The notes below the pieces were generated by a model that saw nothing but the letters and a program-made list of their open reading frames with translations, did no database searches and was not told where the DNA came from. Below, piece by piece: positions 1 through 64,000 of a stretch of 64,000 nucleotides of DNA. Origin of the DNA: Kribbella pittospori (GTDB taxonomy: Bacteria > Actinomycetota > Actinomycetes > Propionibacteriales > Kribbellaceae); assembly GCF_004331465.1 (NCBI RefSeq), contig NZ_SJKB01000026.1:1-64000 (forward strand). Direction: 5' to 3'. The position numbers and the translations under genes are program-made. Each line of letters begins with the position of its first letter. Positions within the stretch are counted from its first letter, which is position 1.

Positions 1-49
1 ATCAAGGGCCAGCGGCCGCGGACCGCAGCCTCAGTTTCCTAGCCCCCAT

Positions 50-91
50 GTCGCACATCAGGTGGCGCAGATCCGTCGCACATCAGGTGGC
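50..91. repeat. 17-bp direct repeat, 25-bp period, IS-end-like
   Basis: GTCGCACATCAGGTGGC occurs twice, at 50-66 and 75-91. The 25-bp period equals that of the repeats at 63893-63932, which sit directly before an IS481-type transposase start. I infer that this is the end of a related insertion sequence lying to the left of the window, or a remnant of one. Confidence 0.5.
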
Positions 92-368
92 ACTAGGCAG
101 GCGATGTGAGCCCCGTTCGAGCACGATCGCGCGCCGAGGTCAGCGAGTCCCCCTTGCCCGCACCGCCGCGCGTGACATGGCTCGTGACATGAAATTGCGT
201 CAAACAGAGTGGACTGAGACAGCTCAAGGTCTTCTAACCCGAGCCTCCGGAGTCTGGAGCTGAGCGGCGTGGCGAGTGGCGGGCTCGCACAATCCCTGGT
301 TGCGGATTCGAGCGCTCGGTGGGTGACGTCGAACGGCACCAGCCCCAGAGTGACTGCGGTTGTTTGGT
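92..368. other. Non-coding stretch
   Basis: No convincing gene. Open frames on both strands have arginine/serine-rich, shadow-like composition and no ribosome binding site that I trust. It separates the IS-end-like repeat from the small membrane peptide gene and probably contains IS or flanking debris. Confidence 0.4.
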
Positions 369-458
369 TCAGTTCTGGATGGCGGCGAAGGCGAGGCAGG
401 CGAGGAGCAGCAGCACGCTGGTAATGAGCGCGATACGGGTCAGGTAGACGTGGCGCAC
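369..458 (-). CDS. 29-residue single-pass membrane peptide
   Basis: GTG start at 458 with a strong upstream AAGGAGA Shine-Dalgarno sequence, ending TGA at 369. The product is one hydrophobic helix (ITSVLLLLACLAFAAIQN) after a short basic N-terminus, so it should sit in the cytoplasmic membrane. It begins 18 bases after the stop of the ferric-reductase-like gene and is probably cotranscribed with it. It is too short for routine gene calling. A role as a small subunit or stabiliser of the reductase is possible but unproven. Confidence 0.5.
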   Translation of the reverse strand: MRHVYLTRIALITSVLLLLACLAFAAIQN

Positions 459-476
459 GGGATCTCCTTGCCTGCT

Positions 477-1788
477 TCAGACCCAGTCGAAGCGTTCGGT
501 ATGGATGTGGTCAGCCGGCGCGCCGATTCCGACCAACGCGTTCTCTACTGCTGCGAGCATGGGGACGGGGCCGCAGGCGAAGTACTGGAACCGCCGGAAA
601 CGTGCGGGCAGGTGGCGGACGAGGATGTCTCCGTCGATGTATCCGGTCTCCCCGGTCCAGTCCAGCGGCGGCTGCTCGAGCACGTGTACGACCGTGAGGT
701 TCAGCCGAGTGGTGACCTCGTCGATGCGATCGCGCAGGATGATGCTGTCCCAGTTGCGGTTGCCGGCGAACAAGACAACGGGGCGGACGTCGTCACGGTC
801 GGCGAGCGTCTCGAGCATGCTCAGCGCGGGCGCGATCCCGACTCCACCGGCGATCAGGCAGAAGCCGGCGCCTTCGTACTGGTCGATCGAGAACACCCCG
901 TGGGGTCCGTCCACATAAACCGCGGTCCCTGGCTTGACGGATGCGACGCCGGAAGAGAAGTCCCCCGCGGCCTTGATGGCAACCTCGAGGCTGCCGTTCC
1001 ATCTCGGCGCTCGAACAGAACGAGAACGGGTGGGAGGTAACCGAGAACGGCGATCTGCCGACCGTGATCCACGCGAACTGGCCGGGTTCGAATCGCATGC
1101 CGTCATGACCGTTCGGGCTCAGCGTGAGCACTGTCGTACTGTCACGGTCCGGCGTGACGCGCTCCACCGTCCACGGCCGCCGCCGGATTCGCAGTGGCCG
1201 AAGCAAGCGCACCCACACGAGCAGCCAGAGGAATGCCGCGGTCATGATCGACCACAGCACCTGCTTCCAAATGCTGTCGACGTAGTAGTTCACCAACAGC
1301 ACGTGTACCAAGGCCGCCAGGACCGCGATCACTGCCAGTACGGCGTGCAGGATCTGCCACAACTCGTAGGACAGTCGTAGCCGACGTCGCCATACCGAAC
1401 TGGCCACCAGGAGCACCAACGCGGCCGCCGCGATCCCTCCGAACCAGACACGCGCGGGTGTATTGCTATCCGTGAACGGGTTGGCCTCGCTCCAGTCGGC
1501 GGAAAGCGCCACGTGAATCAGGACGAAGAGCAGGCCCGTGTACCCGATCTGCCGGTGGAAATCGATCACCGCGTCCGTACCGAAGGGCTCCGCGACGGTC
1601 TTGACCCGAGCCACCAGCGCGAACTCGATCCCCATCAGAGACAACCCGACGAAGCCAAGAGCAACGGAGAAGTCGGTCCAGAAACCCTGCCCCGGTTGAC
1701 TCGTACTCATCAGCGCGAACACCAACGGCGCCACACAGATACCGACGAATACCCCGAGCCACGCGATCCCGCGCACGATCGGCGTCAT
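477..1788 (-). pseudogene. Ferric reductase-like transmembrane flavoprotein, frameshifted
   Basis: Membrane oxidoreductase of the ferric-reductase / ferredoxin-NADP reductase type, about 437 residues if repaired. The N-terminal part (1788 down to about 1003) has six or so membrane helices with candidate haem histidines (DFHRQIGY, LIHVAL, WQILHAV, ALVHVLL), then the FAD segment SHPFSFCSSAE. The reading frame then shifts by one base near 1000-1003. The downstream frame continues as NGSLEVAIKAAGDF and carries the NAD site (LIAGGVGIAPALSML) and the C-terminal YFACGPVPML motif. All expected domains are present in order, so this is a recent lesion or a sequencing error. The start at 1788 is the best in-frame ATG; its ribosome binding site is weak. 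Confidence 0.75.
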
Positions 1789-2217
1789 AACGCCGCCACT
1801 TCAGGTACGGCGCACGCCGCGCACACGACTACGACGACGGACATGAACACTCCCGGGCAACAGCCCCACCTCGGTCATGCCTGATCATGCGAAAGCGCCA
1901 GCAGTCTACCAACGCCCCGCCGTACCACCACGAAACCTGACCCCCGCGCGCCAGGACGACAGGCTCGAATCGCCAAGCCGACAAGCTAGGTGCTCGCGGC
2001 CACTCCCTGCCCGCCTCCGAGGTCGCGTCAGTCGCGCTCGGTCACGAGCTGACCGAGCTGCACTCGACTGCCACGAGAATCATCTGTGGTCCACACACCT
2101 GCGGATCATCAACGTTGGCCCGGGCTGCGTCCGGGACCGCCTCACCGCCAGATCACGAGCTACGGCTCGACTACAGGTGCTCCACGACAGGTAACATGCG
2201 CGCGACTAACCCTCGGG
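1789..2217. other. Intergenic region, no gene seen
   Basis: About 430 bases between the reductase start and the 3' end of the alpha/beta hydrolase. It must hold the reductase promoter. Possible frames are low-complexity and lack start signals. No hairpin or repeat stands out. Confidence 0.4.
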
Positions 2218-3048
2218 CTAGGTTCGTGCGTTGCGCACGGCCCAGTCGAGTGAGTAGTCCGCAACCTCTTCCCATCCGTCCTCGGAGAAGGTGGAGTGGG
2301 AGCGGTCGGGATACTCCTTGAGCTCGGTGAGCGCGCCGGTCTTCTTCTGGATCTTGTAGGCGGCGCGGGTTGATACCGCGGGCACGGTGTGGTCCTTGCC
2401 GTTGGCGAGGAACAGCAGCGGCGCGCGGCTCGAGTTGTGCCGGTTGATTCTCGTCACCGCGTGCGGTGTGAAGTTCGCGAGCGCCGCCTGGAAGAGCGTG
2501 CGCCCCGGCCCGGGCACCGCGAGCCTGTCGTAGATCGGTCTCGACTCCTCGAGTGTGCGTGTGTTGGTGAAGCCGTAGTGGAACTCCTCCGGCGTGAGCA
2601 TCTGGGTCCGGTGGCGGTTGGCTGGGTTCTTCAGTGCCACCGACGCGACCTTGGCCTGGGCGACGGGCAGGACGTACACGCCTTGGATCTGTGCAGGGCT
2701 GATCGCCACGGCCGAGGCGCCGAGGCCGCGGTCCAGCAGGAGCTGCGTGATGAGGCCGCCGAACGAGTGGCCCATAATGACCGGCGGGGCGTCGAGACCG
2801 CGGATGATTCGGTCGTAGTGGTCGGTGATCTCCTTGATCCCGAGTCGCTCGTACTTGGAGGTGTTCTGGCGAACCTCCTCCACCGTTCCCTCGAGTCCCG
2901 GCCAGGCCGGTGCGAGCACGGTGTGGCCGTTCGCCTCGAAGCGCTGCTTCCAGTCTTCCCAGCTGAGCGGGGTGAGCCAAAGGCCGTGAATGAGGACGAT
3001 GGTCGGCTTCTGCGCCGCCGGAGTGGCGTCGGGTGTGTTCGTGGTCAT
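2218..3048 (-). CDS. Alpha/beta hydrolase
   Basis: Cytoplasmic alpha/beta-fold hydrolase of 276 residues without a signal peptide. The strand-1 oxyanion region is IVLIHGLWLTP, the nucleophile elbow is GHSFGG (Ser about residue 95), the acidic residue is likely in LANGKDHTVP, and the histidine is in YPDRSHSTF near the C-terminus. Length and motif order fit the large family annotated as alpha/beta hydrolase or lysophospholipase-like. Substrate cannot be read from the sequence. It is monocistronic as far as I can see. Confidence 0.85.
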   Translation of the reverse strand: MTTNTPDATPAAQKPTIVLIHGLWLTPLSWEDWKQRFEANGHTVLAPAWPGLEGTVEEVRQNTSKYERLGIKEITDHYDRIIRGLDAPPVIMGHSFGGLITQLLLDRGLGASAVAISPAQIQGVYVLPVAQAKVASVALKNPANRHRTQMLTPEEFHYGFTNTRTLEESRPIYDRLAVPGPGRTLFQAALANFTPHAVTRINRHNSSRAPLLFLANGKDHTVPAVSTRAAYKIQKKTGALTELKEYPDRSHSTFSEDGWEEVADYSLDWAVRNART

Positions 3049-3394
3049 GGCGCTCCGATCCGGGGGGAGGGTGCGAGTACCAACGCCAGCTCAAGGCGTA
3101 AGCGAACCCAGTTCGGCCCAGTACTTTCGGCGTCCGCTGTCCGCGCTGTGGCCCTCGCCGCTTGTGCCCCACTGGTGCTCGGCGACGTACGGGACGCGTA
3201 GGTACCACTCGTCGGCCTGGCGCAGCCCGTCCCCTAACCAGATTGGTCCGGTCCGCCGGGACAGGCATCACCCGGTGCGGGTGAGACGACGCGCAAACCC
3301 GCGACTGGACCATGCTTCGTCCCGAAGGCAGCTGTCCGCGCTAGCAAACGGGTACTCGAGAGCTACTTACGCCGATCAGTCGAAGGAGCATTCG
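3049..3394. other. Intergenic region between divergent genes
   Basis: About 345 bases separating the hydrolase start (leftward) from the small membrane protein (rightward). It should contain both promoters. I see no clear operator, repeat or additional gene. Confidence 0.35.
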
Positions 3395-3568
3395 ATGTTC
3401 GCGATCATCGCCGCTGTGATCTTTGGGCCGGCGCTCATTCTGGACTGGTCCAACGCCGACATGAGTGATGCGTTCACACCTCAGACATTGCTGATGGCTG
3501 GGTTGTTGTGCATCGCGCTGCGCCCGGCCGACGTTGGGGCGGGCCGGCGATGGGGCCGGCGTCGGTGA
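3395..3568 (+). CDS. Small two-helix membrane protein
   Basis: 57 residues, ATG at 3395 with an AAGGAG site seven bases upstream. The sequence MFAIIAAVIFGPALILDW forms one hydrophobic helix, followed by a short polar loop (NADMSDAFTPQ) and a second helix (TLLMAGLLCIALRP). The composition and the phrase DAFTPQTLLMAGLLC resemble small conserved membrane proteins common in actinomycetes. The function is unknown. The start is chosen on the ribosome binding site; the longer open frame upstream is antisense to the hydrolase promoter region. Confidence 0.6.
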   Translation: MFAIIAAVIFGPALILDWSNADMSDAFTPQTLLMAGLLCIALRPADVGAGRRWGRRR

Positions 3569-3620
3569 CCGTCGTCCTGCCCGTTCTGACCCGTCTGCTC
3601 GAACTGGAGCTACGGATCTA

Positions 3621-3641
3621 GTGTCATGAGTCATTAATTCG
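3621..3641 (+). repeat. Left inverted repeat of element A
   Basis: GTGTCATGAGTCATTAATTC directly after TA. It differs by only a few bases from the complement of the right end of element B at 5753-5773. Confidence 0.7.
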
Positions 3642-3838
3642 CCGTTAGTTGACACTCTGGTGGGTGCCGAGTCCCAAGGTTGAACCGGTGGTCCGGACTG
3701 ACGAGAAACGTCGGGTGTTGGTGGGGTCGTCGGCGGAAGACGTCTCAGGTGTTGGCGGTGCGGCGCGGATCACATTGCGGTGTGCGGATGGCGGCACGAT
3801 CGGTCGGGGTCGCTGAGGACGTGGGCGTGTCGCGGGAC

Positions 3839-4591
3839 ATGGTGGTGTTTGCGGCTGCGCAGGGTTGGGCGTGTGCGATGCTGCTCGCCGTGGGGAGCCG
3901 CGACGATTACGGGTACGGGTGGCTGTTCGGCCTGGTCGATCCCGCCCCGGCGGTCCGCGCTGCTGCCCTTCGCCGCCGCGAGGCGGACGTCAGTGACTGG
4001 CGGGATGCCCTGGATCGCTGCAACGCGGCGTACTGGGCCAACGGCGGCAGTTTCGACTTCTCGGATTCACCGGCCCTGAGGGCGGCGAGGGACCAGGCCG
4101 AGGCCGCCATGCGGGAAGCCCGGGGCCGTGGCTTCGCTGGCATCCTGTCGGAATTCATCACCGAATGCCGGCCTTTCGGCCGCCGGGATCCCACCGCTCT
4201 GCGCCGTCTCGTGCCGTTCGCCGTGCTCTTCTTACAGTGGGAGGTCGCCTACCCGCAGGATTGGTGTTCGCCGTGGCCGCCATGGGGTCTCAAGAAGGAC
4301 GTCCTACGGGGCCTTGCCAGTATCGAGGTACCCCGAGACTCGCGGGCGGCGCTGGTCGAGTTGGTCGTGGCTGCGGTCCGCCGCGAGCACCGCTGCGAGG
4401 ACCGCGGGTTTGTGCTGTTGGCGCGCCGACTGGACGGGCCTGACCTGCGCAATCCGGTCGCCCAGTGCCTTGACTCGCCCGACCCGATCGTCGGCCTGCG
4501 AGCAGGCTTCCTTCTGGATGTCCTCGCCGATCCGAGCATGCCCGCGACAGTCGCAAGCTGGAAACGCTGGCTGGCATCAACCGCCACGTGA
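3839..4591 (+). CDS. Unrecognised protein, cargo of IS630-like element A
   Basis: About 250 residues from ATG 3839; the open frame extends up to 3680 but that part encodes shifted IS630 transposase remnant. The body is alpha-helical with charged helices and segments suggestive of HEAT-like repeats (PAPAVRAAALRR, DSPDPIVGLRAGFLLDVLADP). There is no signal peptide, membrane helix or catalytic motif that I can identify. The fusion of an IS remnant to a foreign gene at about 3845 probably removed the natural N-terminus, so the first residues are arbitrary. It might be an immunity- or regulator-like helical repeat protein, but I do not assign a function. Confidence 0.5.
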   Translation: MVVFAAAQGWACAMLLAVGSRDDYGYGWLFGLVDPAPAVRAAALRRREADVSDWRDALDRCNAAYWANGGSFDFSDSPALRAARDQAEAAMREARGRGFAGILSEFITECRPFGRRDPTALRRLVPFAVLFLQWEVAYPQDWCSPWPPWGLKKDVLRGLASIEVPRDSRAALVELVVAAVRREHRCEDRGFVLLARRLDGPDLRNPVAQCLDSPDPIVGLRAGFLLDVLADPSMPATVASWKRWLASTAT

Positions 4592-4630
4592 CGCCCACGT
4601 GACGACACCCTCGCCGCCTCTACTGCAGCC

Positions 4631-4673
4631 GAATCAACGGCTCACGACACATATGTCTTGAGTCAATAATTCG
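4631..4673. repeat. Junction of element A right end and element B left end
   Basis: The right end of A (4631-4650, ending CTCACGACAC) is followed within a few bases by TA (4652-4653) and the left end of B (TGTCTTGAGTCAATAATTCG, 4654-4673). The two elements therefore abut, as expected if one inserted at the TA beside the other. Confidence 0.65.
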
Positions 4674-5775
4674 AGGCCAGTCGGAAGGCTGTGGTGATGC
4701 CGAGCCCGAAGGTTGATCCGGTGGTGTGTCCGACGAGGAGCGGTCGGTCCTGGCCGGGTGGGCACGGCGACGGAAACGTCGCAGGCGTTGGCGTTGCGGG
4801 CCCGGATCGTGCTGCGGAGTGCGGACGGCGGCACGATCGGCGAGGTCGCCCACGACGTCGGGGTGTCGCGGAACATGGTGTCGAAGTGGCGGTCGCGGTT
4901 CCTGGCCGATCGGCTGGACTGATTGTCCGACGGGCCGCGTCCCGGCCGGCCGCGGACAATCACCGACGATCAGATCGAGCAGGTGATCACCAAGACGCTG
5001 GAAACCACGCCGGGTGAGGACACGCATTGGTCGACCCGGTCGATGGCTACGAGCACCGGTACGTCGCAGAGCGCGGTGTCGCGGATCTGGCGGGCGTTCG
5101 GGCTGAAGCCGCATGCGGTCGAGACCTGGAAGCTGTCGACCGATCCGTTGTTTGTCGACAAGGTCCGCGACGTCGTCGGGTTGTATTTGAGCCGACCGGA
5201 GAACGCGTTGGTGCTCGCGGTAGACGAGAAGTCGCAGATGCAGGCCATCGACCGGACCGCGCCGATCCTGCCGATCATGCCAACCACGCCGGCGCGGATG
5301 ACCCACGACTACGTGCGCACGGCACGACCAGCCTGTTCGCGGCCTTCGATGTCGGCAGCGGTTCGGTGATCGCCCAGCACAGCCGCCGGCACCGTTATCA
5401 GGAGTTCCTGCGCTTCTTGAAACTCATCGACGCCGCCGTCACGAAGTACCTCGACCTGCATCTGGTGCTGGACAACTACGCCACCCACAAGACCCCCAAG
5501 GTGAAGGAGTGGCTGATCCGCCACCCGAGATTCCACATGCACCTCACCCCCACCAGTAGTTCCTGGCTGAACCTGGTCGAGCGCTGGTTCGCCGAACTCA
5601 CCAACCGCAAACTGCGCCGCTCCGCCCACTGCAGCATCACCGAACTCGAAGCCGACGTCCGCGCCGATCACGAATGGAACGCCGACCCCAAATCCTTCGT
5701 CTGGACCAAGACCGCCGACCAGATCCTCGACACCCTCGCCCCACACTGCCAGCGAATTAACGACTCACGACACTA
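4654..5775 (+). mobile_element. IS630-family insertion sequence B
   Basis: Full-length element of about 1.1 kb bounded by 20-bp imperfect inverted repeats and TA dinucleotides, with a single transposase gene of the IS630/Tc1 type. Because the transposase has three lesions, the element is not autonomous. The ends are well preserved and might still be moved by an intact relative elsewhere in the genome. Confidence 0.8.
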
Positions 5776-5776
5776 G
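4713..5776 (+). pseudogene. IS630 family transposase, degenerate
   Basis: DDE transposase with an N-terminal HTH (GTIGEVAHDVGVSRNMVSKW), a linker (GPRPGRPRTITDDQI) and the catalytic triad in LAVDEKSQ, LVLDNYATHK and SSSWLNLVERWFAE. Three defects are visible. A one-base loss near 4778 breaks the N-terminal frame (element A keeps the intact RRRKTSQ). A glycine codon has become TGA at 4920-4922. A one-base loss near 5316 shifts HDYVR-HGTTSLF. The rest reads normally to the C-terminus inside the right inverted repeat. Confidence 0.85.
5753..5773 (-). repeat. Right inverted repeat of element B
   Basis: CGAATTAACGACTCACGACAC followed by TA; the complement matches the left ends of elements A and B. 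The last codons of the transposase frame run into it. Confidence 0.7.
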
Positions 5777-6268
5777 GACTCGTAGCGGTGAATGAGTCCC
5801 AAATACTCTCAGGTGTCAGCCGTGGAGTCGCTCGAGAAACAGGTCGTCAACGTCGGCGCTGTTCCCGATGCTCGGATATCGGCTGGATGACAGCCGGCCC
5901 CTCCGCGAGCACGAGAACGGGGAGCACCGGGCAGCCGCGCTGGCGGAAACAATCACCGAGGCCGATTGGCCAGTCGATGCAGAGGGGTGGACGCCTCCGC
6001 GTTGCCGGGGCGGGGTGGGGTGGGGTTTGCGGTGAGTTTCCGCCCTATGATCACGCAATCGCATCGGGTGTCTGCGTTCGGTGACGGTCCAGGGTGGCAT
6101 GCGGGTGATCGCTGCAGATTTGCGGTCGCGAGGGCTTGTCAACCGGCGTGGACCGGAGTTGCGTGCCGTCTGTAGCCGTAGCTCGGGGGAACTGACCGTT
6201 CAGGTCGGAGAGGTTTGCCCGTGGGCGTGGCCGGATCGGCTGCTCGCCCTGGGCGAGAGGAGGAGCCC
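5777..6268. other. Intergenic region with a short possible gene remnant
   Basis: About 490 bases. A frame from ATG 5868 to TGA 6035 encodes 55 residues with protein-like N-terminal composition (MLGYRLDDSRPLREHENGEH) but no ribosome binding site, and ends in a glycine-rich tail. It may be a remnant displaced by the IS. The promoter for the secreted Asp-box protein must lie in the last 200 bases. Confidence 0.3.
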
Positions 6269-8116
6269 ATGCGTAAGCGGGTGTGGGTAGGGATCATCGG
6301 TGCGGCGGCGCTGCTGGTGGTGCCGGCGGGGAGTGCGAGTGCGCTGAACCCGGACACGCTGATCACCGTCGGGAGTCCGAGCTCGCCATTCTCGGCGAAC
6401 AAACAGAACGAGCCGGCGGTGGCGATCGACGCCAACCACACCGGCGTTCTGGCCGCGGGTGCGAACGACAACATCGACATGGAGGCCTGCAACGCGGGTC
6501 CCGACAACGACTGCCCGTTCACCGACGGAGTCGGCGTTTCGGGGGTCTACTTCTCGTTCGACAGCGGTACGTCATGGATCCAGCCGGCGTACACGGGTTG
6601 GAGCGCGCGCAACTGCGTCGGCGTACCCGGCAACAGCGACCCGCCCTGTGCCCCGCAGGTCGGTCCGATCGGCACCTTGCCCGGGTACTACGAGGCCGGC
6701 CTGGTCTCCGACGGCGACCCGGCGGTGGCGTTCGGTCCCGTCTACCGCAACGGCACCTTCTCGTGGGCGAACGGATCGCGGCTGTACTACGCGAACCTGA
6801 CATCGAACTTCCCGGGCCGCTCGGCCTTCAAGGGATTCGAGGCGATCGCGGTGTCGCGGATCGACGGACCGGCCGCCACCGGACTGACCCAGGCCATCGT
6901 GTCGAACCAGGCCAACTGGAAGGCGCCGGTCATCGTCAGCAAGCAGAATGCCGCCCTGTTCTCCGACAAGGAGCAGGTCTGGGCCGACAACGCCTCGTCG
7001 AGTCCGTTCTTCGGGCACACCTACATCTGCTCGGCCGCCTTCCGGAGCGTGCCGAGCGCCGCACAGCCGTTGGTGGTGGCGACGTCGACCGACGGCGGTG
7101 ACAGTTGGACCACGCGGCAGGTCACGCCGGCGGCGAACAACCCGACCAGCCCGCAAGGATTCGGCAGGTCCGGCTGCACCATCAGAACCGACAGCCATGG
7201 GGTGGCGTACGTGTTCGCCTACCAGTTCGCCGTCGGATCCCCGGGCAACGGCTTCCAGATCATGTCCAAGTCCGTCGACGGTGGCCGGCACTGGACCAAG
7301 GCCCAGCCGATCTTCTCGGCCACCGACCTGTGCACAGGCTTCGAGCCGTCGATCGGGCGGTGCGTCGAGGACGGCATCGGCGGCGCCCGCGACGACCTCG
7401 GCCCGTCCCCGAGTGTGGACATCGCCAACGGCGCTCCGACCGGTGCCGATGCGACCAACCGGATCGTCGACTCGTGGGCCGACGGCCGCGACGGCCTCAA
7501 CCACGAACACGTGATGTTCTCCACCTCGACCAACGGCGGCAGCACCTGGACCGGTCCCAGGATCATCGAGACGGCCGGGGACCGCGGCTACTACGCCGCG
7601 CCGGCGATCTCGCCGAACGGGACCGACGTCTGGGTGGTGTACAACGCGTTCACCACGCCGTTCCGCAACGACACGTCGTCGCCGCGGAACCTCGTCGGCG
7701 TCGTCAAGCACGCCGACGTGGCAGGTGGTGCCGTCGGTGCCTTCAGCGAGATACACCGAAGCCCCGGTGGTGACCCGAGGGGCAGCAGCCAGAACAATCT
7801 GGCCGCCGAGTTCCTGGGCGACTACGTCTACGCCGCCGCCACCCGGACGTACGGCGCTGCCGTCTGGAACGACACCCGCAGGGCGGCCGACTGCCCAGCT
7901 ATCGACGCCTACCGCCTCGCGCTGCACAACGAGGCCGTGGCAGCCGGCGGCCCGGTGGCCGATCCCGAGGAACCACGCGGCGAGGAGGACGCAGTACATC
8001 AAGCCTTCAAGACCCAGGAGCCGGACGCCGTAGCCCCGCCCGTCCAGGCCGTGTGTCCCGCGACCTTCGGCAACTCCGACATCTTCGGCGGAACCTACGC
8101 CGACCCGACCCCCTAA
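6269..8116 (+). CDS. Secreted protein with sialidase-like Asp-box repeats
   Basis: 615 residues from ATG 6269, which has a strong GAGAGGAGGAG site; the upstream extension to 6215 is not needed. The N-terminus MRKRVWVGIIGAAALLVV with cleavage near SASA-LN is a Sec signal peptide, so the protein is exported. Several Asp-box motifs of beta-propeller glycosidases are visible: STDGGDSWT, SVDGGRHWT and STNGGSTWTG. It contains many cysteines, as in exported proteins. It resembles the sialidase/BNR superfamily, but I do not see a full sialidase active site (no clear FRIP arginine motif), so hydrolase activity is uncertain. It is followed by a strong terminator and seems monocistronic. Confidence 0.8.
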   Translation: MRKRVWVGIIGAAALLVVPAGSASALNPDTLITVGSPSSPFSANKQNEPAVAIDANHTGVLAAGANDNIDMEACNAGPDNDCPFTDGVGVSGVYFSFDSGTSWIQPAYTGWSARNCVGVPGNSDPPCAPQVGPIGTLPGYYEAGLVSDGDPAVAFGPVYRNGTFSWANGSRLYYANLTSNFPGRSAFKGFEAIAVSRIDGPAATGLTQAIVSNQANWKAPVIVSKQNAALFSDKEQVWADNASSSPFFGHTYICSAAFRSVPSAAQPLVVATSTDGGDSWTTRQVTPAANNPTSPQGFGRSGCTIRTDSHGVAYVFAYQFAVGSPGNGFQIMSKSVDGGRHWTKAQPIFSATDLCTGFEPSIGRCVEDGIGGARDDLGPSPSVDIANGAPTGADATNRIVDSWADGRDGLNHEHVMFSTSTNGGSTWTGPRIIETAGDRGYYAAPAISPNGTDVWVVYNAFTTPFRNDTSSPRNLVGVVKHADVAGGAVGAFSEIHRSPGGDPRGSSQNNLAAEFLGDYVYAAATRTYGAAVWNDTRRAADCPAIDAYRLALHNEAVAAGGPVADPEEPRGEEDAVHQAFKTQEPDAVAPPVQAVCPATFGNSDIFGGTYADPTP

Positions 8117-8125
8117 CCCCCAACC

Positions 8126-8162
8126 GACCTTAGGGGGCTGCACCGGCAGCCCCCTCAAGGTC
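8126..8162 (+). terminator. Rho-independent-type hairpin
   Basis: Perfect 10-bp stem AGGGGGCTGC / GCAGCCCCCT with loop ACCG (8132-8155), extended by GACCTT / AAGGTC arms. It lies 16 bases past the stop of the Asp-box protein. There is no U tract, as is usual in high-GC actinomycetes. Confidence 0.75.
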
Positions 8163-8282
8163 GCGGTCCGTCATCGTGGGCATCGAGGGCATGTCAGCGC
8201 AGGACAGCGCAACGACGATCTCGCCTCAAACCAGGCCATCTGACTGAGCTGTGCCAGGCTCAACGCCGGCGTTGGCACTCTC

Positions 8283-8399
8283 GTGCCCGACGCTAATGGG
8301 CGGTACTTGCCCGACTGCTACGACATCGGCCACGTGCTCATCGGCTGACTCGACGGGTTCGTCGAGGAGCTGGCCGCGCTGCGCCGCTTCGGCGGTTAA
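8283..8399 (+). pseudogene. C-terminal gene fragment with internal stop
   Basis: In one frame the bases read VPDANGRYLPDCYDIGHVLIG, stop, LDGFVEELAALRRFGG, stop. The TGA at 8346-8348 stands where a TGG codon would keep the frame. The composition is protein-like and the TAA end is clean, suggesting the tail of a lost gene. I do not recognise the family. It converges on the SRPBCC gene, overlapping its stop. Confidence 0.3.
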
Positions 8400-8857
8400 C
8401 GCTCGCTTCCATCCGAGCGGGCGGCCCCGTCGGCGGCAGCCAGCATGTCGGTGAAGGTCCGCGTCAGCATTCTGTCCAGCAATGGACCTGCGATTCGGCC
8501 GAGTGCGCCACCCCTAGGTAGGTAGCGATAGTCGAACGTGGCCAGCGTGCGGTCAGCATCGGGCTCGAGTGTGAGGGTGGACTCGGCGTGCTTGAACGGC
8601 ACCGCGGCGCTCGGCAGGTTCTGTGTGTCGATCCTGCGACCCTCTTCCCAGATGGTGACAGTTTCATCCATGGTGCCGATCGGCTTCAGTTCAACGCGCC
8701 GGCGAGCGCCCACACCGCTTGTCTGGCCGCCGATGGCTTTCGTTGCCCGGAGCCCACTCCAATGGCTCGCGAGATTCGGGAAGTCGGCGAACAGCGCCCA
8801 CACAGCATCAGTGGACGCCACCATGCGACGTTGTACTCTGATGTGCCGTTCAGGCAT
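8396..8857 (-). CDS. SRPBCC family protein
   Basis: 153 residues, START/Bet v 1-like fold (polyketide cyclase / dehydrase and lipid transport superfamily). Typical features are the N-terminal RRMVASTDAVWALFADFPN, GVGARRRVELKPIG and VTIWEEGRRI strands, and a long C-terminal helix (IAGPLLDRMLTRTFTDMLAA). ATG 8857 is the first start that begins directly at the domain; the open frame upstream to 9214 has shadow composition. Members bind hydrophobic ligands or act as toxin-like or cyclase proteins; no ligand is implied here. Confidence 0.75.
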   Translation of the reverse strand: MPERHIRVQRRMVASTDAVWALFADFPNLASHWSGLRATKAIGGQTSGVGARRRVELKPIGTMDETVTIWEEGRRIDTQNLPSAAVPFKHAESTLTLEPDADRTLATFDYRYLPRGGALGRIAGPLLDRMLTRTFTDMLAAADGAARSDGSER

Positions 8858-9386
8858 GAGGCCACCCCACGTGTCCTCCTGGGCTCTCGGCCAGGTCCCT
8901 GTTCGCATCATCGACCCCGCAGATCCGGCCGCGCAATCCCCCCGCCTTGTCGCGAATCCTTTCGTTGGCCCGGCGAGGACTGGCGCCCCCGGCGCCGCAT
9001 TTTGGAGACACGCAGTGGGCAGAAGCATCAGACCCACGCACGTCGTCCCGGACTCGGTGAGCGACGAGAGCTTGCGCCTGGTCAGCGTCCTGCCCGGAAG
9101 GGTTTGGCCGCTGGGTACCAGCCGTGTCTCTTCATGATTTGGGTGGATCGGGGACTGCCCGTTCGTCGCGGAGGCCCTGCTTCTCGTGTCGCCCATGCGG
9201 CACCGAGACCCCACGCGGGGCCTTCGTCATCATCGCCGACCCCCGAAGGACAGTAGACGCTGGTGCCCCCGGCGTATGCGCCTGCATGTGCCGGGATTAC
9301 ACGGGTACCGAGGCAGCGATCCCCTGTTGCGACGATGTAGATCGACGCGCAGATCAAGTAGTGCACGTTGACGTGAAGGCAGGCCA
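8858..9386. other. Intergenic region, no gene seen
   Basis: About 530 bases between the SRPBCC gene (leftward) and gvpA (rightward), holding both promoters. Frames in it are cysteine/arginine-rich shadows. No gas-vesicle gene is present here, although gvp genes are normally clustered. Confidence 0.4.
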
Positions 9387-9758
9387 ATGACCCTCTCAGC
9401 CCCAGGTCCCCGCCGCTCCGGGGGCTATCTCGAGCGCCCCGCGCCGAGCAGTCTCGCGGACGTGATCGACAGCATCCTCGACAAGGGACTCGTCATCGAC
9501 GCCTACGTCCGGGTGTCTCTGGTCGGGATCGAGCTGCTCACCATCGACGCACGCATCGTGGTCGCGAGTGTCGACACCTATCTGCGCTTCGCCGAAGCCA
9601 CGAACCGCCTCGACCTTTACGAGAAGGGCGGCACAGACCTTCCGGAACTCCTGGCCGAAACGACCGAGAGAGGCTTCGAGACCGCGGCGCGCGGTCTGGC
9701 CCACAAGGCGATAGACGGTCTGCTTGGGCGAGACGAGACCCGCGAGGATCGCGGATAG
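9387..9758 (+). CDS. gvpA: Gas vesicle structural protein GvpA
   Basis: 123 residues. The core [20 protein letters not shown], then [18 protein letters not shown] and [15 protein letters not shown], is the near-invariant GvpA shell-protein sequence. It is preceded by an 18-residue variable N-terminus and followed by an acidic/helical tail ([16 protein letters not shown]) as in actinomycete GvpA. The GvpA protein assembles the ribs of gas vesicles. None of the partners needed for assembly (GvpF/L, G, J, K, N, O, S) is within this window, so this is an orphan or displaced copy. A GAAGGCAGG site lies before the ATG. Confidence 0.9.
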
Positions 9759-10403
9759 CTCGGACCCGGCGGCCGAGAGAACGGCGAGCTTGTCACCGAT
9801 ATGCGGGCGTCCGTGCATCAGTCATGGAGTAGCTGGGCACCATCTGAGCAAGCCTTTCAGGAGTCCTGGAACCAGAGCATGGACGGGCTGTCGTCGGCTC
9901 GGCACTGGAACGGGCAAACTCGTCGCGAGGGGCTGGCGAGGAACCGGCCGGGCCGGCGACCACATGCTGCTCAGTCGCCACCGTCGCCGCTCTGCACGTC
10001 GCCCAATCATCCCCTGACCTGCACGTTTGGTGGGTGCCCCCGGCTGTTCGACGCCTTCGCCGGTACCACGAAGGTCGAGACTCGGACCAGGACCTTGCGA
10101 ACCCCTGATTCGGGGCTTCACTTCGGCGACCCGAATCTTGTCGGCGGGATCGACCGCATCCGCGTGACCGTGTGCTCGAACGAACAAGCCCGCCGTACTG
10201 CGAACACAGCAGAACTTCTGGAGGTAGGCGAAATCGAGGCGGCGCGTTCCCCATCCAGGAGGGCGATATCACCCCGCCTCGACTGATCAGTGCCCGTGAC
10301 CACGGGGAGTCGGCCGTCCTGTCGACCGGACGGCCCATTGCTATCGACCATCGGTGTACGTACGAGCATGACAGGCACGTGGGTCGCACGGGTTGGGCCC
10401 GAG
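9759..10403. other. Long intergenic region, no gene seen
   Basis: About 645 bases after gvpA. Several open frames exist on both strands, but all have shadow composition and no start signals. No similarity to gvp accessory proteins is visible. The region ends in a perfect hairpin at 10404-10435. Confidence 0.4.
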
Positions 10404-10435
10404 CCATGATGCTTCGCGACGACGAAGCATCATGG
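10404..10435. promoter_or_regulatory. Perfect 13-bp hairpin abutting a translation start
   Basis: CCATGATGCTTCG, loop CGACGA, CGAAGCATCATGG. The right arm ends immediately before the GGTGGG ribosome binding site and ATG 10440 of the DUF4118 gene. It could be an operator for a dimeric repressor, or an RNA hairpin controlling access to the start. Confidence 0.5.
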
Positions 10436-10439
10436 TGGG

Positions 10440-11198
10440 ATGCGACTCCATCTCTCCGAGCGATCCCGTACGGCAGTCGTCGTGGGAGCCGGCGCCCTTC
10501 CGGCGCTGATCTGCGCGGCGATGGTGCCATTCCGCGCACGCATCGAGAACACCAGCACCGCCTTCCTGCTCATCCTCGTCGTTGTGGCAGCTGCGGCCAC
10601 CGGCGTCCGATGGGCAGGAGTCGTCGCCGCCGTGTCCGGTACGGCGTGCTGGGCCTTCTTCCTCACTCAGCCATACCAGCAAATCACCATCACCTCCGGG
10701 GCGGACGTCGAGACGGCAGCACTACTTACGCTCGTCGGCATCGCGGCCACACAGATACTCTGGAGCCGACGTAAACGCCAGACGTGTGCCGATCGGCAAC
10801 AGCTCTACCTGAACGGGATTCTCCGTACCGCAGGCATCGTCGCGGCCGGAAGCTCTCACACTGAGGGTGTGATTGAGCATGTCGCAGATCAACTCGTCGA
10901 ACTCCTGGGTATCGACGACTGCTACTTCGACAGCGACACACGAAACGAAGCCCCTGCCGCCCTCGTCCGCGACGGCACGGTCATTCGCCGGGGACGAGAT
11001 CTGGCTGTCGAGCGATACGGATTGCCTACCGACTGCGAGATCGAGCTTCGAGTGCACCACAACGGCATCACCTGGGGCCGCTTCCTCATCGTCGCGTCGA
11101 CCCGGGTAGCGCTTCCGTCGCTTGCGCAACGGCGGGTCGCAGTCGCCTTGGCCGACCAAGTCGGCGCAGCCCTGGCCACGCAGAACAGATCTTGGTGA
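10440..11198 (+). CDS. DUF4118 membrane protein with C-terminal sensory domain
   Basis: 252 residues. Residues about 10-105 form four membrane helices of the KdpD-like DUF4118 type (ICAAMVPFRARIENTSTAF, LVVVAAAATGVRWAGVVAAV, FFLTQPYQQITI, ALLTLVGIAATQILW). A soluble part follows with an HAMP/GAF-like helix-strand arrangement (EGVIEHVADQLVELLGIDDCYF and LAQRRVAVALADQVGAALATQ). No kinase or cyclase domain is present, so it may be a sensor that signals through a partner, or a truncated sensor kinase. The hairpin upstream suggests tight control. Confidence 0.7.
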   Translation: MRLHLSERSRTAVVVGAGALPALICAAMVPFRARIENTSTAFLLILVVVAAAATGVRWAGVVAAVSGTACWAFFLTQPYQQITITSGADVETAALLTLVGIAATQILWSRRKRQTCADRQQLYLNGILRTAGIVAAGSSHTEGVIEHVADQLVELLGIDDCYFDSDTRNEAPAALVRDGTVIRRGRDLAVERYGLPTDCEIELRVHHNGITWGRFLIVASTRVALPSLAQRRVAVALADQVGAALATQNRSW

Positions 11199-11348
11199 CC
11201 TCGACGATCCATTCGTCCGGAGACTGCCTCCGTAGGCGGCGTGGGATGCCGACTCGATCCCGACGTTGGGTAGCCCGCTCCTGAGCGTTGCGCGGAACTC
11301 AGCGGTTGGTGGCCAGAATGGGAGCATGAAGGCACTCGAGGCGGCTGG

Positions 11349-12038
11349 ATGACGCCGGACAGGAGTCTCAGGAGGATCGCCGTACCGATTGCAGGGGCGA
11401 TCGTCCTCGTCGCTGGAACGCTCGGCGTGATCGGCTTGGCCGACGCGGCAACCGAGTCCGATGGTCTGGCGGCGTTCGACCCTGCTCTGACTGCGAACGC
11501 AGTGTCACGCCGCACCCCGGCGTTGACTGCCGTCGCCCGCACTCTCACCTTCATCGGCAGCACCCCTGTGCTCGTCATTCTCACGCTGGCCGCAGCGCTG
11601 CTGCTGTGGCGCTGGACCTCGAGCCTCCGGGGACCGGCCGTGCTGATCCTGGCCATGATCGGCTCTTCCACCCTGACATACGTGCTGAAGACACTGGTCG
11701 GGCGCAAGCGACCCGATGTGACGGTCGTACTCGGGCCGGTCGAGGACACCTTCGCGTTCCCATCCGGCCACACACTGAACACGACGGTCTTCTTCATCAC
11801 GTTGGCCGCCCTTGTCTGGGGGCGGCTCCGGTCTCTGCGAAACAAGATTCTGATCGCGGTCTTCGCGGTGACGCTCAGCATCGGAGTCGGCTTCAGTCGT
11901 GTCTATCTCGGTTACCACTGGGCGACGGATGTGCTCGCAGGATGGACGGTGGCACTGACCTGGCTGTCGATCGTCCTGTCCGTCGCGTACTTGACTGCTC
12001 CCAGTGGTGACGCTGCGCCACCCCCTGACCGGCCATGA
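11349..12038 (+). CDS. PAP2 family phosphatase
   Basis: 229 residues, integral membrane acid phosphatase of the PAP2 / lipid phosphatase type. The three signature motifs are in order: KTLVGRKRP (about residue 118), PSGH (about 139) and SRVYLGYHWATDV (about 182), with catalytic histidines in the second and third. About six membrane helices place the active site at the outer face. Likely substrates are phosphatidic acid, undecaprenyl pyrophosphate or phosphatidylglycerophosphate. It stands 150 bases after the DUF4118 gene on the same strand. Confidence 0.88.
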   Translation: MTPDRSLRRIAVPIAGAIVLVAGTLGVIGLADAATESDGLAAFDPALTANAVSRRTPALTAVARTLTFIGSTPVLVILTLAAALLLWRWTSSLRGPAVLILAMIGSSTLTYVLKTLVGRKRPDVTVVLGPVEDTFAFPSGHTLNTTVFFITLAALVWGRLRSLRNKILIAVFAVTLSIGVGFSRVYLGYHWATDVLAGWTVALTWLSIVLSVAYLTAPSGDAAPPPDRP

Positions 12039-12548
12039 CCCGACTGACCCGCCACCTGCATGAACTTCGGTGTACGGGACGGATCGAGCCCGGGGGAATC
12101 GGCCGTCAGTGCGTGGGCGCGGAGGCTTGATCGCGAGGCAGATGAAGTATGGCCCGAAGGGGGTCAGCTGCACCCTTGGCTGGGAGGTCATCTCGAATCG
12201 CCCGGCGGTGTTTCGCCTGCCTCGGAGGGGTTTGAGTTTAGCGTCGGGCATCTCGCGCGGAACCGGCCAGTTATGCAGGCTCATCGGCCAGCAGGACCCG
12301 GATCGCCGCGCCACGTCCAACGGCACGCTGTCGTGGTTGGTGCTCCAGTCCCAACCGAGCGCCATGTCGCCTGGCGCTCAACTCCGGCACCTGGCTGGTG
12401 TCAGGTGCCACCCGGTCGGGTCCACCGACGGAGTCTGCCACGGCGTTTCGATCAGAACCGTTGAACCGCATGGCGGCGTGGTGCGTAAACGCTACTGGTC
12501 CCGACGGTCGCCCAACCCCGGCGGCGGTCATGAGCGAAGGAGTCCTGG
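12039..12548. other. Intergenic region, no assignable gene
   Basis: About 510 bases. On the minus strand near 12105-12365 a frame reads with some protein-like phrases (ALGWDWSTNHDSVPLDV, RVQLTPFGPYFICLAIK) but lacks a convincing start and continues into antisense of the PAP2 gene. It may be a gene remnant; I cannot name it. Confidence 0.3.
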
Positions 12549-13229
12549 ATGACTTTGACAGCGCGGGTCTGGCGAGGTTTTGGCGCGGTTCTGCTGCTGA
12601 CGGCAGGTGCAGCACCAAATGCGATGGCGGTGCCAACGGACACCACACCACCGACGGCACCGGACAACCTCCACGCGGTGAGCATCACCGACACGGACAT
12701 CGTGCTGGCCTGGGACAAGTCGGCGGACAGCAGCGGGTCCGTGAGCTATGCCCTGTTCTTCGACGACAACCCCACCCCGTTCTGGGTCAGCGGAACACAA
12801 TTCGACGTACACACGAATGTGGTGATCGGCATGATTCCCGGCACCACACACACGTTCCAGGTGCGCGCGGAGGACTCCTCGGGCAACGCCTCCTTCAGCA
12901 ACAAGCTGACCACCTCGTTCGCCCCGGGAGACGACACGGCACCGACCGCACCGGACAATCTGCAGGTCGTGAGCAACAACTCGAACGGAATCGTGCTGGC
13001 CTGGGATCCGTCCATCGACCAGTCCGACGTCATCTACTTCGTCGACGGAGCGCCGTGCTCACCGCACCACGCCGGCAGCGCAACGACACTGCTCGTAGGA
13101 TCCCTCGCCACGGACCCGGTGTGCGGCATCAGCCCCGGTTTCACCTACACCTTCTCGGTCCGAGCCCAGGACGACATCGGCTTCAACTCCCCGTCCAGTA
13201 ACACCCTCAGCGTCTTCTTCAACGGCTGA
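12549..13229 (+). CDS. Secreted protein with two fibronectin type III domains
   Basis: 226 residues. The N-terminal signal peptide (VWRGFGAVLLLTAGAAPNAMA) is followed by two repeats that both begin TAPDNL and contain IVLAWD and TYTF/THTF strands, ending in a SFSNKL/SPSSNTL G-strand. These are typical Fn3 domains as found on actinomycete extracellular glycosidases. There is no catalytic domain, so this may be an adhesin-like or carbohydrate-surface protein, or a domain cut away from an enzyme. Start ATG 12549 is preceded by a GAAGGAG site. Confidence 0.75.
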   Translation: MTLTARVWRGFGAVLLLTAGAAPNAMAVPTDTTPPTAPDNLHAVSITDTDIVLAWDKSADSSGSVSYALFFDDNPTPFWVSGTQFDVHTNVVIGMIPGTTHTFQVRAEDSSGNASFSNKLTTSFAPGDDTAPTAPDNLQVVSNNSNGIVLAWDPSIDQSDVIYFVDGAPCSPHHAGSATTLLVGSLATDPVCGISPGFTYTFSVRAQDDIGFNSPSSNTLSVFFNG

Positions 13230-13295
13230 ACGCTCCCGGGCTCCGGAGAAGCGACACCGATGATGCAGAACATCGATCCGTAAGGAGACTGAGCA

Positions 13296-13796
13296 GTGCA
13301 GATGAGCGAGCCGACAACGATCAACCGCGAACCACGGCCGTATGCCGCAATCACCGCGACCGCTCCGATGAGCCGAATAGGTAGCGACCTGCCGCCGTTG
13401 ATCGGTGAGGTCTTCGGCTGGCTCGCAGCGCGGAACATTCCGCCGGCCGGCGTGCCGTTCTTCAAGTACAACGTGCTCGACATGGAGCGCGAACTGGAGG
13501 TCGAAGTCGGCGTGCCAGTAGGAACCGAGGTGACCGGCGACGCGCGTGTGCGCGGCGGCCTGCTACCGGCCGGACGCTATGCCACCCTCCACCACGTGGG
13601 GCGCCCCGACACCCTCTTTGACGCCACCACCGCTTTGATCGGCTGGGCGCGCGAGCAGGGACTGGATTGGGATGTATCGACCATCGCCGGCCAGGAGCGG
13701 TGGGCCGCTCGCCTCGAGGAATACACCCTCGGACCTGAGGACACACCCGACATGGACAAGTGGGAAACCGACCTGGTGTTCAAACTCTCCGACTGA
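13296..13796 (+). CDS. GyrI-like effector-binding domain protein
   Basis: 166 residues, GyrI/AraC effector-binding (SOUL-like) fold. Recognisable parts are the N-terminal EPRPYAAITATAPMSRIG, IPPAGVPFFKYNVLD, the GDARVRGGLLPAGRYATLHHVG block and the C-terminal TDLVFKLSD. Stand-alone members bind small, often cationic or hydrophobic, molecules, and some hydrolyse cyclopropanoid compounds. GTG 13296 fits an AAGGAG site eight bases upstream; ATG 13302 is the alternative. There is no HTH domain, so it is not itself a transcription factor. Confidence 0.8.
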   Translation: MQMSEPTTINREPRPYAAITATAPMSRIGSDLPPLIGEVFGWLAARNIPPAGVPFFKYNVLDMERELEVEVGVPVGTEVTGDARVRGGLLPAGRYATLHHVGRPDTLFDATTALIGWAREQGLDWDVSTIAGQERWAARLEEYTLGPEDTPDMDKWETDLVFKLSD

Positions 13797-14000
13797 AGCG
13801 CGACCACGCGAGCTGCCCGTCGGTATGCCGCCTCTGGCGAGTCCGACTCTGGATTGCACTACCTGTCGAACACGTTCACGAACGATCGGTCGACGCCTCA
13901 GGGTGAGCCGGAGATCGTGTCGGCCCGCACCGGACCGGCCCGACAACCGACAAAGTTGCCGAGGGCACATATCCCTACCTCGCGGATCCACCATGAAGTG

Positions 14001-15068
14001 CTATCGCCAGTTGCCGTTCTGTTCGACGTACGCCTGGCCGGTGACAGGCTTGCCCCGGTACCGTCCGGTGACGCTGGAGGCGCCTTCGTAGGTGCCGCCA
14101 AAGGCTCCCAGTCGTTCCTGCGCCTGCGGCTGGGCGATGACGGTGAGGCTGGCATCAAGTGCGGGGATGTTCACGGTCCATCGGGTGCCGTACCGATTCC
14201 CGGTGGTCGGGCTGGTCCAGGAGCCGGACGTGGTGTCGGCGAGCGGTTCCACCGCAACAACCTCATGGGTTCCGTCCGGGTGGAGCACTGTCGCGTACGG
14301 GAACTCGCGCCCCTCGGCGAACAGGTCCCAAAGGTTGACCCGGTCGCCGTTGGACAGTTGCAGGGGCATCCAGGTCCATTTGTCCATGGTGCTCCAGTCC
14401 CAACTCCCCCATTGGCGATCCAGCCATGACTCCCCGGTCACCGGATAGGCACGGCTGTTCAGCTTGAGCGTTCCCTTTGTCGCGAGGCTGGGCAGGGAAT
14501 AGTAGTAGCTCGTGCCGCCAAGAAAGGGCATCAGTCCGGTGCCGTTGTTGTACAGCGCGGGTCCCCTGGCGCTGAGCGTCAGGTCGATTTCGCCGACCGG
14601 CAATGTGGCCTGCAGGCGCATGGCGTCCATCGGCCCGGACAGTGTCGCCGATGGCGTCCGTATGTCGAGCTCAGTGGCGGAGAATCTCGTCTGGTCAGGT
14701 GAGTAACTCAGGTTCTTGGTGTAGTACGCGCCAGTTGTCTTGTCAGTGATGGAGGCTATGGCCTGCGGTTGCTTACCGCCGCCGATCGTGACCTCGTAGC
14801 CGAACCGGTGGCCATGGGCGTTGACGTGGCCGACGATGTACCACCATTCCTGGAGTGCGTCCGGATGCGCCGCCTGATCGGCCGGCAGCTGCACGAACGT
14901 CGGAAAGGCGGGCGGTGCCGTGGGCCTGCCGGCGCTCGCTGTGCCAGAGCCGGTCTCGGTCCCCGCACTGGCCCCCGACGTGGCGGCGCCGACCAACGTC
15001 GCGCCGAACGCCAAGATGGCGATTGCGACGGCGAACCGACGGTGCTGTCTTTGCATGGCTGTCCTCAC
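14001..15068 (-). CDS. Secreted lipocalin-like / CrtC-type hydratase-fold protein
   Basis: 355 residues with a signal peptide (FAVAIAILAFGATLVGAA). The body carries signatures of the CrtC/AttH lipocalin-like family: EWWYIVGHVNAHGHRFGYEV near the N-terminus and GESWLDRQWGSWDW in the middle. Relatives hydrate carotenoids or have unknown roles in export-linked operons. The GTG start at 15068 overlaps the TGA stop of the MMPL transporter (GTGA), so the two are translationally coupled. The coupling suggests that this exported protein acts on or carries the lipid or metabolite handled by the transporter. Confidence 0.75.
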   Translation of the reverse strand: MRTAMQRQHRRFAVAIAILAFGATLVGAATSGASAGTETGSGTASAGRPTAPPAFPTFVQLPADQAAHPDALQEWWYIVGHVNAHGHRFGYEVTIGGGKQPQAIASITDKTTGAYYTKNLSYSPDQTRFSATELDIRTPSATLSGPMDAMRLQATLPVGEIDLTLSARGPALYNNGTGLMPFLGGTSYYYSLPSLATKGTLKLNSRAYPVTGESWLDRQWGSWDWSTMDKWTWMPLQLSNGDRVNLWDLFAEGREFPYATVLHPDGTHEVVAVEPLADTTSGSWTSPTTGNRYGTRWTVNIPALDASLTVIAQPQAQERLGAFGGTYEGASSVTGRYRGKPVTGQAYVEQNGNWR

Positions 15069-17257
15069 CTCTTGTTGTAGGCGCTGGAACGTGCGTCAGA
15101 CGTGGCCACGGTCACGGTGGGGGTGGCGTCAGGACTGGCAAGTGTCTGCCCGTCGGGCCGGCCTTCAACGTGCAGCCGGGGCAGCCATCGGTCGAGCAAG
15201 CGAGGCAGCCGCCACGCCGTGGGGCCCAGCAGCCGCATCACGGCGGGTACGACCAGACAGCGGATCACCAGGGCATCGAGCAGTACGGCGGCCGCCATGG
15301 CGAAGCCGGTCTGCTGCAGCATGCGGTCGGGGAGGAGCGCGAAGGAGCCGAAGACCACGAACATGATTGCGGCAGCCGCGGTGATGACACCGCCGGTATG
15401 GGCGAGGCCCTCGCGGACCGCGTGCTGTGCGTCGCCGGTGCGGAGCCACTCCTCACGCATGCGGGAGAGCAGGAAGACCTCGTAGTCCATCGAGAGACCG
15501 AAGACGATGGCGAAGATGAACACCGGCATGAAGGCCTCGATCGGGCCGGAATCCGCCCAGAAGCGACCGTCCTGGTAAACCAGCTTCATCGCGCCGAGTG
15601 CGGCGCCGATCGAGAGCACGTTGAGGGCGGCGGCCTTGAGGGCGATGGCGATCGATCGGAACACGCTCATGAGCAGCAGCCCGGACAAACCGATGACGAC
15701 AACCACGAAGAGCGGGAAGCGGTCGGAGATTGCCTGCGAGTAGTCAACGTTGGCTGCCGTTGATCCTCCGACCAGGGCGGCCTCGCCGAGGTCGTTGCGC
15801 AGAGCGGTGACCAGGTCCGCGGTGGCCTCGTCCTGCGGTCCGGTCGTCGGCTGGGCGCGGATCAGAAAGGCGTTGTCGCCCAAGGACATGGGCGGGCTGA
15901 CTCGGTCCGGCACAACGCCGGGATGGTCCACGAGGTGCTCATGGGCTGCCCCTGCCGCGGCCCTGGAGCCTTGGGCCACGACGTACAGGGGACCATTGGC
16001 CCCGGGTCCGAGCTTGTCGCTGATCAGGTCGTACGCCGCCCGTGTCGTCGTGCCTTCGGCGTCGTTGCCGGCGTCGTTGAACCCGAGGTGCATGTCGAGC
16101 GCCGGCGCAGCCAGCGCGCCGAGGGCGATCACCGAGACGACCAACGCCTGCCACGGTGCCCGCTGCACGAACCACGCCCAACGCCGCCACCGCTCGCCGG
16201 GGCGCCGGGAAGACTTCGCCGCGTGCTTGCGCACCCGAATCTCGATCCTCTTGCCGAAGAGCGTCAGCAGGGCCGGCAGCAGGGTCAGTGAGGCGACCAT
16301 CGTGACCAGCACGGTGAATGCGACTGCGGTGACAGTGCCCTCGAAGGCGGCGATGCCGAGTGTGAACATGCCGAGAAGTGCGATGATCACGCTTGCTCCG
16401 GCGAAGAGGACCGAACGCCCGGCGGTGTCGAGCGCCCTCGTGGTGGCCGTTGCTCGGTCGGCGCCGTCCCTCAGCTCGCTTCGGTACCGGCTGAAGACCA
16501 GCAGCGCGTAGTCGATGCCGACGCCGAGCCCGACCAGCACCAACAAGGACGTGGTGTAGTCGGGGATCGTGATCAGGTGCGAAATCAGCGTGACCAATCC
16601 GAGGGTGCTGCCGACGGCGAAGAGCGCGGTGATCAGCGGCAGGCTCGCGGCGAGGAGCGATCCGAAGAGGAAGATGAGGACCACGAGCGCCGCCAGCAAC
16701 CCAGCGCCCTCCGCCCCGCCGCCTCCACCGCGCTCGACCTTGCGAATCCCCACCCCGGAGAGCTCGACCTGCAGGTCGTTCGACGCGTGCGACTTCGCGA
16801 CCTTGATGAGCTGCTGATAGGTCGCGGCAGGTGCGGCCGCTCGCTCGCCGTCCAGGGCGACCTCGACCAGCGCGAGCGTGCCGTCGGCGGAAACCGTACC
16901 CTGCCGGGAATCCGGCGCACTCACTGCTTCCACATGGTCGATCGCCATCAGCTCATTGGTCAGTGCCACGAGGTTCGCGTCGGTGGCCCATCCCCGCTCG
17001 TCGTGGAGCACCACGGTGACGCTGTCTCCCGTTTGGTCGGGAGCATGTTGCTCAAGCAGGTCGGCCATCTGCTGTGACTGGGTGCCGGGCAGTGAGACAT
17101 CGCTGCCATCCCCGTAGTCCGCGCCGACGGCGCGGGCCGCGATGGTGACACCCACCAGGAGCGCGATCCAGGCGACCAGAGCAGTCCAGTGGTGCCGCTG
17201 GGAGAAACCGGCGAACCGCTGCATGCGGGTGTGGTCGGCTCGGGAGAGGTCGTTCAC
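15065..17257 (-). CDS. MMPL family RND transporter
   Basis: 730 residues with the standard duplicated RND plan: helix 1 (HHWTALVAWIALLVGVTIAA), an external loop, helices 2-6, a second external loop, and helices 8-12. The family-defining motifs GVGIDYALLVFSRYR and GLSMDYEVFLLSRMREE are both present. MMPL proteins are proton-driven exporters of lipids or hydrophobic metabolites across the cytoplasmic membrane. The GTG start is preceded by GGAGG. It is divergent from a two-component system that may regulate it, and it is coupled to the lipocalin-like gene. Confidence 0.9.
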   Translation of the reverse strand: MNDLSRADHTRMQRFAGFSQRHHWTALVAWIALLVGVTIAARAVGADYGDGSDVSLPGTQSQQMADLLEQHAPDQTGDSVTVVLHDERGWATDANLVALTNELMAIDHVEAVSAPDSRQGTVSADGTLALVEVALDGERAAAPAATYQQLIKVAKSHASNDLQVELSGVGIRKVERGGGGGAEGAGLLAALVVLIFLFGSLLAASLPLITALFAVGSTLGLVTLISHLITIPDYTTSLLVLVGLGVGIDYALLVFSRYRSELRDGADRATATTRALDTAGRSVLFAGASVIIALLGMFTLGIAAFEGTVTAVAFTVLVTMVASLTLLPALLTLFGKRIEIRVRKHAAKSSRRPGERWRRWAWFVQRAPWQALVVSVIALGALAAPALDMHLGFNDAGNDAEGTTTRAAYDLISDKLGPGANGPLYVVAQGSRAAAGAAHEHLVDHPGVVPDRVSPPMSLGDNAFLIRAQPTTGPQDEATADLVTALRNDLGEAALVGGSTAANVDYSQAISDRFPLFVVVVIGLSGLLLMSVFRSIAIALKAAALNVLSIGAALGAMKLVYQDGRFWADSGPIEAFMPVFIFAIVFGLSMDYEVFLLSRMREEWLRTGDAQHAVREGLAHTGGVITAAAAIMFVVFGSFALLPDRMLQQTGFAMAAAVLLDALVIRCLVVPAVMRLLGPTAWRLPRLLDRWLPRLHVEGRPDGQTLASPDATPTVTVATSDARSSAYNKR

Positions 17258-17431
17258 GAAGCCTCCATCGGTGGATTGACTCCGTCGATCGTGGCCTGCC
17301 GGGGACCCCGGAGTCGTCCGTCAGGGGATGCGAGCAGCTACGCATCCCGACGTACCTCCCGGTCTGCGGCCTACGCGTTTCGTCGTATCCCGGCGCGCTC
17401 CTGGTCGGAGGTCGGAACGCTCGCGGGGACC

Positions 17432-17437
17432 TATGAT
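17432..17437 (+). promoter_or_regulatory. Minus-10 element for a leaderless kinase transcript
   Basis: TATGAT ends seven bases before ATG 17444, and there is no Shine-Dalgarno sequence. This is the usual geometry of leaderless transcripts in actinomycetes. A minus-35 element is not clear. Confidence 0.4.
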
Positions 17438-17443
17438 CACGAC

Positions 17444-18664
17444 ATGCCCATCAGCGCCCGATTGCTTCGCCTGCCATCGTGGGCGCTTGATGTGCCGATT
17501 GCGGTCTTCGTCACGGTGATGCAGGTTCAAGGAACGGTGTACCGAACGTCGGAGGAGCCGTCGACGGTGGTGCGTCCGCTCGCCGATCTCGGCAATCTGG
17601 GCTACGCGCTCCTGATCGTCAGCGGCGCGGTCGTGGCTCTGCGGCACCGTTGGCCGGCGATGGTATTCGCCGTCACAGGGCTGTGCAGCCTGGTGTACTA
17701 CACGCTCGACTTCCCCGACGGCCCGGGCTGGCTGGGGCTCTTTGTTGCCATCTACACCCTGACCGCACTCGGTGACGGCAGACGCTCGCTGATCATCGCG
17801 ACGGCGGGAATCTCGGTCCTGACGGTCGCCTGGTACGTCGCGGCGGCGAACATCGAGCCACGCGCGGCGATCGGCTGGGTGTTCTTCCGGATCGGCGCTT
17901 CGGTGATGAGCGCCGCCCTCGGCGAGTCGGTCAGGTCGCGCCGGGTCATCGCGGCCGATGCGCTCGCGCGCGCCGAACTGGCGGAGCGGACCCGCGAGGA
18001 GGAGGCACGTTCCCGGGTCGACGAGGAGAGGTTACGGATAGCGCGCGAGGTCCACGACACCGTTGCGCACGCGATCGCGATCATCAACGTCCAGGCCGGC
18101 GTGACCGCGCACGTCCTGGACAAGCGGCCGGAGCGTGCCCGCGAGACGCTGGAGGCGATCGAGCACACCAGCTCGCAAGCGCTACAGGAGATGCGGACGA
18201 TCCTCGGCGTACTCCGCGACGATCACGACGGCCGCGAGCCCGACATCGGACTCTCGCGGGTCGATGACCTGGCCGCCCAGGCGCGCGATGCCGGATTGGA
18301 CGTGACGCTTGAGGCGGCGTCTCCGACGGCCCCGATCCCGAGCGTAGTCGGCAGTGCGGTGTACCGGATCGTCCAGGAGTCGCTGACCAACGTGATCCGC
18401 CACGTCGGGCCGACGCGCGTCACGGTCGCCGTGGAGTACGGCTCGAACGCCGTTGGGATACGGGTGACCGACGAGGGACGCCGGGCGAGTACGACGGCGT
18501 CGGCGCAAGCCGTCGCCCCGGGCGCGCCCGGGCGCGGGCTGCTCGGCATGCGGGAGCGGTGCCAGCTGCTTGGCGGAGAGCTGGATGCCCGGCCTACGGT
18601 GCTCGGCGGTTTCGAAGTGATCGCGCGACTTCCACTGGCTCCGACCGGTTCGGTGCCCGCATGA
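17444..18664 (+). CDS. Sensor histidine kinase, NarX/DesK type
   Basis: 406 residues. The N-terminal half has about five membrane helices (VPIAVFVTVMQVQG, ALLIVSGAVVAL, MVFAVTGLCSLVYY, LFVAIYTLTAL, SLIIATAGISVLTVAW). A coiled linker and a HisKA_3 dimerisation domain follow, with the phospho-acceptor in REVHDTVAHAIA (His about 204), then an ATPase domain (YRIVQESLTNVIRHV, GRGLLGMRERCQLLGG). It phosphorylates the response regulator encoded next, whose ATG overlaps its stop. The operon faces away from the MMPL operon, so control of that exporter is likely. The start was chosen at 17444 because of the upstream minus-10 and the first membrane helix. Confidence 0.9.
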   Translation: MPISARLLRLPSWALDVPIAVFVTVMQVQGTVYRTSEEPSTVVRPLADLGNLGYALLIVSGAVVALRHRWPAMVFAVTGLCSLVYYTLDFPDGPGWLGLFVAIYTLTALGDGRRSLIIATAGISVLTVAWYVAAANIEPRAAIGWVFFRIGASVMSAALGESVRSRRVIAADALARAELAERTREEEARSRVDEERLRIAREVHDTVAHAIAIINVQAGVTAHVLDKRPERARETLEAIEHTSSQALQEMRTILGVLRDDHDGREPDIGLSRVDDLAAQARDAGLDVTLEAASPTAPIPSVVGSAVYRIVQESLTNVIRHVGPTRVTVAVEYGSNAVGIRVTDEGRRASTTASAQAVAPGAPGRGLLGMRERCQLLGGELDARPTVLGGFEVIARLPLAPTGSVPA

Positions 18665-19341
18665 GCGCGCCACCACGCATCCAGCCGATCCGGGTGCTGC
18701 TCGTCGACGACGAAAGACTGGTCCGGTCCGGGTTCAGGGTCCTGCTCGATGTCGACGACGACATCGAGGTCGTGGGTGAGGCGACCAACGGCGCCGAGGC
18801 CGTGGAGCAGGCGCGGGCCACCCGCCCAGACGTGGTACTCATGGACATCCGCATGCCGAGAATGGACGGTATTCAGGCAACGCGGGAGATCGCATCGACC
18901 CGAGGGCTCGAGGATGTCCACGTGCTCATCCTGACCACCTACGACACCGACGCGTACGTCTTCGAGGGTTTGCGAGCCGGAGCCAGCGGGTTTCTCCTCA
19001 AGGATGCCGGCCCCGCCGAACTCCTCCACGGCATCCGGGTCGTCGCCGCCGGCGAGTCATTGCTGGCGCCGCGTGTCACGCGGCGCCTGATTGCGCAGTT
19101 CACCGAGCGCCGAGCCGCGACCGAGATCGCGACTGACCGCCTGGCAGTGCTGACCGATCGCGAACGAGATGTCCTCGCCTTGGTCGGCCAGGGACTGAGC
19201 AACCATGAGATCGGCGCCAAGTTGTTCCTCAGCCCTGCGACAGCGAGAACCCACGTCAGCCGCGCGATGGGGAAGCTCGGTGCCCGGGACCGGGCGCAAC
19301 TCGTTGTTGTCGCCTATCAGACCGGCCTCGTCAGTCCGTAG
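18661..19341 (+). CDS. NarL/LuxR-type response regulator
   Basis: 226 residues. The receiver domain has acidic residues in LLVDDERL, the phospho-aspartate in VVLMDIRMPRMDG (Asp about 62) and the lysine in GFLLKDAG. The C-terminal LuxR-type HTH is LTDRERDVLALVGQGLSNHE through TARTHVSRAMGKLGARDR. Translation is coupled to the kinase by an ATGA overlap. Probable targets are its own operon and the divergent MMPL/lipocalin operon. Confidence 0.92.
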   Translation: MSAPPRIQPIRVLLVDDERLVRSGFRVLLDVDDDIEVVGEATNGAEAVEQARATRPDVVLMDIRMPRMDGIQATREIASTRGLEDVHVLILTTYDTDAYVFEGLRAGASGFLLKDAGPAELLHGIRVVAAGESLLAPRVTRRLIAQFTERRAATEIATDRLAVLTDRERDVLALVGQGLSNHEIGAKLFLSPATARTHVSRAMGKLGARDRAQLVVVAYQTGLVSP

Positions 19342-19508
19342 CCTGCCCTGCGCGCTGTCGGACTGTCGGACGGCCTGGTGGAGTACGTCGATACCGGCGG
19401 CGACGGTCCCGTCGTCAGGCGAGAAGCCTGGCGAGATCCTGCACGCCGGTGAATGCCCGGACAGGCCGATGAGCGGTCCTCCACTAAGCGGCGATCGGGT
19501 CCGCAGTG

Positions 19509-19536
19509 TTGACATATCCCCATATGGAGATATGTT
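19509..19536 (+). promoter_or_regulatory. Sigma-70-type promoter overlapping a 24-bp palindrome
   Basis: TTGACA (19509-19514), 16-base spacer, TATGTT (19531-19536). Positions 19512-19535 form a palindrome with half-sites ACATATCCCCAT and ATGGAGATATGT (one mismatch in 12). This is a classic repressor-over-promoter arrangement, of the kind seen for PadR or TetR autoregulation. It is followed only by a truncated reading frame. Confidence 0.6.
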
Positions 19537-19542
19537 CGAGTA

Positions 19543-19608
19543 GTGGCCCGCGCCTCGACAACCCCATCGGGAACCCGAGGTAGTTCCGATCAGGCTGCCG
19601 ACGCTTGA
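19543..19608 (+). pseudogene. N-terminal stub of a lost gene, probably a regulator
   Basis: GTG 19543 lies a few bases after the promoter above and encodes VARASTTPSGTRGSSDQAADA before TGA. The disordered, polar N-terminus resembles those of TetR-type regulators. The rest has been lost; a TetR C-terminal fragment lies just downstream on the opposite strand. I infer deletion with inversion. Confidence 0.35.
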
Positions 19609-19676
19609 TCAACCGAATGGCGAGCAGTGGACGCGGTTGTCAAGCAGAGATTTGACTATCAAGCCATCGCTTGGAG

Positions 19677-20045
19677 TCAGCGGACATTCGAGGCGCCGCG
19701 GAGCGCTCCCACCACGACGGGGAGCAGCAGTTGCTCGATCTGCCGCTCCGACTTGCCGGCAACCTCCGCGCCGAGCGGTGCCAGAGCCAACCAATTCAGG
19801 AGACCGGCCGCACACCGGGTACGGAAGTTCAGTTCTGCCCTTCCGACGCCCGGGAGTTTCGCCGTCAGCACCGCCACCGCATCCTTGCGCGTCCGGTCGA
19901 ACTTGGCGGAAAGGCGGCCCCAGCCCTCCGGCGGATCGGTCGCCACGCGGGCAACGGTTCGCATGATCGCCAACTCGTCCCCGCCGGCCGCCAGGGCTCG
20001 CACCATCGGACGAGCGAACGCCGACGCCAACTGCTCGATCGACAC
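19677..20045 (-). pseudogene. TetR-family regulator, C-terminal domain only
   Basis: 122 residues that match the ligand-binding half of a TetR regulator: TVARVATDPPEGWGRLSAKF, LNFRTRCAAGLLNWLALAP and ERQIEQLLLPVVVGALRG. The N-terminal HTH is missing; the frame opens at ATG 20045, directly after the remains of a second, similar C-terminus. Without a DNA-binding domain it cannot act as a regulator by itself. Confidence 0.6.
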
Positions 20046-20054
20046 CCCCTGCCG

Positions 20055-20099
20055 CTAGCCCGCCACGACGCGCAGCAGTAGTTGCTCGATCTGGCGCTC
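20055..20099 (-). pseudogene. Duplicate tail of a TetR-like gene
   Basis: Encodes ERQIEQLLLRVVAG then TAG, almost the same as ERQIEQLLLPVVVGALRG of the neighbouring fragment. At base level the two copies share long identical blocks (AGTTGCTCGATCTG). This indicates two tandem paralogues of which mostly the ends survive. Confidence 0.5.
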
Positions 20100-20197
20100 G
20101 GGAGCGCCCGGTCGGGTGATGTAGCTAGCTTTCCCGGTCGAGGTCGTTGGCCAAGGCGACCTTCTGACCTCGCCGCACAACCAACCCGGATCCTGGA

Positions 20198-21439
20198 TCA
20201 GGCGCTGAGTAATGCTTCGGTCAGGTGGCGGTGGCCTTTGGTTTCGAAACCGACAACGGTGACGGCCGGAGCGACCATGACGACGACGAGACACCACGGT
20301 GTGCTTGCGCCGAGTTCTGCGCAGATCACGGCCAGGAGGATGACGCCTGCCGTTCCGGCGAGCAGCAGCAGGTGGAACGAGTCGCGCTGGCGCAGGAAGG
20401 CCCAGTAGATCGCGTAGAGGGCGAGAATGTAGATCGCAACCGGGATCGCAACGGTCAGGACGGTTTCGGTCCGGCCGAGCTTGGCGGCTCCTTCGACGAA
20501 GTACGCCGCGACGTGCAGACCTGCGCCGGTCGCGGCGACTGAGCCGAAGAGCAGGAAATGACCGAGCCCCCACGCCCTGGACCGATTCCGGTGCCGGCGG
20601 AGTACGTCACCCCAGGGCACGGCGAAGTACATCCACCACAGGCCGAAGGTCAGGCCGATTCCGGCCACTGCCAGCAGCGCGGCCTCGAAGGTCCAGCCGT
20701 GCCCGCCGTGCACCAGGGCATTGACTGCCATGACGGTACCGAGAACACCTTCGCCAAGGGTGATCAGCAACAGCAACCCGTGCCGCTCGGCGATGTGGTG
20801 TGCATGCCACGGCGTTGGAGTACGTCGCTCCGCCAGCACGGGACCGGCCAGTTCGAGAACGAACAACGGGAGCCCGATCGCGAAGTAGAGCCAGACCGGT
20901 AGGTCCAGCAACGCCAGCGCTACCCAACCCAGCTGAGCCAGACCGATGGTCCAGATGTACTTGCGTGCCGCCGGTGCCCGCTCGGGATCGTTGCGCCCGG
21001 CCAGCCACCACAGGAACAGCATCGACAGTCGCATCACGACGTACCCGAGCACCATCACGCGGACGTCGATCGCCTCGCCGCGGTCGACGGACGCGAACAT
21101 GTCCGGCAGCCCGAGTGCGAGCACGATCACGCCCACCATCTGCACCATCGTGGCAACCCGGAACACCCAGTCGTCGTTGTCGTACGCCGACGCGAACCGC
21201 GAGTAGTTCATCCAGCACCACGTGACGGACACGACCGCGAGACAGAACCCGCCGACCGCCGCTCCGGTGTGCTGCTCGGCCAGATAGTGCGCCAGTTCGT
21301 TGGCCGCCGTGCCGAAGGCGACGACGAAGGTCAGGTCGTAGAGCAGCTCCAACGGCGTCGCAGCCCGGTGCACCTCCTCCGGATCACGCCCCGCCAACGG
21401 CCGATGCCGATGATCCCGACCTTCGGTAGAACCGGTCAT
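20198..21439 (-). CDS. ltrA: Low temperature requirement protein A
   Basis: 413 residues, polytopic membrane protein with about eleven helices and the LtrA family start TPLELLYDLTFVVAFGTAAN. Other family phrases are SVTWCWMNYSRFASAYDNDDW and HHIAERHGLLLLITLGEGVLG. The molecular role of LtrA is poorly known; it was named from a Listeria mutant unable to grow in the cold. An AGGAGGAGGT site precedes the ATG. It lies 19 bases after the tetR gene and forms an operon with it. Confidence 0.9.
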   Translation of the reverse strand: MTGSTEGRDHRHRPLAGRDPEEVHRAATPLELLYDLTFVVAFGTAANELAHYLAEQHTGAAVGGFCLAVVSVTWCWMNYSRFASAYDNDDWVFRVATMVQMVGVIVLALGLPDMFASVDRGEAIDVRVMVLGYVVMRLSMLFLWWLAGRNDPERAPAARKYIWTIGLAQLGWVALALLDLPVWLYFAIGLPLFVLELAGPVLAERRTPTPWHAHHIAERHGLLLLITLGEGVLGTVMAVNALVHGGHGWTFEAALLAVAGIGLTFGLWWMYFAVPWGDVLRRHRNRSRAWGLGHFLLFGSVAATGAGLHVAAYFVEGAAKLGRTETVLTVAIPVAIYILALYAIYWAFLRQRDSFHLLLLAGTAGVILLAVICAELGASTPWCLVVVMVAPAVTVVGFETKGHRHLTEALLSA

Positions 21440-21458
21440 GAGCTACCTCCTCCTACCG

Positions 21459-22025
21459 TCAGTGCCACCACGCCGGTGCGCAGGCGACCACGGCATCCAC
21501 AAGCTCGTCACGGCTGAGTCGGTCGTCCGCTAGCCAGGCCTTGATCGCACCGGCGAAGCCGTGGGAGACGAACTGAGCCATGAGTTCGCGGTCACCGTCC
21601 GGAACATTTGCCGAGGCGGCCATGAAGGCCAGGCTGTAGTCGCTGAAGTGTCGGACGAGCGCGTCGTAAACACCACGATCGGCCGGGTTCTCGAGCGTTT
21701 GCCGGTAGATGCCGGCGAAGCGTACGACGTGATCGACGATGGCGCCGGTGGCCCGGCGGAGCGCCTCATCACTGCTCAGCCCTTCCTGCGTCCTCCACTC
21801 ATCCTCGTGCCGGTAGAGCTCCGCGAGGTCCGCGTCGAGCACCGCCAGCAGAAGCTCGAGCGGACTGCGGAACCGGTGGTAGAAGGTCGGTCGGGTGACA
21901 CCGGCGGTCTGGGTCAGCTCCGCAACGCTGATCCGCGACACCGGCCTGCCGGAGGCAAGCCGTAGTACGGCGTCTTCCAGGGCGCGATCGGTTCGCGCCA
22001 TCCGCGCATCCGGTCGGTCGCTCAT
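21459..22025 (-). CDS. TetR/AcrR family transcriptional regulator
   Basis: 188 residues. The N-terminal HTH is RISVAELTQTAGVTRPTFYHRFRSP (split here as ISVAELTQTAGVT and RPTFYHRF), followed by an all-helical ligand domain. ATG 22025 has a GAGGAGAC site. It is first in the operon with ltrA and is divergent from the SnoaL-like gene; the palindrome TTTACAGATGTAAA between them is the likely operator for both promoters. Confidence 0.88.
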   Translation of the reverse strand: MSDRPDARMARTDRALEDAVLRLASGRPVSRISVAELTQTAGVTRPTFYHRFRSPLELLLAVLDADLAELYRHEDEWRTQEGLSSDEALRRATGAIVDHVVRFAGIYRQTLENPADRGVYDALVRHFSDYSLAFMAASANVPDGDRELMAQFVSHGFAGAIKAWLADDRLSRDELVDAVVACAPAWWH

Positions 22026-22066
22026 CAGTCTCCTCGAGGTCTTGCGCTGCCGGCATCGTCCGCTAC

Positions 22067-22080
22067 TTTACAGATGTAAA
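22067..22080. promoter_or_regulatory. TetR-type operator
   Basis: TTTACA-GA-TGTAAA, a perfect 6-bp inverted repeat with a two-base centre. It lies 41 bases before tetR and 22 bases before the SnoaL-like gene, and overlaps the expected minus-10 of the latter. TTTACAnnTGTAAA is a common operator form for TetR proteins that use a YHRF recognition helix (established for some relatives, inferred here). Confidence 0.65.
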
Positions 22081-22102
22081 TTAGCAGATGCGAGGAGCTG
22101 CC

Positions 22103-22570
22103 ATGAGGTCGCACACCACCCTTTCAGCCGAAGATGCCGCCGACCGCCTGGCGATCCGTGAACTGTTCGACGCCTACGCCCACTGCGCGGACCGCCGGGA
22201 CGCGCAGGGACAGATGGCACTCTTCACCGAGGACACCCACTTCGTCGTCCACATGGACGCGACGTCCGCGGAACCGACGCAGGAGCTGCGCGGACGCGAC
22301 GCGCTTGCTCCGGTGTTCGACAACCTCAACCTGTACGCTGCCACCACCCACTTCAACGGCCAGAGCACGGTCGTTGTCGACGGCAACCAAGCTACCGGCG
22401 AGAGCTACACGATCGCCCATCACGTGACGATCGGCGACGACGGCCGCCGTACCTTGATGGTCGCGTCCATCCGCTACCTCGATCGGTTCACCAAGCTCGA
22501 CGGCACCTGGTACTTCGCCGAACGCAAACTCCTGGTCGACTGGACCGAAACCCGTCCGATGTCCGGCTGA
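22103..22570 (+). CDS. SnoaL-like / NTF2-fold protein
   Basis: 155 residues from ATG 22103, which has a CGAGGAG site six bases upstream; ATG 22088 would add five residues. It has the NTF2-like fold typical of SnoaL-like proteins: an initial helix with IRELFDAYAHCADRRD, ALFTEDTHFVVHMD, a loop RGRDALAPVFDNL, then four strands (TTHFNGQSTVVV, GESYTIAHHV, LMVASIRYLDRF, GTWYFAERKLLVDW). Members include isomerases, hydroxylases and dehydratase-like enzymes. As it lies under the same operator as tetR-ltrA it probably deals with the compound sensed by that TetR. Confidence 0.82.
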   Translation: MRSHTTLSAEDAADRLAIRELFDAYAHCADRRDAQGQMALFTEDTHFVVHMDATSAEPTQELRGRDALAPVFDNLNLYAATTHFNGQSTVVVDGNQATGESYTIAHHVTIGDDGRRTLMVASIRYLDRFTKLDGTWYFAERKLLVDWTETRPMSG

Positions 22571-22576
22571 GGCTGG

Positions 22577-23599
22577 TCAGGGATAGATCTGTGAGCCGAC
22601 CCCCATGTCGAGACGAACAGATTCGAGGATCAGGAAGGTTGTGGTCGCGGTGTAGACATCGGCCGCGGCGAGGACGCCGAGGTACTTCTTGATCACCGGG
22701 TCGGAGGCGTACTTCACCTGGGCAGCCTGGTACTCCTTCACCGCTGCCCAGGCGTTGTTCCCGTACTTCGCGAAGTACGGCGTCGGGTCGACGTTGGCCA
22801 GCGCCAGCTTCACGTTGGCGACAATGTCGTCGATGTACTGCCGGTGCACGACCATGTCCTGCCGGGTTCCGAGCCGGCCCATGTGCCCGCCGATGTAGTG
22901 CTTCCACGGATAGGAGAGCGCCTTGCCGGGCGCTGCCATCGACCCGGGCACATCCTCGTTGATGTTGAAGAAGTCGAACGGCACCCACCCGGGCAGGTTT
23001 ACGTCGACCAGCATGAGCGTGTCGTGGTCCGGGAAGTGGATGTAGATGTTGTCAGGCGTGTGGTTCGTGCCGTGGTACGCCAGCTCGATCCGCTCGCCGC
23101 CGACCCGCAGTGTGCGCCGGCTCTCGAAGGTCACGTCCGGCACCGGCCGCATCGGATCGTTGTCCCGGGCAAGCAGCCGCTTGTTCTCGGCGTGCCCGAC
23201 CCGGGTGACGTGCTTGCCGAACAGCGACGAGGCGCCGAGATGATCTGCGTGGTGGTGCGAGTACACGATGTGCGTCACCTTGTTCGGTACGCCGTTCGCA
23301 GCCGCGATCTCGTCGATCGCGCGCTGCAGGTTGTGACCGATCGACGGTGGCGCGTCGAACAGCACCACCCCGTCCTTCGTGGTCAGGAACGCCGCCTGGT
23401 ACGTGCTGTCCGTGACCCAGTACAGGTTCTTCTGCACCCGGCCGACGTAGTAGCCCTGCGCATTGACCGCGGGGCCGAGCGCGGACGGCGGGATCGGCGC
23501 GTAATCGGGCAGCGTATCGGCGCTCGCGGGCAGCTCGCCGAGCATCGGGATCGCAGCCAGCGCGGCCCCACCCGCGAGGAAGGTACGACGATTCGTCAT
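22577..23599 (-). CDS. Exported MBL-fold metallohydrolase
   Basis: 340 residues. The N-terminus TNRRTFLAGGAALAAIPMLG is a Tat-type signal, so a folded, metal-loaded enzyme is exported. The metallo-beta-lactamase motif SHHHADHLGA is complete, with further ligands in HGTNHTPDN, LMLVDV and IGGHMG. It is third in the operon MBL2-SDR-MBL1 and clearly paralogous to MBL2 (same phrases PPSALGPAVNAQGYYVGRVQ and PTPYFAKYGNNAWA). The substrate is unknown; lactones or other esters are possible for this branch. Confidence 0.85.
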   Translation of the reverse strand: MTNRRTFLAGGAALAAIPMLGELPASADTLPDYAPIPPSALGPAVNAQGYYVGRVQKNLYWVTDSTYQAAFLTTKDGVVLFDAPPSIGHNLQRAIDEIAAANGVPNKVTHIVYSHHHADHLGASSLFGKHVTRVGHAENKRLLARDNDPMRPVPDVTFESRRTLRVGGERIELAYHGTNHTPDNIYIHFPDHDTLMLVDVNLPGWVPFDFFNINEDVPGSMAAPGKALSYPWKHYIGGHMGRLGTRQDMVVHRQYIDDIVANVKLALANVDPTPYFAKYGNNAWAAVKEYQAAQVKYASDPVIKKYLGVLAAADVYTATTTFLILESVRLDMGVGSQIYP

Positions 23600-23617
23600 T
23601 GCAGTCCTTTCGAAAAC

Positions 23618-24298
23618 TCAAGCGCCGTACGTCGGCACGATCGCGCCGCTCACGACAGCGGCGGCATCACTGACCAGGAACGCGATGACCTCGGCGACAG
23701 CCGCTGGTTTCACCGCATGAGCTAGTACTTCGGGCGGTAGGTACGGCCGGGTCTTGTCCGTGTCGAGCAGCGCAGGCGCGACCGCGTTCACCCGGATCCC
23801 CTGCGGCCGCAGCTCGAGATCGAGCACGCGGACCAGATGCACCAGCGCGGCCTTGCTGACGGCGTACGTCGTCATTCCCGGCGCCGGCTCGATACCCGGA
23901 CGGGCCGCGACGTGCACGATTGCCCCTGCTCCACGCTCGCGCAGGTACGGGACGACTGCTTGTGTCAGCCAGAGCGCCGCGCCCGCGTTGACGTCCAGCA
24001 TCAGCTTAAGGTCGTCCGGTGTCGCGGCCAGCGCGTCACCGAGGTGGTAGGTGCCGAGCGTGTTCACCAGTACTTCGGGTGCGCCGAACTCTGATGCGAT
24101 CTGGTCGACGACGTTCTTCGCCGCAGTGGGATCGGTCGTATCGGTCGCCCGCGACTCGATGCCGTCCGGCAACTCCTTGAGTGCCTCGGCGTTCCGGTCG
24201 ACACCGACGACGGTGAAGCCTGCCCCGACCAGCTTCGCGGCAGTTGCCCGGCCGAGCTCCCCGCCGGCGCCGACGACGATCGCAACTCGGGCGCTCAT
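23618..24298 (-). CDS. Short-chain dehydrogenase/reductase, atypical active site
   Basis: 226 residues, Rossmann fold with VVGAGGELGRA as dinucleotide loop and VGVDRN as cofactor-specificity strand. The YxxxK pair is in TTYAVSKAAL. The catalytic serine normally found in the strand before it is not apparent: the segment reads IVHVAARPGIEP. It may therefore use another residue or be impaired. ATG 24298 overlaps the stop of MBL2 (ATGA), and MBL1 follows 18 bases later, so the three are one operon. It could oxidise or reduce the product of the hydrolases. Confidence 0.82.
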   Translation of the reverse strand: MSARVAIVVGAGGELGRATAAKLVGAGFTVVGVDRNAEALKELPDGIESRATDTTDPTAAKNVVDQIASEFGAPEVLVNTLGTYHLGDALAATPDDLKLMLDVNAGAALWLTQAVVPYLRERGAGAIVHVAARPGIEPAPGMTTYAVSKAALVHLVRVLDLELRPQGIRVNAVAPALLDTDKTRPYLPPEVLAHAVKPAAVAEVIAFLVSDAAAVVSGAIVPTYGA

Positions 24299-25260
24299 GG
24301 GTGCACCTGCGATCCGCCGCCGAGATCGAGCCGGATCGACTGCAGGATCGAGAACGTCGTGGTCGTCGTCAGAGCGGGTACGTCGGCCGCCCCGAGAACG
24401 CCGGTGTACTTCTCGATGACCGGCGCAGCGGCCGCATCTGTGACAGCGTCGAGGTACCCGGCGACGCCGGCCCACGCGTTCGCGCCGTACCTGGCGAAGT
24501 ACGGTGTCGGATCGACCGACCCGAGGGCGGCGTGCGAGCTGTCGACGATGTCCGCGATGTAGCGCTGATGCAGTGTGACGTCGTCACGGGTGCCGAGCCG
24601 GCCGAGGTGCCCGCCGACGTAGTGCGTCCACGAGTACTCCAGCGCACGATCCGGGGCGTCCAGGTACCCGGGCACATCCTCGCTGAGATTCAGGTTGTAG
24701 ATCGGCACCCAGCCGACGTTCACGACGTCGATCAGCATCATCGTGTCGTGGTCCGGGAAGTGGATGTAGACGTTGTCGGGCGAATGGTTCGGTCCGTGGT
24801 ACGCGAGCTCGACCCGCGAGCCGCCGACCTCCAGCGTGTAGCTGTCTTCGAACGTCACCTCGGGCGCCGGCCGGGCCCGGTCGTTGTCCCGCTGCAACAG
24901 CCGCCGTGTCTCCGCGTGCCCGATCCGGACAACATCTCCGAACAGGTACGACGCCCCCGCGTGGTCGGCGTGGTGGTGCGAGTAGACGAGGTGGGTCACG
25001 GTGTTCGGCAGGTTCTCGGCGGCGGTGAGCTCGTCGACGGCCCGGCGCAGGTTGTTGCCGATCGTGGGCGGCGCGTCGAAAAGCACCACCCCGTCGGGCG
25101 TCGCCAGGAACGCGGACTGGTAGGTGCCGTCGGTGACCCAGAACAGGTTGTCCTGCACGCGTCCGGCGTAGTAACCGTCCGCGTTGAGTTCGGGACCGAG
25201 CGCCGACTCCGGCAACGGCGCGTACTCCGGGAACGTCGCCGTGCTGTCGGGGATGGACAT
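24295..25260 (-). CDS. MBL-fold metallohydrolase, cytoplasmic paralogue
   Basis: 321 residues, same family as the gene at 22577 but without a signal peptide. Metal motif SHHHADHAGA, then HGPNHSPDN, MMLIDV and VGGHLG. The start at 25260 has a GGAGGGAG site. Having a cytoplasmic and a Tat-exported copy in one operon suggests the same chemistry on both sides of the membrane. It is first in its operon and divergent from the MalT-type regulator, with a palindromic site between. Confidence 0.85.
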   Translation of the reverse strand: MSIPDSTATFPEYAPLPESALGPELNADGYYAGRVQDNLFWVTDGTYQSAFLATPDGVVLFDAPPTIGNNLRRAVDELTAAENLPNTVTHLVYSHHHADHAGASYLFGDVVRIGHAETRRLLQRDNDRARPAPEVTFEDSYTLEVGGSRVELAYHGPNHSPDNVYIHFPDHDTMMLIDVVNVGWVPIYNLNLSEDVPGYLDAPDRALEYSWTHYVGGHLGRLGTRDDVTLHQRYIADIVDSSHAALGSVDPTPYFARYGANAWAGVAGYLDAVTDAAAAPVIEKYTGVLGAADVPALTTTTTFSILQSIRLDLGGGSQVHP

Positions 25261-25319
25261 CGTTGGTTCTCCCTCCGGGCTTGGTCGTTCCAGAGTCGCG
25301 ACCGGACCGGCGAGCGGCG

Positions 25320-25337
25320 TCACCAGGATCCGGTGAT
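25320..25337. promoter_or_regulatory. Candidate operator, shared with 37743-37760
   Basis: TCACCAGGATCCGGTGAT. It differs at two of 18 positions from TCACCAGAATCTGGTGAT before the esterase at 37806. It lies between the MBL operon (start 25260) and the MalT-type regulator (25360) and is an inverted repeat TCACC/GGTGA. Confidence 0.55.
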
Positions 25338-25359
25338 TTCCGGGGGTTACGCTGACCGG

Positions 25360-27936
25360 GTGCCCGGACGAACTGGCGCATCCCCGCAGGGGCTGATCCA
25401 ACGCCACGACCTGATCGCTGCGCTCGACCGCGCCGCGAAGAAGCAGGTCACGATCGTTTCCGCGCCGGCCGGCAGCGGGAAGACCTCGCTGCTCCGCAGC
25501 TGGTCCGAGCACGCCGGCAGGCCGACGGCGTACCTGTCGATCCGTCCTGACCAGTACGACGCGCAGCTGTTCTGGCTGGCTCTGCTCGACGCGGTCCGCC
25601 GTGCGACCGGGAACTCGGAGCCACCTCCGACCGCGCCCGGTTTCAACGGACCGGACGCCGTCAGGGCCGAGCTGGCCGCTGCCGACGCAGAGTTCGTTCT
25701 GATCATCGACGATCTCCACGAGCTCAGTTCCGCCGAGGCGATCGCCCAACTGACCGCACTGCTGAGAACGCTGCCCACGGGTGTGCACGCGGTCGTCGCC
25801 ACTCGCGGTCAGTCGACGTTGCGGCTGCAGCGGTTGCGACTGCTGGACGAGCTCGCCGAGATCCGTGGCGCCGACCTGCCGTTCACCGATGCGGAGACGC
25901 GCGAGCTTCTCGCGACCGCGGGCATCACGCTCACCGAGCGATCCGTCGCCGTACTGCGGGAGCGGACCGAGGGCTGGGCCGCGGGTCTGCGACTGGCCAT
26001 CCTGTCGCTCGCCGGGCATCCGGATCCGGAGCGGTTCGTCGCCGAGTTCTCCGGCACCGACCGGACCGTTGCGGAGTACCTGCTGACGGAGATGCTCGAG
26101 CGTCAGCCGGCCGAGGTCCAGCGCCTGCTGCTCCGGACCTCGGTGCTGGATCGGGTCAACGGCGAGCTCGCCGATCTGCTGACCGGGACCCAGGGCTCCG
26201 AGCGGATCCTGCTCGCGCTCGAGGACGCCAACGCGTTCGTCGTGTCGCTCGATCACGAGCGGACCTGGTTCCGGTACCACCATCTGTTCCGGGACCTGTT
26301 GCGTCTCGAGCTGCGGCGTACCGATGACGTACATCAACTGCATCGCGTCGCGGCGAGCTGGTTCGAGGAGCATGGCGATGTCGCGGAGTCGACCCGGCAG
26401 CTGCAGGCAGCCGGCGACTGGACCGAAGCTGCCGAACTACTCAACGATCACGCACTCGGACTCACACTCGACGGACAGGCCGCGACCGTTGCGGCCCTGC
26501 TGCGTTCGTTCCCCAGCGGCGGGGGCGTCCGCGGTCTGGCACTCGCGCACGCGGTCGCCGAGCTCAACCGCGGGCGCCCGGACGAGGCCGTCGCTCACCT
26601 CGAGGTCGCGCGGGCGGACCTGACGACGGCTCCCGCCGATCGCCGGCATCGCGTCCGTACGACGATCGCCGCGCTCGACCTGCTCGCGGCCCGGCTGCGC
26701 GGCAACTTCGACGGCGTCATCGAGCGCGTCGAAGCGTTGCCGTCTGCAACCAGCATGTCGACGGCGGATGTTGTGCTGAGCAACGATGCGCGCGCGACCG
26801 CGCTGCTGAACCTCGGCGTCTCCGCGGCCTGGTCGCTCCGGCTGGCCGAGAGCGAGAAGTATCTGCTGGAGGGCGCCGGAACCGCCCGCGAGATCGGGCG
26901 TCCCTACCTCGAGGTCGCCTGCCGCGCACACCTCGGATTCGCCGCCACCCGCGACTCCCTGATCAGAGTCCGCCGGTACTGCGAGGACGCGATCGAGCAG
27001 GCGACCCGCCACGGCTGGGCGTCGGAGCCGGTGATCGCGCCCGCCTACATCACCCTCGCCGGGGCCCTCAGCTGGACGGGCGATTTCGACCAGGCCGAGG
27101 GATGGCTCGGCCGGGCGCGAGACGCAGTATCTGCAGGTGGTGAGCCAGGTACGCAACTGCTCCTGCACCTGGCGTCCGCGACGTTGTCGGCCGGACGCGG
27201 CCGGTACGAGGATGCGCTGACCGCGCTGGTCGCCGCAACCGAGGTCCGGATGACGGGCCGGCACGCCCTGATGTCGCGGATTCTCGGCTGGATGGTCGAG
27301 ATGCGCGTCCGCCTCGGCCAACTCGACAAGGCGCGGGCAACGCTCGCTGCCGTCGACGAACGGCTCGTTCCAACCGCGGAGATCCGCAACGCGGTCGCCG
27401 TACTGCGCCTGGCCGAGCAGCGGCCGGATGCGGCGCGAGCCGAACTCCGTCCCGTGCTGGCTGGTACTGCTCCTCGCAACCCGCGCCTCAGCTTGATCGA
27501 GGCCTACCTGCTCGACGCGCAGGCGAGCCTGGCGCTCGGCGACGGCGACGCCGCCCGGACCGCGACCGAGCGCGCCCTCCACCTTGCCGAGCCGGATCGC
27601 ATCATCCTGCCGTTCGTGATGACCGACTCCGCACCACTGCTCGCCGGCCTCCCGTCGCACAGTACGACGCATGCCGCCCTGATGACCGAGATCATCGACG
27701 CGACCTCGGCCGATCCCGTCGGTCTGGTCGACGCGCTCAGCCGAACCGAGCTGCGAGTACTCCGCTACCTGCCGACCAACCTGACCCGCCCGGAGATCGC
27801 CGCCAAGCTGTCGGTCTCGCTCAACACGGTGAACACGCACGTCCGGCACATCTACACAAAGCTCGGCGCGACCGACCGCTCAACCGCAGTCCAACGCGCC
27901 CGCGAACTGCGCCTGCTGTCGGCCGGCCGTACCTAG
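25360..27936 (+). CDS. MalT/LAL-type LuxR transcriptional activator
   Basis: 858 residues. The N-terminal STAND ATPase has Walker A APAGSGKTS (about residue 35) and Walker B FVLIIDDLHELS; a central region of TPR-like helical repeats follows (PDEAVAHLEVARAD, FDQAEGWLGRARDAV, LGQLDKARATLAAV). The C-terminal LuxR HTH is LSRTELRVLRYLPTNLTRPE through NTVNTHVRHIYTKLGATDRS. Such proteins multimerise on ATP plus inducer and activate neighbouring operons. GTG 25360 lies six bases after TACGCT and has no ribosome binding site, so the transcript may be leaderless; the open frame much further upstream is antisense to MBL2. Likely targets are the divergent MBL operon and perhaps the esterase at 37806. Confidence 0.85.
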   Translation: MPGRTGASPQGLIQRHDLIAALDRAAKKQVTIVSAPAGSGKTSLLRSWSEHAGRPTAYLSIRPDQYDAQLFWLALLDAVRRATGNSEPPPTAPGFNGPDAVRAELAAADAEFVLIIDDLHELSSAEAIAQLTALLRTLPTGVHAVVATRGQSTLRLQRLRLLDELAEIRGADLPFTDAETRELLATAGITLTERSVAVLRERTEGWAAGLRLAILSLAGHPDPERFVAEFSGTDRTVAEYLLTEMLERQPAEVQRLLLRTSVLDRVNGELADLLTGTQGSERILLALEDANAFVVSLDHERTWFRYHHLFRDLLRLELRRTDDVHQLHRVAASWFEEHGDVAESTRQLQAAGDWTEAAELLNDHALGLTLDGQAATVAALLRSFPSGGGVRGLALAHAVAELNRGRPDEAVAHLEVARADLTTAPADRRHRVRTTIAALDLLAARLRGNFDGVIERVEALPSATSMSTADVVLSNDARATALLNLGVSAAWSLRLAESEKYLLEGAGTAREIGRPYLEVACRAHLGFAATRDSLIRVRRYCEDAIEQATRHGWASEPVIAPAYITLAGALSWTGDFDQAEGWLGRARDAVSAGGEPGTQLLLHLASATLSAGRGRYEDALTALVAATEVRMTGRHALMSRILGWMVEMRVRLGQLDKARATLAAVDERLVPTAEIRNAVAVLRLAEQRPDAARAELRPVLAGTAPRNPRLSLIEAYLLDAQASLALGDGDAARTATERALHLAEPDRIILPFVMTDSAPLLAGLPSHSTTHAALMTEIIDATSADPVGLVDALSRTELRVLRYLPTNLTRPEIAAKLSVSLNTVNTHVRHIYTKLGATDRSTAVQRARELRLLSAGRT

Positions 27937-28760
27937 AGCGAGTACACGCGCTCGGCGTTCCCGCCGTACAGCAGCTCCCGCTCGGCTGCGCTGAGGCTCG
28001 GGAGTGCAGCCTCTACGCCGGCGAGCACTTCGCCGTACGAGCCGGCCAATAGACAGACCGGCCAGTCCGATCCGAACAGCACACGGTCGGTGCCGAACCA
28101 GTCGACGACCCGCTCGACGAAGGGACGCAGATCGTCCGCCGTCCACCGGCTCCAGTCGGCCTCGGTCACCATGCCGGACAGCTTCACGGCCACGTTCGGG
28201 GCCGCGGCCAGACCAGGCATCAACTCGGTCCACGCGGCATCGGAACCGTCGGCGATCCGCGGCTTGGCGATGTGGTCGAGCACGAACTGCAGGTCCGGAA
28301 ACCCACGAGCAGTGGCGATCGCCGCGGGCAGTTCCCGCGCACGGACGAGTACGTCGTACGCCAGCCCGCGATGCTGCACAGCGGCCAGACCACGTCGTAC
28401 GTCGTCCCGCAACAGCCAGCTGGAATCCAGCTCGTCGTGGACCTGGTGCCGGATCCCGATCAGCTGCCCCGGGCCGGCGAGGAGCTCGTCGAGCTCGTCA
28501 TCGACAATCGGCGAGGTCAGATCGACCCAACCGACGACGCCGGCCACGAAGTCCGCGTCCAGCCGGAGAAACCCCCGCGTCTCGTCCAGGTCCGACAGAG
28601 TCTGCACGAGAACCGTACGGTCGATGCCCGCGGCAATCAGTAGGTCGCGGAGATCGTTCGGCCCGAACGCCCGCCGGACCGGATCCATCGCGGCCCCGGC
28701 CATCCACGGGTAGCTGTACCGCGCAGGATCCCAGAAGTGCTGGTGTGCGTCGACTCGCAT
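27933..28760 (-). CDS. Amidohydrolase family 2, probable L-fuconolactonase
   Basis: 275 residues, TIM-barrel amidohydrolase. Key sites are DAHQHFWDP at the N-terminus, LQFVLDHIAKP in the middle and VLFGSDWPVCLL near the end. This is the family that includes L-fucono-1,5-lactonase and L-rhamnono-lactonase. With the neighbouring aldo/keto reductase and enolase-superfamily gene it fits the second step of oxidative L-fucose breakdown (lactone to L-fuconate). Its stop overlaps the stop of the MalT-type regulator by a few bases (convergent). A GAAGGGAG site precedes ATG 28760. Confidence 0.85.
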   Translation of the reverse strand: MRVDAHQHFWDPARYSYPWMAGAAMDPVRRAFGPNDLRDLLIAAGIDRTVLVQTLSDLDETRGFLRLDADFVAGVVGWVDLTSPIVDDELDELLAGPGQLIGIRHQVHDELDSSWLLRDDVRRGLAAVQHRGLAYDVLVRARELPAAIATARGFPDLQFVLDHIAKPRIADGSDAAWTELMPGLAAAPNVAVKLSGMVTEADWSRWTADDLRPFVERVVDWFGTDRVLFGSDWPVCLLAGSYGEVLAGVEAALPSLSAAERELLYGGNAERVYSL

Positions 28761-28771
28761 GTCCGCTCCCT

Positions 28772-29743
28772 TCAGTCGATCAGTCCCGCGTTCCGTAGGT
28801 CCGCCCACAACGCACGCGGGATCTCCACGTCCAACAACTTCAGGTCGTCGTCGAGTTCGTTGACGGTGCGGGCACCGATGAGCACCGTGCTGACCCGTGG
28901 ATGGGCCAGCGGGAACTGCAGCGCCGCCGCGGCCAGCGGTACGTCGTACTTGCGGCAGACATCCCGGATCGCAACCGCCTTCGCGACGACCTCGTCCCGC
29001 GCAGGGACGTAGTCGAACGATGCCCCAGGCAACGGATCGACCAGGATGCCGCTGTTGAACACGCCGCCGATCACGACCGAGACCTCGCGCTCCTCACAGG
29101 CCGGCATCAGATCGGCCAGCGACGACTGATCGAGCAGCGTGTACCGGCCGGCTAGCAGGACGATGTCGAGATCGCACGAGCGAACCAACTCGGCCAGCGG
29201 CGCGGAGTGGTTCATCCCGGCGCCGATCGCACGCACCAGTCCGGCCGCCCGCAGATCGCGCAGAGCGGCGTACCCGGTCGTCGCGGCCTCGCTGAGGTGA
29301 TCGTCGGGATCATGCATGAGCAGTACGTCGAACCGGTCGAGCCCCGTCCGCTCCAGACTCTCCTCGACCGAACGCCGGATGCCGTCGTAGCTGAAGTCCC
29401 ACACCGGGCCGACGGCCGGAACGTCGAGGTAGAACGGCACGCCGTCGTGGTACTGCGTCTCGTCGCGCGGCGCGTCCGCACGCAACACCCGGCCGACCTT
29501 GGTCGAGATCACCAGGCGGTCCCGGTCGACCTTCGCCACCGCGCGACCGACCCGCTGTTCGGCGAGGCCGTGCCCGTACAGCGGAGCCGTGTCCAGGTAG
29601 CGGATCCTGCTGTCGAGGGCGCGGTCGACCACCGTGATCGCATCGGTGTCGCTGATCGCCTGCTGGAAGTTGCCGAGGGCAGCGGTTCCGAGGCCGATCC
29701 GAGGCACGAAGAGATCGGTGCGACCGACTTGTACCTCAGTCAT
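28772..29743 (-). CDS. Aldo/keto reductase, probable L-fucose/aldose 1-dehydrogenase
   Basis: 323 residues, AKR barrel. The tetrad is visible: Asp and Tyr in YLDTAPLYGHGLAEQRVG, Lys in LVISTKVGR, His in LLMHDPDDH. The family phrase VPRIGLGTAALGN and the length match D-threo-aldose (L-fucose) dehydrogenases, which oxidise L-fucose or related sugars to the lactone. It overlaps the upstream dehydratase gene by 8 bases and is followed 11 bases later by the lactonase. The start at 29743 is the first giving a complete barrel. Confidence 0.85.
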   Translation of the reverse strand: MTEVQVGRTDLFVPRIGLGTAALGNFQQAISDTDAITVVDRALDSRIRYLDTAPLYGHGLAEQRVGRAVAKVDRDRLVISTKVGRVLRADAPRDETQYHDGVPFYLDVPAVGPVWDFSYDGIRRSVEESLERTGLDRFDVLLMHDPDDHLSEAATTGYAALRDLRAAGLVRAIGAGMNHSAPLAELVRSCDLDIVLLAGRYTLLDQSSLADLMPACEEREVSVVIGGVFNSGILVDPLPGASFDYVPARDEVVAKAVAIRDVCRKYDVPLAAAALQFPLAHPRVSTVLIGARTVNELDDDLKLLDVEIPRALWADLRNAGLID

Positions 29744-30938
29744 CGGACGTCCTGCCGCCGACGCCCCGCAACTGCCACTTCTCCCGCGCCTCCTTGCGCA
29801 CCGCGGTCGACGCACCGGGCGTCTGCGGCCGCTCGGCGAACCCGTCGTTCACCACACTGCGCGACTCGAAGACGTCCTGCGTCCACGGAATGAACTCCAG
29901 CAGTGGCGGACTCTCAGTCAGTACGACGCCGGCGAGGTGCTGATGCACCTGCATCATGTCGCCGGCATGTGGCACGAGGCGCAGCCCACGTGCTCCCGCA
30001 TGCTGAGCGACCTGCAACCACTCGGTCACCCCGCCCAGCCGGGTCACGTCGGGCTGGACGACGCGGATGGCGTCCGACTCGATCAGGCCGGTGAACGCGT
30101 GGTACGAGTACAGGCTTTCCCCCGCTGCCACGTCGACCGTCCCAACGGCCTGCAGGCGGCGATGAGCGCCGAGGTCGTCGGCATGCACCGGCTCCTCGAT
30201 CCAGTCCATCTCCGCCTCGGCGAGCACCGGGAGCATCCGGTGCGCGGTGGCGAGATCCCAACGCTGGTTGGCGTCCGCCATTACCGTGATGTCGGAGCCG
30301 ACCGCCTTCCGTACGGCGCGGACCCGCGACGCGTCCTCGCGCCAGTCCGGCGTACCGACCTTGATCTTCACCCGCCGCCAGCCGCGGTCGACCAGCGAAC
30401 CGAGGTCGCGCACCACCTCGGCGACGCTCAGGTTCAGCCAACCGCCGTCGGTGTTGTACGTCTCGATCGGATCGGCCGAGCCGCCGAGCAGACGCCACAA
30501 CGGCACACCGGCGCGCTGCGCGGCCAGATCCCAGAGCGCGACGTCGACCATCGACAGGGCCATGTGCACCACGCCGCCGCGACCGATCCAGTGCGTCGGC
30601 AACCAGTACAGGCGTTTCCAAGTCCCGAGGATGTCCTCCGACGACGCGCCGGCCAGCGCGGGCGCGTAGTACCGATCGACGACCTGGCAGAGCAGTTCGG
30701 CGCCGGTGTGGACGCCGGAGATCCCGGTGCCGACGCGACCGTCGGCGGTCCGGACCTCGACGACCGGGACGATCCACGACTTCAGCGCCGCGGTGGAATC
30801 CGCCAGGGGCTGCGCGAGCGGTACGGCGAGCGCATACGTCTCGACCGCGACGATCACATTGCCCTCGTCGCCCGGCGCAAGGTCGTGCCGCGCCGGCGAC
30901 AACAGCCCCAGCGCCTCCTGCGGCATCTTGAGTTCCAC
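29736..30938 (-). CDS. Enolase-superfamily sugar-acid dehydratase, probable L-fuconate dehydratase
   Basis: 400 residues from GTG 30938, which has a GGAGGGG site; GTG 30857 (VIVAVETYALAVPL) is an alternative that begins at the domain. Mandelate racemase / muconate lactonising type: catalytic lysine in RVKIKVGTP, metal ligands in VMADANQRW, DWIEEPV and GESLYS, and a histidine in RLVPHAGD. In the fucose pathway this enzyme dehydrates L-fuconate to 2-keto-3-deoxy-L-fuconate. It is first of the leftward operon dehydratase-dehydrogenase-lactonase and divergent from a LysR gene. The gene for the next pathway step is not adjacent. Confidence 0.82.
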   Translation of the reverse strand: MELKMPQEALGLLSPARHDLAPGDEGNVIVAVETYALAVPLAQPLADSTAALKSWIVPVVEVRTADGRVGTGISGVHTGAELLCQVVDRYYAPALAGASSEDILGTWKRLYWLPTHWIGRGGVVHMALSMVDVALWDLAAQRAGVPLWRLLGGSADPIETYNTDGGWLNLSVAEVVRDLGSLVDRGWRRVKIKVGTPDWREDASRVRAVRKAVGSDITVMADANQRWDLATAHRMLPVLAEAEMDWIEEPVHADDLGAHRRLQAVGTVDVAAGESLYSYHAFTGLIESDAIRVVQPDVTRLGGVTEWLQVAQHAGARGLRLVPHAGDMMQVHQHLAGVVLTESPPLLEFIPWTQDVFESRSVVNDGFAERPQTPGASTAVRKEAREKWQLRGVGGRTSDD

Positions 30939-31031
30939 TCGCGGACCCCTCCGTTTCCAGGCTGATTTCGGCCCTGCCATTCAGGCACGCCCACCCGGTG
31001 CGGAACAACGCCGATGTACGAATACAGACCT

Positions 31032-31044
31032 TTCGTACGACGAA
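31032..31044. promoter_or_regulatory. Palindromic operator of the fucose locus, copy 1
   Basis: TTCGTACGACGAA, inverted repeat TTCGT/ACGAA around three bases. It lies mid-way in the divergent region between the dehydratase operon and lysR. It is ten of thirteen bases identical to TTCGCCGGACGAA at 32061. A further imperfect half TACGAATAC lies just left of it. Confidence 0.55.
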
Positions 31045-31122
31045 TACCGATCGCCGCTGGCCCCCGGTGACCGGCTGGTACCGTCCGGAGAAACCGGTCG
31101 AGCTGCGGAGGAGGCAGCCGTG

Positions 31123-32052
31123 ATGGACGTCGAGCTGTCCTGGCTCCGGACCTGGATCGAGGTCGTCGACTCTGGCGGATTCGCCCGAGCCGCGGCCCGG
31201 ATGCATCTGTCCCAACCCCGCGTCTCTGCCCGCGTGGCCAGTCTGGAGCGGGCCTTGGGCTGCGTGCTGATCGAGCGCCGGATGCGGCCACTGACCTTGA
31301 CCGACGACGGACAGCGGCTGCTGCCCCGCGCCCGGCTGATCGTCACCGCGATGGACGACACCGTCTCCGACATGCGCGCGACCGCGGGCTCGTTCACCGG
31401 CAAGCTCGCGGTCGCCAGTTTCGCCAGCGCCAGCTCCGAGTTCCTCCCGGACCTGTTGATGACGTTGCGTACGGCGAACCCGCTGCTGGAGGTCGCCGTA
31501 CTCGACGGGGACGTGCAGGTCATCGACGACTGGTTGTCGGACCGGCGCGCCGCCGTAGCACTGCGTCCGCTCCGCCCGGAGCCGGCCGACCACGCCCTGA
31601 TCCACCGCGGTATCTGGCGCGAGCCGTTCGTCGTCCTGGCACCGCCGGGCCATCCGGTCCTGAAGCACGACTCGATCGGCCTCGACGACGTCGCAGCTCA
31701 TCCGGTGATCACCATCGGGGATCCGCTCGGCGACCCCAGCTTGGGCTACGAGGCCTGGTCCGCCATGCAGGCCAGCCGGATCGTGCCGTCCGCGGGCATC
31801 GTCTCGCACCAGCCGACGACCCTCGCGGCGATGGTGCGGGCCGGTCACGGCATCGGGCTGGTCAACAGCCTAGCGGCCGCGATGGTGCGCACCGATGGGC
31901 TCGAGGTCCGCGAGGTGAGCAGCCAGCACCTGTACCGCGACGTCGGCCTGTGGTGGCACGCGGAACGGCCCCTGAGCCGCGCCACCCAGGCCTTCGTCGA
32001 CCTCGTGCTGCAGGCGGATCGCCCGTCGGCCACCTTGCCGATCCCGGACTGA
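31123..32052 (+). CDS. LysR family transcriptional regulator
   Basis: 309 residues. The N-terminal winged HTH is LRTWIEVVDSGGFARAAARM then LSQPRVSARVASLERALG; a periplasmic-binding-protein-like effector domain follows from about residue 95. ATG 31123 follows GGAGGAGG. It is divergent from the sugar-catabolic operon and upstream of the ABC importer, so it probably senses the sugar or a pathway intermediate and controls both through the TTCG palindromes at 31032 and 32061. Confidence 0.9.
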   Translation: MDVELSWLRTWIEVVDSGGFARAAARMHLSQPRVSARVASLERALGCVLIERRMRPLTLTDDGQRLLPRARLIVTAMDDTVSDMRATAGSFTGKLAVASFASASSEFLPDLLMTLRTANPLLEVAVLDGDVQVIDDWLSDRRAAVALRPLRPEPADHALIHRGIWREPFVVLAPPGHPVLKHDSIGLDDVAAHPVITIGDPLGDPSLGYEAWSAMQASRIVPSAGIVSHQPTTLAAMVRAGHGIGLVNSLAAAMVRTDGLEVREVSSQHLYRDVGLWWHAERPLSRATQAFVDLVLQADRPSATLPIPD

Positions 32053-32060
32053 GCCCGCTA

Positions 32061-32073
32061 TTCGCCGGACGAA
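32061..32073. promoter_or_regulatory. Palindromic operator of the fucose locus, copy 2
   Basis: TTCGCCGGACGAA, inside the longer repeat ATTCG-n5-CGAAT. It lies between lysR and the ABC importer operon, 146 bases before the first permease. It matches copy 1 at 31032 at ten of thirteen positions. Confidence 0.55.
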
Positions 32074-32075
32074 TA

Positions 32076-32090
32076 ATCCCGATCCGGGAT
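32076..32090. terminator. Short hairpin after lysR
   Basis: ATCCCG-ATC-CGGGAT, a perfect 6-bp inverted repeat 24 bases after the lysR stop. It could end the lysR transcript, or be part of the importer's operator region. Confidence 0.35.
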
Positions 32091-32218
32091 GCGTCGTTGC
32101 ACCTCCGCGGGCGGCCATGACTGAATGTCGGCAAGGTCAATTCCGCGAGTCGCACCGCATTCGCAGCTGATCATTCCGAACCACGACTCGCCGCATTCGT
32201 TCCGCGAAGGAGCCCATC

Positions 32219-33142
32219 GTGGTGTCAGTCGCCGCCGGCGCACGCCTGCGCGTCAAAAGAGCCGCCGGACCGGCCCACCGGTCCGACTGGAAACTCGCGC
32301 TCGTGCTCATTCTCCCGGCCGCCGCGGGATTCATCACGTTCGCGGCCGTCCCGGTATTGCGCGGCATTTACTTGAGCTTCACCAGATTCCGCATCCTGAC
32401 GCCGCCGACGTGGACCGGTCTGGGCAACTACCGGCGATTGCTCACCGATGCCGTGTTCTGGAAGTCGCTCGCCGTCACCGCGGAGTACGTCGTACTGTCC
32501 GTCGTCCTCGGTCTCGCCGTCTCGCTGGCGACCGCGGTGATCATGCACCGACTCACCCGCTCGGCCGCGATCCGCGGGCTCGTGCTGCTGCCGTTCCTGG
32601 TGTCCGGCGTCGTCGCCGCCCTGGTCTGGCAGTGGATGCTCGATCCGGGGCTCGGCATCGTCAACGTCGTGGTCAAAGCGACCACCGGGCACGAAGTCCT
32701 GTTCCTCGGGTCGCAGGGCTGGGTGATCCCGACGCTGGCGTTCATCGGCGTCTGGAAGTCGATGGGCTACAACGCGATCCTGATCTTCGCCGGACTGCAG
32801 ACGATCGCTCCGCAGATCTACGAGGCCGGCCGGATCGACGGCGCCGGCGAACCGCGGATGTTCCGGCACCTGACGCTGCCGCTGCTGCGGCCGATCATGG
32901 CGATGGTCGCCGTACTGACCGTGATCAGCTCGTTCCAGGTCTTCGACCTCGTCGCCGTCACCACCAAAGGCGGGCCGGCCGACGCGTCGAAGGTGCTGCC
33001 GCTCTACATCTACGCCAAGGGCTTCAGCGAATTCGACTTCGGCTACGCGCTGACCATGTCGATGGCGCTGTTCGTGCTGCTGCTGGCGATCACCTTCGTG
33101 CAGTTGCGGCTGCTGCGCGCCAACGAGTCCGACACGAACTGA
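32219..33142 (+). CDS. Sugar ABC transporter permease, MalF/UgpA type
   Basis: 307 residues, six membrane helices beginning LALVLILPAAAGFITFAAV. The EAA loop that contacts the ATPase is EAGRIDGAGEPRMFRHLTLP. GTG 32219 is preceded by GAAGGAG. It is first in an operon with the second permease, a binding protein and GH95 fucosidase. No ATPase gene is present, so it probably uses a shared MsiK-type ATPase as many actinomycete sugar importers do. Confidence 0.9.
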   Translation: MVSVAAGARLRVKRAAGPAHRSDWKLALVLILPAAAGFITFAAVPVLRGIYLSFTRFRILTPPTWTGLGNYRRLLTDAVFWKSLAVTAEYVVLSVVLGLAVSLATAVIMHRLTRSAAIRGLVLLPFLVSGVVAALVWQWMLDPGLGIVNVVVKATTGHEVLFLGSQGWVIPTLAFIGVWKSMGYNAILIFAGLQTIAPQIYEAGRIDGAGEPRMFRHLTLPLLRPIMAMVAVLTVISSFQVFDLVAVTTKGGPADASKVLPLYIYAKGFSEFDFGYALTMSMALFVLLLAITFVQLRLLRANESDTN

Positions 33143-33152
33143 GGCGCCGACT

Positions 33153-34028
33153 GTGAAGCTATCCCTCGGCAGGACCGTTGCCTGGATCTACCTGGTCCTG
33201 TTCCTGGCCGTCACGATCTTCCCCTTCTACTGGATCATCCGTACGGCGCTGTCCAACAACCACGCGCTCCTCGACCATCCGTCGTCGCTGCTTCCGGTCG
33301 ACCTCACGCTCGGCCCTTTCGAGCGGGTCCTCGGACTCGCCACCCGTGAGCAGGCCGTCGCCCAGGGCGGGTCGGGCGCCACCATCCAGCTCGGCCTGTA
33401 CCTGCGGAACTCCGTCATCTACGCCACCGCGCTCACGATCCTGGTGGTGTTCTGCTCGCTCCTCGCGGCGTACGCGTTCTCGCGGCTGCAGTGGCGGGGC
33501 CGGGACCTGCTCTTCGGTGTCTTCCTCAGCGCGCTGATGATCCCCGGCATCATGACCCTGCTGCCGAACTTCGTGCTGATCCACGACCTCGGCTTGACCA
33601 ACACCTTCGCCGGCCTGATCCTGCCCGGCGCGCTGTTCTCGGCGTTCAGCATCTTCTTCCTGCGCCAGTTCATGCTCGGGCTGCCGACCGAGATCGAGGA
33701 CGCCGCGCTGATCGACGGCCTCGGCCGTTTCCGGTTGCTGTTCCGGATCACCGTCCCGATGAGCCAGGGACCCATCACCACGCTCGCCCTGCTGACCTTC
33801 ATCAACGCCTGGAACGACTACTTTTGGCCGCTGATGATCGCCGGCAACTCCGACGTCCGGCCGCTGACCGTTGCCCTGGGCGTCTTCCAGCAGGCATCAC
33901 CGCAGACCCAGCCGGACTTCGCCGGCCTGATGGCGGCGACTCTCGTCGCCGCATTCCCGATGCTCGCACTCTTCACGCTCTTCGGCCGGCGCATCGTCGA
34001 CTCGATCGGCTTCACCGGACTCCGGTAG
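33153..34028 (+). CDS. Sugar ABC transporter permease, MalG/UgpE type
   Basis: 291 residues, six helices (IYLVLFLAVTIFPFYWIIRT at the N-terminus). The EAA loop reads EDAALIDGLGRFRLLFRITV. The segment between helices 1 and 2 is long (LGPFERVLGLATREQAVAQG). It starts with GTG 10 bases after the first permease and forms the heterodimeric channel with it. Confidence 0.9.
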   Translation: MKLSLGRTVAWIYLVLFLAVTIFPFYWIIRTALSNNHALLDHPSSLLPVDLTLGPFERVLGLATREQAVAQGGSGATIQLGLYLRNSVIYATALTILVVFCSLLAAYAFSRLQWRGRDLLFGVFLSALMIPGIMTLLPNFVLIHDLGLTNTFAGLILPGALFSAFSIFFLRQFMLGLPTEIEDAALIDGLGRFRLLFRITVPMSQGPITTLALLTFINAWNDYFWPLMIAGNSDVRPLTVALGVFQQASPQTQPDFAGLMAATLVAAFPMLALFTLFGRRIVDSIGFTGLR

Positions 34029-34059
34029 CCGGCCTCATCACCTTCCGAAAGGGGAAACG

Positions 34060-35418
34060 GTGAAAATCTCACGCCTGACCAGGGCTGTCGCATTGACCGC
34101 CGCCGCATTCACTGCTGTCACCGGCTGCTCGAGCGGCGGTGACTCCAGTGACGCGAGCGGCTCCGTCACCGTCAACTGGTGGACCTGGTCGCCCGACCAG
34201 GCGATCGCCTACCAGCAATGCATCCCGGCGTTCGAGCAGGCCAACCCGAAGATCAAGGTGAAGATCACCAACTACAACGTCAGCGACTACTTCACCAAGC
34301 TGACCTCGGGCTTCGTGTCCGGCGACGCACCCGACGCCTTCATGAACAGCGTGACCTTCCTCCAGTCGTACGCCGGGCAGGGGCAACTGCTCGCGCTCGA
34401 CGACTACCTCAGGAAGGACAATGTCGATCTCGGGAAGTACGCGATCGGGTCCGAAGGCTGGAAGTACAAGGACGGGAAGCAGTACGCCCTTCCGATGGAC
34501 TGGGCCACCGGAGCCCTGTATTACAACAAGGATCTGCTCGCGAAGGCCGGCTACACCGACAAGGGCGTTGCCGCCCTCGACTGGGCCCACACCGACGGCG
34601 GCTCCTTCTGGAAGATGATCAAGCACCTGACGGTCGATGCCGCCGGCAAACGCGGCGACCAGCCCGGCTTCAACCCGGCCACCGTCAAGACCTACGGCCT
34701 CGGCAACCTCGAGTCCACCGGCGACCCGTTCGGCCAGAACGCCTGGGGCTGGCTGCTGCCCAGCGACGGCATCAACATCCCGGACAAGGCGCAGTGGGCG
34801 ACGGTCTTCAATTACAACGACCCGAAGGTCGTGCAGTCGGTCCAGCTCGTTCGCCAGCTCGCCAACGACGGGTACACGCCGAAGCTCAACCAGTTCACCA
34901 CCGCGAACAGCCAGCAGGTCGGGTCCGGGAAGGTCGCGATGGTCGTCGGCGGCACTTGGGAGGCCGCGACGTACGCCGGGCTGAAAGGCACCAAGGTCGG
35001 TACGGCGCCGCTCCCGGCCGGGGCCGACGGCAAGCGGGCGCTGATGACCAATGCCAACGGCAACAACCTCTGGGCCGGCTCGAAGCACCCGGACCAGACC
35101 TGGAAGTGGGTCTCCTACCAGGAGAGTGAGGAGTGCCAGACCACGGCGGCGAAGTACAACGCGTCGTTCTTCCCGTCGATCGCGGCCTCGATGAAGGCAC
35201 TCACCGACCAGCAGACCGCCAAGGGCACGGACTTCTCGGTCTTCAACAACTATCTGTCAAGCGGCGAACTCGTCCCGTGCCCGGTCTACAACAACGGGGC
35301 CGCGCTGACCAACGCGATGACGCCGCAGTTCGAGGCCTACTTCACCAACAAGGCTGATGAGAGCATCTTCCCGAAGATGCAGGATCAAAGCCGCACCATG
35401 CTCGCGGAAGGCAAATAG
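34060..35418 (+). CDS. Sugar ABC transporter substrate-binding lipoprotein
   Basis: 452 residues. Lipoprotein signal with lipobox AVTGC (Cys 23), so it is anchored at the outer face of the membrane. Family-1 binding protein features include VNWWTWSPDQAIAYQQCIP, FEQANPKIKVKI and ALPMDWATGALYYNKDLL. It presents the sugar to the two permeases just upstream. A fucosylated or fucose-related ligand is inferred from the GH95 enzyme encoded next. An AAAGGGG site precedes the GTG start. Confidence 0.9.
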   Translation: MKISRLTRAVALTAAAFTAVTGCSSGGDSSDASGSVTVNWWTWSPDQAIAYQQCIPAFEQANPKIKVKITNYNVSDYFTKLTSGFVSGDAPDAFMNSVTFLQSYAGQGQLLALDDYLRKDNVDLGKYAIGSEGWKYKDGKQYALPMDWATGALYYNKDLLAKAGYTDKGVAALDWAHTDGGSFWKMIKHLTVDAAGKRGDQPGFNPATVKTYGLGNLESTGDPFGQNAWGWLLPSDGINIPDKAQWATVFNYNDPKVVQSVQLVRQLANDGYTPKLNQFTTANSQQVGSGKVAMVVGGTWEAATYAGLKGTKVGTAPLPAGADGKRALMTNANGNNLWAGSKHPDQTWKWVSYQESEECQTTAAKYNASFFPSIAASMKALTDQQTAKGTDFSVFNNYLSSGELVPCPVYNNGAALTNAMTPQFEAYFTNKADESIFPKMQDQSRTMLAEGK

Positions 35419-35425
35419 ACAACCC

Positions 35426-37741
35426 ATGCTCACCGCATCACCCACGACCGAGCCACATCGGGCTGTCGTTCCGGTCGGCACCCTCTGGTACGACCGACCC
35501 GCCGAGCGATGGTTCGAGGCCCTGCCCATCGGCAACGGCCGCCTCGGCGGCATGGTGTACGGCGGGGCGCCGGCCGAGCGGATCGACCTGTCCGAGTCGA
35601 CGGTGTGGTCCGGCGGGCCGTCGCCGTCCAGCGCCGACCTGAGCCCGGGCGCCCGGGAGCAGGTGCCGAAAGTCCGGAAGTTGCTCTTCGCGGGTGAGTA
35701 CGCCAAAGCCCAGCAGTTGGCAGCCGACCATCTGCTGGGCACGCGGGCCTCCTTCGGCACGAATCTACCGCTTCCGCACCTGTCTCTGAGCTTCGGCCAC
35801 GGACCGGTGACCAACTATCGGCGCGCGCTCGATCTCGAGACAGGGCTCACGTCGGTCACCTACGAGGTCGACGAGGTTCGCTTCACGCGGGAGGTCTTCG
35901 CGTCGCATCCGCACGGCGTCATCGCCGTACACCTCACCGCGGACCGGCCGCGCGCGCTCAGCTTCACCACCGAGCTCGCCGGGTCGGTCTTCCCGGGACG
36001 CGTCGGGCCTGGAGTTGCCTTCAGCGGCAGAGCGGTCGAGTCGCTGCACAGTGACGGCACGGCCGGGTCCTTGGTCGAGATCCGCGGACATGTGGAGGCA
36101 CACGGCGGTACGACGACGGTTGCCGAGGGCAGGTGCGAGGTCGCCGGCGCCGACTCCGTCGTCCTATGCGTTGCTGTTGGCACCGACTGGGACGGCGCGG
36201 ATCCGGTCCGCCAGGTCGAGGAGTTGCTGGCCGCGGCGGTCGGTGCCGGGTACGACGAGATCCGCGCCGCGCACGTGGACGATCACTCACGGCTGATGCG
36301 CAGGGTGTCGCTGGACCTCCACGACGGGCAGGACGACGTACCGACGGATCGCCGACGGGAACGGCTGGCTGCTGGAGAGCAGGATGAGGGGCTGCTGGCG
36401 CTGTACTTCCAGTACGGCCGCTACCTCACCGTGGCTGGGTCGCGCGCCGACTCACCGCTTCCGCTGGCGCTGCAAGGATTGTGGAACGACGGCTTGGCAA
36501 GCGGCGCATCGTGGAGCAACGACTTCCACCTGGACGTGAACACCCAGCAGAACTACTGGGCCGCCGAACCCACCAACCTGGCCGAGTGCCACACTCCCCT
36601 GTTCCGCTTCCTCGAGCGCCTCGCCGACAGCGGCCGCTCGACCGCGACAGGAATGTACGACGCTCCCGGCTGGGTCGCGCACACCGTCACCAACGCCTGG
36701 GGCTACTCCGCCCCAGGCACCGCGATGGGCTGGGGCCTCAACGTCACCGGTGGCACCTGGCTCGCCACCCATCTGTGGGAACACTACGAGTACGGCGGTG
36801 ACACCACCTTCCTGCGGGAGGTCGCGTATCCCGTACTGCGCGAGGCGGCGCTGTTCCTGCTCGCGTACCTGAGCGAGGACCCTGCGACCGGTCTCCTCGT
36901 GTCGGGGCCGTCCGAATCACCCGAGAACTGGTTCGTCGCCCCGGATGGGTCCCGGTGTTCCGTTGCCATGGGCAACACCGTGGACCGGGTCTTCACCGAA
37001 GCCATCCTGACAGACTGCGGTGCCGCAGCCGAGGTGCTGGGCCTGGACACAGAATTGCGCGTAGAGATCGAGGCGGCGCTGGCCCGACTGTCGCCGTACC
37101 GGATCGGACGGCACGGCCAACTGCAGGAATGGCTGCACGACTTCGAGGAGGCCGACCCGGCTCATCGACACACCTCCCACCTGTGTGCGCTGTACCCCGA
37201 ACGCCAGATCACCCCGCGCAGCACTCCCGACCTCGCCGGCGCCGCCGAAATCACGATCGAGCGACGGCAGAGCGCGGACGGCTGGGAGCAGACCGAGTGG
37301 GTCGAGGCCAACTTCGCGCTGTTCTACGCCCGACTCCTGCAAGGCGACAAGGCGCTCGTTCACCTCACCAACCTGGTGACCGACGCCAGCGAGGCGAACC
37401 TGCTGAGCTACTCGGTCGGCGGCGTCGCCGGAGCCGCCCAGAACATCTACTCCTTCGACGGCAACGCCGGCGGCAGCGCCGCGGTGGCCGAGCTCCTCGT
37501 CCAGTCCGACCTCACCGAACTCGTCCTGCTCCCGGCACTTCCCACCACCTGGCCAAACGGCTCCGTCCACGGCCTAAGAGCACGCAACGGCCTGACCGTG
37601 GACATCACCTGGGCGAACGGACGACTCGACCACGCCACGATCCACCCGTCTCAGACCGCCCCACACCGCATCCGCTACGGCGACGACACCCTCGACATCG
37701 TCCTGACCAGCCAGGAGCCGCTCACCATCACCACTTCCTGA
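35426..37741 (+). CDS. GH95 family glycoside hydrolase, probable alpha-L-fucosidase
   Basis: 771 residues, the usual length of GH95 catalytic proteins. The N-terminal beta-sandwich begins WFEALPIGNGRLGGMVYGG and has RIDLSESTVWSGGP; the (alpha/alpha)6 barrel carries FHLDVNTQQNYWAAEPTNLA, GWVAHTVTNAWGYSAPG, GPSESPENWF and HRHTSHLCALYPERQI. GH95 enzymes mostly release L-fucose from alpha-1,2 linkages by inversion. No signal peptide is seen from ATG 35426, so it acts in the cytoplasm on imported oligosaccharide. It follows the binding protein by 7 bases and closes the importer operon. Alpha-L-galactosidase activity, known in this family, is the main alternative. Confidence 0.9.
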   Translation: MLTASPTTEPHRAVVPVGTLWYDRPAERWFEALPIGNGRLGGMVYGGAPAERIDLSESTVWSGGPSPSSADLSPGAREQVPKVRKLLFAGEYAKAQQLAADHLLGTRASFGTNLPLPHLSLSFGHGPVTNYRRALDLETGLTSVTYEVDEVRFTREVFASHPHGVIAVHLTADRPRALSFTTELAGSVFPGRVGPGVAFSGRAVESLHSDGTAGSLVEIRGHVEAHGGTTTVAEGRCEVAGADSVVLCVAVGTDWDGADPVRQVEELLAAAVGAGYDEIRAAHVDDHSRLMRRVSLDLHDGQDDVPTDRRRERLAAGEQDEGLLALYFQYGRYLTVAGSRADSPLPLALQGLWNDGLASGASWSNDFHLDVNTQQNYWAAEPTNLAECHTPLFRFLERLADSGRSTATGMYDAPGWVAHTVTNAWGYSAPGTAMGWGLNVTGGTWLATHLWEHYEYGGDTTFLREVAYPVLREAALFLLAYLSEDPATGLLVSGPSESPENWFVAPDGSRCSVAMGNTVDRVFTEAILTDCGAAAEVLGLDTELRVEIEAALARLSPYRIGRHGQLQEWLHDFEEADPAHRHTSHLCALYPERQITPRSTPDLAGAAEITIERRQSADGWEQTEWVEANFALFYARLLQGDKALVHLTNLVTDASEANLLSYSVGGVAGAAQNIYSFDGNAGGSAAVAELLVQSDLTELVLLPALPTTWPNGSVHGLRARNGLTVDITWANGRLDHATIHPSQTAPHRIRYGDDTLDIVLTSQEPLTITTS

Positions 37742-37760
37742 ATCACCAGAATCTGGTGAT
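37742..37760. promoter_or_regulatory. Inverted repeat before the esterase, matches 25320-25337
   Basis: ATCACCAG-AAT-CTGGTGAT, a perfect 8-bp repeat directly after the GH95 stop and 46 bases before the esterase start. As an RNA hairpin it could also weaken read-through. Its near-identity to the site at the MalT-type regulator argues for an operator. Confidence 0.55.
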
Positions 37761-37805
37761 GCCGCCCACCCGGCAAACGCGAAGACTCCCAGTGGGAGGT
37801 TTCTC

Positions 37806-38720
37806 GTGACCAGTGAACAGCGAACGACGCTCGATGCGATCCTGCGGCAGTCGGCGTTTCCGCCCGATATCGACCTTGACGAGCAACGTGCTCAACTGCG
37901 CGCCTTGCTGTCCGCGCAGCCGCTGCCGACCGACATCACGGTGACGGCCGGCGAGCTCGGCGGCGTACCGACGGCCGACATCACCGTCGACGGCGTCGAG
38001 GCACGTCACACGGTGCTCTACTTCCACGGCGGCGTCTACGTAATGGGAGACGCCGCGCTCTCGGCGGACCTCGCCGCACAGATCGCGCGACGTACCGGCG
38101 CGAAGGCCATCTCCGTCGACTACCGGCTCGCGCCGGAACACCCGTACCCGGCAGCGGTCGACGACGCGCTCGCGGCGTACGAAGGACTGCTGAACAACGG
38201 CACGTCGCCCGCGGACATCGTCTTCGTGGGTGAATCGGCTGGCGGAGGGCTCATCGTCGCCACGATGGTCAACGCCCGCGACCACGGGCTGCCACTGCCC
38301 GCCGCGGCGTATGCCATGTCGCCGTACGCCGATCTCACGCTCGCCGGTGAGAGCATGAAGACCAAGCGCGAGGCCGACCCGCTCATGAACCCCGACGCGC
38401 TGCTCGCCAGGATCCCCGACTACGTCGCGGACCGCGACGCCGCCCTCGGCTCGATCAGTCCGATCTTCGCCGACCTGTCCGGGCTCCCGCCGTTGGTGAT
38501 CCAGGCCGGCTCCCACGAGGTCCTCCTGGACGACGCCGTACGCCTCGCCCGCGAAGCGGCCGCCGCGGACGTCGAGGTCACCCTCGGCATCACGCCCGGC
38601 GTACCCCATGTCTTCCAGGCCTACCACGCTGTCCTCGACGAGGGCGCGACCGCGCTGGATCACGCCGGCCGCCTGCTCTCGGCGTACCTTTCGAGATCGG
38701 CAGGAGTGCCACATGAGTGA
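37806..38720 (+). CDS. HSL-type alpha/beta hydrolase (esterase)
   Basis: 304 residues, hormone-sensitive-lipase group. Oxyanion motif YFHGGVYVMG, then DYRLAPEHPYPAAVDD, nucleophile GESAGGG, acid in AGSHEVLLDDA and histidine in GVPHVFQAY. GTG 37806 has a perfect GGAGG site. It lies after GH95 on the same strand but has its own candidate operator; it could deacetylate sugars or act independently. It overlaps the following reductase gene by 8 bases. Confidence 0.9.
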   Translation: MTSEQRTTLDAILRQSAFPPDIDLDEQRAQLRALLSAQPLPTDITVTAGELGGVPTADITVDGVEARHTVLYFHGGVYVMGDAALSADLAAQIARRTGAKAISVDYRLAPEHPYPAAVDDALAAYEGLLNNGTSPADIVFVGESAGGGLIVATMVNARDHGLPLPAAAYAMSPYADLTLAGESMKTKREADPLMNPDALLARIPDYVADRDAALGSISPIFADLSGLPPLVIQAGSHEVLLDDAVRLAREAAAADVEVTLGITPGVPHVFQAYHAVLDEGATALDHAGRLLSAYLSRSAGVPHE

Positions 38721-39129
38721 CTGGAACAACCAGACCATCACCGAGTTCCGCGCGAACGAGGGCCGAGTCGGTGGCCCCTTCGAGGGCGCGCCGATGGTCC
38801 TGCTGCACCACCGCGGCCGCACCAGCGGGCGGGAGTACGTCACCCCGGTGATGTACCTCGCGAACGAGGACGACCTCGACGGCATCTACATCTTCGCCAC
38901 GAAGAGCGGAGCGCCGACCGACCCGGACTGGTACGCCAACCTCGTTGCCGCCGGCAACGCAACGATCGAACGTGGCACCGAGACGTACGACGTCACCGTC
39001 CACGAGCTCAAGGGTCCGGACCGCGACCGCATCTACGCCGAACAGGCCCGTCGCTACCCCGGCTTCGCCGACTACGAACGCAAGACCAAAGGCATCCGCA
39101 TCATCCCCGTCCTCGAACTGAAACGCTAA
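38713..39129 (+). CDS. Deazaflavin (F420)-dependent nitroreductase-family protein
   Basis: 138 residues, split-barrel fold of the Ddn / F420H2-dependent quinone reductase family. Signatures are APMVLLHHRGRTSGREYVTP, an FATKSGAPTDPDWYANL block and GFADYERKT near the end. Family members use F420H2 to reduce quinones or xenobiotics at the membrane. ATG 38713 overlaps the esterase stop, so the two are coupled. F420 use is inferred from the family. Confidence 0.88.
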   Translation: MSDWNNQTITEFRANEGRVGGPFEGAPMVLLHHRGRTSGREYVTPVMYLANEDDLDGIYIFATKSGAPTDPDWYANLVAAGNATIERGTETYDVTVHELKGPDRDRIYAEQARRYPGFADYERKTKGIRIIPVLELKR

Positions 39130-39451
39130 CCGAAGCAGTAGCGCTGGCGGCGGTCGGCGCGGCTTGTGCCGCATTGCTGTGGCTACGAGCCTGTGTCGCA
39201 AGCGGTCGACCGTGGGACGGTGGCAGCGGGCGGATCTCCAGGAGTTCCAGGCCGAGCGCCTCAAGCTGGTTGATGATGCCGTACAGGACGCACTGATCCG
39301 GAAGCGAGCCGGTGAGGATCGTGTCCTGTCCGCGGCTCGACGCGGTCAGCGTCGGGAACGCTTGCATCATCGTCGGGCCGATCGGCCCGCGGACGCGGAT
39401 ATCGTAGCGCTGCGGCTCGCGACCGCCAGTCGCACTCTTCTTGGCCGACAC
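39101..39451 (-). CDS. Small conserved actinobacterial protein
   Basis: 116 residues from GTG 39451. The core RYDIRVRGPIGPTMMQAFPT, SRGQDTILTGSLPDQCVLYG and INQLEALGLELLEIRPL is of a type often seen beside regulators in actinomycetes: a two-strand/helix domain with the recurrent pattern ILTGxLPDQ. The tail after LEIRPLPPS is low-complexity and overlaps the end of the reductase gene, so the natural stop may have been lost. It is divergent from the broken MalT-type gene. The function is unknown. Confidence 0.6.
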   Translation of the reverse strand: MSAKKSATGGREPQRYDIRVRGPIGPTMMQAFPTLTASSRGQDTILTGSLPDQCVLYGIINQLEALGLELLEIRPLPPSHGRPLATQARSHSNAAQAAPTAASATASVSVSVRGRG

Positions 39452-39548
39452 ATGCTCAGGGTCGCCGTCCGGCCGGTGAGCGCGCGTCGCATCGTTCGGG
39501 TGAATCCGATGCTTTGTCGGACCGCGCCGGCGTGCAACGACGTGGGTC

Positions 39549-40060
39549 GTGGCCGACTCGGGAGGAGCCGTCGAACACGCCGACTCCGCTGTAAGAGCAT
39601 TGTTGATCCCGCGGCCCAGCCTGTTCGAGGTGCTGGGCGCGGCGCAGCGGGTGGTCCAGGTATCCGCGCCGGCGGGAAGCGGGAAGACATTCCTGCTGCG
39701 CTCCTGGATCGGCGCGGAGGGTCTCGGCCGGCGCACGGCGTGGGTGTCCGGTGGGGCGCCAGGAGCACGATCCGCAAGTGTTCTGGCTCTCCGTTCTCGA
39801 CTCGCTGCGCCAGACGGGCGCCGAATCCGAACTGGTGCGGGAGCTGACGGCCGCCCCTCATCTCGACGGCGCGAGCGTCGTCGGACGGTTGCTCGAGGAC
39901 CTGAGCTCGCTCCGGGAGCCACAGTGGCTGGTGATCGACGACCTGCATGAGCTCCAGGCGGACGAGGCCATCCGCGACTTGGAGTTGCTGCTCAGGACGG
40001 CGCCGCCTGAGCTGCGATTCGTGCTGTTGGCACGCCGCGATCTGCGCCCCTTCACTTGGG
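39549..40060 (+). pseudogene. Second MalT-type LuxR regulator, truncated and frameshifted
   Basis: The N-terminal ATPase part of a protein like that at 25360: IPRPSLFEVL, VVQVSAPAGSGKTFLLRSW (Walker A), then a one-base insertion near 39750, then QVFWLSVLDSLRQ, WLVIDDLHELQADEAI (Walker B) and LRFVLLARRDLR. Homology stops there: the remaining 600 or so residues including the HTH are missing, replaced by an unrelated fragment. Confidence 0.75.
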
Positions 40061-40061
40061 C

Positions 40062-40210
40062 AGTCGGTCCTATCGATCGTGGAGAACCGCTTGGGCCTGT
40101 GGGTCGGTCGCCCGACCTATGAGCGAGCCGTCGCCGTCATCACCGGTTTTGACATGGCCCAGACCGAAATCATCCGTTCTGGTCTCCCGCATCGCGGGCT
40201 CCTTCGCTGA
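40062..40210 (+). pseudogene. Fragment of a conserved hypothetical protein
   Basis: In frame with no start codon of its own, the bases encode SIVENRLGLWVGRPTYERAV then AVITGFDMAQ and a short tail to TGA. The phrase ERAVAVITGFDMAQ looks like a conserved internal motif of actinobacterial proteins of unknown function. It is fused directly to the MalT fragment by deletion. Confidence 0.4.
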
Positions 40211-40218
40211 CCGAGCTC

Positions 40219-41109
40219 CTAGCCGACAGGTGGGGCCGGCCGTAGGTGACGGAGAGACGTCCACCCGCGGCTCCCCTGTCGGGCGTCGACGATGCGGCAG
40301 ACGACGTAGATGGCGAACGAGATGGTGGTCACGTACGGACTGATCGGCAGGCTGCCGCCGAGTGCCAGCAGGATGCCTCCGACGAGCGACACGGTCGCGA
40401 ACACGACGCTCAGCACCGGGACGAGCCAGGGTGAGCGCGCGACCCGGAGTGCGGCGGCCGCCGGGGAGACAACGATGCTGAGCACCAACAGTGCCCCCAC
40501 GATCTGCACGGAAATGGCGACCGCCATCCCCAGCAGGACCATGAACACCAACGACAGAACGCGCACCGGCACCCCTCGAGCCGCAGCTTGTTCGGGGTCG
40601 GAGCTGGCGAACATCAACGGGCGCCAGACAATCAGAAGTCCGATGAGGACGACTGCACCGATGACGATCAGCCAGGACAACTGCGGAGTGTCCACGGCGA
40701 CGATCTGTCCGGTCAGAAGCCCGAACTTGTTCGCCGCACGCCCTTTGTACAAGGCGAGGAACAGCACGCCGAGGCCCAGCCCGAACGGCATCAGCACCCC
40801 GATGATCGAGTTCCGATCGCGAGCCCGGCTCCCCAGGACTCCGATCAGCACGGCGGCGACGATCGATCCGGCCAGCGAGCCCGCGACCACATTCAGGCCC
40901 AGCAGCAAAGCGCCGGAGGCCCCCGCGAAGGACAGTTCGCTGATGCCGTGGACCGCGAAAGGCAGGTCCCGCATCATCACGAAGACACCGATCAGACCAC
41001 CCACGATCCCGAGCACCACACCGGCCAGGATCGAGTTCCGCACCAGCGCCAACAGCTCACCGTAGTTGGCGAAGTTGAAGACCTCATGCCAGACGTCTGC
41101 TGCAATCAT
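40219..41109 (-). CDS. znuB: Zinc/metal ABC transporter permease
   Basis: 296 residues, about eight to nine helices of the ABC-3 family. Typical phrases: SILAGVVLGIVGGLIGVFVM, MRDLPFAVHGISELSFAGA, FGLLTGQIVAVD and VQIVGALLVLSIVVSPAAAA. It forms the membrane channel for a divalent metal, most likely Zn. It is last in znuA-znuC-znuB, 8 bases after znuC. Confidence 0.9.
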   Translation of the reverse strand: MIAADVWHEVFNFANYGELLALVRNSILAGVVLGIVGGLIGVFVMMRDLPFAVHGISELSFAGASGALLLGLNVVAGSLAGSIVAAVLIGVLGSRARDRNSIIGVLMPFGLGLGVLFLALYKGRAANKFGLLTGQIVAVDTPQLSWLIVIGAVVLIGLLIVWRPLMFASSDPEQAAARGVPVRVLSLVFMVLLGMAVAISVQIVGALLVLSIVVSPAAAALRVARSPWLVPVLSVVFATVSLVGGILLALGGSLPISPYVTTISFAIYVVCRIVDARQGSRGWTSLRHLRPAPPVG

Positions 41110-41117
41110 CGGTCACC

Positions 41118-41966
41118 TCACCCGGCCCGCAGCGTCGCCGCGGTCTCGGGCGCATGATGCGGATCCGACCCCTCGGGGATCCCAGCCACCAGGACCCTGC
41201 CACCGGACCGCACGACCTCGACCGGAGACGCGTAGAGGTCGCTCAGCGTCTGGGATGTCATCACTTCCTCGACCGTGCCCATCCGGAAGCGTCCACCGGC
41301 CAGGTAGAGCACCCGGTCGACGTACGGCAGCACCGGATTGATGTCGTGCGTGACGAAGATGACCGCGGTGCCATGCGAACGGCGGCGTCGGTCCACCAAA
41401 CCGGAGATCGTGCGCTGGCTGTTGAGATCCAGCGACAGCAGCGGCTCGTCACACAACAGCAGCTTCGGATCGGCCACCAGGGCCTGCGCGACCCGGACCC
41501 GCTGCTGCTCGCCACCCGACAGGAGCCCGATCGGCCGGTCCGCGAAGTCTCGTGCACCGACCGACTCGAGCATCTCGTCGATCCGCCGACGCCGCGCCCG
41601 GTCCGGTCGCCCGATCCCCCAGCGATGGCCGTCCAGGCCCTGCCCGACCACGTCTCGAGCACGCAGCGGAGTCAGTGTGACGATGCGCCGGTGCTGCGGC
41701 ACATAGCCGATCTCCGTGCTCCCCTGGTGGGGCGGCGCACCGACGACTCGAACAGTCCCCGACATCAACGGATGCAGCCCGAGAACGGCCCTCAGCAGAC
41801 TGGTCTTGCCCGATCCGTTGGCGCCAAGGATCGCCAGGAACTCCCCGGTTCTCAGCTCCATCGACAGCCCACCCCACAGCCGACTCCGGCCGTAACCGAA
41901 CGCGGCGTCCTCGAACCGCAGGACGGGTTCCGGGCTCTTCGCTGGATTCAGCATCGGTCGACTCAA
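41118..41966 (-). CDS. znuC: Zinc/metal ABC transporter ATP-binding protein
   Basis: 282 residues. Walker A LGANGSGKTSLLRA, signature LLSGGEQQRVRVAQAL, Walker B LLLCDEPLLSLD and switch histidine FVTHDINPV are all intact. The C-terminal extension (SPVEVVRSGGRVLVAG then GSDPHHAPE) is common in ZnuC-like ATPases. The ATG overlaps the znuA stop by 4 bases. It energises uptake through ZnuB. Confidence 0.92.
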   Translation of the reverse strand: MSRPMLNPAKSPEPVLRFEDAAFGYGRSRLWGGLSMELRTGEFLAILGANGSGKTSLLRAVLGLHPLMSGTVRVVGAPPHQGSTEIGYVPQHRRIVTLTPLRARDVVGQGLDGHRWGIGRPDRARRRRIDEMLESVGARDFADRPIGLLSGGEQQRVRVAQALVADPKLLLCDEPLLSLDLNSQRTISGLVDRRRRSHGTAVIFVTHDINPVLPYVDRVLYLAGGRFRMGTVEEVMTSQTLSDLYASPVEVVRSGGRVLVAGIPEGSDPHHAPETAATLRAG

Positions 41967-42892
41967 GACAGGGCCGAACGGATCGCGTTGAGGTTGCCGG
42001 TCATCCAGCTCAGGTAGTCCTTGCCGCTCGGCAGCGTCTCCGTGACGGGTACGACGGCGATGTTGTTCGCCTTCGCCGCGTCCAGCACCTTCTGGGTCTC
42101 CGGACCGGACGTCTGCTCGTTGTAGGCGAGGAGCTTGACCTGCTTCGAGCTGAACAAGCCCAGCGTCTCCTGCAACACCGCCGCAGGGACGTCGGTCCCC
42201 TCCTCGATCGCCTCGCTGAACTTCTCCGGCGTCTTGTTCACCAACCCGCAGGCACTCAGGACATACACCGGCACCGGCTCGGTGATCGCGGCACCGGCAC
42301 CGTTGCTGGTCGCCTTGACCGAGGCCTCCGTGGACTCCAGCTGCTTCACCTTCTCGGTGAAAGCAGCCGCGTTCGCCGAGTACGTCGACCCGTTCGCGGA
42401 ATCGACCTCGGACAAGGTCGTGGCGAGCTGGGCGGCCAGCTTCTCCATGCTCGGAAAGTCGTACCAGACGTGCTCATTGAGCGCACCGCCGGCGGGTGCC
42501 TTCCGGCCGGAGATGTCGACCACGTTGAGCACCTTGGCCGACGTGTTGCCCGCCGACTTCAGCATCTTGTCCATGAAGTCGTCGTAGCCGCCACCGTTCT
42601 CGATCACGACCTTCGCCTTCGACAGCGACAGCTGCGTCTGCGTGTTCGCCTCATACGAATGCGGGTCCTGGTCGGGGTCGGAGATGATCGACGTCACCTC
42701 GACCTTGTCCCCCGCGATCTGCTTCACGATGTCGCCGTACACGTTGGTCGATGCAACGACCTGAATCCCGGCCTTCGGTGTCGAGGCAGTACCAGCGGCA
42801 GCCTCGTCTCCCGAGGAAGAACCACACGCGGTGACCAGCAACATCGCCGCCGCGACACCAGCCAGGCACCCAACAGAACTGCGCAGCCTCAC
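41963..42892 (-). CDS. znuA: Zinc/metal ABC transporter substrate-binding lipoprotein
   Basis: 309 residues, lipobox VTAC, cluster A-1 binding protein. Candidate metal ligands are the histidines in DPDQDPHSYEA and NEHVWYDF, with further ligands in ITEPVPVY and the C-terminal half. The histidine-rich loop of E. coli ZnuA is absent. GTG 42892 is chosen as it begins the signal peptide; the frame upstream is not coding. A Zur-like box sits 23 bases upstream, so the metal is probably zinc. Confidence 0.88.
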   Translation of the reverse strand: MRLRSSVGCLAGVAAAMLLVTACGSSSGDEAAAGTASTPKAGIQVVASTNVYGDIVKQIAGDKVEVTSIISDPDQDPHSYEANTQTQLSLSKAKVVIENGGGYDDFMDKMLKSAGNTSAKVLNVVDISGRKAPAGGALNEHVWYDFPSMEKLAAQLATTLSEVDSANGSTYSANAAAFTEKVKQLESTEASVKATSNGAGAAITEPVPVYVLSACGLVNKTPEKFSEAIEEGTDVPAAVLQETLGLFSSKQVKLLAYNEQTSGPETQKVLDAAKANNIAVVPVTETLPSGKDYLSWMTGNLNAIRSALS

Positions 42893-42914
42893 AGTGCATC
42901 CATCCCTCGGAAAC

Positions 42915-42931
42915 TGATAATGAAAACCATT
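42915..42931 (-). promoter_or_regulatory. Candidate Zur box
   Basis: TGATAATGAAAACCATT upstream of znuA, with the symmetric core AATG-n5-CATT. It resembles the AT-rich, ATGATAATCATT-type sites of FUR-family regulators and is the only AT-rich patch in the region. Repression by Zur under zinc sufficiency is inferred. Confidence 0.6.
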
Positions 42932-43135
42932 CCGCGTAGACCGTAGCACCGTATGGCCGGAGCCGACAGCCGGGGTGACCGCGGTACCGCGCGGCGTCGG
43001 CCGACTTGCCGTTGAACGTCGCACCGGACGCCGGTACCGTGCCGCGAACTCCGGGCACGGCTCCGACGTCGGCAAGGTCGCCGACGCCATCCCGAGGACG
43101 AGCCTGAGAGGGGCGGGGCCGGCCGTGCTGCGGAC

Positions 43136-43993
43136 CTACTGGTTGGCCGGGGCCGGCGACCACTGGAGGAGGAAGCGGAGACCTTCGTCGGAGGGCGAGC
43201 CCGGGGTGGTGGTGTAGGCGACCAGGAGCTGGTCAGGGTGCGTGTCGACGGTGAACTGCTGTACGTCGAGGGTCAGCGGCCCGACCATCGGGTGGAGATA
43301 GGTCTTGGTGAGCTGACGAGGGCCGCGGACCTGATGCGCGGCCCACCACGTGCGGAAGTCGGCATCCCGGACGCTGAGCTCGCCGACCAAGGCGTTCAGG
43401 GCCGGGTCGTCGGGGTGGCGGCCGGCCTCCATCCGCAACACCGCGACACATTCGCTGGCCGTCCGCGGCCAATCGGCGTACAGGGCACGGAAGTCGTCGT
43501 CGAGGAACGTGAGCCGGATCAGGTTGCGCTGGGACGGCGGGAGTCCGCCGAAATCGGTCAGAAGGGCAGCGGCACCGCGATTCCACGCCAGTACGTCCAT
43601 CCCGCGATGCAGCACCATCGCCGGTACGTCGTGCATCGTGTCGAGGAGTTGACGCAGGTGCGGGGCGACGCTCGGCCGCGCGCCCTGCCGAGCCCGCGCA
43701 GTCGGCGCAACGTCGGCCACGGCAAACAGGTAGTCGCGCTCGTCCACGGCCAACTGCAGCGCATCGGCGAGTGCGTTCAGCACCGGGCGCGAGACCCGGC
43801 GGGTGCGGCCCTGCTCCAACCGGACGATGTAGTCGACGCTCACGTGGGCGAGCAGGGCCAGCTCTTCCCGGCGTAGACCCGGGACGCGACGCAGCCTGCC
43901 GTCGTCCGGCATGCCCACCTCCTGCGGGTCGAGTACGGCGCGGCGGGCGCGCAGGAACACACCGAGTTCGTTGCCGGTGGAAGCAGCCGTCAT
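43136..43993 (-). CDS. XRE/MmyB-type transcriptional regulator
   Basis: 285 residues. The N-terminal HTH reads VPGLRREELALLAHVSVDYI, RLEQGRTRRVSRPVLNALAD; the C-terminal PAS-like MmyB ligand domain includes MVLHRGMDVLAWNRGAAALL, NLIRLTFLDDDFRALYADW and YLHPMVGPLTLDVQQF. Members of this family usually repress a divergent oxidoreductase or hydrolase and bind fatty-acid-like ligands. Here the divergent partner is the hydrolase at 44135, with operator-like repeats between. Confidence 0.9.
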   Translation of the reverse strand: MTAASTGNELGVFLRARRAVLDPQEVGMPDDGRLRRVPGLRREELALLAHVSVDYIVRLEQGRTRRVSRPVLNALADALQLAVDERDYLFAVADVAPTARARQGARPSVAPHLRQLLDTMHDVPAMVLHRGMDVLAWNRGAAALLTDFGGLPPSQRNLIRLTFLDDDFRALYADWPRTASECVAVLRMEAGRHPDDPALNALVGELSVRDADFRTWWAAHQVRGPRQLTKTYLHPMVGPLTLDVQQFTVDTHPDQLLVAYTTTPGSPSDEGLRFLLQWSPAPANQ

Positions 43994-44092
43994 GAGTCCA
44001 GTGTCCTCCGCGTCGACTGTGGCTGCCTGGTACTGGCTTGCCTACGCAGGACGCTCCCTGGAGCGCGGTAGTGGCACCGACGACGGTGGGGA

Positions 44093-44109
44093 TGTGGCTG
44101 ACAGCCACA
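44093..44109. promoter_or_regulatory. Candidate MmyB operator
   Basis: TGTGGCTG-A-CAGCCACA, a perfect 8-bp inverted repeat 25 bases before the hydrolase start. The same half-site TGTGGCTG recurs at 44018-44025, 24 bases before the regulator's own start. Confidence 0.55.
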
Positions 44110-44134
44110 GATCCCGAAGATCAGGAGAACAGTC

Positions 44135-45046
44135 ATGAGAACCGATGTCACCTTCGTCAGCGCCGGCCTGAAGCTCGCCGGACACCTCTACACCCCGGAC
44201 GAGGACTTCGCGAGACCGCGTCCGGCGATCGTCGTCGGCCACCCCGGCAGCGGCGTGAAGGAACAGACCGCAGGGTTGCACGCGCGCCGGCTGGCCGAGC
44301 AGGGTTTCGTCACCCTCGCGTACGACGCCGCCCACCAAGGCGAGAGCGAGGGAGAGCCGCGTGGTCTGGAGGATCCAGCCCAACGGGTCGAGGACCTGAA
44401 AGCTGCGGTGTCGCTCCTGACCACCCGTGCGGAGGTCGACGTCGACCGGATCGGTGCCTTGGGCATCTGTGCCTCCGGCGGGTACAGCCTGGTGGCCGCC
44501 GCCACCGACCATCGGATCAAGGCCGTCGCCACGGTGAGTGCCGTAGATCTTGCCCGGCAATTCCGCCGGGGTGCCGACGGCGTTCAGGACGCAGCAGTCT
44601 TCCAGGGCATGTTGGACGCGGCCGCCATGGCACGTACTGCTGAGGCGCGGGGTGAGGGCGTCGGGACGTTCGACCTCTTCCCCGCGACCGAGGCGGCGGC
44701 ACGGGCCAGTGGTCCGCACGTGTTCGAAGGCTGGCAGTACTACTGCACTCCGCGGGCTATGCATCCGCGGTCAGCCAAAGTGATGACCTGGAGCAGCGTC
44801 GACCACATTGCGACCTTCGATGCCTTCGCCGTGGTCGACCTGATCGCTCCACGCCCGCTGTTGATGATCGTCGGCCGCGAGGCAATCACCTCCTGGATGA
44901 GCGTGGAGGCGTTCCAGAAGGCAGAAGGTCCGAAGGAGTTGATGTGGATCGACGGCGCCGTGCACACCGACCTGTACGACAAGGACGAGTACGTCACGCC
45001 CGCGGCACTGAAACTGACCGGCTTCTTCACCGCCAACCTCAGCTGA
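44135..45046 (+). CDS. Alpha/beta hydrolase with cysteine nucleophile, dienelactone-hydrolase-like
   Basis: 303 residues. Oxyanion region VVGHPGSGVKEQTAGLHA, YDAAHQGESEG, nucleophile elbow GICASGG (Cys in place of Ser), acid in MIVGREAITSW and histidine in DGAVHTDLYDK. The Cys elbow and layout match YcjY/DLH-like hydrolases often controlled by MmyB-type regulators. An AGGAG site precedes the ATG. Its 3' end overlaps the convergent aldehyde dehydrogenase gene by 8 bases. Confidence 0.88.
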   Translation: MRTDVTFVSAGLKLAGHLYTPDEDFARPRPAIVVGHPGSGVKEQTAGLHARRLAEQGFVTLAYDAAHQGESEGEPRGLEDPAQRVEDLKAAVSLLTTRAEVDVDRIGALGICASGGYSLVAAATDHRIKAVATVSAVDLARQFRRGADGVQDAAVFQGMLDAAAMARTAEARGEGVGTFDLFPATEAAARASGPHVFEGWQYYCTPRAMHPRSAKVMTWSSVDHIATFDAFAVVDLIAPRPLLMIVGREAITSWMSVEAFQKAEGPKELMWIDGAVHTDLYDKDEYVTPAALKLTGFFTANLS

Positions 45047-46445
45047 ATGCCCGAGCGACCTGAGGTGTGAGCGAGGGCGAGGTGATCACGCCCTTGGAGC
45101 GCATGGCGAAGTCGCCGAGGAAGCCGTCGTGGGGAACGCCGACGGCCATCCAGTGGGTCGGGTGGTGGCCCTGGTAGAGGTTGCGGATCGACGGATCGGT
45201 GAGCAGCGCTTCGAATAGTTCGACGTCCTGGGTGACCGCGGTGACTACGAGAGAGTCCCGGAACGGCTTCGTGCCTGCTTGCCGGTTCCAGGGCGCGACC
45301 CACACGCTCGGGAACGGGAGTTCGATCGCGAGTTGCGGCGCGGACGGGTCGTCCACCACGTGCACGGCGGGGCGCAGCACGGCGCTGCCGTCGCCGAGTT
45401 CGTCGACCACCCGATCGGCGCCCAATACGGCGCGAGTGCCTTCGGCCTGGGTGCTGAGGTACTGCGCCAGTGCGCGGGCGGATGCTGCCGATTGCACCGG
45501 AAGCACGGCATCGCTGTCCTGGGGCGGCAGGCTGGGAAGCACAGCCAAGCGCTCGGCCAGCGCGGTAGCCAAGTCGGTCGGATCCCCCTCCACATAGACG
45601 GCGGTCGCGTTGACGCAGGTGACACCGCCCTGGGCGGCGACCGAGTCGACGATCATGTCGAGGGCGTCGCGCCAGTCGGAGTCTGCGGTGATCAGGATCT
45701 TTGAGCGGCCTGGCCCGTTGGGCAGGATGTTCGGGTTGGCGGCGTACTTGTCGACCGTCTCCTGGCCGCCGTACACCATGCCGAGGTCCGCTTGTGCCAG
45801 GACCAGATCCGCGCCTGCGTGGTCGGTCGGCAGCAGCATCACCTGACCATCCCCGAAGCCGGCCTCGCGCAAGGCGTGCACGAGTCGGAAGGGGGTCAGC
45901 GGCTCGCGCTGGGACGGTCGCAGCGCGACCTTGTAGCCGAGTGCGAGCGCCTCGAGCCACAGGGCGTTCACGGCGGGATGGTTGCCTGCCGTGTGCACCG
46001 CGAATACGTCTCCACGGCGGATCCACACCGCACCACCTTCGTGGATCCCCGGCTCCCGCCAATCGCGCGCCGCGCCGGCCGGTCGGGAAGTCAGCATCTG
46101 CAGGTGCGCACTCTCGGCGGAGGACCGGATGGCCTCGACAGCCGCTCGGACGTGGGAGATCGGAGTGCCGAGCCGACTGACCAGGGACTCGTACTCCGCC
46201 ACCGGCATGCCACCGGGTTCTCCGGACGCGAAGATGTCGGCCGCTCGGGCCAGCGCCGTACGCCGTTGTCCGGCTGCCATCGGCGCACACCTGCGCAACG
46301 CGGAGATGGCACGGGTGACAAAGACAGGCGGCACCAGGCTGAGCTCCCCGATCGAGTGTCCGGTGACGTCCTCCACGAGTCGGCGGTGACGAGCGCGGTA
46401 CGGACCGTTCGGCCCTAACGCATCGATCATGACGGGAGTTGGCAT
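45039..46445 (-). CDS. Aldehyde dehydrogenase / acyl reductase, EhpG- or LuxC-like
   Basis: 468 residues, aldehyde-dehydrogenase superfamily. The cofactor region is AVWIRRGDVFAVHTAGNHPA then LALGYKVALRPSQREPLTPF; the catalytic cysteine is in AAQGGVTCVNATAVYVEG; the C-terminus has ELPFPSVWVAPWNRQ. It is divergent from an ANL-type ligase. A ligase and a reductase side by side is the arrangement of EhpF/EhpG in phenazine tailoring and of LuxE/LuxC in bioluminescence: the ligase activates a carboxylate and the reductase makes the aldehyde. The substrate is unknown. A palindrome ATCCCC-n6-GGGGAT lies 36 bases upstream. Confidence 0.75.
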   Translation of the reverse strand: MPTPVMIDALGPNGPYRARHRRLVEDVTGHSIGELSLVPPVFVTRAISALRRCAPMAAGQRRTALARAADIFASGEPGGMPVAEYESLVSRLGTPISHVRAAVEAIRSSAESAHLQMLTSRPAGAARDWREPGIHEGGAVWIRRGDVFAVHTAGNHPAVNALWLEALALGYKVALRPSQREPLTPFRLVHALREAGFGDGQVMLLPTDHAGADLVLAQADLGMVYGGQETVDKYAANPNILPNGPGRSKILITADSDWRDALDMIVDSVAAQGGVTCVNATAVYVEGDPTDLATALAERLAVLPSLPPQDSDAVLPVQSAASARALAQYLSTQAEGTRAVLGADRVVDELGDGSAVLRPAVHVVDDPSAPQLAIELPFPSVWVAPWNRQAGTKPFRDSLVVTAVTQDVELFEALLTDPSIRNLYQGHHPTHWMAVGVPHDGFLGDFAMRSKGVITSPSLTPQVARAFS

Positions 46446-46480
46446 GCACCCAACTCTGACCGCCGCTTCCCGTCGGCAGG

Positions 46481-46498
46481 ATCCCCCAGGCAGGGGAT
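46481..46498. promoter_or_regulatory. ATCCCC-n6-GGGGAT operator, copy 1
   Basis: ATCCCCCAGGCAGGGGAT in the divergent region between the aldehyde dehydrogenase and the ANL ligase. The same half-sites with the same six-base spacing occur at 51017-51034. Confidence 0.6.
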
Positions 46499-46558
46499 TT
46501 CGGCTCATGTGCCGAACCAGGATTCTGGATCTGGGCACCTCATGAAAGGAAGACACCG

Positions 46559-47659
46559 ATGAGCAGCGGTGGCTTTGCGATTCTCGATGTTCCACCCGGA
46601 ACACATCCAGAGCCGGACGAATACATCAGAGCGGCGATGCGCTGGCACTTCGGCGAGGAGACCGGTTCGACGTTCTGGCTGTCGCGAAAGGACTCACTGG
46701 GCTTCGACCCGGTACGAGACGTCCGGGGCATCGCGGACCTCGCCAAGTTCCCGAACGTGGCCGAGGACCTGCGCGAGGTCCGGGCAGAGGACCTGATTCC
46801 GCGCGGGTACGACGGAGCCGCACAGGTGATCGGGGTCTTCGAAAGCGGCGGTACGACGGGCGCACCGAAGCGTGTCGTCTTCCTGGACGACTGGGTGGAG
46901 CGGGAAATGGCCTGGCAGTACGCCCGCTACACGGCGTACGGAATCCGTCCAAGAATGAACTGGCTGGCCGTCGCACCCACCGGACCCCACATGATCGGCG
47001 ACTACCTCGGCCGGATCGCCGCGCGGTTCGGGAGCATCAGCTACACCGTCGACATGGACCCCCGCTGGGTGAAGCGCCTGCTCCGCGACGGCAAGCCCGA
47101 GGAGGCCGAGGCGTACACCGAACACCTGGTGTCGCAGGCTGCTGCCCTGCTGCGGTCGCAGGACATCGCGGTGCTCGCGACGACACCGCCGATGCTCGAA
47201 CGACTCAGCCGGCACGACGAACTCGTCGAGCTGATCAACCGCAAGGTCGAGGTCATTCTCTGGGCCGGCGCCCACCTCGATGCCGACAGCCGCCACCTCT
47301 TCCGCACCGAGATCTTCCCCGGCATCGGGCTTTACGGGCTCTACGGCAACACGATGACCCTCGGCGCCTCGCCGGAACGCCTCGGCCGCGATGACGACCT
47401 CTGCGTGTTCGACGCGAACTCGCCGTTCGTCAGCTACTCCGTGGTGGATCCAGACACCCACGAGCCGGTGCCGTACGGCGAACGCGGCCAGATCGTGACC
47501 AACCACGTCAGCAAATCCGCCCTGCTCCCGAACAACGCCGAGCGCGACGAGGGAATCCGGATCAAGCCGCCGGCCGGAAGCGTCGGCGACTCCGTTGCCG
47601 ACGTCACCCCACTCAAGTCGCTCGTCGACGCCGGCGCCATCACTGTCGGCGTCTACTAG
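46559..47659 (+). CDS. ANL-superfamily carboxylate-activating enzyme, EhpF-like
   Basis: 366 residues, shorter than typical adenylating ligases and without the usual 100-residue C-terminal lid. The P-loop is VFESGGTTGAPKRVVF; LAVAPTGPHMIGDYLGRIA, PGIGLYGLYGNTMTLG and YGERGQIVTNHVSKSALLP follow. The N-terminal phrase VPPGTHPEPDEYIRAAMRWH and the length match proteins annotated as phenazine antibiotic biosynthesis protein (EhpF type). It is predicted to activate an acid for the aldehyde dehydrogenase encoded divergently. An AAAGGAAG site precedes the ATG. An acetyltransferase gene follows after 28 bases. Confidence 0.75.
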   Translation: MSSGGFAILDVPPGTHPEPDEYIRAAMRWHFGEETGSTFWLSRKDSLGFDPVRDVRGIADLAKFPNVAEDLREVRAEDLIPRGYDGAAQVIGVFESGGTTGAPKRVVFLDDWVEREMAWQYARYTAYGIRPRMNWLAVAPTGPHMIGDYLGRIAARFGSISYTVDMDPRWVKRLLRDGKPEEAEAYTEHLVSQAAALLRSQDIAVLATTPPMLERLSRHDELVELINRKVEVILWAGAHLDADSRHLFRTEIFPGIGLYGLYGNTMTLGASPERLGRDDDLCVFDANSPFVSYSVVDPDTHEPVPYGERGQIVTNHVSKSALLPNNAERDEGIRIKPPAGSVGDSVADVTPLKSLVDAGAITVGVY

Positions 47660-47687
47660 CCGCCCCGATCCCGGTGGAGGAACACCT

Positions 47688-48356
47688 ATGAGCACAGTCC
47701 CTGACCCGACGGCTGTCCGCCGACCGGGCATGATCGACAACCAGGAAATGAATACGGTCTTCCTGAAACCGCTGATCACCTCTCCGAAGATCGAGGTCGG
47801 CGAGTTCAGCTACTACAACAGCACGCTGGACCCAACTCTCTTCGAGACCCAGAACGTGCTCTACACCGCCGGTCCGGAGAAGCTGATCATCGGCAAGTTC
47901 TGCGCCATTGCCTCGGGCGCCAAGTTCATCCTGTCGTCCGCGAACCATCCGATGCTGGGCGCAACGACGTTCCCGTTCTTCATCTTCGGTGGGACCTGGC
48001 TCGAAAAGACCGCGGAGTTCCTCCCCGAGATCCACAGTCGCGGCAACACGGTGATCGGGAACGACGTCTGGATCGGACGGGAAGCCGTCATCATGCCCGG
48101 CGTCACCATCGGCGCCGGCGCCATCATCGGCGCGAACGCGCTGGTGGTCTCGGATGTTCCGCCGTACACCACGGTGGGCGGCAACCCCGCCAGGCAGTTG
48201 AAGAAGCGGTTCTCCGACGAGGACATCGACCGGCTGCTGCGTGTCGCCTGGTGGAACTGGCCCGTCGACGTCATCACCGAACACGTCCGAACCATCTGGA
48301 CCGGCACCCCCGTCGACCTCGAGCAAGCAGCCAAGGAGGCGGGCCTGCTGGACTGA
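47688..48356 (+). CDS. CatB-like xenobiotic O-acetyltransferase
   Basis: 222 residues, left-handed beta-helix acyltransferase. Hexapeptide repeats run through LIIGKFCAIASGAKFILSS and NTVIGNDVWIGREAVIMPG; the likely catalytic histidine is in SSANHPMLGA; the C-terminal helix contains NPARQLKKRFSDEDIDRLL. Relatives acetylate chloramphenicol, streptogramins or sugars with acetyl-CoA. Its position after the EhpF-like gene suggests tailoring or self-protection acting on the pathway product. GGTGGAGG precedes ATG 47688. Confidence 0.88.
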   Translation: MSTVPDPTAVRRPGMIDNQEMNTVFLKPLITSPKIEVGEFSYYNSTLDPTLFETQNVLYTAGPEKLIIGKFCAIASGAKFILSSANHPMLGATTFPFFIFGGTWLEKTAEFLPEIHSRGNTVIGNDVWIGREAVIMPGVTIGAGAIIGANALVVSDVPPYTTVGGNPARQLKKRFSDEDIDRLLRVAWWNWPVDVITEHVRTIWTGTPVDLEQAAKEAGLLD

Positions 48357-48465
48357 CGAGAACCGTCTCCGGCCTGGCGGGACATCCGCCGAAGTCGCAA
48401 CGTCATGAATGCACAGGCTGAAAGCGACTCACGGTCGGCTTGCTCAGCCTGGAGAGGTGAGTCAG

Positions 48466-50154
48466 ATGTCCACGCAGGATCGTCAACCGGCCGACTTCGT
48501 CGTTCGTGGGTCGGCCATCTACACCTTGGACCCCGCCCGGCCGTGGGCTGAGGCCTTCGCCGTCCGTGACGGGAAGGTCGTGGCGGTGGGTGACCAGGCT
48601 GATGTCGACGCCGTCAGAGGACGTCGGACCAAGCTTGTTCACATCGAGGGCGGGATGGTCATGCCGGGCCTGGTCGACGTACATGCGCATGTGGGATTCG
48701 GTGGCCAGGCGGCAGGCTGGGAGCTCCGGTTGCCACCGATGCTCGGTCCGGACCAGATCCTCGACGCGGTCCACCAGCACGCCCGCGCGCTCGGGAACAA
48801 CGATTGGGTCGTCGGCGGAACTGTCAGCAGTCCGGTGTTCCATGCCCTGGGCAACCGGAAGGCACTCGCCGCCTTGGACGAGGCGAGCCTGGGCAGGCCG
48901 GTGATGCTGCGCGACGACTCGCTGCACAATCGCTGGGTCAATTCGCACGCGATGGAGATCCTCGGCGTCGATGGCACCAGGATGGAACCGGCCCGCGGCG
49001 GGTGGGTGTGCGACGGCGCGGGCCGTCCGGTCGGGATCCTGCTGGGGCAACCGTCCACCGATGCCGAACTGGCCGTCCGCCGGAGCTTGGAGCAGCCGCA
49101 CCATCGCGATCTTCGGTCGGCTCGGATGGCCGTCTCGATCTTCAACTCGGTGGGTGTCACCGCGATACAGGACGCGGCGACGATGGGCGCCTGGCTGGAC
49201 GTCTTCACCGAGCTCGACCACGCGGAGAAGCTGAATGCCTGGATCGTGGGATCCATGCCGGCCAGGGAGTTCGTCGAGTCGGGGCCGGTCGGCACCGACT
49301 TGTTCGACACTGCGACCGTACGCCGCTCGGCCCATGTGCGGCCGGACTTCGTCAAGGGTGTCCTCGACGGCGTGCCGATGACGCGGACATCGAAGTTCCT
49401 CGATCCCTACAAGCCCGAGCCATCGGCTCCCGGAGGAGCCCCGAACGGGCACGTATGCCCCTTCTACGGTGACGGCCTGTTCAGCGACGAGGAGCTGCTC
49501 CAGCTCTTGGAGGACGCTGTCTCACGTGGGCTGCACGCCAAGCTGCACGCCACCGCGGACGCCACGGTCCGTCAGGTTCTCGATGCTGTCGCGGTCATGC
49601 GTGAACGGCACGGTGACGGTCCGGTGTTCCACATCGCACACCCGGAGTTCGTCCACCCCGACGACGTGACCCGCTTCGCTGACCTGGATGTCGTTGCCGA
49701 CGCCTCACCGGTGCTGTGGTTCCCGACCCCGATGAACGGCGCCATCGCCCAACAGGTCCAGGACCACTACATGGAACGCATCTGGCCGCTGCGAGACCTG
49801 CACGACGCCGGCGCCCTCGTGGCCGCCGGATCCGACTGGCCGGTCGCCATGCCGACTCCGAATCCGTGGCTGAGCATCGAGACCATGGTGACCCGTCGCA
49901 GCCCCGACCCCGAGTTCCCGGGTTCACTGGCAGCCGATCAGGCACTCGACCTCGAGACCGCCATCAGAGCCCACAGCGTCAACGGCGCCCAGGCGATGGG
50001 CTTGGCTCAGCAGACCGGACAGCTGTCGCCGGGTATGTCGGCCGACTTCATCGTCTTGGACCGCAACCTCTTCGACACACCGGTCGAGCACATTCACGCG
50101 ACCCAGGTCCGGCAAACCTGGTTCGCCGGCCGTCGCGTCCACCGCGGATCATGA
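48466..50154 (+). CDS. YtcJ/NfdA-like amidohydrolase
   Basis: 562 residues from ATG 48466 (GGAGAGG site), amidohydrolase-3 family. The metal site begins GLVDVHAHVGFGG; further ligands are in LHAKLHATAD, PVFHIAHPEFV and VAAGSDWPVAMPTPN. Family members hydrolyse N-formyl or N-acyl groups or amides. It ends 6 bases inside the convergent methyltransferase gene. Taken with the neighbouring acetyltransferase it may add or remove acyl groups on the same scaffold, which is an inference. Confidence 0.87.
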   Translation: MSTQDRQPADFVVRGSAIYTLDPARPWAEAFAVRDGKVVAVGDQADVDAVRGRRTKLVHIEGGMVMPGLVDVHAHVGFGGQAAGWELRLPPMLGPDQILDAVHQHARALGNNDWVVGGTVSSPVFHALGNRKALAALDEASLGRPVMLRDDSLHNRWVNSHAMEILGVDGTRMEPARGGWVCDGAGRPVGILLGQPSTDAELAVRRSLEQPHHRDLRSARMAVSIFNSVGVTAIQDAATMGAWLDVFTELDHAEKLNAWIVGSMPAREFVESGPVGTDLFDTATVRRSAHVRPDFVKGVLDGVPMTRTSKFLDPYKPEPSAPGGAPNGHVCPFYGDGLFSDEELLQLLEDAVSRGLHAKLHATADATVRQVLDAVAVMRERHGDGPVFHIAHPEFVHPDDVTRFADLDVVADASPVLWFPTPMNGAIAQQVQDHYMERIWPLRDLHDAGALVAAGSDWPVAMPTPNPWLSIETMVTRRSPDPEFPGSLAADQALDLETAIRAHSVNGAQAMGLAQQTGQLSPGMSADFIVLDRNLFDTPVEHIHATQVRQTWFAGRRVHRGS

Positions 50155-50943
50155 GATCGGACGCTGTCCGCGCGCCGCGACGATCGGGACACCGACGAGC
50201 AACTGCTCCGGGTCGTCGGCAAGCCGTCGCCACTCTGCATAGCTGCCGTTCCCGGGCACGTCGAACGCGAGGCCATGGTTCATCATCTGGTCGAAAGTGA
50301 TCCGCAGCCATTCCAAACCCGGCGAGCCGCCCGCGACGATCGGCGCCTCGGCAACCGCCGACACGTCGACCAGGCCCCGGTCCCGCATCAATGCGGGCAT
50401 TTCACGGCCGAACCGCGGCGCGAACCCCTGCCGCTCCAACGGCGCCAGACAAGCGAGCACGACGTCCGCATGCAGTCCGCTGTCGAAGACTCCCCAGCCG
50501 AAGGAATCCAGCTCCTCCAGGAGCAGCCAGCCCCCTGGCCGCAACGCTGCGACCAATGAGTCGAGAATGTCCACCCGCTCAGGAATGTGGCCGAGGACGA
50601 AACGGGTGTGAACGAGATCGAACCGGCCGTCCGGCAGGCTGTCCGTCCGAAGATCCAGCTGACGGATCTCGACATTGTCCGCACCGGAGACATCCAGGTA
50701 CGACGTATCGAGGTCGACCGCGAGGACCTCTCCGTTCGTGCCGACACGGCGGCTGAGCCAGCGAGTGATCGAGCCGGCGCCGGCGCCCACCTCCAGGCAT
50801 CCCCACCCCTGGCTGACACCGAGGCCTTCCAGTCTGCTCACCGTTCCGGGATCGTATCCCTCCTCAAGAGCGACCAGGCGGCGTGGAATCTCCTTGAGAT
50901 TGCCCCCGTTGAAGAAGTACTCGCCTTCAAGAACACCGGACAC
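50149..50943 (-). CDS. SAM-dependent methyltransferase
   Basis: 264 residues, class I methyltransferase. The SAM loop is CLEVGAGAGSITRWLSRRVG, motif II EVLAVDLDTSYLD, then FDLVHTRFVLGHIPER and LRPGGWLLLEELD. The N-terminal cap (YFFNGGNLKEIPRRLVALEE) is typical of small-molecule methyltransferases. GTG 50943 has an AAAGGGAAG site. The ATCCCC-n6-GGGGAT palindrome upstream is shared with the EhpF/EhpG-like pair and links the genes in one regulon. Confidence 0.87.
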   Translation of the reverse strand: MSGVLEGEYFFNGGNLKEIPRRLVALEEGYDPGTVSRLEGLGVSQGWGCLEVGAGAGSITRWLSRRVGTNGEVLAVDLDTSYLDVSGADNVEIRQLDLRTDSLPDGRFDLVHTRFVLGHIPERVDILDSLVAALRPGGWLLLEELDSFGWGVFDSGLHADVVLACLAPLERQGFAPRFGREMPALMRDRGLVDVSAVAEAPIVAGGSPGLEWLRITFDQMMNHGLAFDVPGNGSYAEWRRLADDPEQLLVGVPIVAARGQRPIS

Positions 50944-51016
50944 GTGACTTCCCTTTCGGACTTCGATCGACCTTGACGCTCACCCCCGAGGATTCCCAGC
51001 CCTGACCAGGAGAGGA

Positions 51017-51034
51017 ATCCCCTAGTTGGGGGAT
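51017..51034. promoter_or_regulatory. ATCCCC-n6-GGGGAT operator, copy 2
   Basis: ATCCCCTAGTTGGGGGAT, 74 bases upstream of the methyltransferase start and 45 bases upstream of the S53 stub. Same half-sites and spacing as copy 1 at 46481. Confidence 0.6.
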
Positions 51035-51078
51035 CCAGATGCGACACAGCGTGCTGTCATCGCGGGTGCCGAGCCGTC

Positions 51079-51444
51079 GTGGGTAAGTTCCGCCCCGTGA
51101 GGGGCGCCGTGCCGACGGCGCAGGTCGTGAACGCCCGGGTCTACCTGGCCAGTCGCGACGCGGTCGGCCTGGCGGCGTATACGACCTCGGTCAGACCCGG
51201 CTTCGGCATCCACGGGCAGTACTTGACGCCCGCTGAGGTAAGGGCCAGGTTCGGGCCTGACCCCGACCAGGTCTCGGCGGTGTCGGACTGGCTCACCTCG
51301 GCGGGGCTGCAGTTGACGGCCACGACGGAGCACTACCTCGAGGTCAAGGGCGACGCCGCGGCCATGCAGGCCGCGTACGGGACACAACTCGACAACGTCA
51401 CGCTGGACGGTTTCATCGACCCGGCGCGGGGCAAGGGCTCATGA
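51079..51444 (+). pseudogene. S53 (sedolisin) protease propeptide stub
   Basis: 121 residues that match only the activation propeptide of kumamolisin/sedolisin proteases: VNARVYLASRDAVGLAAYTT, QYLTPAEVRARFGPDPDQV, SAVSDWLTSAGL and VKGDAAAMQAAYGTQLDN. The catalytic domain of some 350 residues and any signal peptide are missing. The frame ends DGFIDPARGKGS and overlaps the next gene by ATGA, so a deletion joined the two. Confidence 0.75.
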
Positions 51445-51920
51445 ACGGCACGGTTCCGCGGTTCGGCAAGGTCACCCGCGCTGTGCATTGGACCACCGCG
51501 TCGCTGATGATCAGCTGCATCGTCACGGCCGCGATCCTGTACAACGGGTTCGGGGTGGCGATCGGGCACCGGCATCTCGTCGAACTCGTCCATGTCTACT
51601 CCGGACTCGCGCTGCCGGTACCCATTCTGCTCGGCACGTTATCGGCGGCGTACCGCCTGGACCTGCGACGCCTCAACCGCTTCACACGACGAGATCGGCA
51701 GTGGCTGTTCTCGCGCAACCGGCGCACCGGCGCCACCTTCGTCCACGACTGGTTCGCGCTCGCGGTCGGACTGCTCGTGATCGGTCACATCACCTACGCG
51801 ATCAGGGATCGCGAAGCCCGCCGTGGCATGAGGACCGGGCGAGTCTCGGACTCGTGGGCCCGTGCGGAACACGAGGCCTGGGCCGACGAGGTCGTCGGCT
51901 CACAGCATGACGATGAATAA
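51441..51920 (+). CDS. Cytochrome b561-type membrane protein with internal deletion
   Basis: 159 residues. Helix 1 (AVHWTTASLMISCIVTAAIL) and helix 2 (HLVELVHVYSGLALPVPILL) carry candidate haem histidines, and the last helix (TFVHDWFALAVGLLVIGHI) two more. In the family, about 40 residues with a further helix normally stand between SRNRRTG and ATFVHDW; here these are directly joined near residue 97. The reading frame is kept. Without that helix the four-helix haem bundle would be incomplete, so function is doubtful. Confidence 0.65.
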   Translation: MNGTVPRFGKVTRAVHWTTASLMISCIVTAAILYNGFGVAIGHRHLVELVHVYSGLALPVPILLGTLSAAYRLDLRRLNRFTRRDRQWLFSRNRRTGATFVHDWFALAVGLLVIGHITYAIRDREARRGMRTGRVSDSWARAEHEAWADEVVGSQHDDE

Positions 51921-52029
51921 GCCGGAAGGCGTCAGGCCACATCGCGGTCGGACACGTGTGCTCTGGCGGCCAAGGACTTAGACAGCGATTGCAAGCGCCG
52001 ACTGGTACCAGCGGCAGCAGAAGCAGCGG

Positions 52030-52563
52030 TCAGCGTTCTCGACCTACCTCGACCCCACCGATCAGCGCGCGGAGCGCACGCAGCGCGTAGTAGGTCCGCG
52101 ATTTCACAGTGCCGGGCGGTACGCCGAGTTCCCGCGCGGCCTCGGTCACGGACGAGCCGCGATAGTACAGTTCCACCACGACGTCACGGTGCTCTGCGGA
52201 CACCTGGTTCAACGCCTCTCGGACCACCATGGTGTTCACCACAGACTCGGAGTGATCTCCCGCTGCCGGGCGGCGCACATCGATGTCTCCCACCTCCACG
52301 GGACGTACGGCTCGCGCCCGAGCCCGATCGGTGACGATGTTCCGCGCAACTGTCAGCAACCAGCCGCGGATCGAACCGTTGCCTTCGGCCAATTCGTTGG
52401 CGTGTTTCCATGCTCGGAACAGCGTCTCCTGGACGATGTCCTCGGCCGCGGCACGGTCGCCGGTGAGACGGGTGGCGAACATCAGCACGCTGTCGCCGAA
52501 CTCGGCATACCAGGAGCCGATCATTGCCTCGTTCCGCTCGGAACAGCGGTCCGGCTGTGTCAC
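52030..52563 (-). CDS. ECF sigma factor, SigL-like
   Basis: 177 residues from GTG 52563 (GGGAGAC site); ATG 52524 is the alternative. Region 2 is DRAAAEDIVQETLFRAWKHA and region 4 is SAEHRDVVVELYYRGSSVTE followed by LGVPPGTVKSRTYYALRAL. It resembles mycobacterial SigL/SigK. It lies 29 bases after the lipoprotein gene, and a promoter of the SigL form TGAACC-n17-CGTG precedes that operon, which points to autoregulation. No zinc-binding anti-sigma gene is beside it, unlike sigL-rslA. Confidence 0.88.
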   Translation of the reverse strand: MTQPDRCSERNEAMIGSWYAEFGDSVLMFATRLTGDRAAAEDIVQETLFRAWKHANELAEGNGSIRGWLLTVARNIVTDRARARAVRPVEVGDIDVRRPAAGDHSESVVNTMVVREALNQVSAEHRDVVVELYYRGSSVTEAARELGVPPGTVKSRTYYALRALRALIGGVEVGRER

Positions 52564-52592
52564 GACGGTCTCCCGCGATCGCGCATATCGAA

Positions 52593-53129
52593 TCAGTAGC
52601 CGGAGTTGCTGGGCGAAGAGGACGCCTGGGTGGTGATCTTCTTGCCATCCGGGCCGACGACCCACCACGTCCCACCAACGGCCTGACCAGTCGTGTCGCC
52701 GGCCTTGGCGTCGTTGGCGTAGTAGTACAGCGGCCACCCGGCCAGGGTGACCTGCTTGCTGCCGTCCGAACGCGTCACCGTGCCCACCAGCGAGGCGTCC
52801 ACCCCGCTCAGCTTCGGCGTACCGGTGCCGGCCGTCAGCGGCGGCCACGCCGTCGCACACGAACCGTTGCAGTTGGACTTCGAGGGTTTCGCGGTGTCCA
52901 CGTCGTACACGTACAGCGTGCGACCGGTGCCATCGACAACAATCGTGCCGAGGCTCCCGACGGTGGCCGTGGACAGCGCCGCGCCGGCCACAGCCGGCGT
53001 CGATGGGGCGGCGCTCGCCGACGGCGACGGTGCGGGAGTGCTCGACGTGGCGCTGGCACCACCTCCACAGGCCGTCAGGGTGGACAGTCCGAGCACGGCT
53101 GTGCCGAGGACAAGGGCAGTGCGCTTCAT
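52593..53129 (-). CDS. COG4315-type secreted lipoprotein
   Basis: 178 residues. Lipobox LTAC near residue 21, a Ser/Pro/Ala linker, then the duplicated domain of this family: GRTLYVYDVDTAKPSKSNC, CATAWPPLTAG and GWPLYYYANDAKAGDTTGQA, ending WWVVGPDGKKI. The role is not established; the proteins are common beside ECF sigma factors in actinomycetes. An AAGGAGAA site precedes ATG 53129. It is first in the operon with the SigL-like factor. Confidence 0.87.
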   Translation of the reverse strand: MKRTALVLGTAVLGLSTLTACGGGASATSSTPAPSPSASAAPSTPAVAGAALSTATVGSLGTIVVDGTGRTLYVYDVDTAKPSKSNCNGSCATAWPPLTAGTGTPKLSGVDASLVGTVTRSDGSKQVTLAGWPLYYYANDAKAGDTTGQAVGGTWWVVGPDGKKITTQASSSPSNSGY

Positions 53130-53170
53130 CTCGGGTTCTCCTTTATCTATTGACCATTCGACACTCACCA

Positions 53171-53197
53171 CACGCCTGAAGGGAACAGCTGGGTTCA
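53171..53197 (-). promoter_or_regulatory. SigL-type ECF promoter
   Basis: On the minus strand TGAACC (53197-53192), 17 bases, CGTG (53174-53171). This is the TGAACC-n16-18-CGT form reported for mycobacterial SigL. It lies 42 bases before the lipoprotein start and would make the operon self-activating. Confidence 0.6.
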
Positions 53198-53463
53198 CAG
53201 AGAGGAGCACGTTTGCGGCTCACACCCAGTCCGGGTTGCTGCTAGCCGGTAGACGGTCTACCTGCAGACCATGACGACTCAGCAGCGGAGACACCGCACG
53301 CTGGAAGGGTCAACAACCAACCTTCATCGCCGCGGGCAACCACGCGAGCTATCCGCCTGCTGGCCGTCGGCCTGGCAACCGTTGCGGGCACGAAGAACTA
53401 CTGACCACAGGTGCGGTCCGCACCGCCCTGCTGGACCTCGCGCTGACCTGAGTGGAAGTGAGG

Positions 53464-53870
53464 CAGGGGTGGAGAGACGAGCCCGACCGAGTGGCGATCG
53501 CAGATGACGACGTCCTGCTCCGGGAGGGGCTCGCGAGCTTGCTGGAGCGTTCGGGACTTCTCGTCTCGGCGCTGGCGATCGGCGGATGGGGCAGGAACCA
53601 GGTCGCGCAGGCGGTGCTGGAGCAGGACGGCATCGACGTGGTGGGGACGGCTTCCACCGGCGCAGAGGCTCTGGCTCTGGTAGCGAGGTTGCAGACCGAT
53701 GTGTGACGCTCGTCGACAGCAATCTCGGCGACGAGAGCGGACTGAGACTGGCCAAGCGGTTGGCGGAGCAGGCCGATGGGTCGCCCGCGCCGCTGATCCT
53801 GATCTCAGCCCATTCCGAGGACGACTACGCTGACCTTATCGCCGCGAGTCCGGCGATCGGCTTCCTGCAA
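53464..53870 (+). pseudogene. Response regulator, mosaic and frameshifted
   Basis: Begins as a NarL-type receiver (VAIADDDVLLREGLASLLER) and then jumps into a different receiver start (EQDGIDVVGTASTGAEALAL). The frame is broken near 53704 (extra two bases) and resumes TLVDSNLGDESGLRLAKRL, LILISAHSEDDYADLIAAS, IGFL. The second part is clearly paralogous to the intact receiver at 62140 (TLVD/SLVD, HSEDDYADLIAASP/HAEDDYAELISASP). The C-terminus is cut off by the Ohr fragment. Confidence 0.65.
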
Positions 53871-53886
53871 GACGACGTTGTCGGGC

Positions 53887-54195
53887 GCGGCCGGCACCGT
53901 TGGTCCGCGCGGATCATCAGGTCGGCGGCGTCGGCAGGCGACTGATGCGGAGCGTGCAGGTCAAGAGCGACTTGCAGGCCGAAGCCGCTGTGACCGGTCG
54001 GGCCGATCCCGACCCGGGATTTGATCAGAGCGTCGCCGGCATCAAGTTTGCGGCCCTGCGCCACGCCCAGCAGCGCTGACTGGAAGCAGGCCGCGTAGCC
54101 CACCGCGAACAACTGCTCGGGGTTGGTGCCAGAGCCACCGTGGCCGCTCATCTCATCAGGCACCGACAACTCGACATCCAAGCGACCGTCGGTGG
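53887..54195 (-). pseudogene. Ohr/OsmC peroxidase fragment
   Basis: Encodes RTTDGRLDVELSVPDEM, TNPEQLFAVGYAACFQSALL and VGIGPTGHSGFGLQVALDL to ADQRC. This is the middle of an organic hydroperoxide resistance protein with its first catalytic cysteine (AACF). The N-terminal 30 residues are missing. At ADQRC, just where CPYSNATRGN normally gives the second catalytic cysteine region, the sequence switches to response-regulator DNA. Both ends are therefore cut. Confidence 0.7.
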
Positions 54196-54199
54196 TGCG

Positions 54200-54986
54200 G
54201 GGTCAGCCCGGTCCGCGGATAGCCTTCCCATCGCCGACCGACCCGCACATGAGAGCCCGTGGTGCCCTCGTTGGCGACGACCGTCGCGGTTCCGTCGAGC
54301 TCGAACCTGATCATTCTGGCCGTGTCATGACCGAAGTGCCGCAGGACCTCACTGGTCACGGCTGCGAACACGACCTCGGGCGATTCCCCGCGCGCGACCA
54401 GCATGGCCAGGCGGCGCAGTGCCGCCTGCGTGTCGGCCAGAGCGCGCAGGCTCTGCTCGGCCTGGGCATTGGCGATCGCCGTCGCGGCGAGCTCCATGAA
54501 ATGTGCGACGCGTATCTCGGTGCCGGCCGGCAGATCCCGCCGCGTTGTCGCCGCCAGGATCACACCCCACTGGCGCCCCGCGACCGCAATGGGCGAGGCT
54601 ACCGCGGATTGCAGGCCGAGCCCGCGGACGATCTCACCGAACGGACCGCCCGCAAGCCCCTCGCCGCTCATCCGCGCCGGCCGCCCGGTGCGGAGGGCAA
54701 CCGCGCTGACCGTCCTGGAGTCCAGCCTGGCCTGGAACCCCACCGGTACCGCATCGCTGACCCGGCCGAACGATCCCACGATGGTCACGTACGCCTCGAG
54801 CTCACCGCCTACGACGCGCCGATCATCAACCCGGGCGACGAATGTCGCCTGGGCGCCGACCAGGTGGGCGAGTTCGTCCGCGACCGCGGTGAATACCTCG
54901 TCCGGCCGCGCGCCCGCGGCCACCAGGGTGGCCACCCGCCGCAGCGCGGCCTGCTCCTCGGCAAGCTGACGCAACCGCGCCGGATC
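54200..54986 (-). pseudogene. GAF-domain sensor fragment
   Basis: Reads RQLAEEQAALRRVATLVAAG and a complete GAF domain (YVTIVGSFGRVSDAVPVGFQ, VASPIAVAGRQWGVILAAT), then a second repeat start (LADTQAALRRLAMLVARGES) and part of a second GAF domain to RRWEGYPRTGL, where it is cut by the Ohr fragment. The kinase core is missing. It is strongly similar to the intact kinase at 55177-57156 and is probably its tandem paralogue. Confidence 0.65.
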
Positions 54987-55176
54987 CTGCGGATCACCAC
55001 CTGTCCGCGTTCGACGGCACGATCCGCGTCGGCTCCAGAGCCCGGCGCGTCCACAAGGCCGACGGTAGCCCCTTGCCGTGAAGGACGGTAGCCAGGCACA
55101 ACGGCGAACCGGCGATGCATGAACAACCGGCAGACCCGAACGTTCGCGGCGCTGCCTGATCCACCGCATCGTTGGA

Positions 55177-57156
55177 CTAGGCACCGTCCAGAGGGAGCGA
55201 AACATAGATCGCCGTGCCGTGTCCGACCGGGCTGATGATGAGGATTGATCCGCCCAGAGACTCGACTCTGTCCTTCAGCCCGACCAGACCGGATCCGCCG
55301 CGTGCTTCGGCACCGCCGGCGCCGTCGTCCCGGACGCTCAGCCTCAGTGTGTCGGCGCGCTCCTCCAGAGAGATCTCCGCGCGTGATGCGCCGGCGTGCT
55401 TGGCCATGTTGGTAAGTGCCTCGGACACGACGTAGTACGTCGCTACTTCCAGCGGCGGCGGGTAGCGGGACTGGGTCCCGACCTTCAGGTCGACCGGGAC
55501 AGTCGAGCGGCGGGCCAGGGTCCGCAGTGCCGGGCCGAGGCCACTCTCTACCAGGATCGCCGGGTGGATGCCCCGGGCGATCTCGCGCAGCTCGTCCACC
55601 ACCTCGGTGAGGTCGTCGGCGGCCTGGCCGATATCGGTCCGGAGCATCGGCAGGTACGCCGGTACGCCGCTCTGGGCGACCCGTAGTTCGAGCGCGAGCG
55701 ATACCAGCCGTTGTTGTGCTCCGTCGTGCAGGTCCCGCTCCAACTGCCGCCTCATCTCGTCTCCGGCGGCGACCACTCGCGCGCGGGACGCCGTGAGCTG
55801 TGCCCGGCTTTCTGCGTTCGCGATGGCGGTGGCGACGATCTCGGTGAACTCGACCATCCGCTGCTCCGCGTCCGGGGGGAAGCGGTGACCTCGCGATGCG
55901 ATGGTGATGCCGCCCCAGCAGAGCCCCTCGACGACGATCAAACTGGCCACCGCCGACTGGATGTCCAATTCCCGGACGAATCCGGGGAGGCGCCGGCGCA
56001 TCGCGTCGTCGAGGTCGTACCGAGCGGACTTGCCCGTCGCCTGCACCGATCCGATCGCCGAGGGCAACTCCAGCATCCGGGGGTCGCCGACGCGCGTGTC
56101 GCCCTCGCGCAAGCCTTGGCTTCCCATCAGCGTCGCTGCTCCATCGGACTCGAACCGGAAGATCCTGGTGACGTCGGCACCGGTCAGCTGGCCGAGCTCC
56201 TCGGCCACCAAGGCGAACACCAGCTTGCGTTCCGCCCCGCGCGCGACCAGCGTCGCCACCCGCCGCAGCGCGGCCTGCTCGTTGGCCATCCGGCGCAGCT
56301 CGGCGCGTGCCTCGGCGTTCTCGATGGCGGTGGCGACCAACTCGGTGAAGCTTGCGATCTGTGACTCTGTGGTCGCTCCGAAGGGCTCATCACTCTTCGT
56401 CGAGGCGGCGATCACCCCCCACACCTCTCCGGCCACCAGGATCGGGCAGCCGACGGATGAGCGGATGCCCAGCGCCTGGGCTTCCTCGGCGATCGCTCCG
56501 GTGGCGCCCGTGAAGCTGTCGAGCCGGACCGGCCGGCCGGTCTGCCGCGCCTCGCGGGCCACGCTCAGTCCGTCCAACTCGATCCGCGTGCCGACAGTGA
56601 GGCGGGCGAGCACCTTGCTCCAGGCGGCAACACCGGTCACTGTCCCGTCCGCCTCGTAGCGCTCCATCCGGGCCAGATCGGCCCCGCACAACAGCCCGAC
56701 CTCGCGGGTGACGGCCTCGAACACCGCCACGGGCGAATCCGACTCCGCGACCAGGGTCGCGACCCGCCGCAACGCCGATTGTTCCTCGGTGAGGCGCGCC
56801 GACTCCACCGCCGCCCGCCGCGACCGCGCTGCCAGCTCGGCCACCACGAACGACGTCACCAGGAACACCCCGAGCGCCACCAGGTTCCGGGAGTCGGCGA
56901 GCCAGACCGAACCCTCGGGCGGCAGAAGAAAGGCGAACACCACAACGCTGAGGACCGACGTGACCGCCGCCAACCGCGCTCCCCACACCACGGCAATCGG
57001 CAGCACCGCGAGCAGGTACAGCACCAGCAGGCTCAGCACGGGGACGTACGCCTTGAGCAGCGCGACGGTGCCGGTCACCACCGCTACCAGGGCCACGCTG
57101 GCCAACAGCCCGCCTAGCCAGCGGGCGTTGGCTGGATTCAGCAGGCTACGTGCCAT
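55177..57156 (-). CDS. DUF4118-GAF-GAF sensor histidine kinase
   Basis: 659 residues from ATG 57156 (GAGGGAAG site). Four N-terminal membrane helices of DUF4118 type (LLASVALVAVVTGTVALLKA, LLVLYLLAVLPIAVVWGARL, AAVTSVLSVVVFAFLLP, NLVALGVFLVTSFVVAEL), then two GAF domains each opened by ALRRVATLVA. A HisKA_3 domain follows with RQLERDLHDGAQQRLVSLAL and an ATPase with YYVVSEALTNMAKHAGA, DDGAGGAEARGGSGLVGLKD. GAF domains of this type may bind haem or small ligands. No intact partner regulator is adjacent: the nearby response regulator is broken. Confidence 0.88.
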   Translation of the reverse strand: MARSLLNPANARWLGGLLASVALVAVVTGTVALLKAYVPVLSLLVLYLLAVLPIAVVWGARLAAVTSVLSVVVFAFLLPPEGSVWLADSRNLVALGVFLVTSFVVAELAARSRRAAVESARLTEEQSALRRVATLVAESDSPVAVFEAVTREVGLLCGADLARMERYEADGTVTGVAAWSKVLARLTVGTRIELDGLSVAREARQTGRPVRLDSFTGATGAIAEEAQALGIRSSVGCPILVAGEVWGVIAASTKSDEPFGATTESQIASFTELVATAIENAEARAELRRMANEQAALRRVATLVARGAERKLVFALVAEELGQLTGADVTRIFRFESDGAATLMGSQGLREGDTRVGDPRMLELPSAIGSVQATGKSARYDLDDAMRRRLPGFVRELDIQSAVASLIVVEGLCWGGITIASRGHRFPPDAEQRMVEFTEIVATAIANAESRAQLTASRARVVAAGDEMRRQLERDLHDGAQQRLVSLALELRVAQSGVPAYLPMLRTDIGQAADDLTEVVDELREIARGIHPAILVESGLGPALRTLARRSTVPVDLKVGTQSRYPPPLEVATYYVVSEALTNMAKHAGASRAEISLEERADTLRLSVRDDGAGGAEARGGSGLVGLKDRVESLGGSILIISPVGHGTAIYVSLPLDGA

Positions 57157-57397
57157 CACATCGCTTCCCTCGGACACGCCGACGGACCAGCTCGCCGCAG
57201 GCGCCGCGGCGGACCGCCGAACCTAGCTCTCGATTGTGCCACCAGCTAGCAGGGGTGCGGATCCCCTCTGGCCACCACCGCGAATGGCCGCTGGCGGCGA
57301 TGCCCGGCAACCACCCGTCCGCCGATCCTGGTGATCGTGGCCAAGAGACTGAAACTCGAACCGGGATGCCGCCGTACTTCACCTGGGGTGGTCCGCG

Positions 57398-57655
57398 ATG
57401 ATGTGTGAGGCGACGACGCGGCCGGTCTGGTTGAGGATCTGGCAGTCTCCGCGCCAGGGGTCCGTGATGCCGTCCGCCATGGCGATGCACCGGTCGGTCG
57501 AGCTACACGTCGCACACAAGGCGGGCGTCGCGCTGACCATCCAGCAACTCCGCCAGGCCGCCGTCTACTCGGTCCGGTACGACGAGGAGAGTGACCGACT
57601 GCTGCACGAGGTGTTCGCGCCGTACGGCATCCCCTATCGGCGGGCGACCGGATGA
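57398..57655 (+). CDS. Small uncharacterised protein upstream of the MFS pump
   Basis: 85 residues; the last 60 (SVELHVAHKAGVALTIQQLR, then AAVYSVRYDEESDRLLHEVF) have normal protein composition and end in a stop that overlaps the MFS start (ATGA), suggesting coupling. The first 25 residues are less convincing, so an internal start near 57479 is possible. I do not recognise the family; it may be the tail of a lost regulator. Confidence 0.4.
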   Translation: MMCEATTRPVWLRIWQSPRQGSVMPSAMAMHRSVELHVAHKAGVALTIQQLRQAAVYSVRYDEESDRLLHEVFAPYGIPYRRATG

Positions 57656-59116
57656 GCGGCGTGGAAGCGACCGCGGCAACCGGCCATCCGCTGCGCTGGC
57701 AGACGCTGGCGGTGAACCAACTCGCCGCGTTCATGGCGCTTCTCGACGTCAGCATCGTCAACGTTGCGCTGCCGTCCATCGAGCGAGGGCTCGGCGTGTC
57801 GGCCGGAACCGCGCAGTGGGTAGTGTCCGGGTACGCGCTCAGCTTCGGACTGGCGCTCGTACCGGCCGGCCGGCTCGGCGACGCACTGGGCCGGCGCCGG
57901 ATGTTCCTGATCGCCCTGACAGCGTTCGTGCTGACCAGCGCTCTCACCGGTGCGGCGCCGACCATTGGGCTACTCATCGCCGCACGACCGCTGCAAGGTG
58001 TCGCCGGCGGCATGCTGCTGCCGCAGAACTCCGGCTTGATCCAGGAACTCTTCCAGGGAGCCGAACGGGGCAGAGCCTTCGGCATCCTCGGTGCCACCAG
58101 CGGACTGGCCACCGCGACAGGTCCGGTGGTCGGCGGGCTGATCATCACGCTGATCGCCGGGCCGGATGCCTGGCGCTGGGTGTTCTACGTCAACGTGCCG
58201 ATCGGTGTAGTCGCCCTGCTGCTCGCCGCGCGGTGGATCCCGGCGCGTTCGGGAGGCGGTCGCCGCAAGCCCCAAATGGACCTGATCGGGTCGCTGCTGC
58301 TCGGCGCCGGCGTGCTCTGCCTGCTACTCCCGGCGGTGGATGGCGAGAGCAACGGTCTGGGCAGCGACTGGTGGCTGTTCGTGGTCGCCGTGCTGCTGCT
58401 CACCGCCTTCGCCAGGTGGGAGCTACGCACCGTACGCCGGGGGCGCGAACCCGTACTCGACCCACGGCTGGCACACACCTCCGGCTTTCCCGCCGGCTCG
58501 ATCATCGGCATGGTCTACTTCATCGGCTTCACCGGCATCTGGCTTGTGCTCGCGCTGTTCTACCAGGACGGATACGGCTACTCACCGCTGCGCTCCGGCC
58601 TGGCAGTGACACCGTTCGCGATCGGGGTCGCGGTGTCCGCGGCGATCGCGGGACGCCTGGTCTCGAGGTTCGGTCGCGTGCTGACCGTGGCAGGGCCTGA
58701 CCGCGACGATCGCCGGGCTGGCGACCACCGCGCTCCTGCTGCGGCACATCGGCGGCGACACCGCGGCGTGGGCGACCGCCGGACCCTTGCTGGTCGCCGG
58801 ACTCGGCGGCGGCATGGTCACCTCACCCAACGTCACGCTGTCCCTGCAGCACGTCCCGGTACGGATGGCCGGCGCGGCGGGCGGTGCCCTGCAGACCGCT
58901 CACCGGATCGGCGCGGCGATCGGCACCGCCGTCCTGGCGACGATCTTCTACCGCGTCCTGATGAGCTCCGACCATGACTACCCGACGGCGGTGTCCGACG
59001 CGCTGCTGAGCGCCTCCGCGCTCATGCTCGTGACCTTGCTGATCGCCATCGTCGACCTCGTCGGGAACCGGCGACCTGATCGCGGTGCGGTAGTCACTGG
59101 GGTGGATGAAGTATGA
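57652..59116 (+). pseudogene. MFS multidrug transporter, DHA2 family, frameshifted
   Basis: Fourteen-helix drug/proton antiporter of EmrB/QacA type, about 487 residues if repaired. Helix 1 motif LLDVSIVNVALPSIERGLG, motif A GRLGDALGRRRMF, motif C GPVVGGLIITLIAG. At about 58697 an extra C shifts the frame after RVLTVAG; the downstream frame continues TATIAGLATTALLLRHIGG to the end at 59116. Only the first ten helices are therefore made. The rest of the sequence is well preserved, so the lesion is recent or an error. Confidence 0.8.
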
Positions 59117-59301
59117 AGACGCACGCCTCGACGATCACCCTGGCCAGGCGCCAGGGAATGCCTCATCGCTTGGCTCGGCCCGGTGTGCTGCGCGAACTGC
59201 AGAGTCCCTCGCAGGTGTTCTCCAACCTGACGCCGAACTCCCACGCATCGATCACGAGCACACTTCGAACCGTGCGCGAACACCTGCCGTTCTCGAACTG
59301 A
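59113..59301 (+). pseudogene. Short coupled frame, possible transporter N-terminus
   Basis: 62 residues, ATG overlapping the MFS stop (ATGA). The middle ELQSPSQVFSNLTPN resembles the N-terminus of TDT-type (tellurite-resistance/dicarboxylate) transporters, but the membrane helices that should follow are replaced by unrelated sequence. Low confidence; it may be an incidental frame. Confidence 0.25.
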
Positions 59302-59330
59302 TCCACAACCCGACACCATGAGGCTCGTGG

Positions 59331-60197
59331 TCACGCCGGGCGTCGTCCGCCGTCCGTGGTGATCGTGGGGATCACCGCCGAATAGTCGAGGTCGCCCGCG
59401 CCGGCCTCGGCCGCCTGCTCGAGCCAGTCACGTGCCGCCGCCGCCACCTCCAGCCGCCGGCCGTTCTGATCGGCGATCTCAGTGACCAGGTTGAGATCCT
59501 TGAGGGCCAGGCTGAGCTTGAAGTTGGCAGGGTAGGTGCCGGATTCGACATTGGCGCGTTTCGCCTCGACGGTGCCCGCGATCGGAGTGTCACTCAGGAC
59601 GTCGAGTACGACGGAACGATCCAGCCCGAAATCGTCGCCGAGGGAAAGGGCTTCGCCGAAGGCGACGCCGAGCGTGGAGTTCACGACGACCTTGGCGGCC
59701 GCGCCCGCTCCCAGCCCACCGACGTGGTGCAGCGTGCCGAGTGACGTGAGGATCGGCTCTACGCGCCGGAAGTCCGACGGATCCGCGCCGACGTAGATGG
59801 CCAGCTGACCCGAAGTGGCCTGGTGAACGCTGCCCCGCACGGGTGCGTCGACCATGGCGACGCCATCTGGCAGGCGGGATGCGACCGAACGCACCGCGTC
59901 CGGACCCACCGTCGACATGTCGATGAGCAACTGGCCTGGTGCCAGCGCCGCGGCCATGCCGTTCTCGCCGTACACCACCTGCTCGAGCGCTTCCGCGTTG
60001 GTCACCATGGCGATCGCGGCATCGACACCCTTGATCGCGTCCATCGGCGTCGATGCGGCAGTAGCGCCGTGGTCGGTCAGCGGTTTGGTCTTCTCAGCGG
60101 TCCTGTTCCACACGGTCACGTCATGACCGGCCTCGAGCAACCGGGTGGCCATCGGTGTGCCCATCAGGCCGAGACCGATGAATGCAAGCTTCGCCAT
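59331..60197 (-). CDS. NAD(P)-dependent beta-hydroxyacid dehydrogenase family oxidoreductase
   Basis: 288 residues. The cofactor loop is LAFIGLGLMGTPMATRL, with VWNRTAEKTK indicating NADP preference; substrate motif VDAPVRGSVHQATSGQL; catalytic lysine in AAAKVVVNSTLG. This is the 3-hydroxyisobutyrate dehydrogenase / imine-reductase-like group. ATG 60197 is preceded by GAGAGGA. It follows the C39-like gene by 14 bases and is probably cotranscribed. Confidence 0.88.
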   Translation of the reverse strand: MAKLAFIGLGLMGTPMATRLLEAGHDVTVWNRTAEKTKPLTDHGATAASTPMDAIKGVDAAIAMVTNAEALEQVVYGENGMAAALAPGQLLIDMSTVGPDAVRSVASRLPDGVAMVDAPVRGSVHQATSGQLAIYVGADPSDFRRVEPILTSLGTLHHVGGLGAGAAAKVVVNSTLGVAFGEALSLGDDFGLDRSVVLDVLSDTPIAGTVEAKRANVESGTYPANFKLSLALKDLNLVTEIADQNGRRLEVAAAARDWLEQAAEAGAGDLDYSAVIPTITTDGGRRPA

Positions 60198-60211
60198 TGT
60201 GTCCTCTCGAA

Positions 60212-61219
60212 TCATGCTGTGGGTGTGACCACCGAATAGAGGTGGCGGTATCCGATCACGTCGATCTTGCCGTCGAGGAAGCTCTGCGCACTGATTCGGT
60301 CCACCGTGGCGTAACCGGGTTCATAGATGACGAGGTCGCCACCGTCCCGGCCGATCAGCAAGATGTAGTGCCGTGGAATCCAGTTGCCGATCAGCACAGG
60401 TACCGGCTGACCGTTGCCGGCAGCCTCGACCGCATCCCGCAGGGCCGACTTGCCACCGGTCCCCGTGACGAACCGTGGCTCGTACCGGGCTCCCAGCGCG
60501 TCGGCGTGCCGGTTCAGCTCGCTGCTCAGCCCGATCGGTGTCGAGCCGAGCCGCTGCGGCCAGAAGCGGTTGGTCGCGTCGTGGATGCGACGTTCCTCAG
60601 CGGTCAGCCGCATCTGGAAGTGTGACGCGCTCGCATCCGCCCGATAGGAGCTGTCGCCGGTCGTGAGGTGCAGCGCGTACAGCGGATCCGCCATCGCCCG
60701 CGCCACCAGGATCGTCATCGATCCGCAGGTCGTGTCGTCGGTCTGCTCCACTGGAGAGGATCGGTACGTCGCCGAGCCTGACCCGTCCGGATCGATCAGG
60801 CTCAGGTGGGTACGCAGCCATCCGGACCCCTTGCCTCGGATCAGTCGCGCGAACGTGACGATGTCGTCGGCGCTGTGCCCGGCCGCCCAGACCTTGAGGA
60901 GATACGGCCGGTCCACGGGAGCGGCCGCAGCCAGCGTGCCCTCTACTCGGGCCTGGTCAGTGGGCGACACATCTGCCAGCCTGTCCGCCGCCCGTGTTGC
61001 CGGGGACGCGGTGTGGACCCGACCGTGGTCCCGCTGCACCATAGCGGCCACACTCAGCCGATAGCAGTCGATCTCCACGTGGGGACCGATCCCGTACCCC
61101 GCCACGGAGAGCAGGAGCGTCGACACCACCACCGGCCGGCGCACGAGCGCGGTCAAGCGCCGCAGCAGCATCCGGGCCGGCCTGTACGCCGTTGCCCTGA
61201 GCATCGATCCGGTTGCCAC
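60212..61219 (-). CDS. C39-like cysteine peptidase family protein
   Basis: 335 residues from GTG 61219 (AAAGGGA site); ATG 61204 is possible. A basic N-terminus and one membrane helix (PVVVSTLLLSVAGYGIG) suggest anchoring with the domain outside. The papain-like core shows DDTTCGSMTILVARAMADP (Cys) and WIPRHYILLIGRDGGDLVIY (His), ending in YEPGYATVDRIS. The function is unknown; C39-like domains process or bind peptides. Confidence 0.65.
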   Translation of the reverse strand: MATGSMLRATAYRPARMLLRRLTALVRRPVVVSTLLLSVAGYGIGPHVEIDCYRLSVAAMVQRDHGRVHTASPATRAADRLADVSPTDQARVEGTLAAAAPVDRPYLLKVWAAGHSADDIVTFARLIRGKGSGWLRTHLSLIDPDGSGSATYRSSPVEQTDDTTCGSMTILVARAMADPLYALHLTTGDSSYRADASASHFQMRLTAEERRIHDATNRFWPQRLGSTPIGLSSELNRHADALGARYEPRFVTGTGGKSALRDAVEAAGNGQPVPVLIGNWIPRHYILLIGRDGGDLVIYEPGYATVDRISAQSFLDGKIDVIGYRHLYSVVTPTA

Positions 61220-61345
61220 GATCAATCCCTTTCGACCATTGCCGGCGGTTCTTCCTTCCGTCCCGTCCACGATGTCGCCGGAACGGCCGGCTGTCGTCAC
61301 GGTCAGCGGCCATTCGCCGTACCGGCTGGCCGTAAATCACGCTCG

Positions 61346-61954
61346 TCAACGGACTCGGTGCTTCTTTCGGATGTGAAGAAGGACGAGGACGGCCGCGGCC
61401 GCAGCGATCAGCACGAGCGGCACATAGGTGAGAGCGTGAGCCAGCGTCGTCAGGGAGGCGGAGAAGCCGTAGCCGACCAGTACGCAACCCGCACCCCAGA
61501 CCACGGCGCCGGCCACGTTCCACGGCAGGAACGTGCGCAGGTACGGCATCCGTGCCATGCCGGCCATGCCCGGCGTCAGTGCTCGCAGGCCGGCGGTGAA
61601 TCGGCCGAAGAGTACTGCCCGACCGCCGTACCGCCCAAGGAAGTCATCGGTTCGCCGCAACCGATCGTCGCCGACCCGGCGCCCCAGCCGGGACGAGCGC
61701 AACCTCGGCCCGAGCCGGCGACCAACCTCATAGCCCACGCTGTCGCCGAGGGCCGCCGAGCCGATCGCGACCGCCACCATCGGCCACAAGGCGATCCAGC
61801 CCTGGTGGGCGGCGAACCCGGCCACCACCAAGGCCGTCTCGCCGGGCAGCACCAGCCCGACCATGACCGCGGCCTCGGCGAAGGCGAGACCGCCGGCGAC
61901 GACGTAGAACCACGCCCCGAGCTGTCCGCCGAGCTGCTGCAGGAATCCGAGCAT
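61346..61954 (-). CDS. DedA family membrane protein
   Basis: 202 residues, five to six helices. Family motifs are FAEAAVMVGLVLPGETALVV, GDSVGYEVGRRLGPRL and GRFTAGLRALTPGMAGMARM followed by FLPWNVAGAVVWG. DedA (SNARE-associated/VTT) proteins are lipid scramblases or flippases, for example for undecaprenyl phosphate. ATG 61954 begins directly before the first helix; GTG 62002 is an alternative. Confidence 0.88.
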   Translation of the reverse strand: MLGFLQQLGGQLGAWFYVVAGGLAFAEAAVMVGLVLPGETALVVAGFAAHQGWIALWPMVAVAIGSAALGDSVGYEVGRRLGPRLRSSRLGRRVGDDRLRRTDDFLGRYGGRAVLFGRFTAGLRALTPGMAGMARMPYLRTFLPWNVAGAVVWGAGCVLVGYGFSASLTTLAHALTYVPLVLIAAAAAVLVLLHIRKKHRVR

Positions 61955-62139
61955 CGTCAGGTGGTCCTCAGCCGACGCCGGCTGATCGAGTGCCGCACGC
62001 AACCTACGGTGCCAGCCGAGCCCGCCGATCTCCTTACCGCCAGCGCGAAGACCGGGGTCACGACAGCAGGAATCCCTGTCCGGGCCAAGGTCCAGCTAGC
62101 TGGATTGTCCGTGAACCGGACGGTTGGCATGCTGAACCC

Positions 62140-62508
62140 ATGGAGTTGCGCTGCTTGATCGTTGATGACAGTCCTTATTTCCTGTCGGCTGCCCGCGGTC
62201 TACTGGAGCGCGAGGGCATGGTGGTCGTCGCCGTGGCCTCGAACGGGGACGACGCCGTCCGGCGCGCCGCCGAACTCGGACCGGACGTCAGCCTGGTCGA
62301 CATCGACCTCGGCGGCGAGAGCGGCTTCGACGTCGTACGCCGATTGACCCATGAGACCGGCCTCGAGCCGGCCACGGTGATCCTGATCTCCACCCACGCC
62401 GAGGACGACTACGCCGAACTGATCTCGGCGAGCCCGGTCGCCGGTTTCCTGCCCAAGACCAGGCTGTCCGCGCTCGCCATCCGCGAGGTGCTCGGGCGCA
62501 CGCCCTGA
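62140..62508 (+). CDS. Receiver-only response regulator
   Basis: 122 residues. Acidic pocket in LIVDDSPYF, phospho-aspartate in VSLVDIDLGGESGFD (Asp about 54), threonine/serine in LISTHAEDDYAEL and lysine in GFLPKTRLS. It has no output domain. ATG 62140 lies seven bases after CATGCT with no Shine-Dalgarno sequence, so it may be leaderless. It may bind the ATPase or kinase of a GAF kinase such as that at 55177, or have lost an HTH: a detached LuxR HTH lies just downstream on the other strand. Confidence 0.85.
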   Translation: MELRCLIVDDSPYFLSAARGLLEREGMVVVAVASNGDDAVRRAAELGPDVSLVDIDLGGESGFDVVRRLTHETGLEPATVILISTHAEDDYAELISASPVAGFLPKTRLSALAIREVLGRTP

Positions 62509-62523
62509 CAGCTGCCCGGCCGG

Positions 62524-62724
62524 TCAGCGAGTCTCGAGGAAGGTGACCACCGCGAGCGCCCGGCGGTGATCGTCGTCAGTCTCCGAGAGACTCAACTTGG
62601 CCAAGATGTGCCGGACGTGCTTCTCCACCGTCCCCTCGGTCACCCAGAGCCGGCGGGCGATTCCGCCTGGTGGCTGACCGGACGACAGAGCCGCGACGGC
62701 CGGGATCACCCGGCCTGAGTCCAC
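62524..62724 (-). pseudogene. LuxR-type HTH fragment
   Basis: Encodes ALSSGQPPGGIARRLWVTEG then TVEKHVRHILAKLSL and SETDDDHRRALAVVTFLETR. This is the C-terminal DNA-binding domain of a NarL-type regulator whose receiver domain is absent. It abuts the DUF1275 remnant. It is probably left over from a deletion. Confidence 0.6.
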
Positions 62725-63011
62725 GGCGCGCTGGACCGGGTGAGCCGCCGGGCGGTGATGGTCATGGTCACACGGTGGTCGTGAGATCGGGAACCGCCAG
62801 CGCCCGGGCCGCCGCGTTCTGCACGCCCATACCGAGCCCGAGCAGGATCAGCAGCGGAAAGCGGATGCCGGCCGCCCAGCGGCAGGTAGCTGTCGGCATC
62901 GACTGGACTGGTGACCACGGTGAGCCGGAGCATCAGCGGTTGCAGCGGCCCGTGGCGGTCGTTCCGGTCCGATACGACGGTGCGCCACGCCTCCCGCGGG
63001 GTGACGATCAC
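62706..63011 (-). pseudogene. DUF1275 (YoaK-like) membrane protein, internally deleted
   Basis: From GTG 63011 the frame starts like a DUF1275 protein (LMLRLTVVTSPVDADSYLPL) and then, in a shifted frame, has its C-terminal core GIRFPLLILLGLGMGVQNAA, ARALAVPDLTTTV, and after another shift TMTITA. Roughly 100 residues with the central helices are missing. It is therefore a non-functional remnant. Confidence 0.55.
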
Positions 63012-63030
63012 GAGGCTCGCCCGATCCGCT

Positions 63031-63228
63031 CTACTCGGCGCCGACCTGAAGGGCCGCGACCAGTCTCGTCGCCTCGAAATCGATCTCGGCCAGCTCGAGG
63101 TGCAGCTTGCGGACCTCGCTCGCACCCCAGATCGGCGAACTGACCCGGTGGTGCGTGATCGCTGTGATCATCAGAAATCGAGCCTCGGTGGGGTTGAAGG
63201 CACCGTCCAGCCAGTCCGTCCGTTCCAT
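63031..63228 (-). CDS. Small uncharacterised protein
   Basis: 65 residues, ATG 63228 with a perfect AGGAGG site six bases upstream. Sequence phrases are GAFNPTEARFLMITAITHHR and ASEVRKLHLELAEIDFEATR; the second half is an amphipathic helix. No membrane segment. The family is not recognised. The strong ribosome binding site argues that it is a real gene among the surrounding debris. Confidence 0.55.
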   Translation of the reverse strand: MERTDWLDGAFNPTEARFLMITAITHHRVSSPIWGASEVRKLHLELAEIDFEATRLVAALQVGAE

Positions 63229-63384
63229 GTCCGCCTCCTGGCGATTCGCATCCGCCGGGACTGACGAGTGCGGTTGATTTCATGCTGCCTCCGAACCGAG
63301 CGGCCATCGCCCCTGCCAGTGGCCCTCCTACCCTCCGGCGATCCGGAGTTTCGCTGTACCTGCTGGCCGGTATCGGTCTGGGAC

Positions 63385-63747
63385 TGGACCTCCTTGAGGA
63401 CGGCGCACGCGGCATCTGTACCGACGCGCCGTTCCGGCTTCTTGGCGAGCAGGCGTTCGATCAGCGGGCGCAGCGGACCGGCATGCAGGAACGGTCCAGG
63501 CGCCTCTTCGAGTACGTCGCGCAGGTGCGTCCGGACATCAACTCCATCACGACCCAGGCGAGACCGTCGCTCCTGGCCGGGCGATCTGCTGGACCGCGAC
63601 GGATCGATGCAGGATCTCGTCCTGGGCCGGCCAGACGACCCCCATGCTGCCGCGCCCGAGCCGGGAACGGAGGCTGTACCGGCCAGCCACCAGCCCCGCG
63701 GCGGGCTCGACCGGCGGACGCTCGAGCAGGGGCGCGTCGACGGCCAT
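63385..63747 (-). pseudogene. Serine/threonine protein kinase remnant
   Basis: From ATG 63747: GLVAGRYSLRSRLGRGSMGV (glycine loop) and ILHRSVAVQQI, where the usual catalytic VAVK lysine is replaced by Gln. In other frames there follow LAWVVMEL, LRDVLEEAPGPF and PLRPLIERLLAKKPERRVGT. The catalytic loop and activation segment are gone. Deletion and frameshifts make this a dead PknB-type kinase. Confidence 0.6.
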
Positions 63748-63892
63748 AACCGTCGCCTGCGCCGCGGACTGCGGACGGCTCAGACCGGCCGCGTCCCTGC
63801 GATGCCCTCCATACATGCCCTCAGAATGCCATACATTCGAAACTATGTTCTAGTAACGGTTCTGTCGGCCATACTCACGCTGTGTTATGTCG

Positions 63893-63932
63893 CAGGACAT
63901 AGGTGACAGTTCTGCATCAGGACATCGGTGAC
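63893..63932. repeat. 15-bp direct repeat, 25-bp period, IS end
   Basis: CAGGACATAGGTGAC and CAGGACATCGGTGAC, one mismatch, 25 bases apart. They may be transposase-binding sites. Same period as the repeat at 50-91. Confidence 0.6.
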
Positions 63933-63979
63933 GGTTTGGGTGTTCTTGGTGGTGACACTTCAGCCTTGACGGTTCGGGG

Positions 63980-64000
63980 ATGGCTGTCAGTGAACCCATC
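63980..64000 (+). CDS. IS481-type transposase, N-terminal codons only
   Basis: ATG 63980 with a GGGG site upstream starts MAVSEPI, which is how many actinomycete IS481 transposases begin. The gene runs out of the window, so family assignment rests on this start plus the upstream repeats. Confidence 0.5.

Follow-up and report, generated by a model that had tools for sequence, protein, structure and literature searches.

How does an intact gene that bears no relation to transposition come to lie between the two ends of an insertion sequence (IS), and might it have been moved by them? The question is raised by a locus in the 9.49-Mb genome of the actinobacterium Kribbella pittospori, from which we analysed a stretch of 64,000 nucleotides (the window) included in contig C18. 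A preliminary description of this DNA had proposed two abutting IS630-like elements marked by four matching inverted repeats and TA sites, one of them with most of its transposase gene exchanged for cargo that an IS630 transposase could move in trans.

Two abutting IS630-type elements

The two IS630-type elements adjoin within window positions 3619-5775, element A occupying 3621-4650 and element B 4653-5773, and both this arrangement and the four repeats are as first described. The elements are bounded by a 21-bp inverted repeat, GTGTCNTGAGTCNNTAATTCG, that occurs four times; a repeat scan places it at 3621-3641 (+) and 4630-4650 (-) for A and at 4653-4673 (+) and 5753-5773 (-) for B. The outermost two have no mismatches to the repeat consensus, and the right repeat of A has two. 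Measured against the left repeat of A, the four are identical at 17-21 of 21 positions, and nothing elsewhere in the window exceeds 13; with three mismatches allowed, the scan recovered three of the four, against 0.00 expected from 100 shuffles of the window.

TA sites had also been described, and exact ones flank the outer ends only. They are found at 3619-3620 (also by pattern scan) and at 5774-5775, each within C-TA-G, a context that matches most other aligned right ends and intact copies. At the inner junction (4651-4652) the sequence is AT where TA is expected: it reads GACAC-AT-ATGTC, and a tandem insertion would give GACAC-TA-GTGTC, equal in length and different at three bases. Element A is flanked by TA on its left and by AT on its right, where it adjoins B, and B has an exact TA at its right end and AT-A in place of TA-G at its left.

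Element B, on the forward strand, is a full-length, dead IS of the IS630 family; an intact copy from another Kribbella (L057) matches it at 88.7% identity. Its transposase pseudogene (4691-5776, +) retains matches to Pfam HTH_32 and DDE_3 (E 4e-15 for the latter) and is broken by an in-frame TGA at 4920-4922 and by frameshifts, such that the NF033545 match falls in two pieces with one TGA. The L057 copy, by contrast, is an IS of 1,131 bp with TA that encodes an intact 363-aa transposase (L057:1003-2094; NF033545, E 1.9e-83), so that an intact cognate enzyme is present in another member of the genus. None was found for the A and B ends in the host assembly. Three other IS630 transposases are open in the host genome; the ends of one (C15:53800) depart from the A/B consensus at 4-5 positions, and the end examined for another (on C54) does so at six.

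Element A joins two IS630 ends to an unrelated gene

In element A, IS homology extends over 3619-3844, is absent from the interior, and resumes at 4603-4650. The breakpoint anticipated at about 3845 is thus exact when A is aligned to other IS copies. The left segment (3621-3844, +) comprises the IS630 left end and the start of the transposase gene, with 77-78% identity to IS copies of other Kribbella, and the right segment (4603-4650, +) is a 48-bp IS630 right end whose junction with the cargo is common to K. pratensis. Both lie on the same strand and in the IS's own direct left-to-right order, and the two terminal repeats are inverted and identical at 17 of 21 positions. The left arm is 77% and the right arm 81% identical to IS copies, and no single parent copy can be assigned. 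Overall, A measures 1,034 bp versus 1,131 bp for the parent IS.

It had been stated that A keeps both ends and the beginning of a transposase gene; both are found, and the transposase remnant is frameshifted, reading from its own GTG start to a stop after about 50 codons. The long open reading frame at 3680-4591 is an accident of frames and incidental. We considered an in-frame fusion of transposase and cargo and rejected it, because the remnant is frameshifted and the K. pratensis reading frame begins at the equivalent of 3878. Between the IS homology and the cargo homology lies a 29-bp stretch (3845-3873, +) with no match in the IS or in the K. pratensis copy.

Several features suggest that A is no longer mobile. 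About 7 of the 48 positions of its right end differ from the K. pratensis copy (hand count), which indicates an end that has decayed rather than been conserved, and given the inexact TA at its right flank and the two mismatches in its right repeat, A is expected to be a fossil now.

The passenger gene

The gene carried by A (3878-4591, +) is intact, with a native start at about 3878, and encodes 237 aa that are 94% identical to the K. pratensis protein. The preliminary description had an unrelated helical protein of about 250 residues; the lack of relationship and the predicted helical character stand, and the length is the shorter one given here. No Pfam or NCBIfam family matches the protein, and no relationship to transposases was found. 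Its AlphaFold2 model is all-helical (pLDDT 86, pTM 0.82). A Foldseek search with this model returned nothing at E <= 0.001, and the structural matches are generic HEAT/ARM solenoids only (best VIA, Z 7.5), so the prediction extends to a fold class, a HEAT/ARM-like solenoid. Our guess would be that the protein serves some accessory system as a solenoid that binds other proteins. PADLOC gave no match to the cargo, and its assignment as a defence-system gene was dropped.

Comparison with the K. pratensis gene gives 15.5 synonymous changes over 184 sites and 15.5 nonsynonymous changes over 527 (dN/dS about 0.34), a ratio that reads as constraint and suggests purifying selection. Counting the host, relatives were found in five out of 38 Kribbella genomes; a sample of 395 genomes of the class added four more. 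We also considered a plasmid or viral gene, a candidate that we rejected: the plasmid search yielded only distant Streptomyces matches (36-38%), and none were found in the viral contigs searched. The search of other genomes that had been recommended as a check led to two kinds of locus, that of K. pratensis, where the gene is accompanied by an IS right end, and those of distant homologues, which, as far as they were read, contain no IS ends. The latter are unlike one another, so that the gene was not encountered in a conserved locus devoid of IS ends, the finding that would have made A an eroded neighbor of a resident gene.

A shared junction in K. pratensis

For the K. pratensis copy (NZ_SODU01000001.1; genome G016, C1:1882734-1883447), DNA homology spans window positions 3874-4646 at 95% identity. 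It extends over the gene, across the junction and into the IS right end, which shares with A a 2-bp insertion missing from other aligned right ends. The K. pratensis right end reads GACTCACGTGGC-TA, with three repeat bases changed and the TA kept, and since the TA persists despite these changes the common ancestor of the two copies probably carried a complete right end.

The surroundings of the two copies are unrelated: 20 kb around the K. pratensis copy and the first 20 kb of the window have nothing else in common. Samples of window DNA compared with the K. pratensis genome gave about 65-75% identity in the longer matches. Set against this background, 95% identity at unrelated sites points to recent horizontal spread of the cargo together with its right end. 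An IS left end was looked for beside the K. pratensis gene and is absent; one candidate (L029:3191, five mismatches) was judged a chance match, as similarly weak matches occur elsewhere. The missing left end is the main weakness of the view that A was a unit.

Other IS630 derivatives in Kribbella

A second gene lies between cognate IS630 ends in the host genome. An epoxide hydrolase gene (EHN domain, E 5.8e-41) is located between two outward-facing ends at L020:3428-5078 (contig C21:25427-27077), which have zero and one mismatches and TA on both sides in a C..G context. The right side is a 70-bp right-end fragment, and on the left lies a miniature element, reversed and some 170 bp long, in which 40 bp of the right end are joined to IS positions 134 to 10. 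Because that miniature element is nearly complete, the case is ambiguous, and the hydrolase gene may possibly have been trapped between two remnants. Its relatives in three other Kribbella are 85-86% identical and their loci share the gene only; no empty site was found in 38 Kribbella genomes, where the insertion flanks are not conserved. By eye, a DUF262/HNH-like gene (L108:6806-8596) and an AlbA_2-like DNA-binding gene (12348-13778) lie nearby and perhaps form a defence island.

In three other Kribbella (L065, L066, L067), miniature elements of the IS630 type, about 165 bp long and flanked by TA at either end, occur several times per genome. Their copy number, related ends and TA flanks are evidence that derivatives lacking a transposase are mobile in the genus.

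Kribbella genomes also commonly contain solo IS630 ends that are truncated, among them right ends of 295, 62 and 96 bp and a left end of 127 bp. On contig C16 of the host (L022:3731-4213) an IS630 right end of 65 bp, with TA, takes the place of the 3' part of an IS110-like transposase fragment; no partner end was found within the 8 kb read. Outside the genus, a 56-bp IS630 left end like that of A is found at the end of a DUF6166 gene on the Mycobacterium avium plasmid pS2b (L144:3001-3058).

Origin of element A

We lean, with modest confidence, towards A being a decayed non-autonomous derivative of an IS630-family element, that is, a mobile insertion cassette carrying a passenger gene, whose two ends would once have formed one unit moved in trans. 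This reading draws on the cognate ends arranged in IS order, the outer TA in its C..G context and the non-transposase cargo, on K. pratensis, where cargo and right end meet at the same junction in unrelated surroundings, on the constraint seen in the cargo, on the hydrolase gene as a second case, and on the multicopy miniature elements. It is also in keeping with work on ISY100, whose transposase needs no other protein in vitro to cut out a kanamycin gene flanked by a pair of ISY100 ends and to insert this mini-ISY100, nearly always at TA (PMC2170065). About 850 bp of the IS transposase gene would have been replaced by the HEAT-like accessory gene with both ends retained; a cognate transposase present in the cell would then have bound both repeats and excised the cassette, which would have inserted into a TA, usually within CTAG. 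Such a cassette would require only two good ends and a cognate transposase. The position of B directly to the right of A is consistent with insertion of that full-length IS, now dead, at A's right-hand TA. The reading is weakened by the K. pratensis copy, which has no left end, by the frequency of solo ends and by the ambiguity of the hydrolase case. The earlier proposal of a passenger-carrying IS630 transposon is retained as the best reading, for the K. pratensis junction and the hydrolase case; among 38 Kribbella genomes we found neither a further two-ended copy of A nor an empty site for the A and B pair, and the DNA beside the insertion has no counterpart in them.

The same facts bear on a different history, in which A never moved as a unit and two IS630 remnants of separate origin trapped its cargo: a fragment of a right end would have joined the gene downstream and travelled with it, and an unrelated left end would have arrived upstream later, in the window lineage. 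The K. pratensis gene, with a right end and no left end, is what this predicts, truncated solo ends of 62 to 295 bp are common, and the two arms of A are not traceable to one parent copy. Yet later loss of the left end also explains the K. pratensis state, and chance would have had to place two remnants around one gene in the same orientation and in IS order, with their outer ends kept and a total length close to the parent's. We regard trapping as a serious possibility that is nevertheless somewhat doubtful. We also weighed whether the whole pair (3619-5775) was the mobile unit, with the B transposase, then active, carrying the cargo in cis. The outer repeats are the best-matching pair (19 of 21) and have exact TA flanks, and the inner ones are the worst (15 of 21) and have none; contrasts this small, a matter of a few bases, count for little, however, and since K. 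pratensis has the cargo and the right end of A without B, and no further copy of the pair was found in the 38 Kribbella genomes, we consider this improbable.

A broader proposal, that Kribbella IS630 elements repeatedly capture single genes (A and the hydrolase case) and that the resulting cassettes, mobilized in trans, recurrently spread accessory genes in soil actinobacteria, is speculative and on present evidence rather unlikely. If both are real cassettes, small actinobacterial IS elements would serve to carry single genes, and accessory genes would have a means of transfer that standard annotation overlooks for want of a transposase; such passengers could be found through paired IS ends rather than through transposases.

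Comparison with known mobile elements

Mobile insertion cassettes (MICs) carry passenger genes between IS ends. From its sequence, A would belong to this already known kind: it is IS-derived, has no functional transposase, and has two cognate inverted ends with an unrelated gene inside. Its ends differ in being IS630-type with TA targets, and A itself is a degenerate form that retains part of a transposase gene and whose mobility is putative. Described MICs, such as MIC231 of Bacillus cereus, are IS-derived and have no transposase of their own, and a cognate IS can activate them (PMC3129680). ISY100 and the IS630-Tc1-mariner group are marked by inverted repeats, TA target duplication and a DDE transposase. 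The locus resembles them in its inverted repeats, in the TA at its outer ends and in the DDE domain of B, the differences being that A has no transposase and that the transposase of B is broken. Finally, transporter ISs are IS copies with added passenger genes that keep their transposase (PMC3129680); A resembles them in having a passenger gene within an IS, but it does not retain an intact transposase gene and so falls outside that class, which combines the two.
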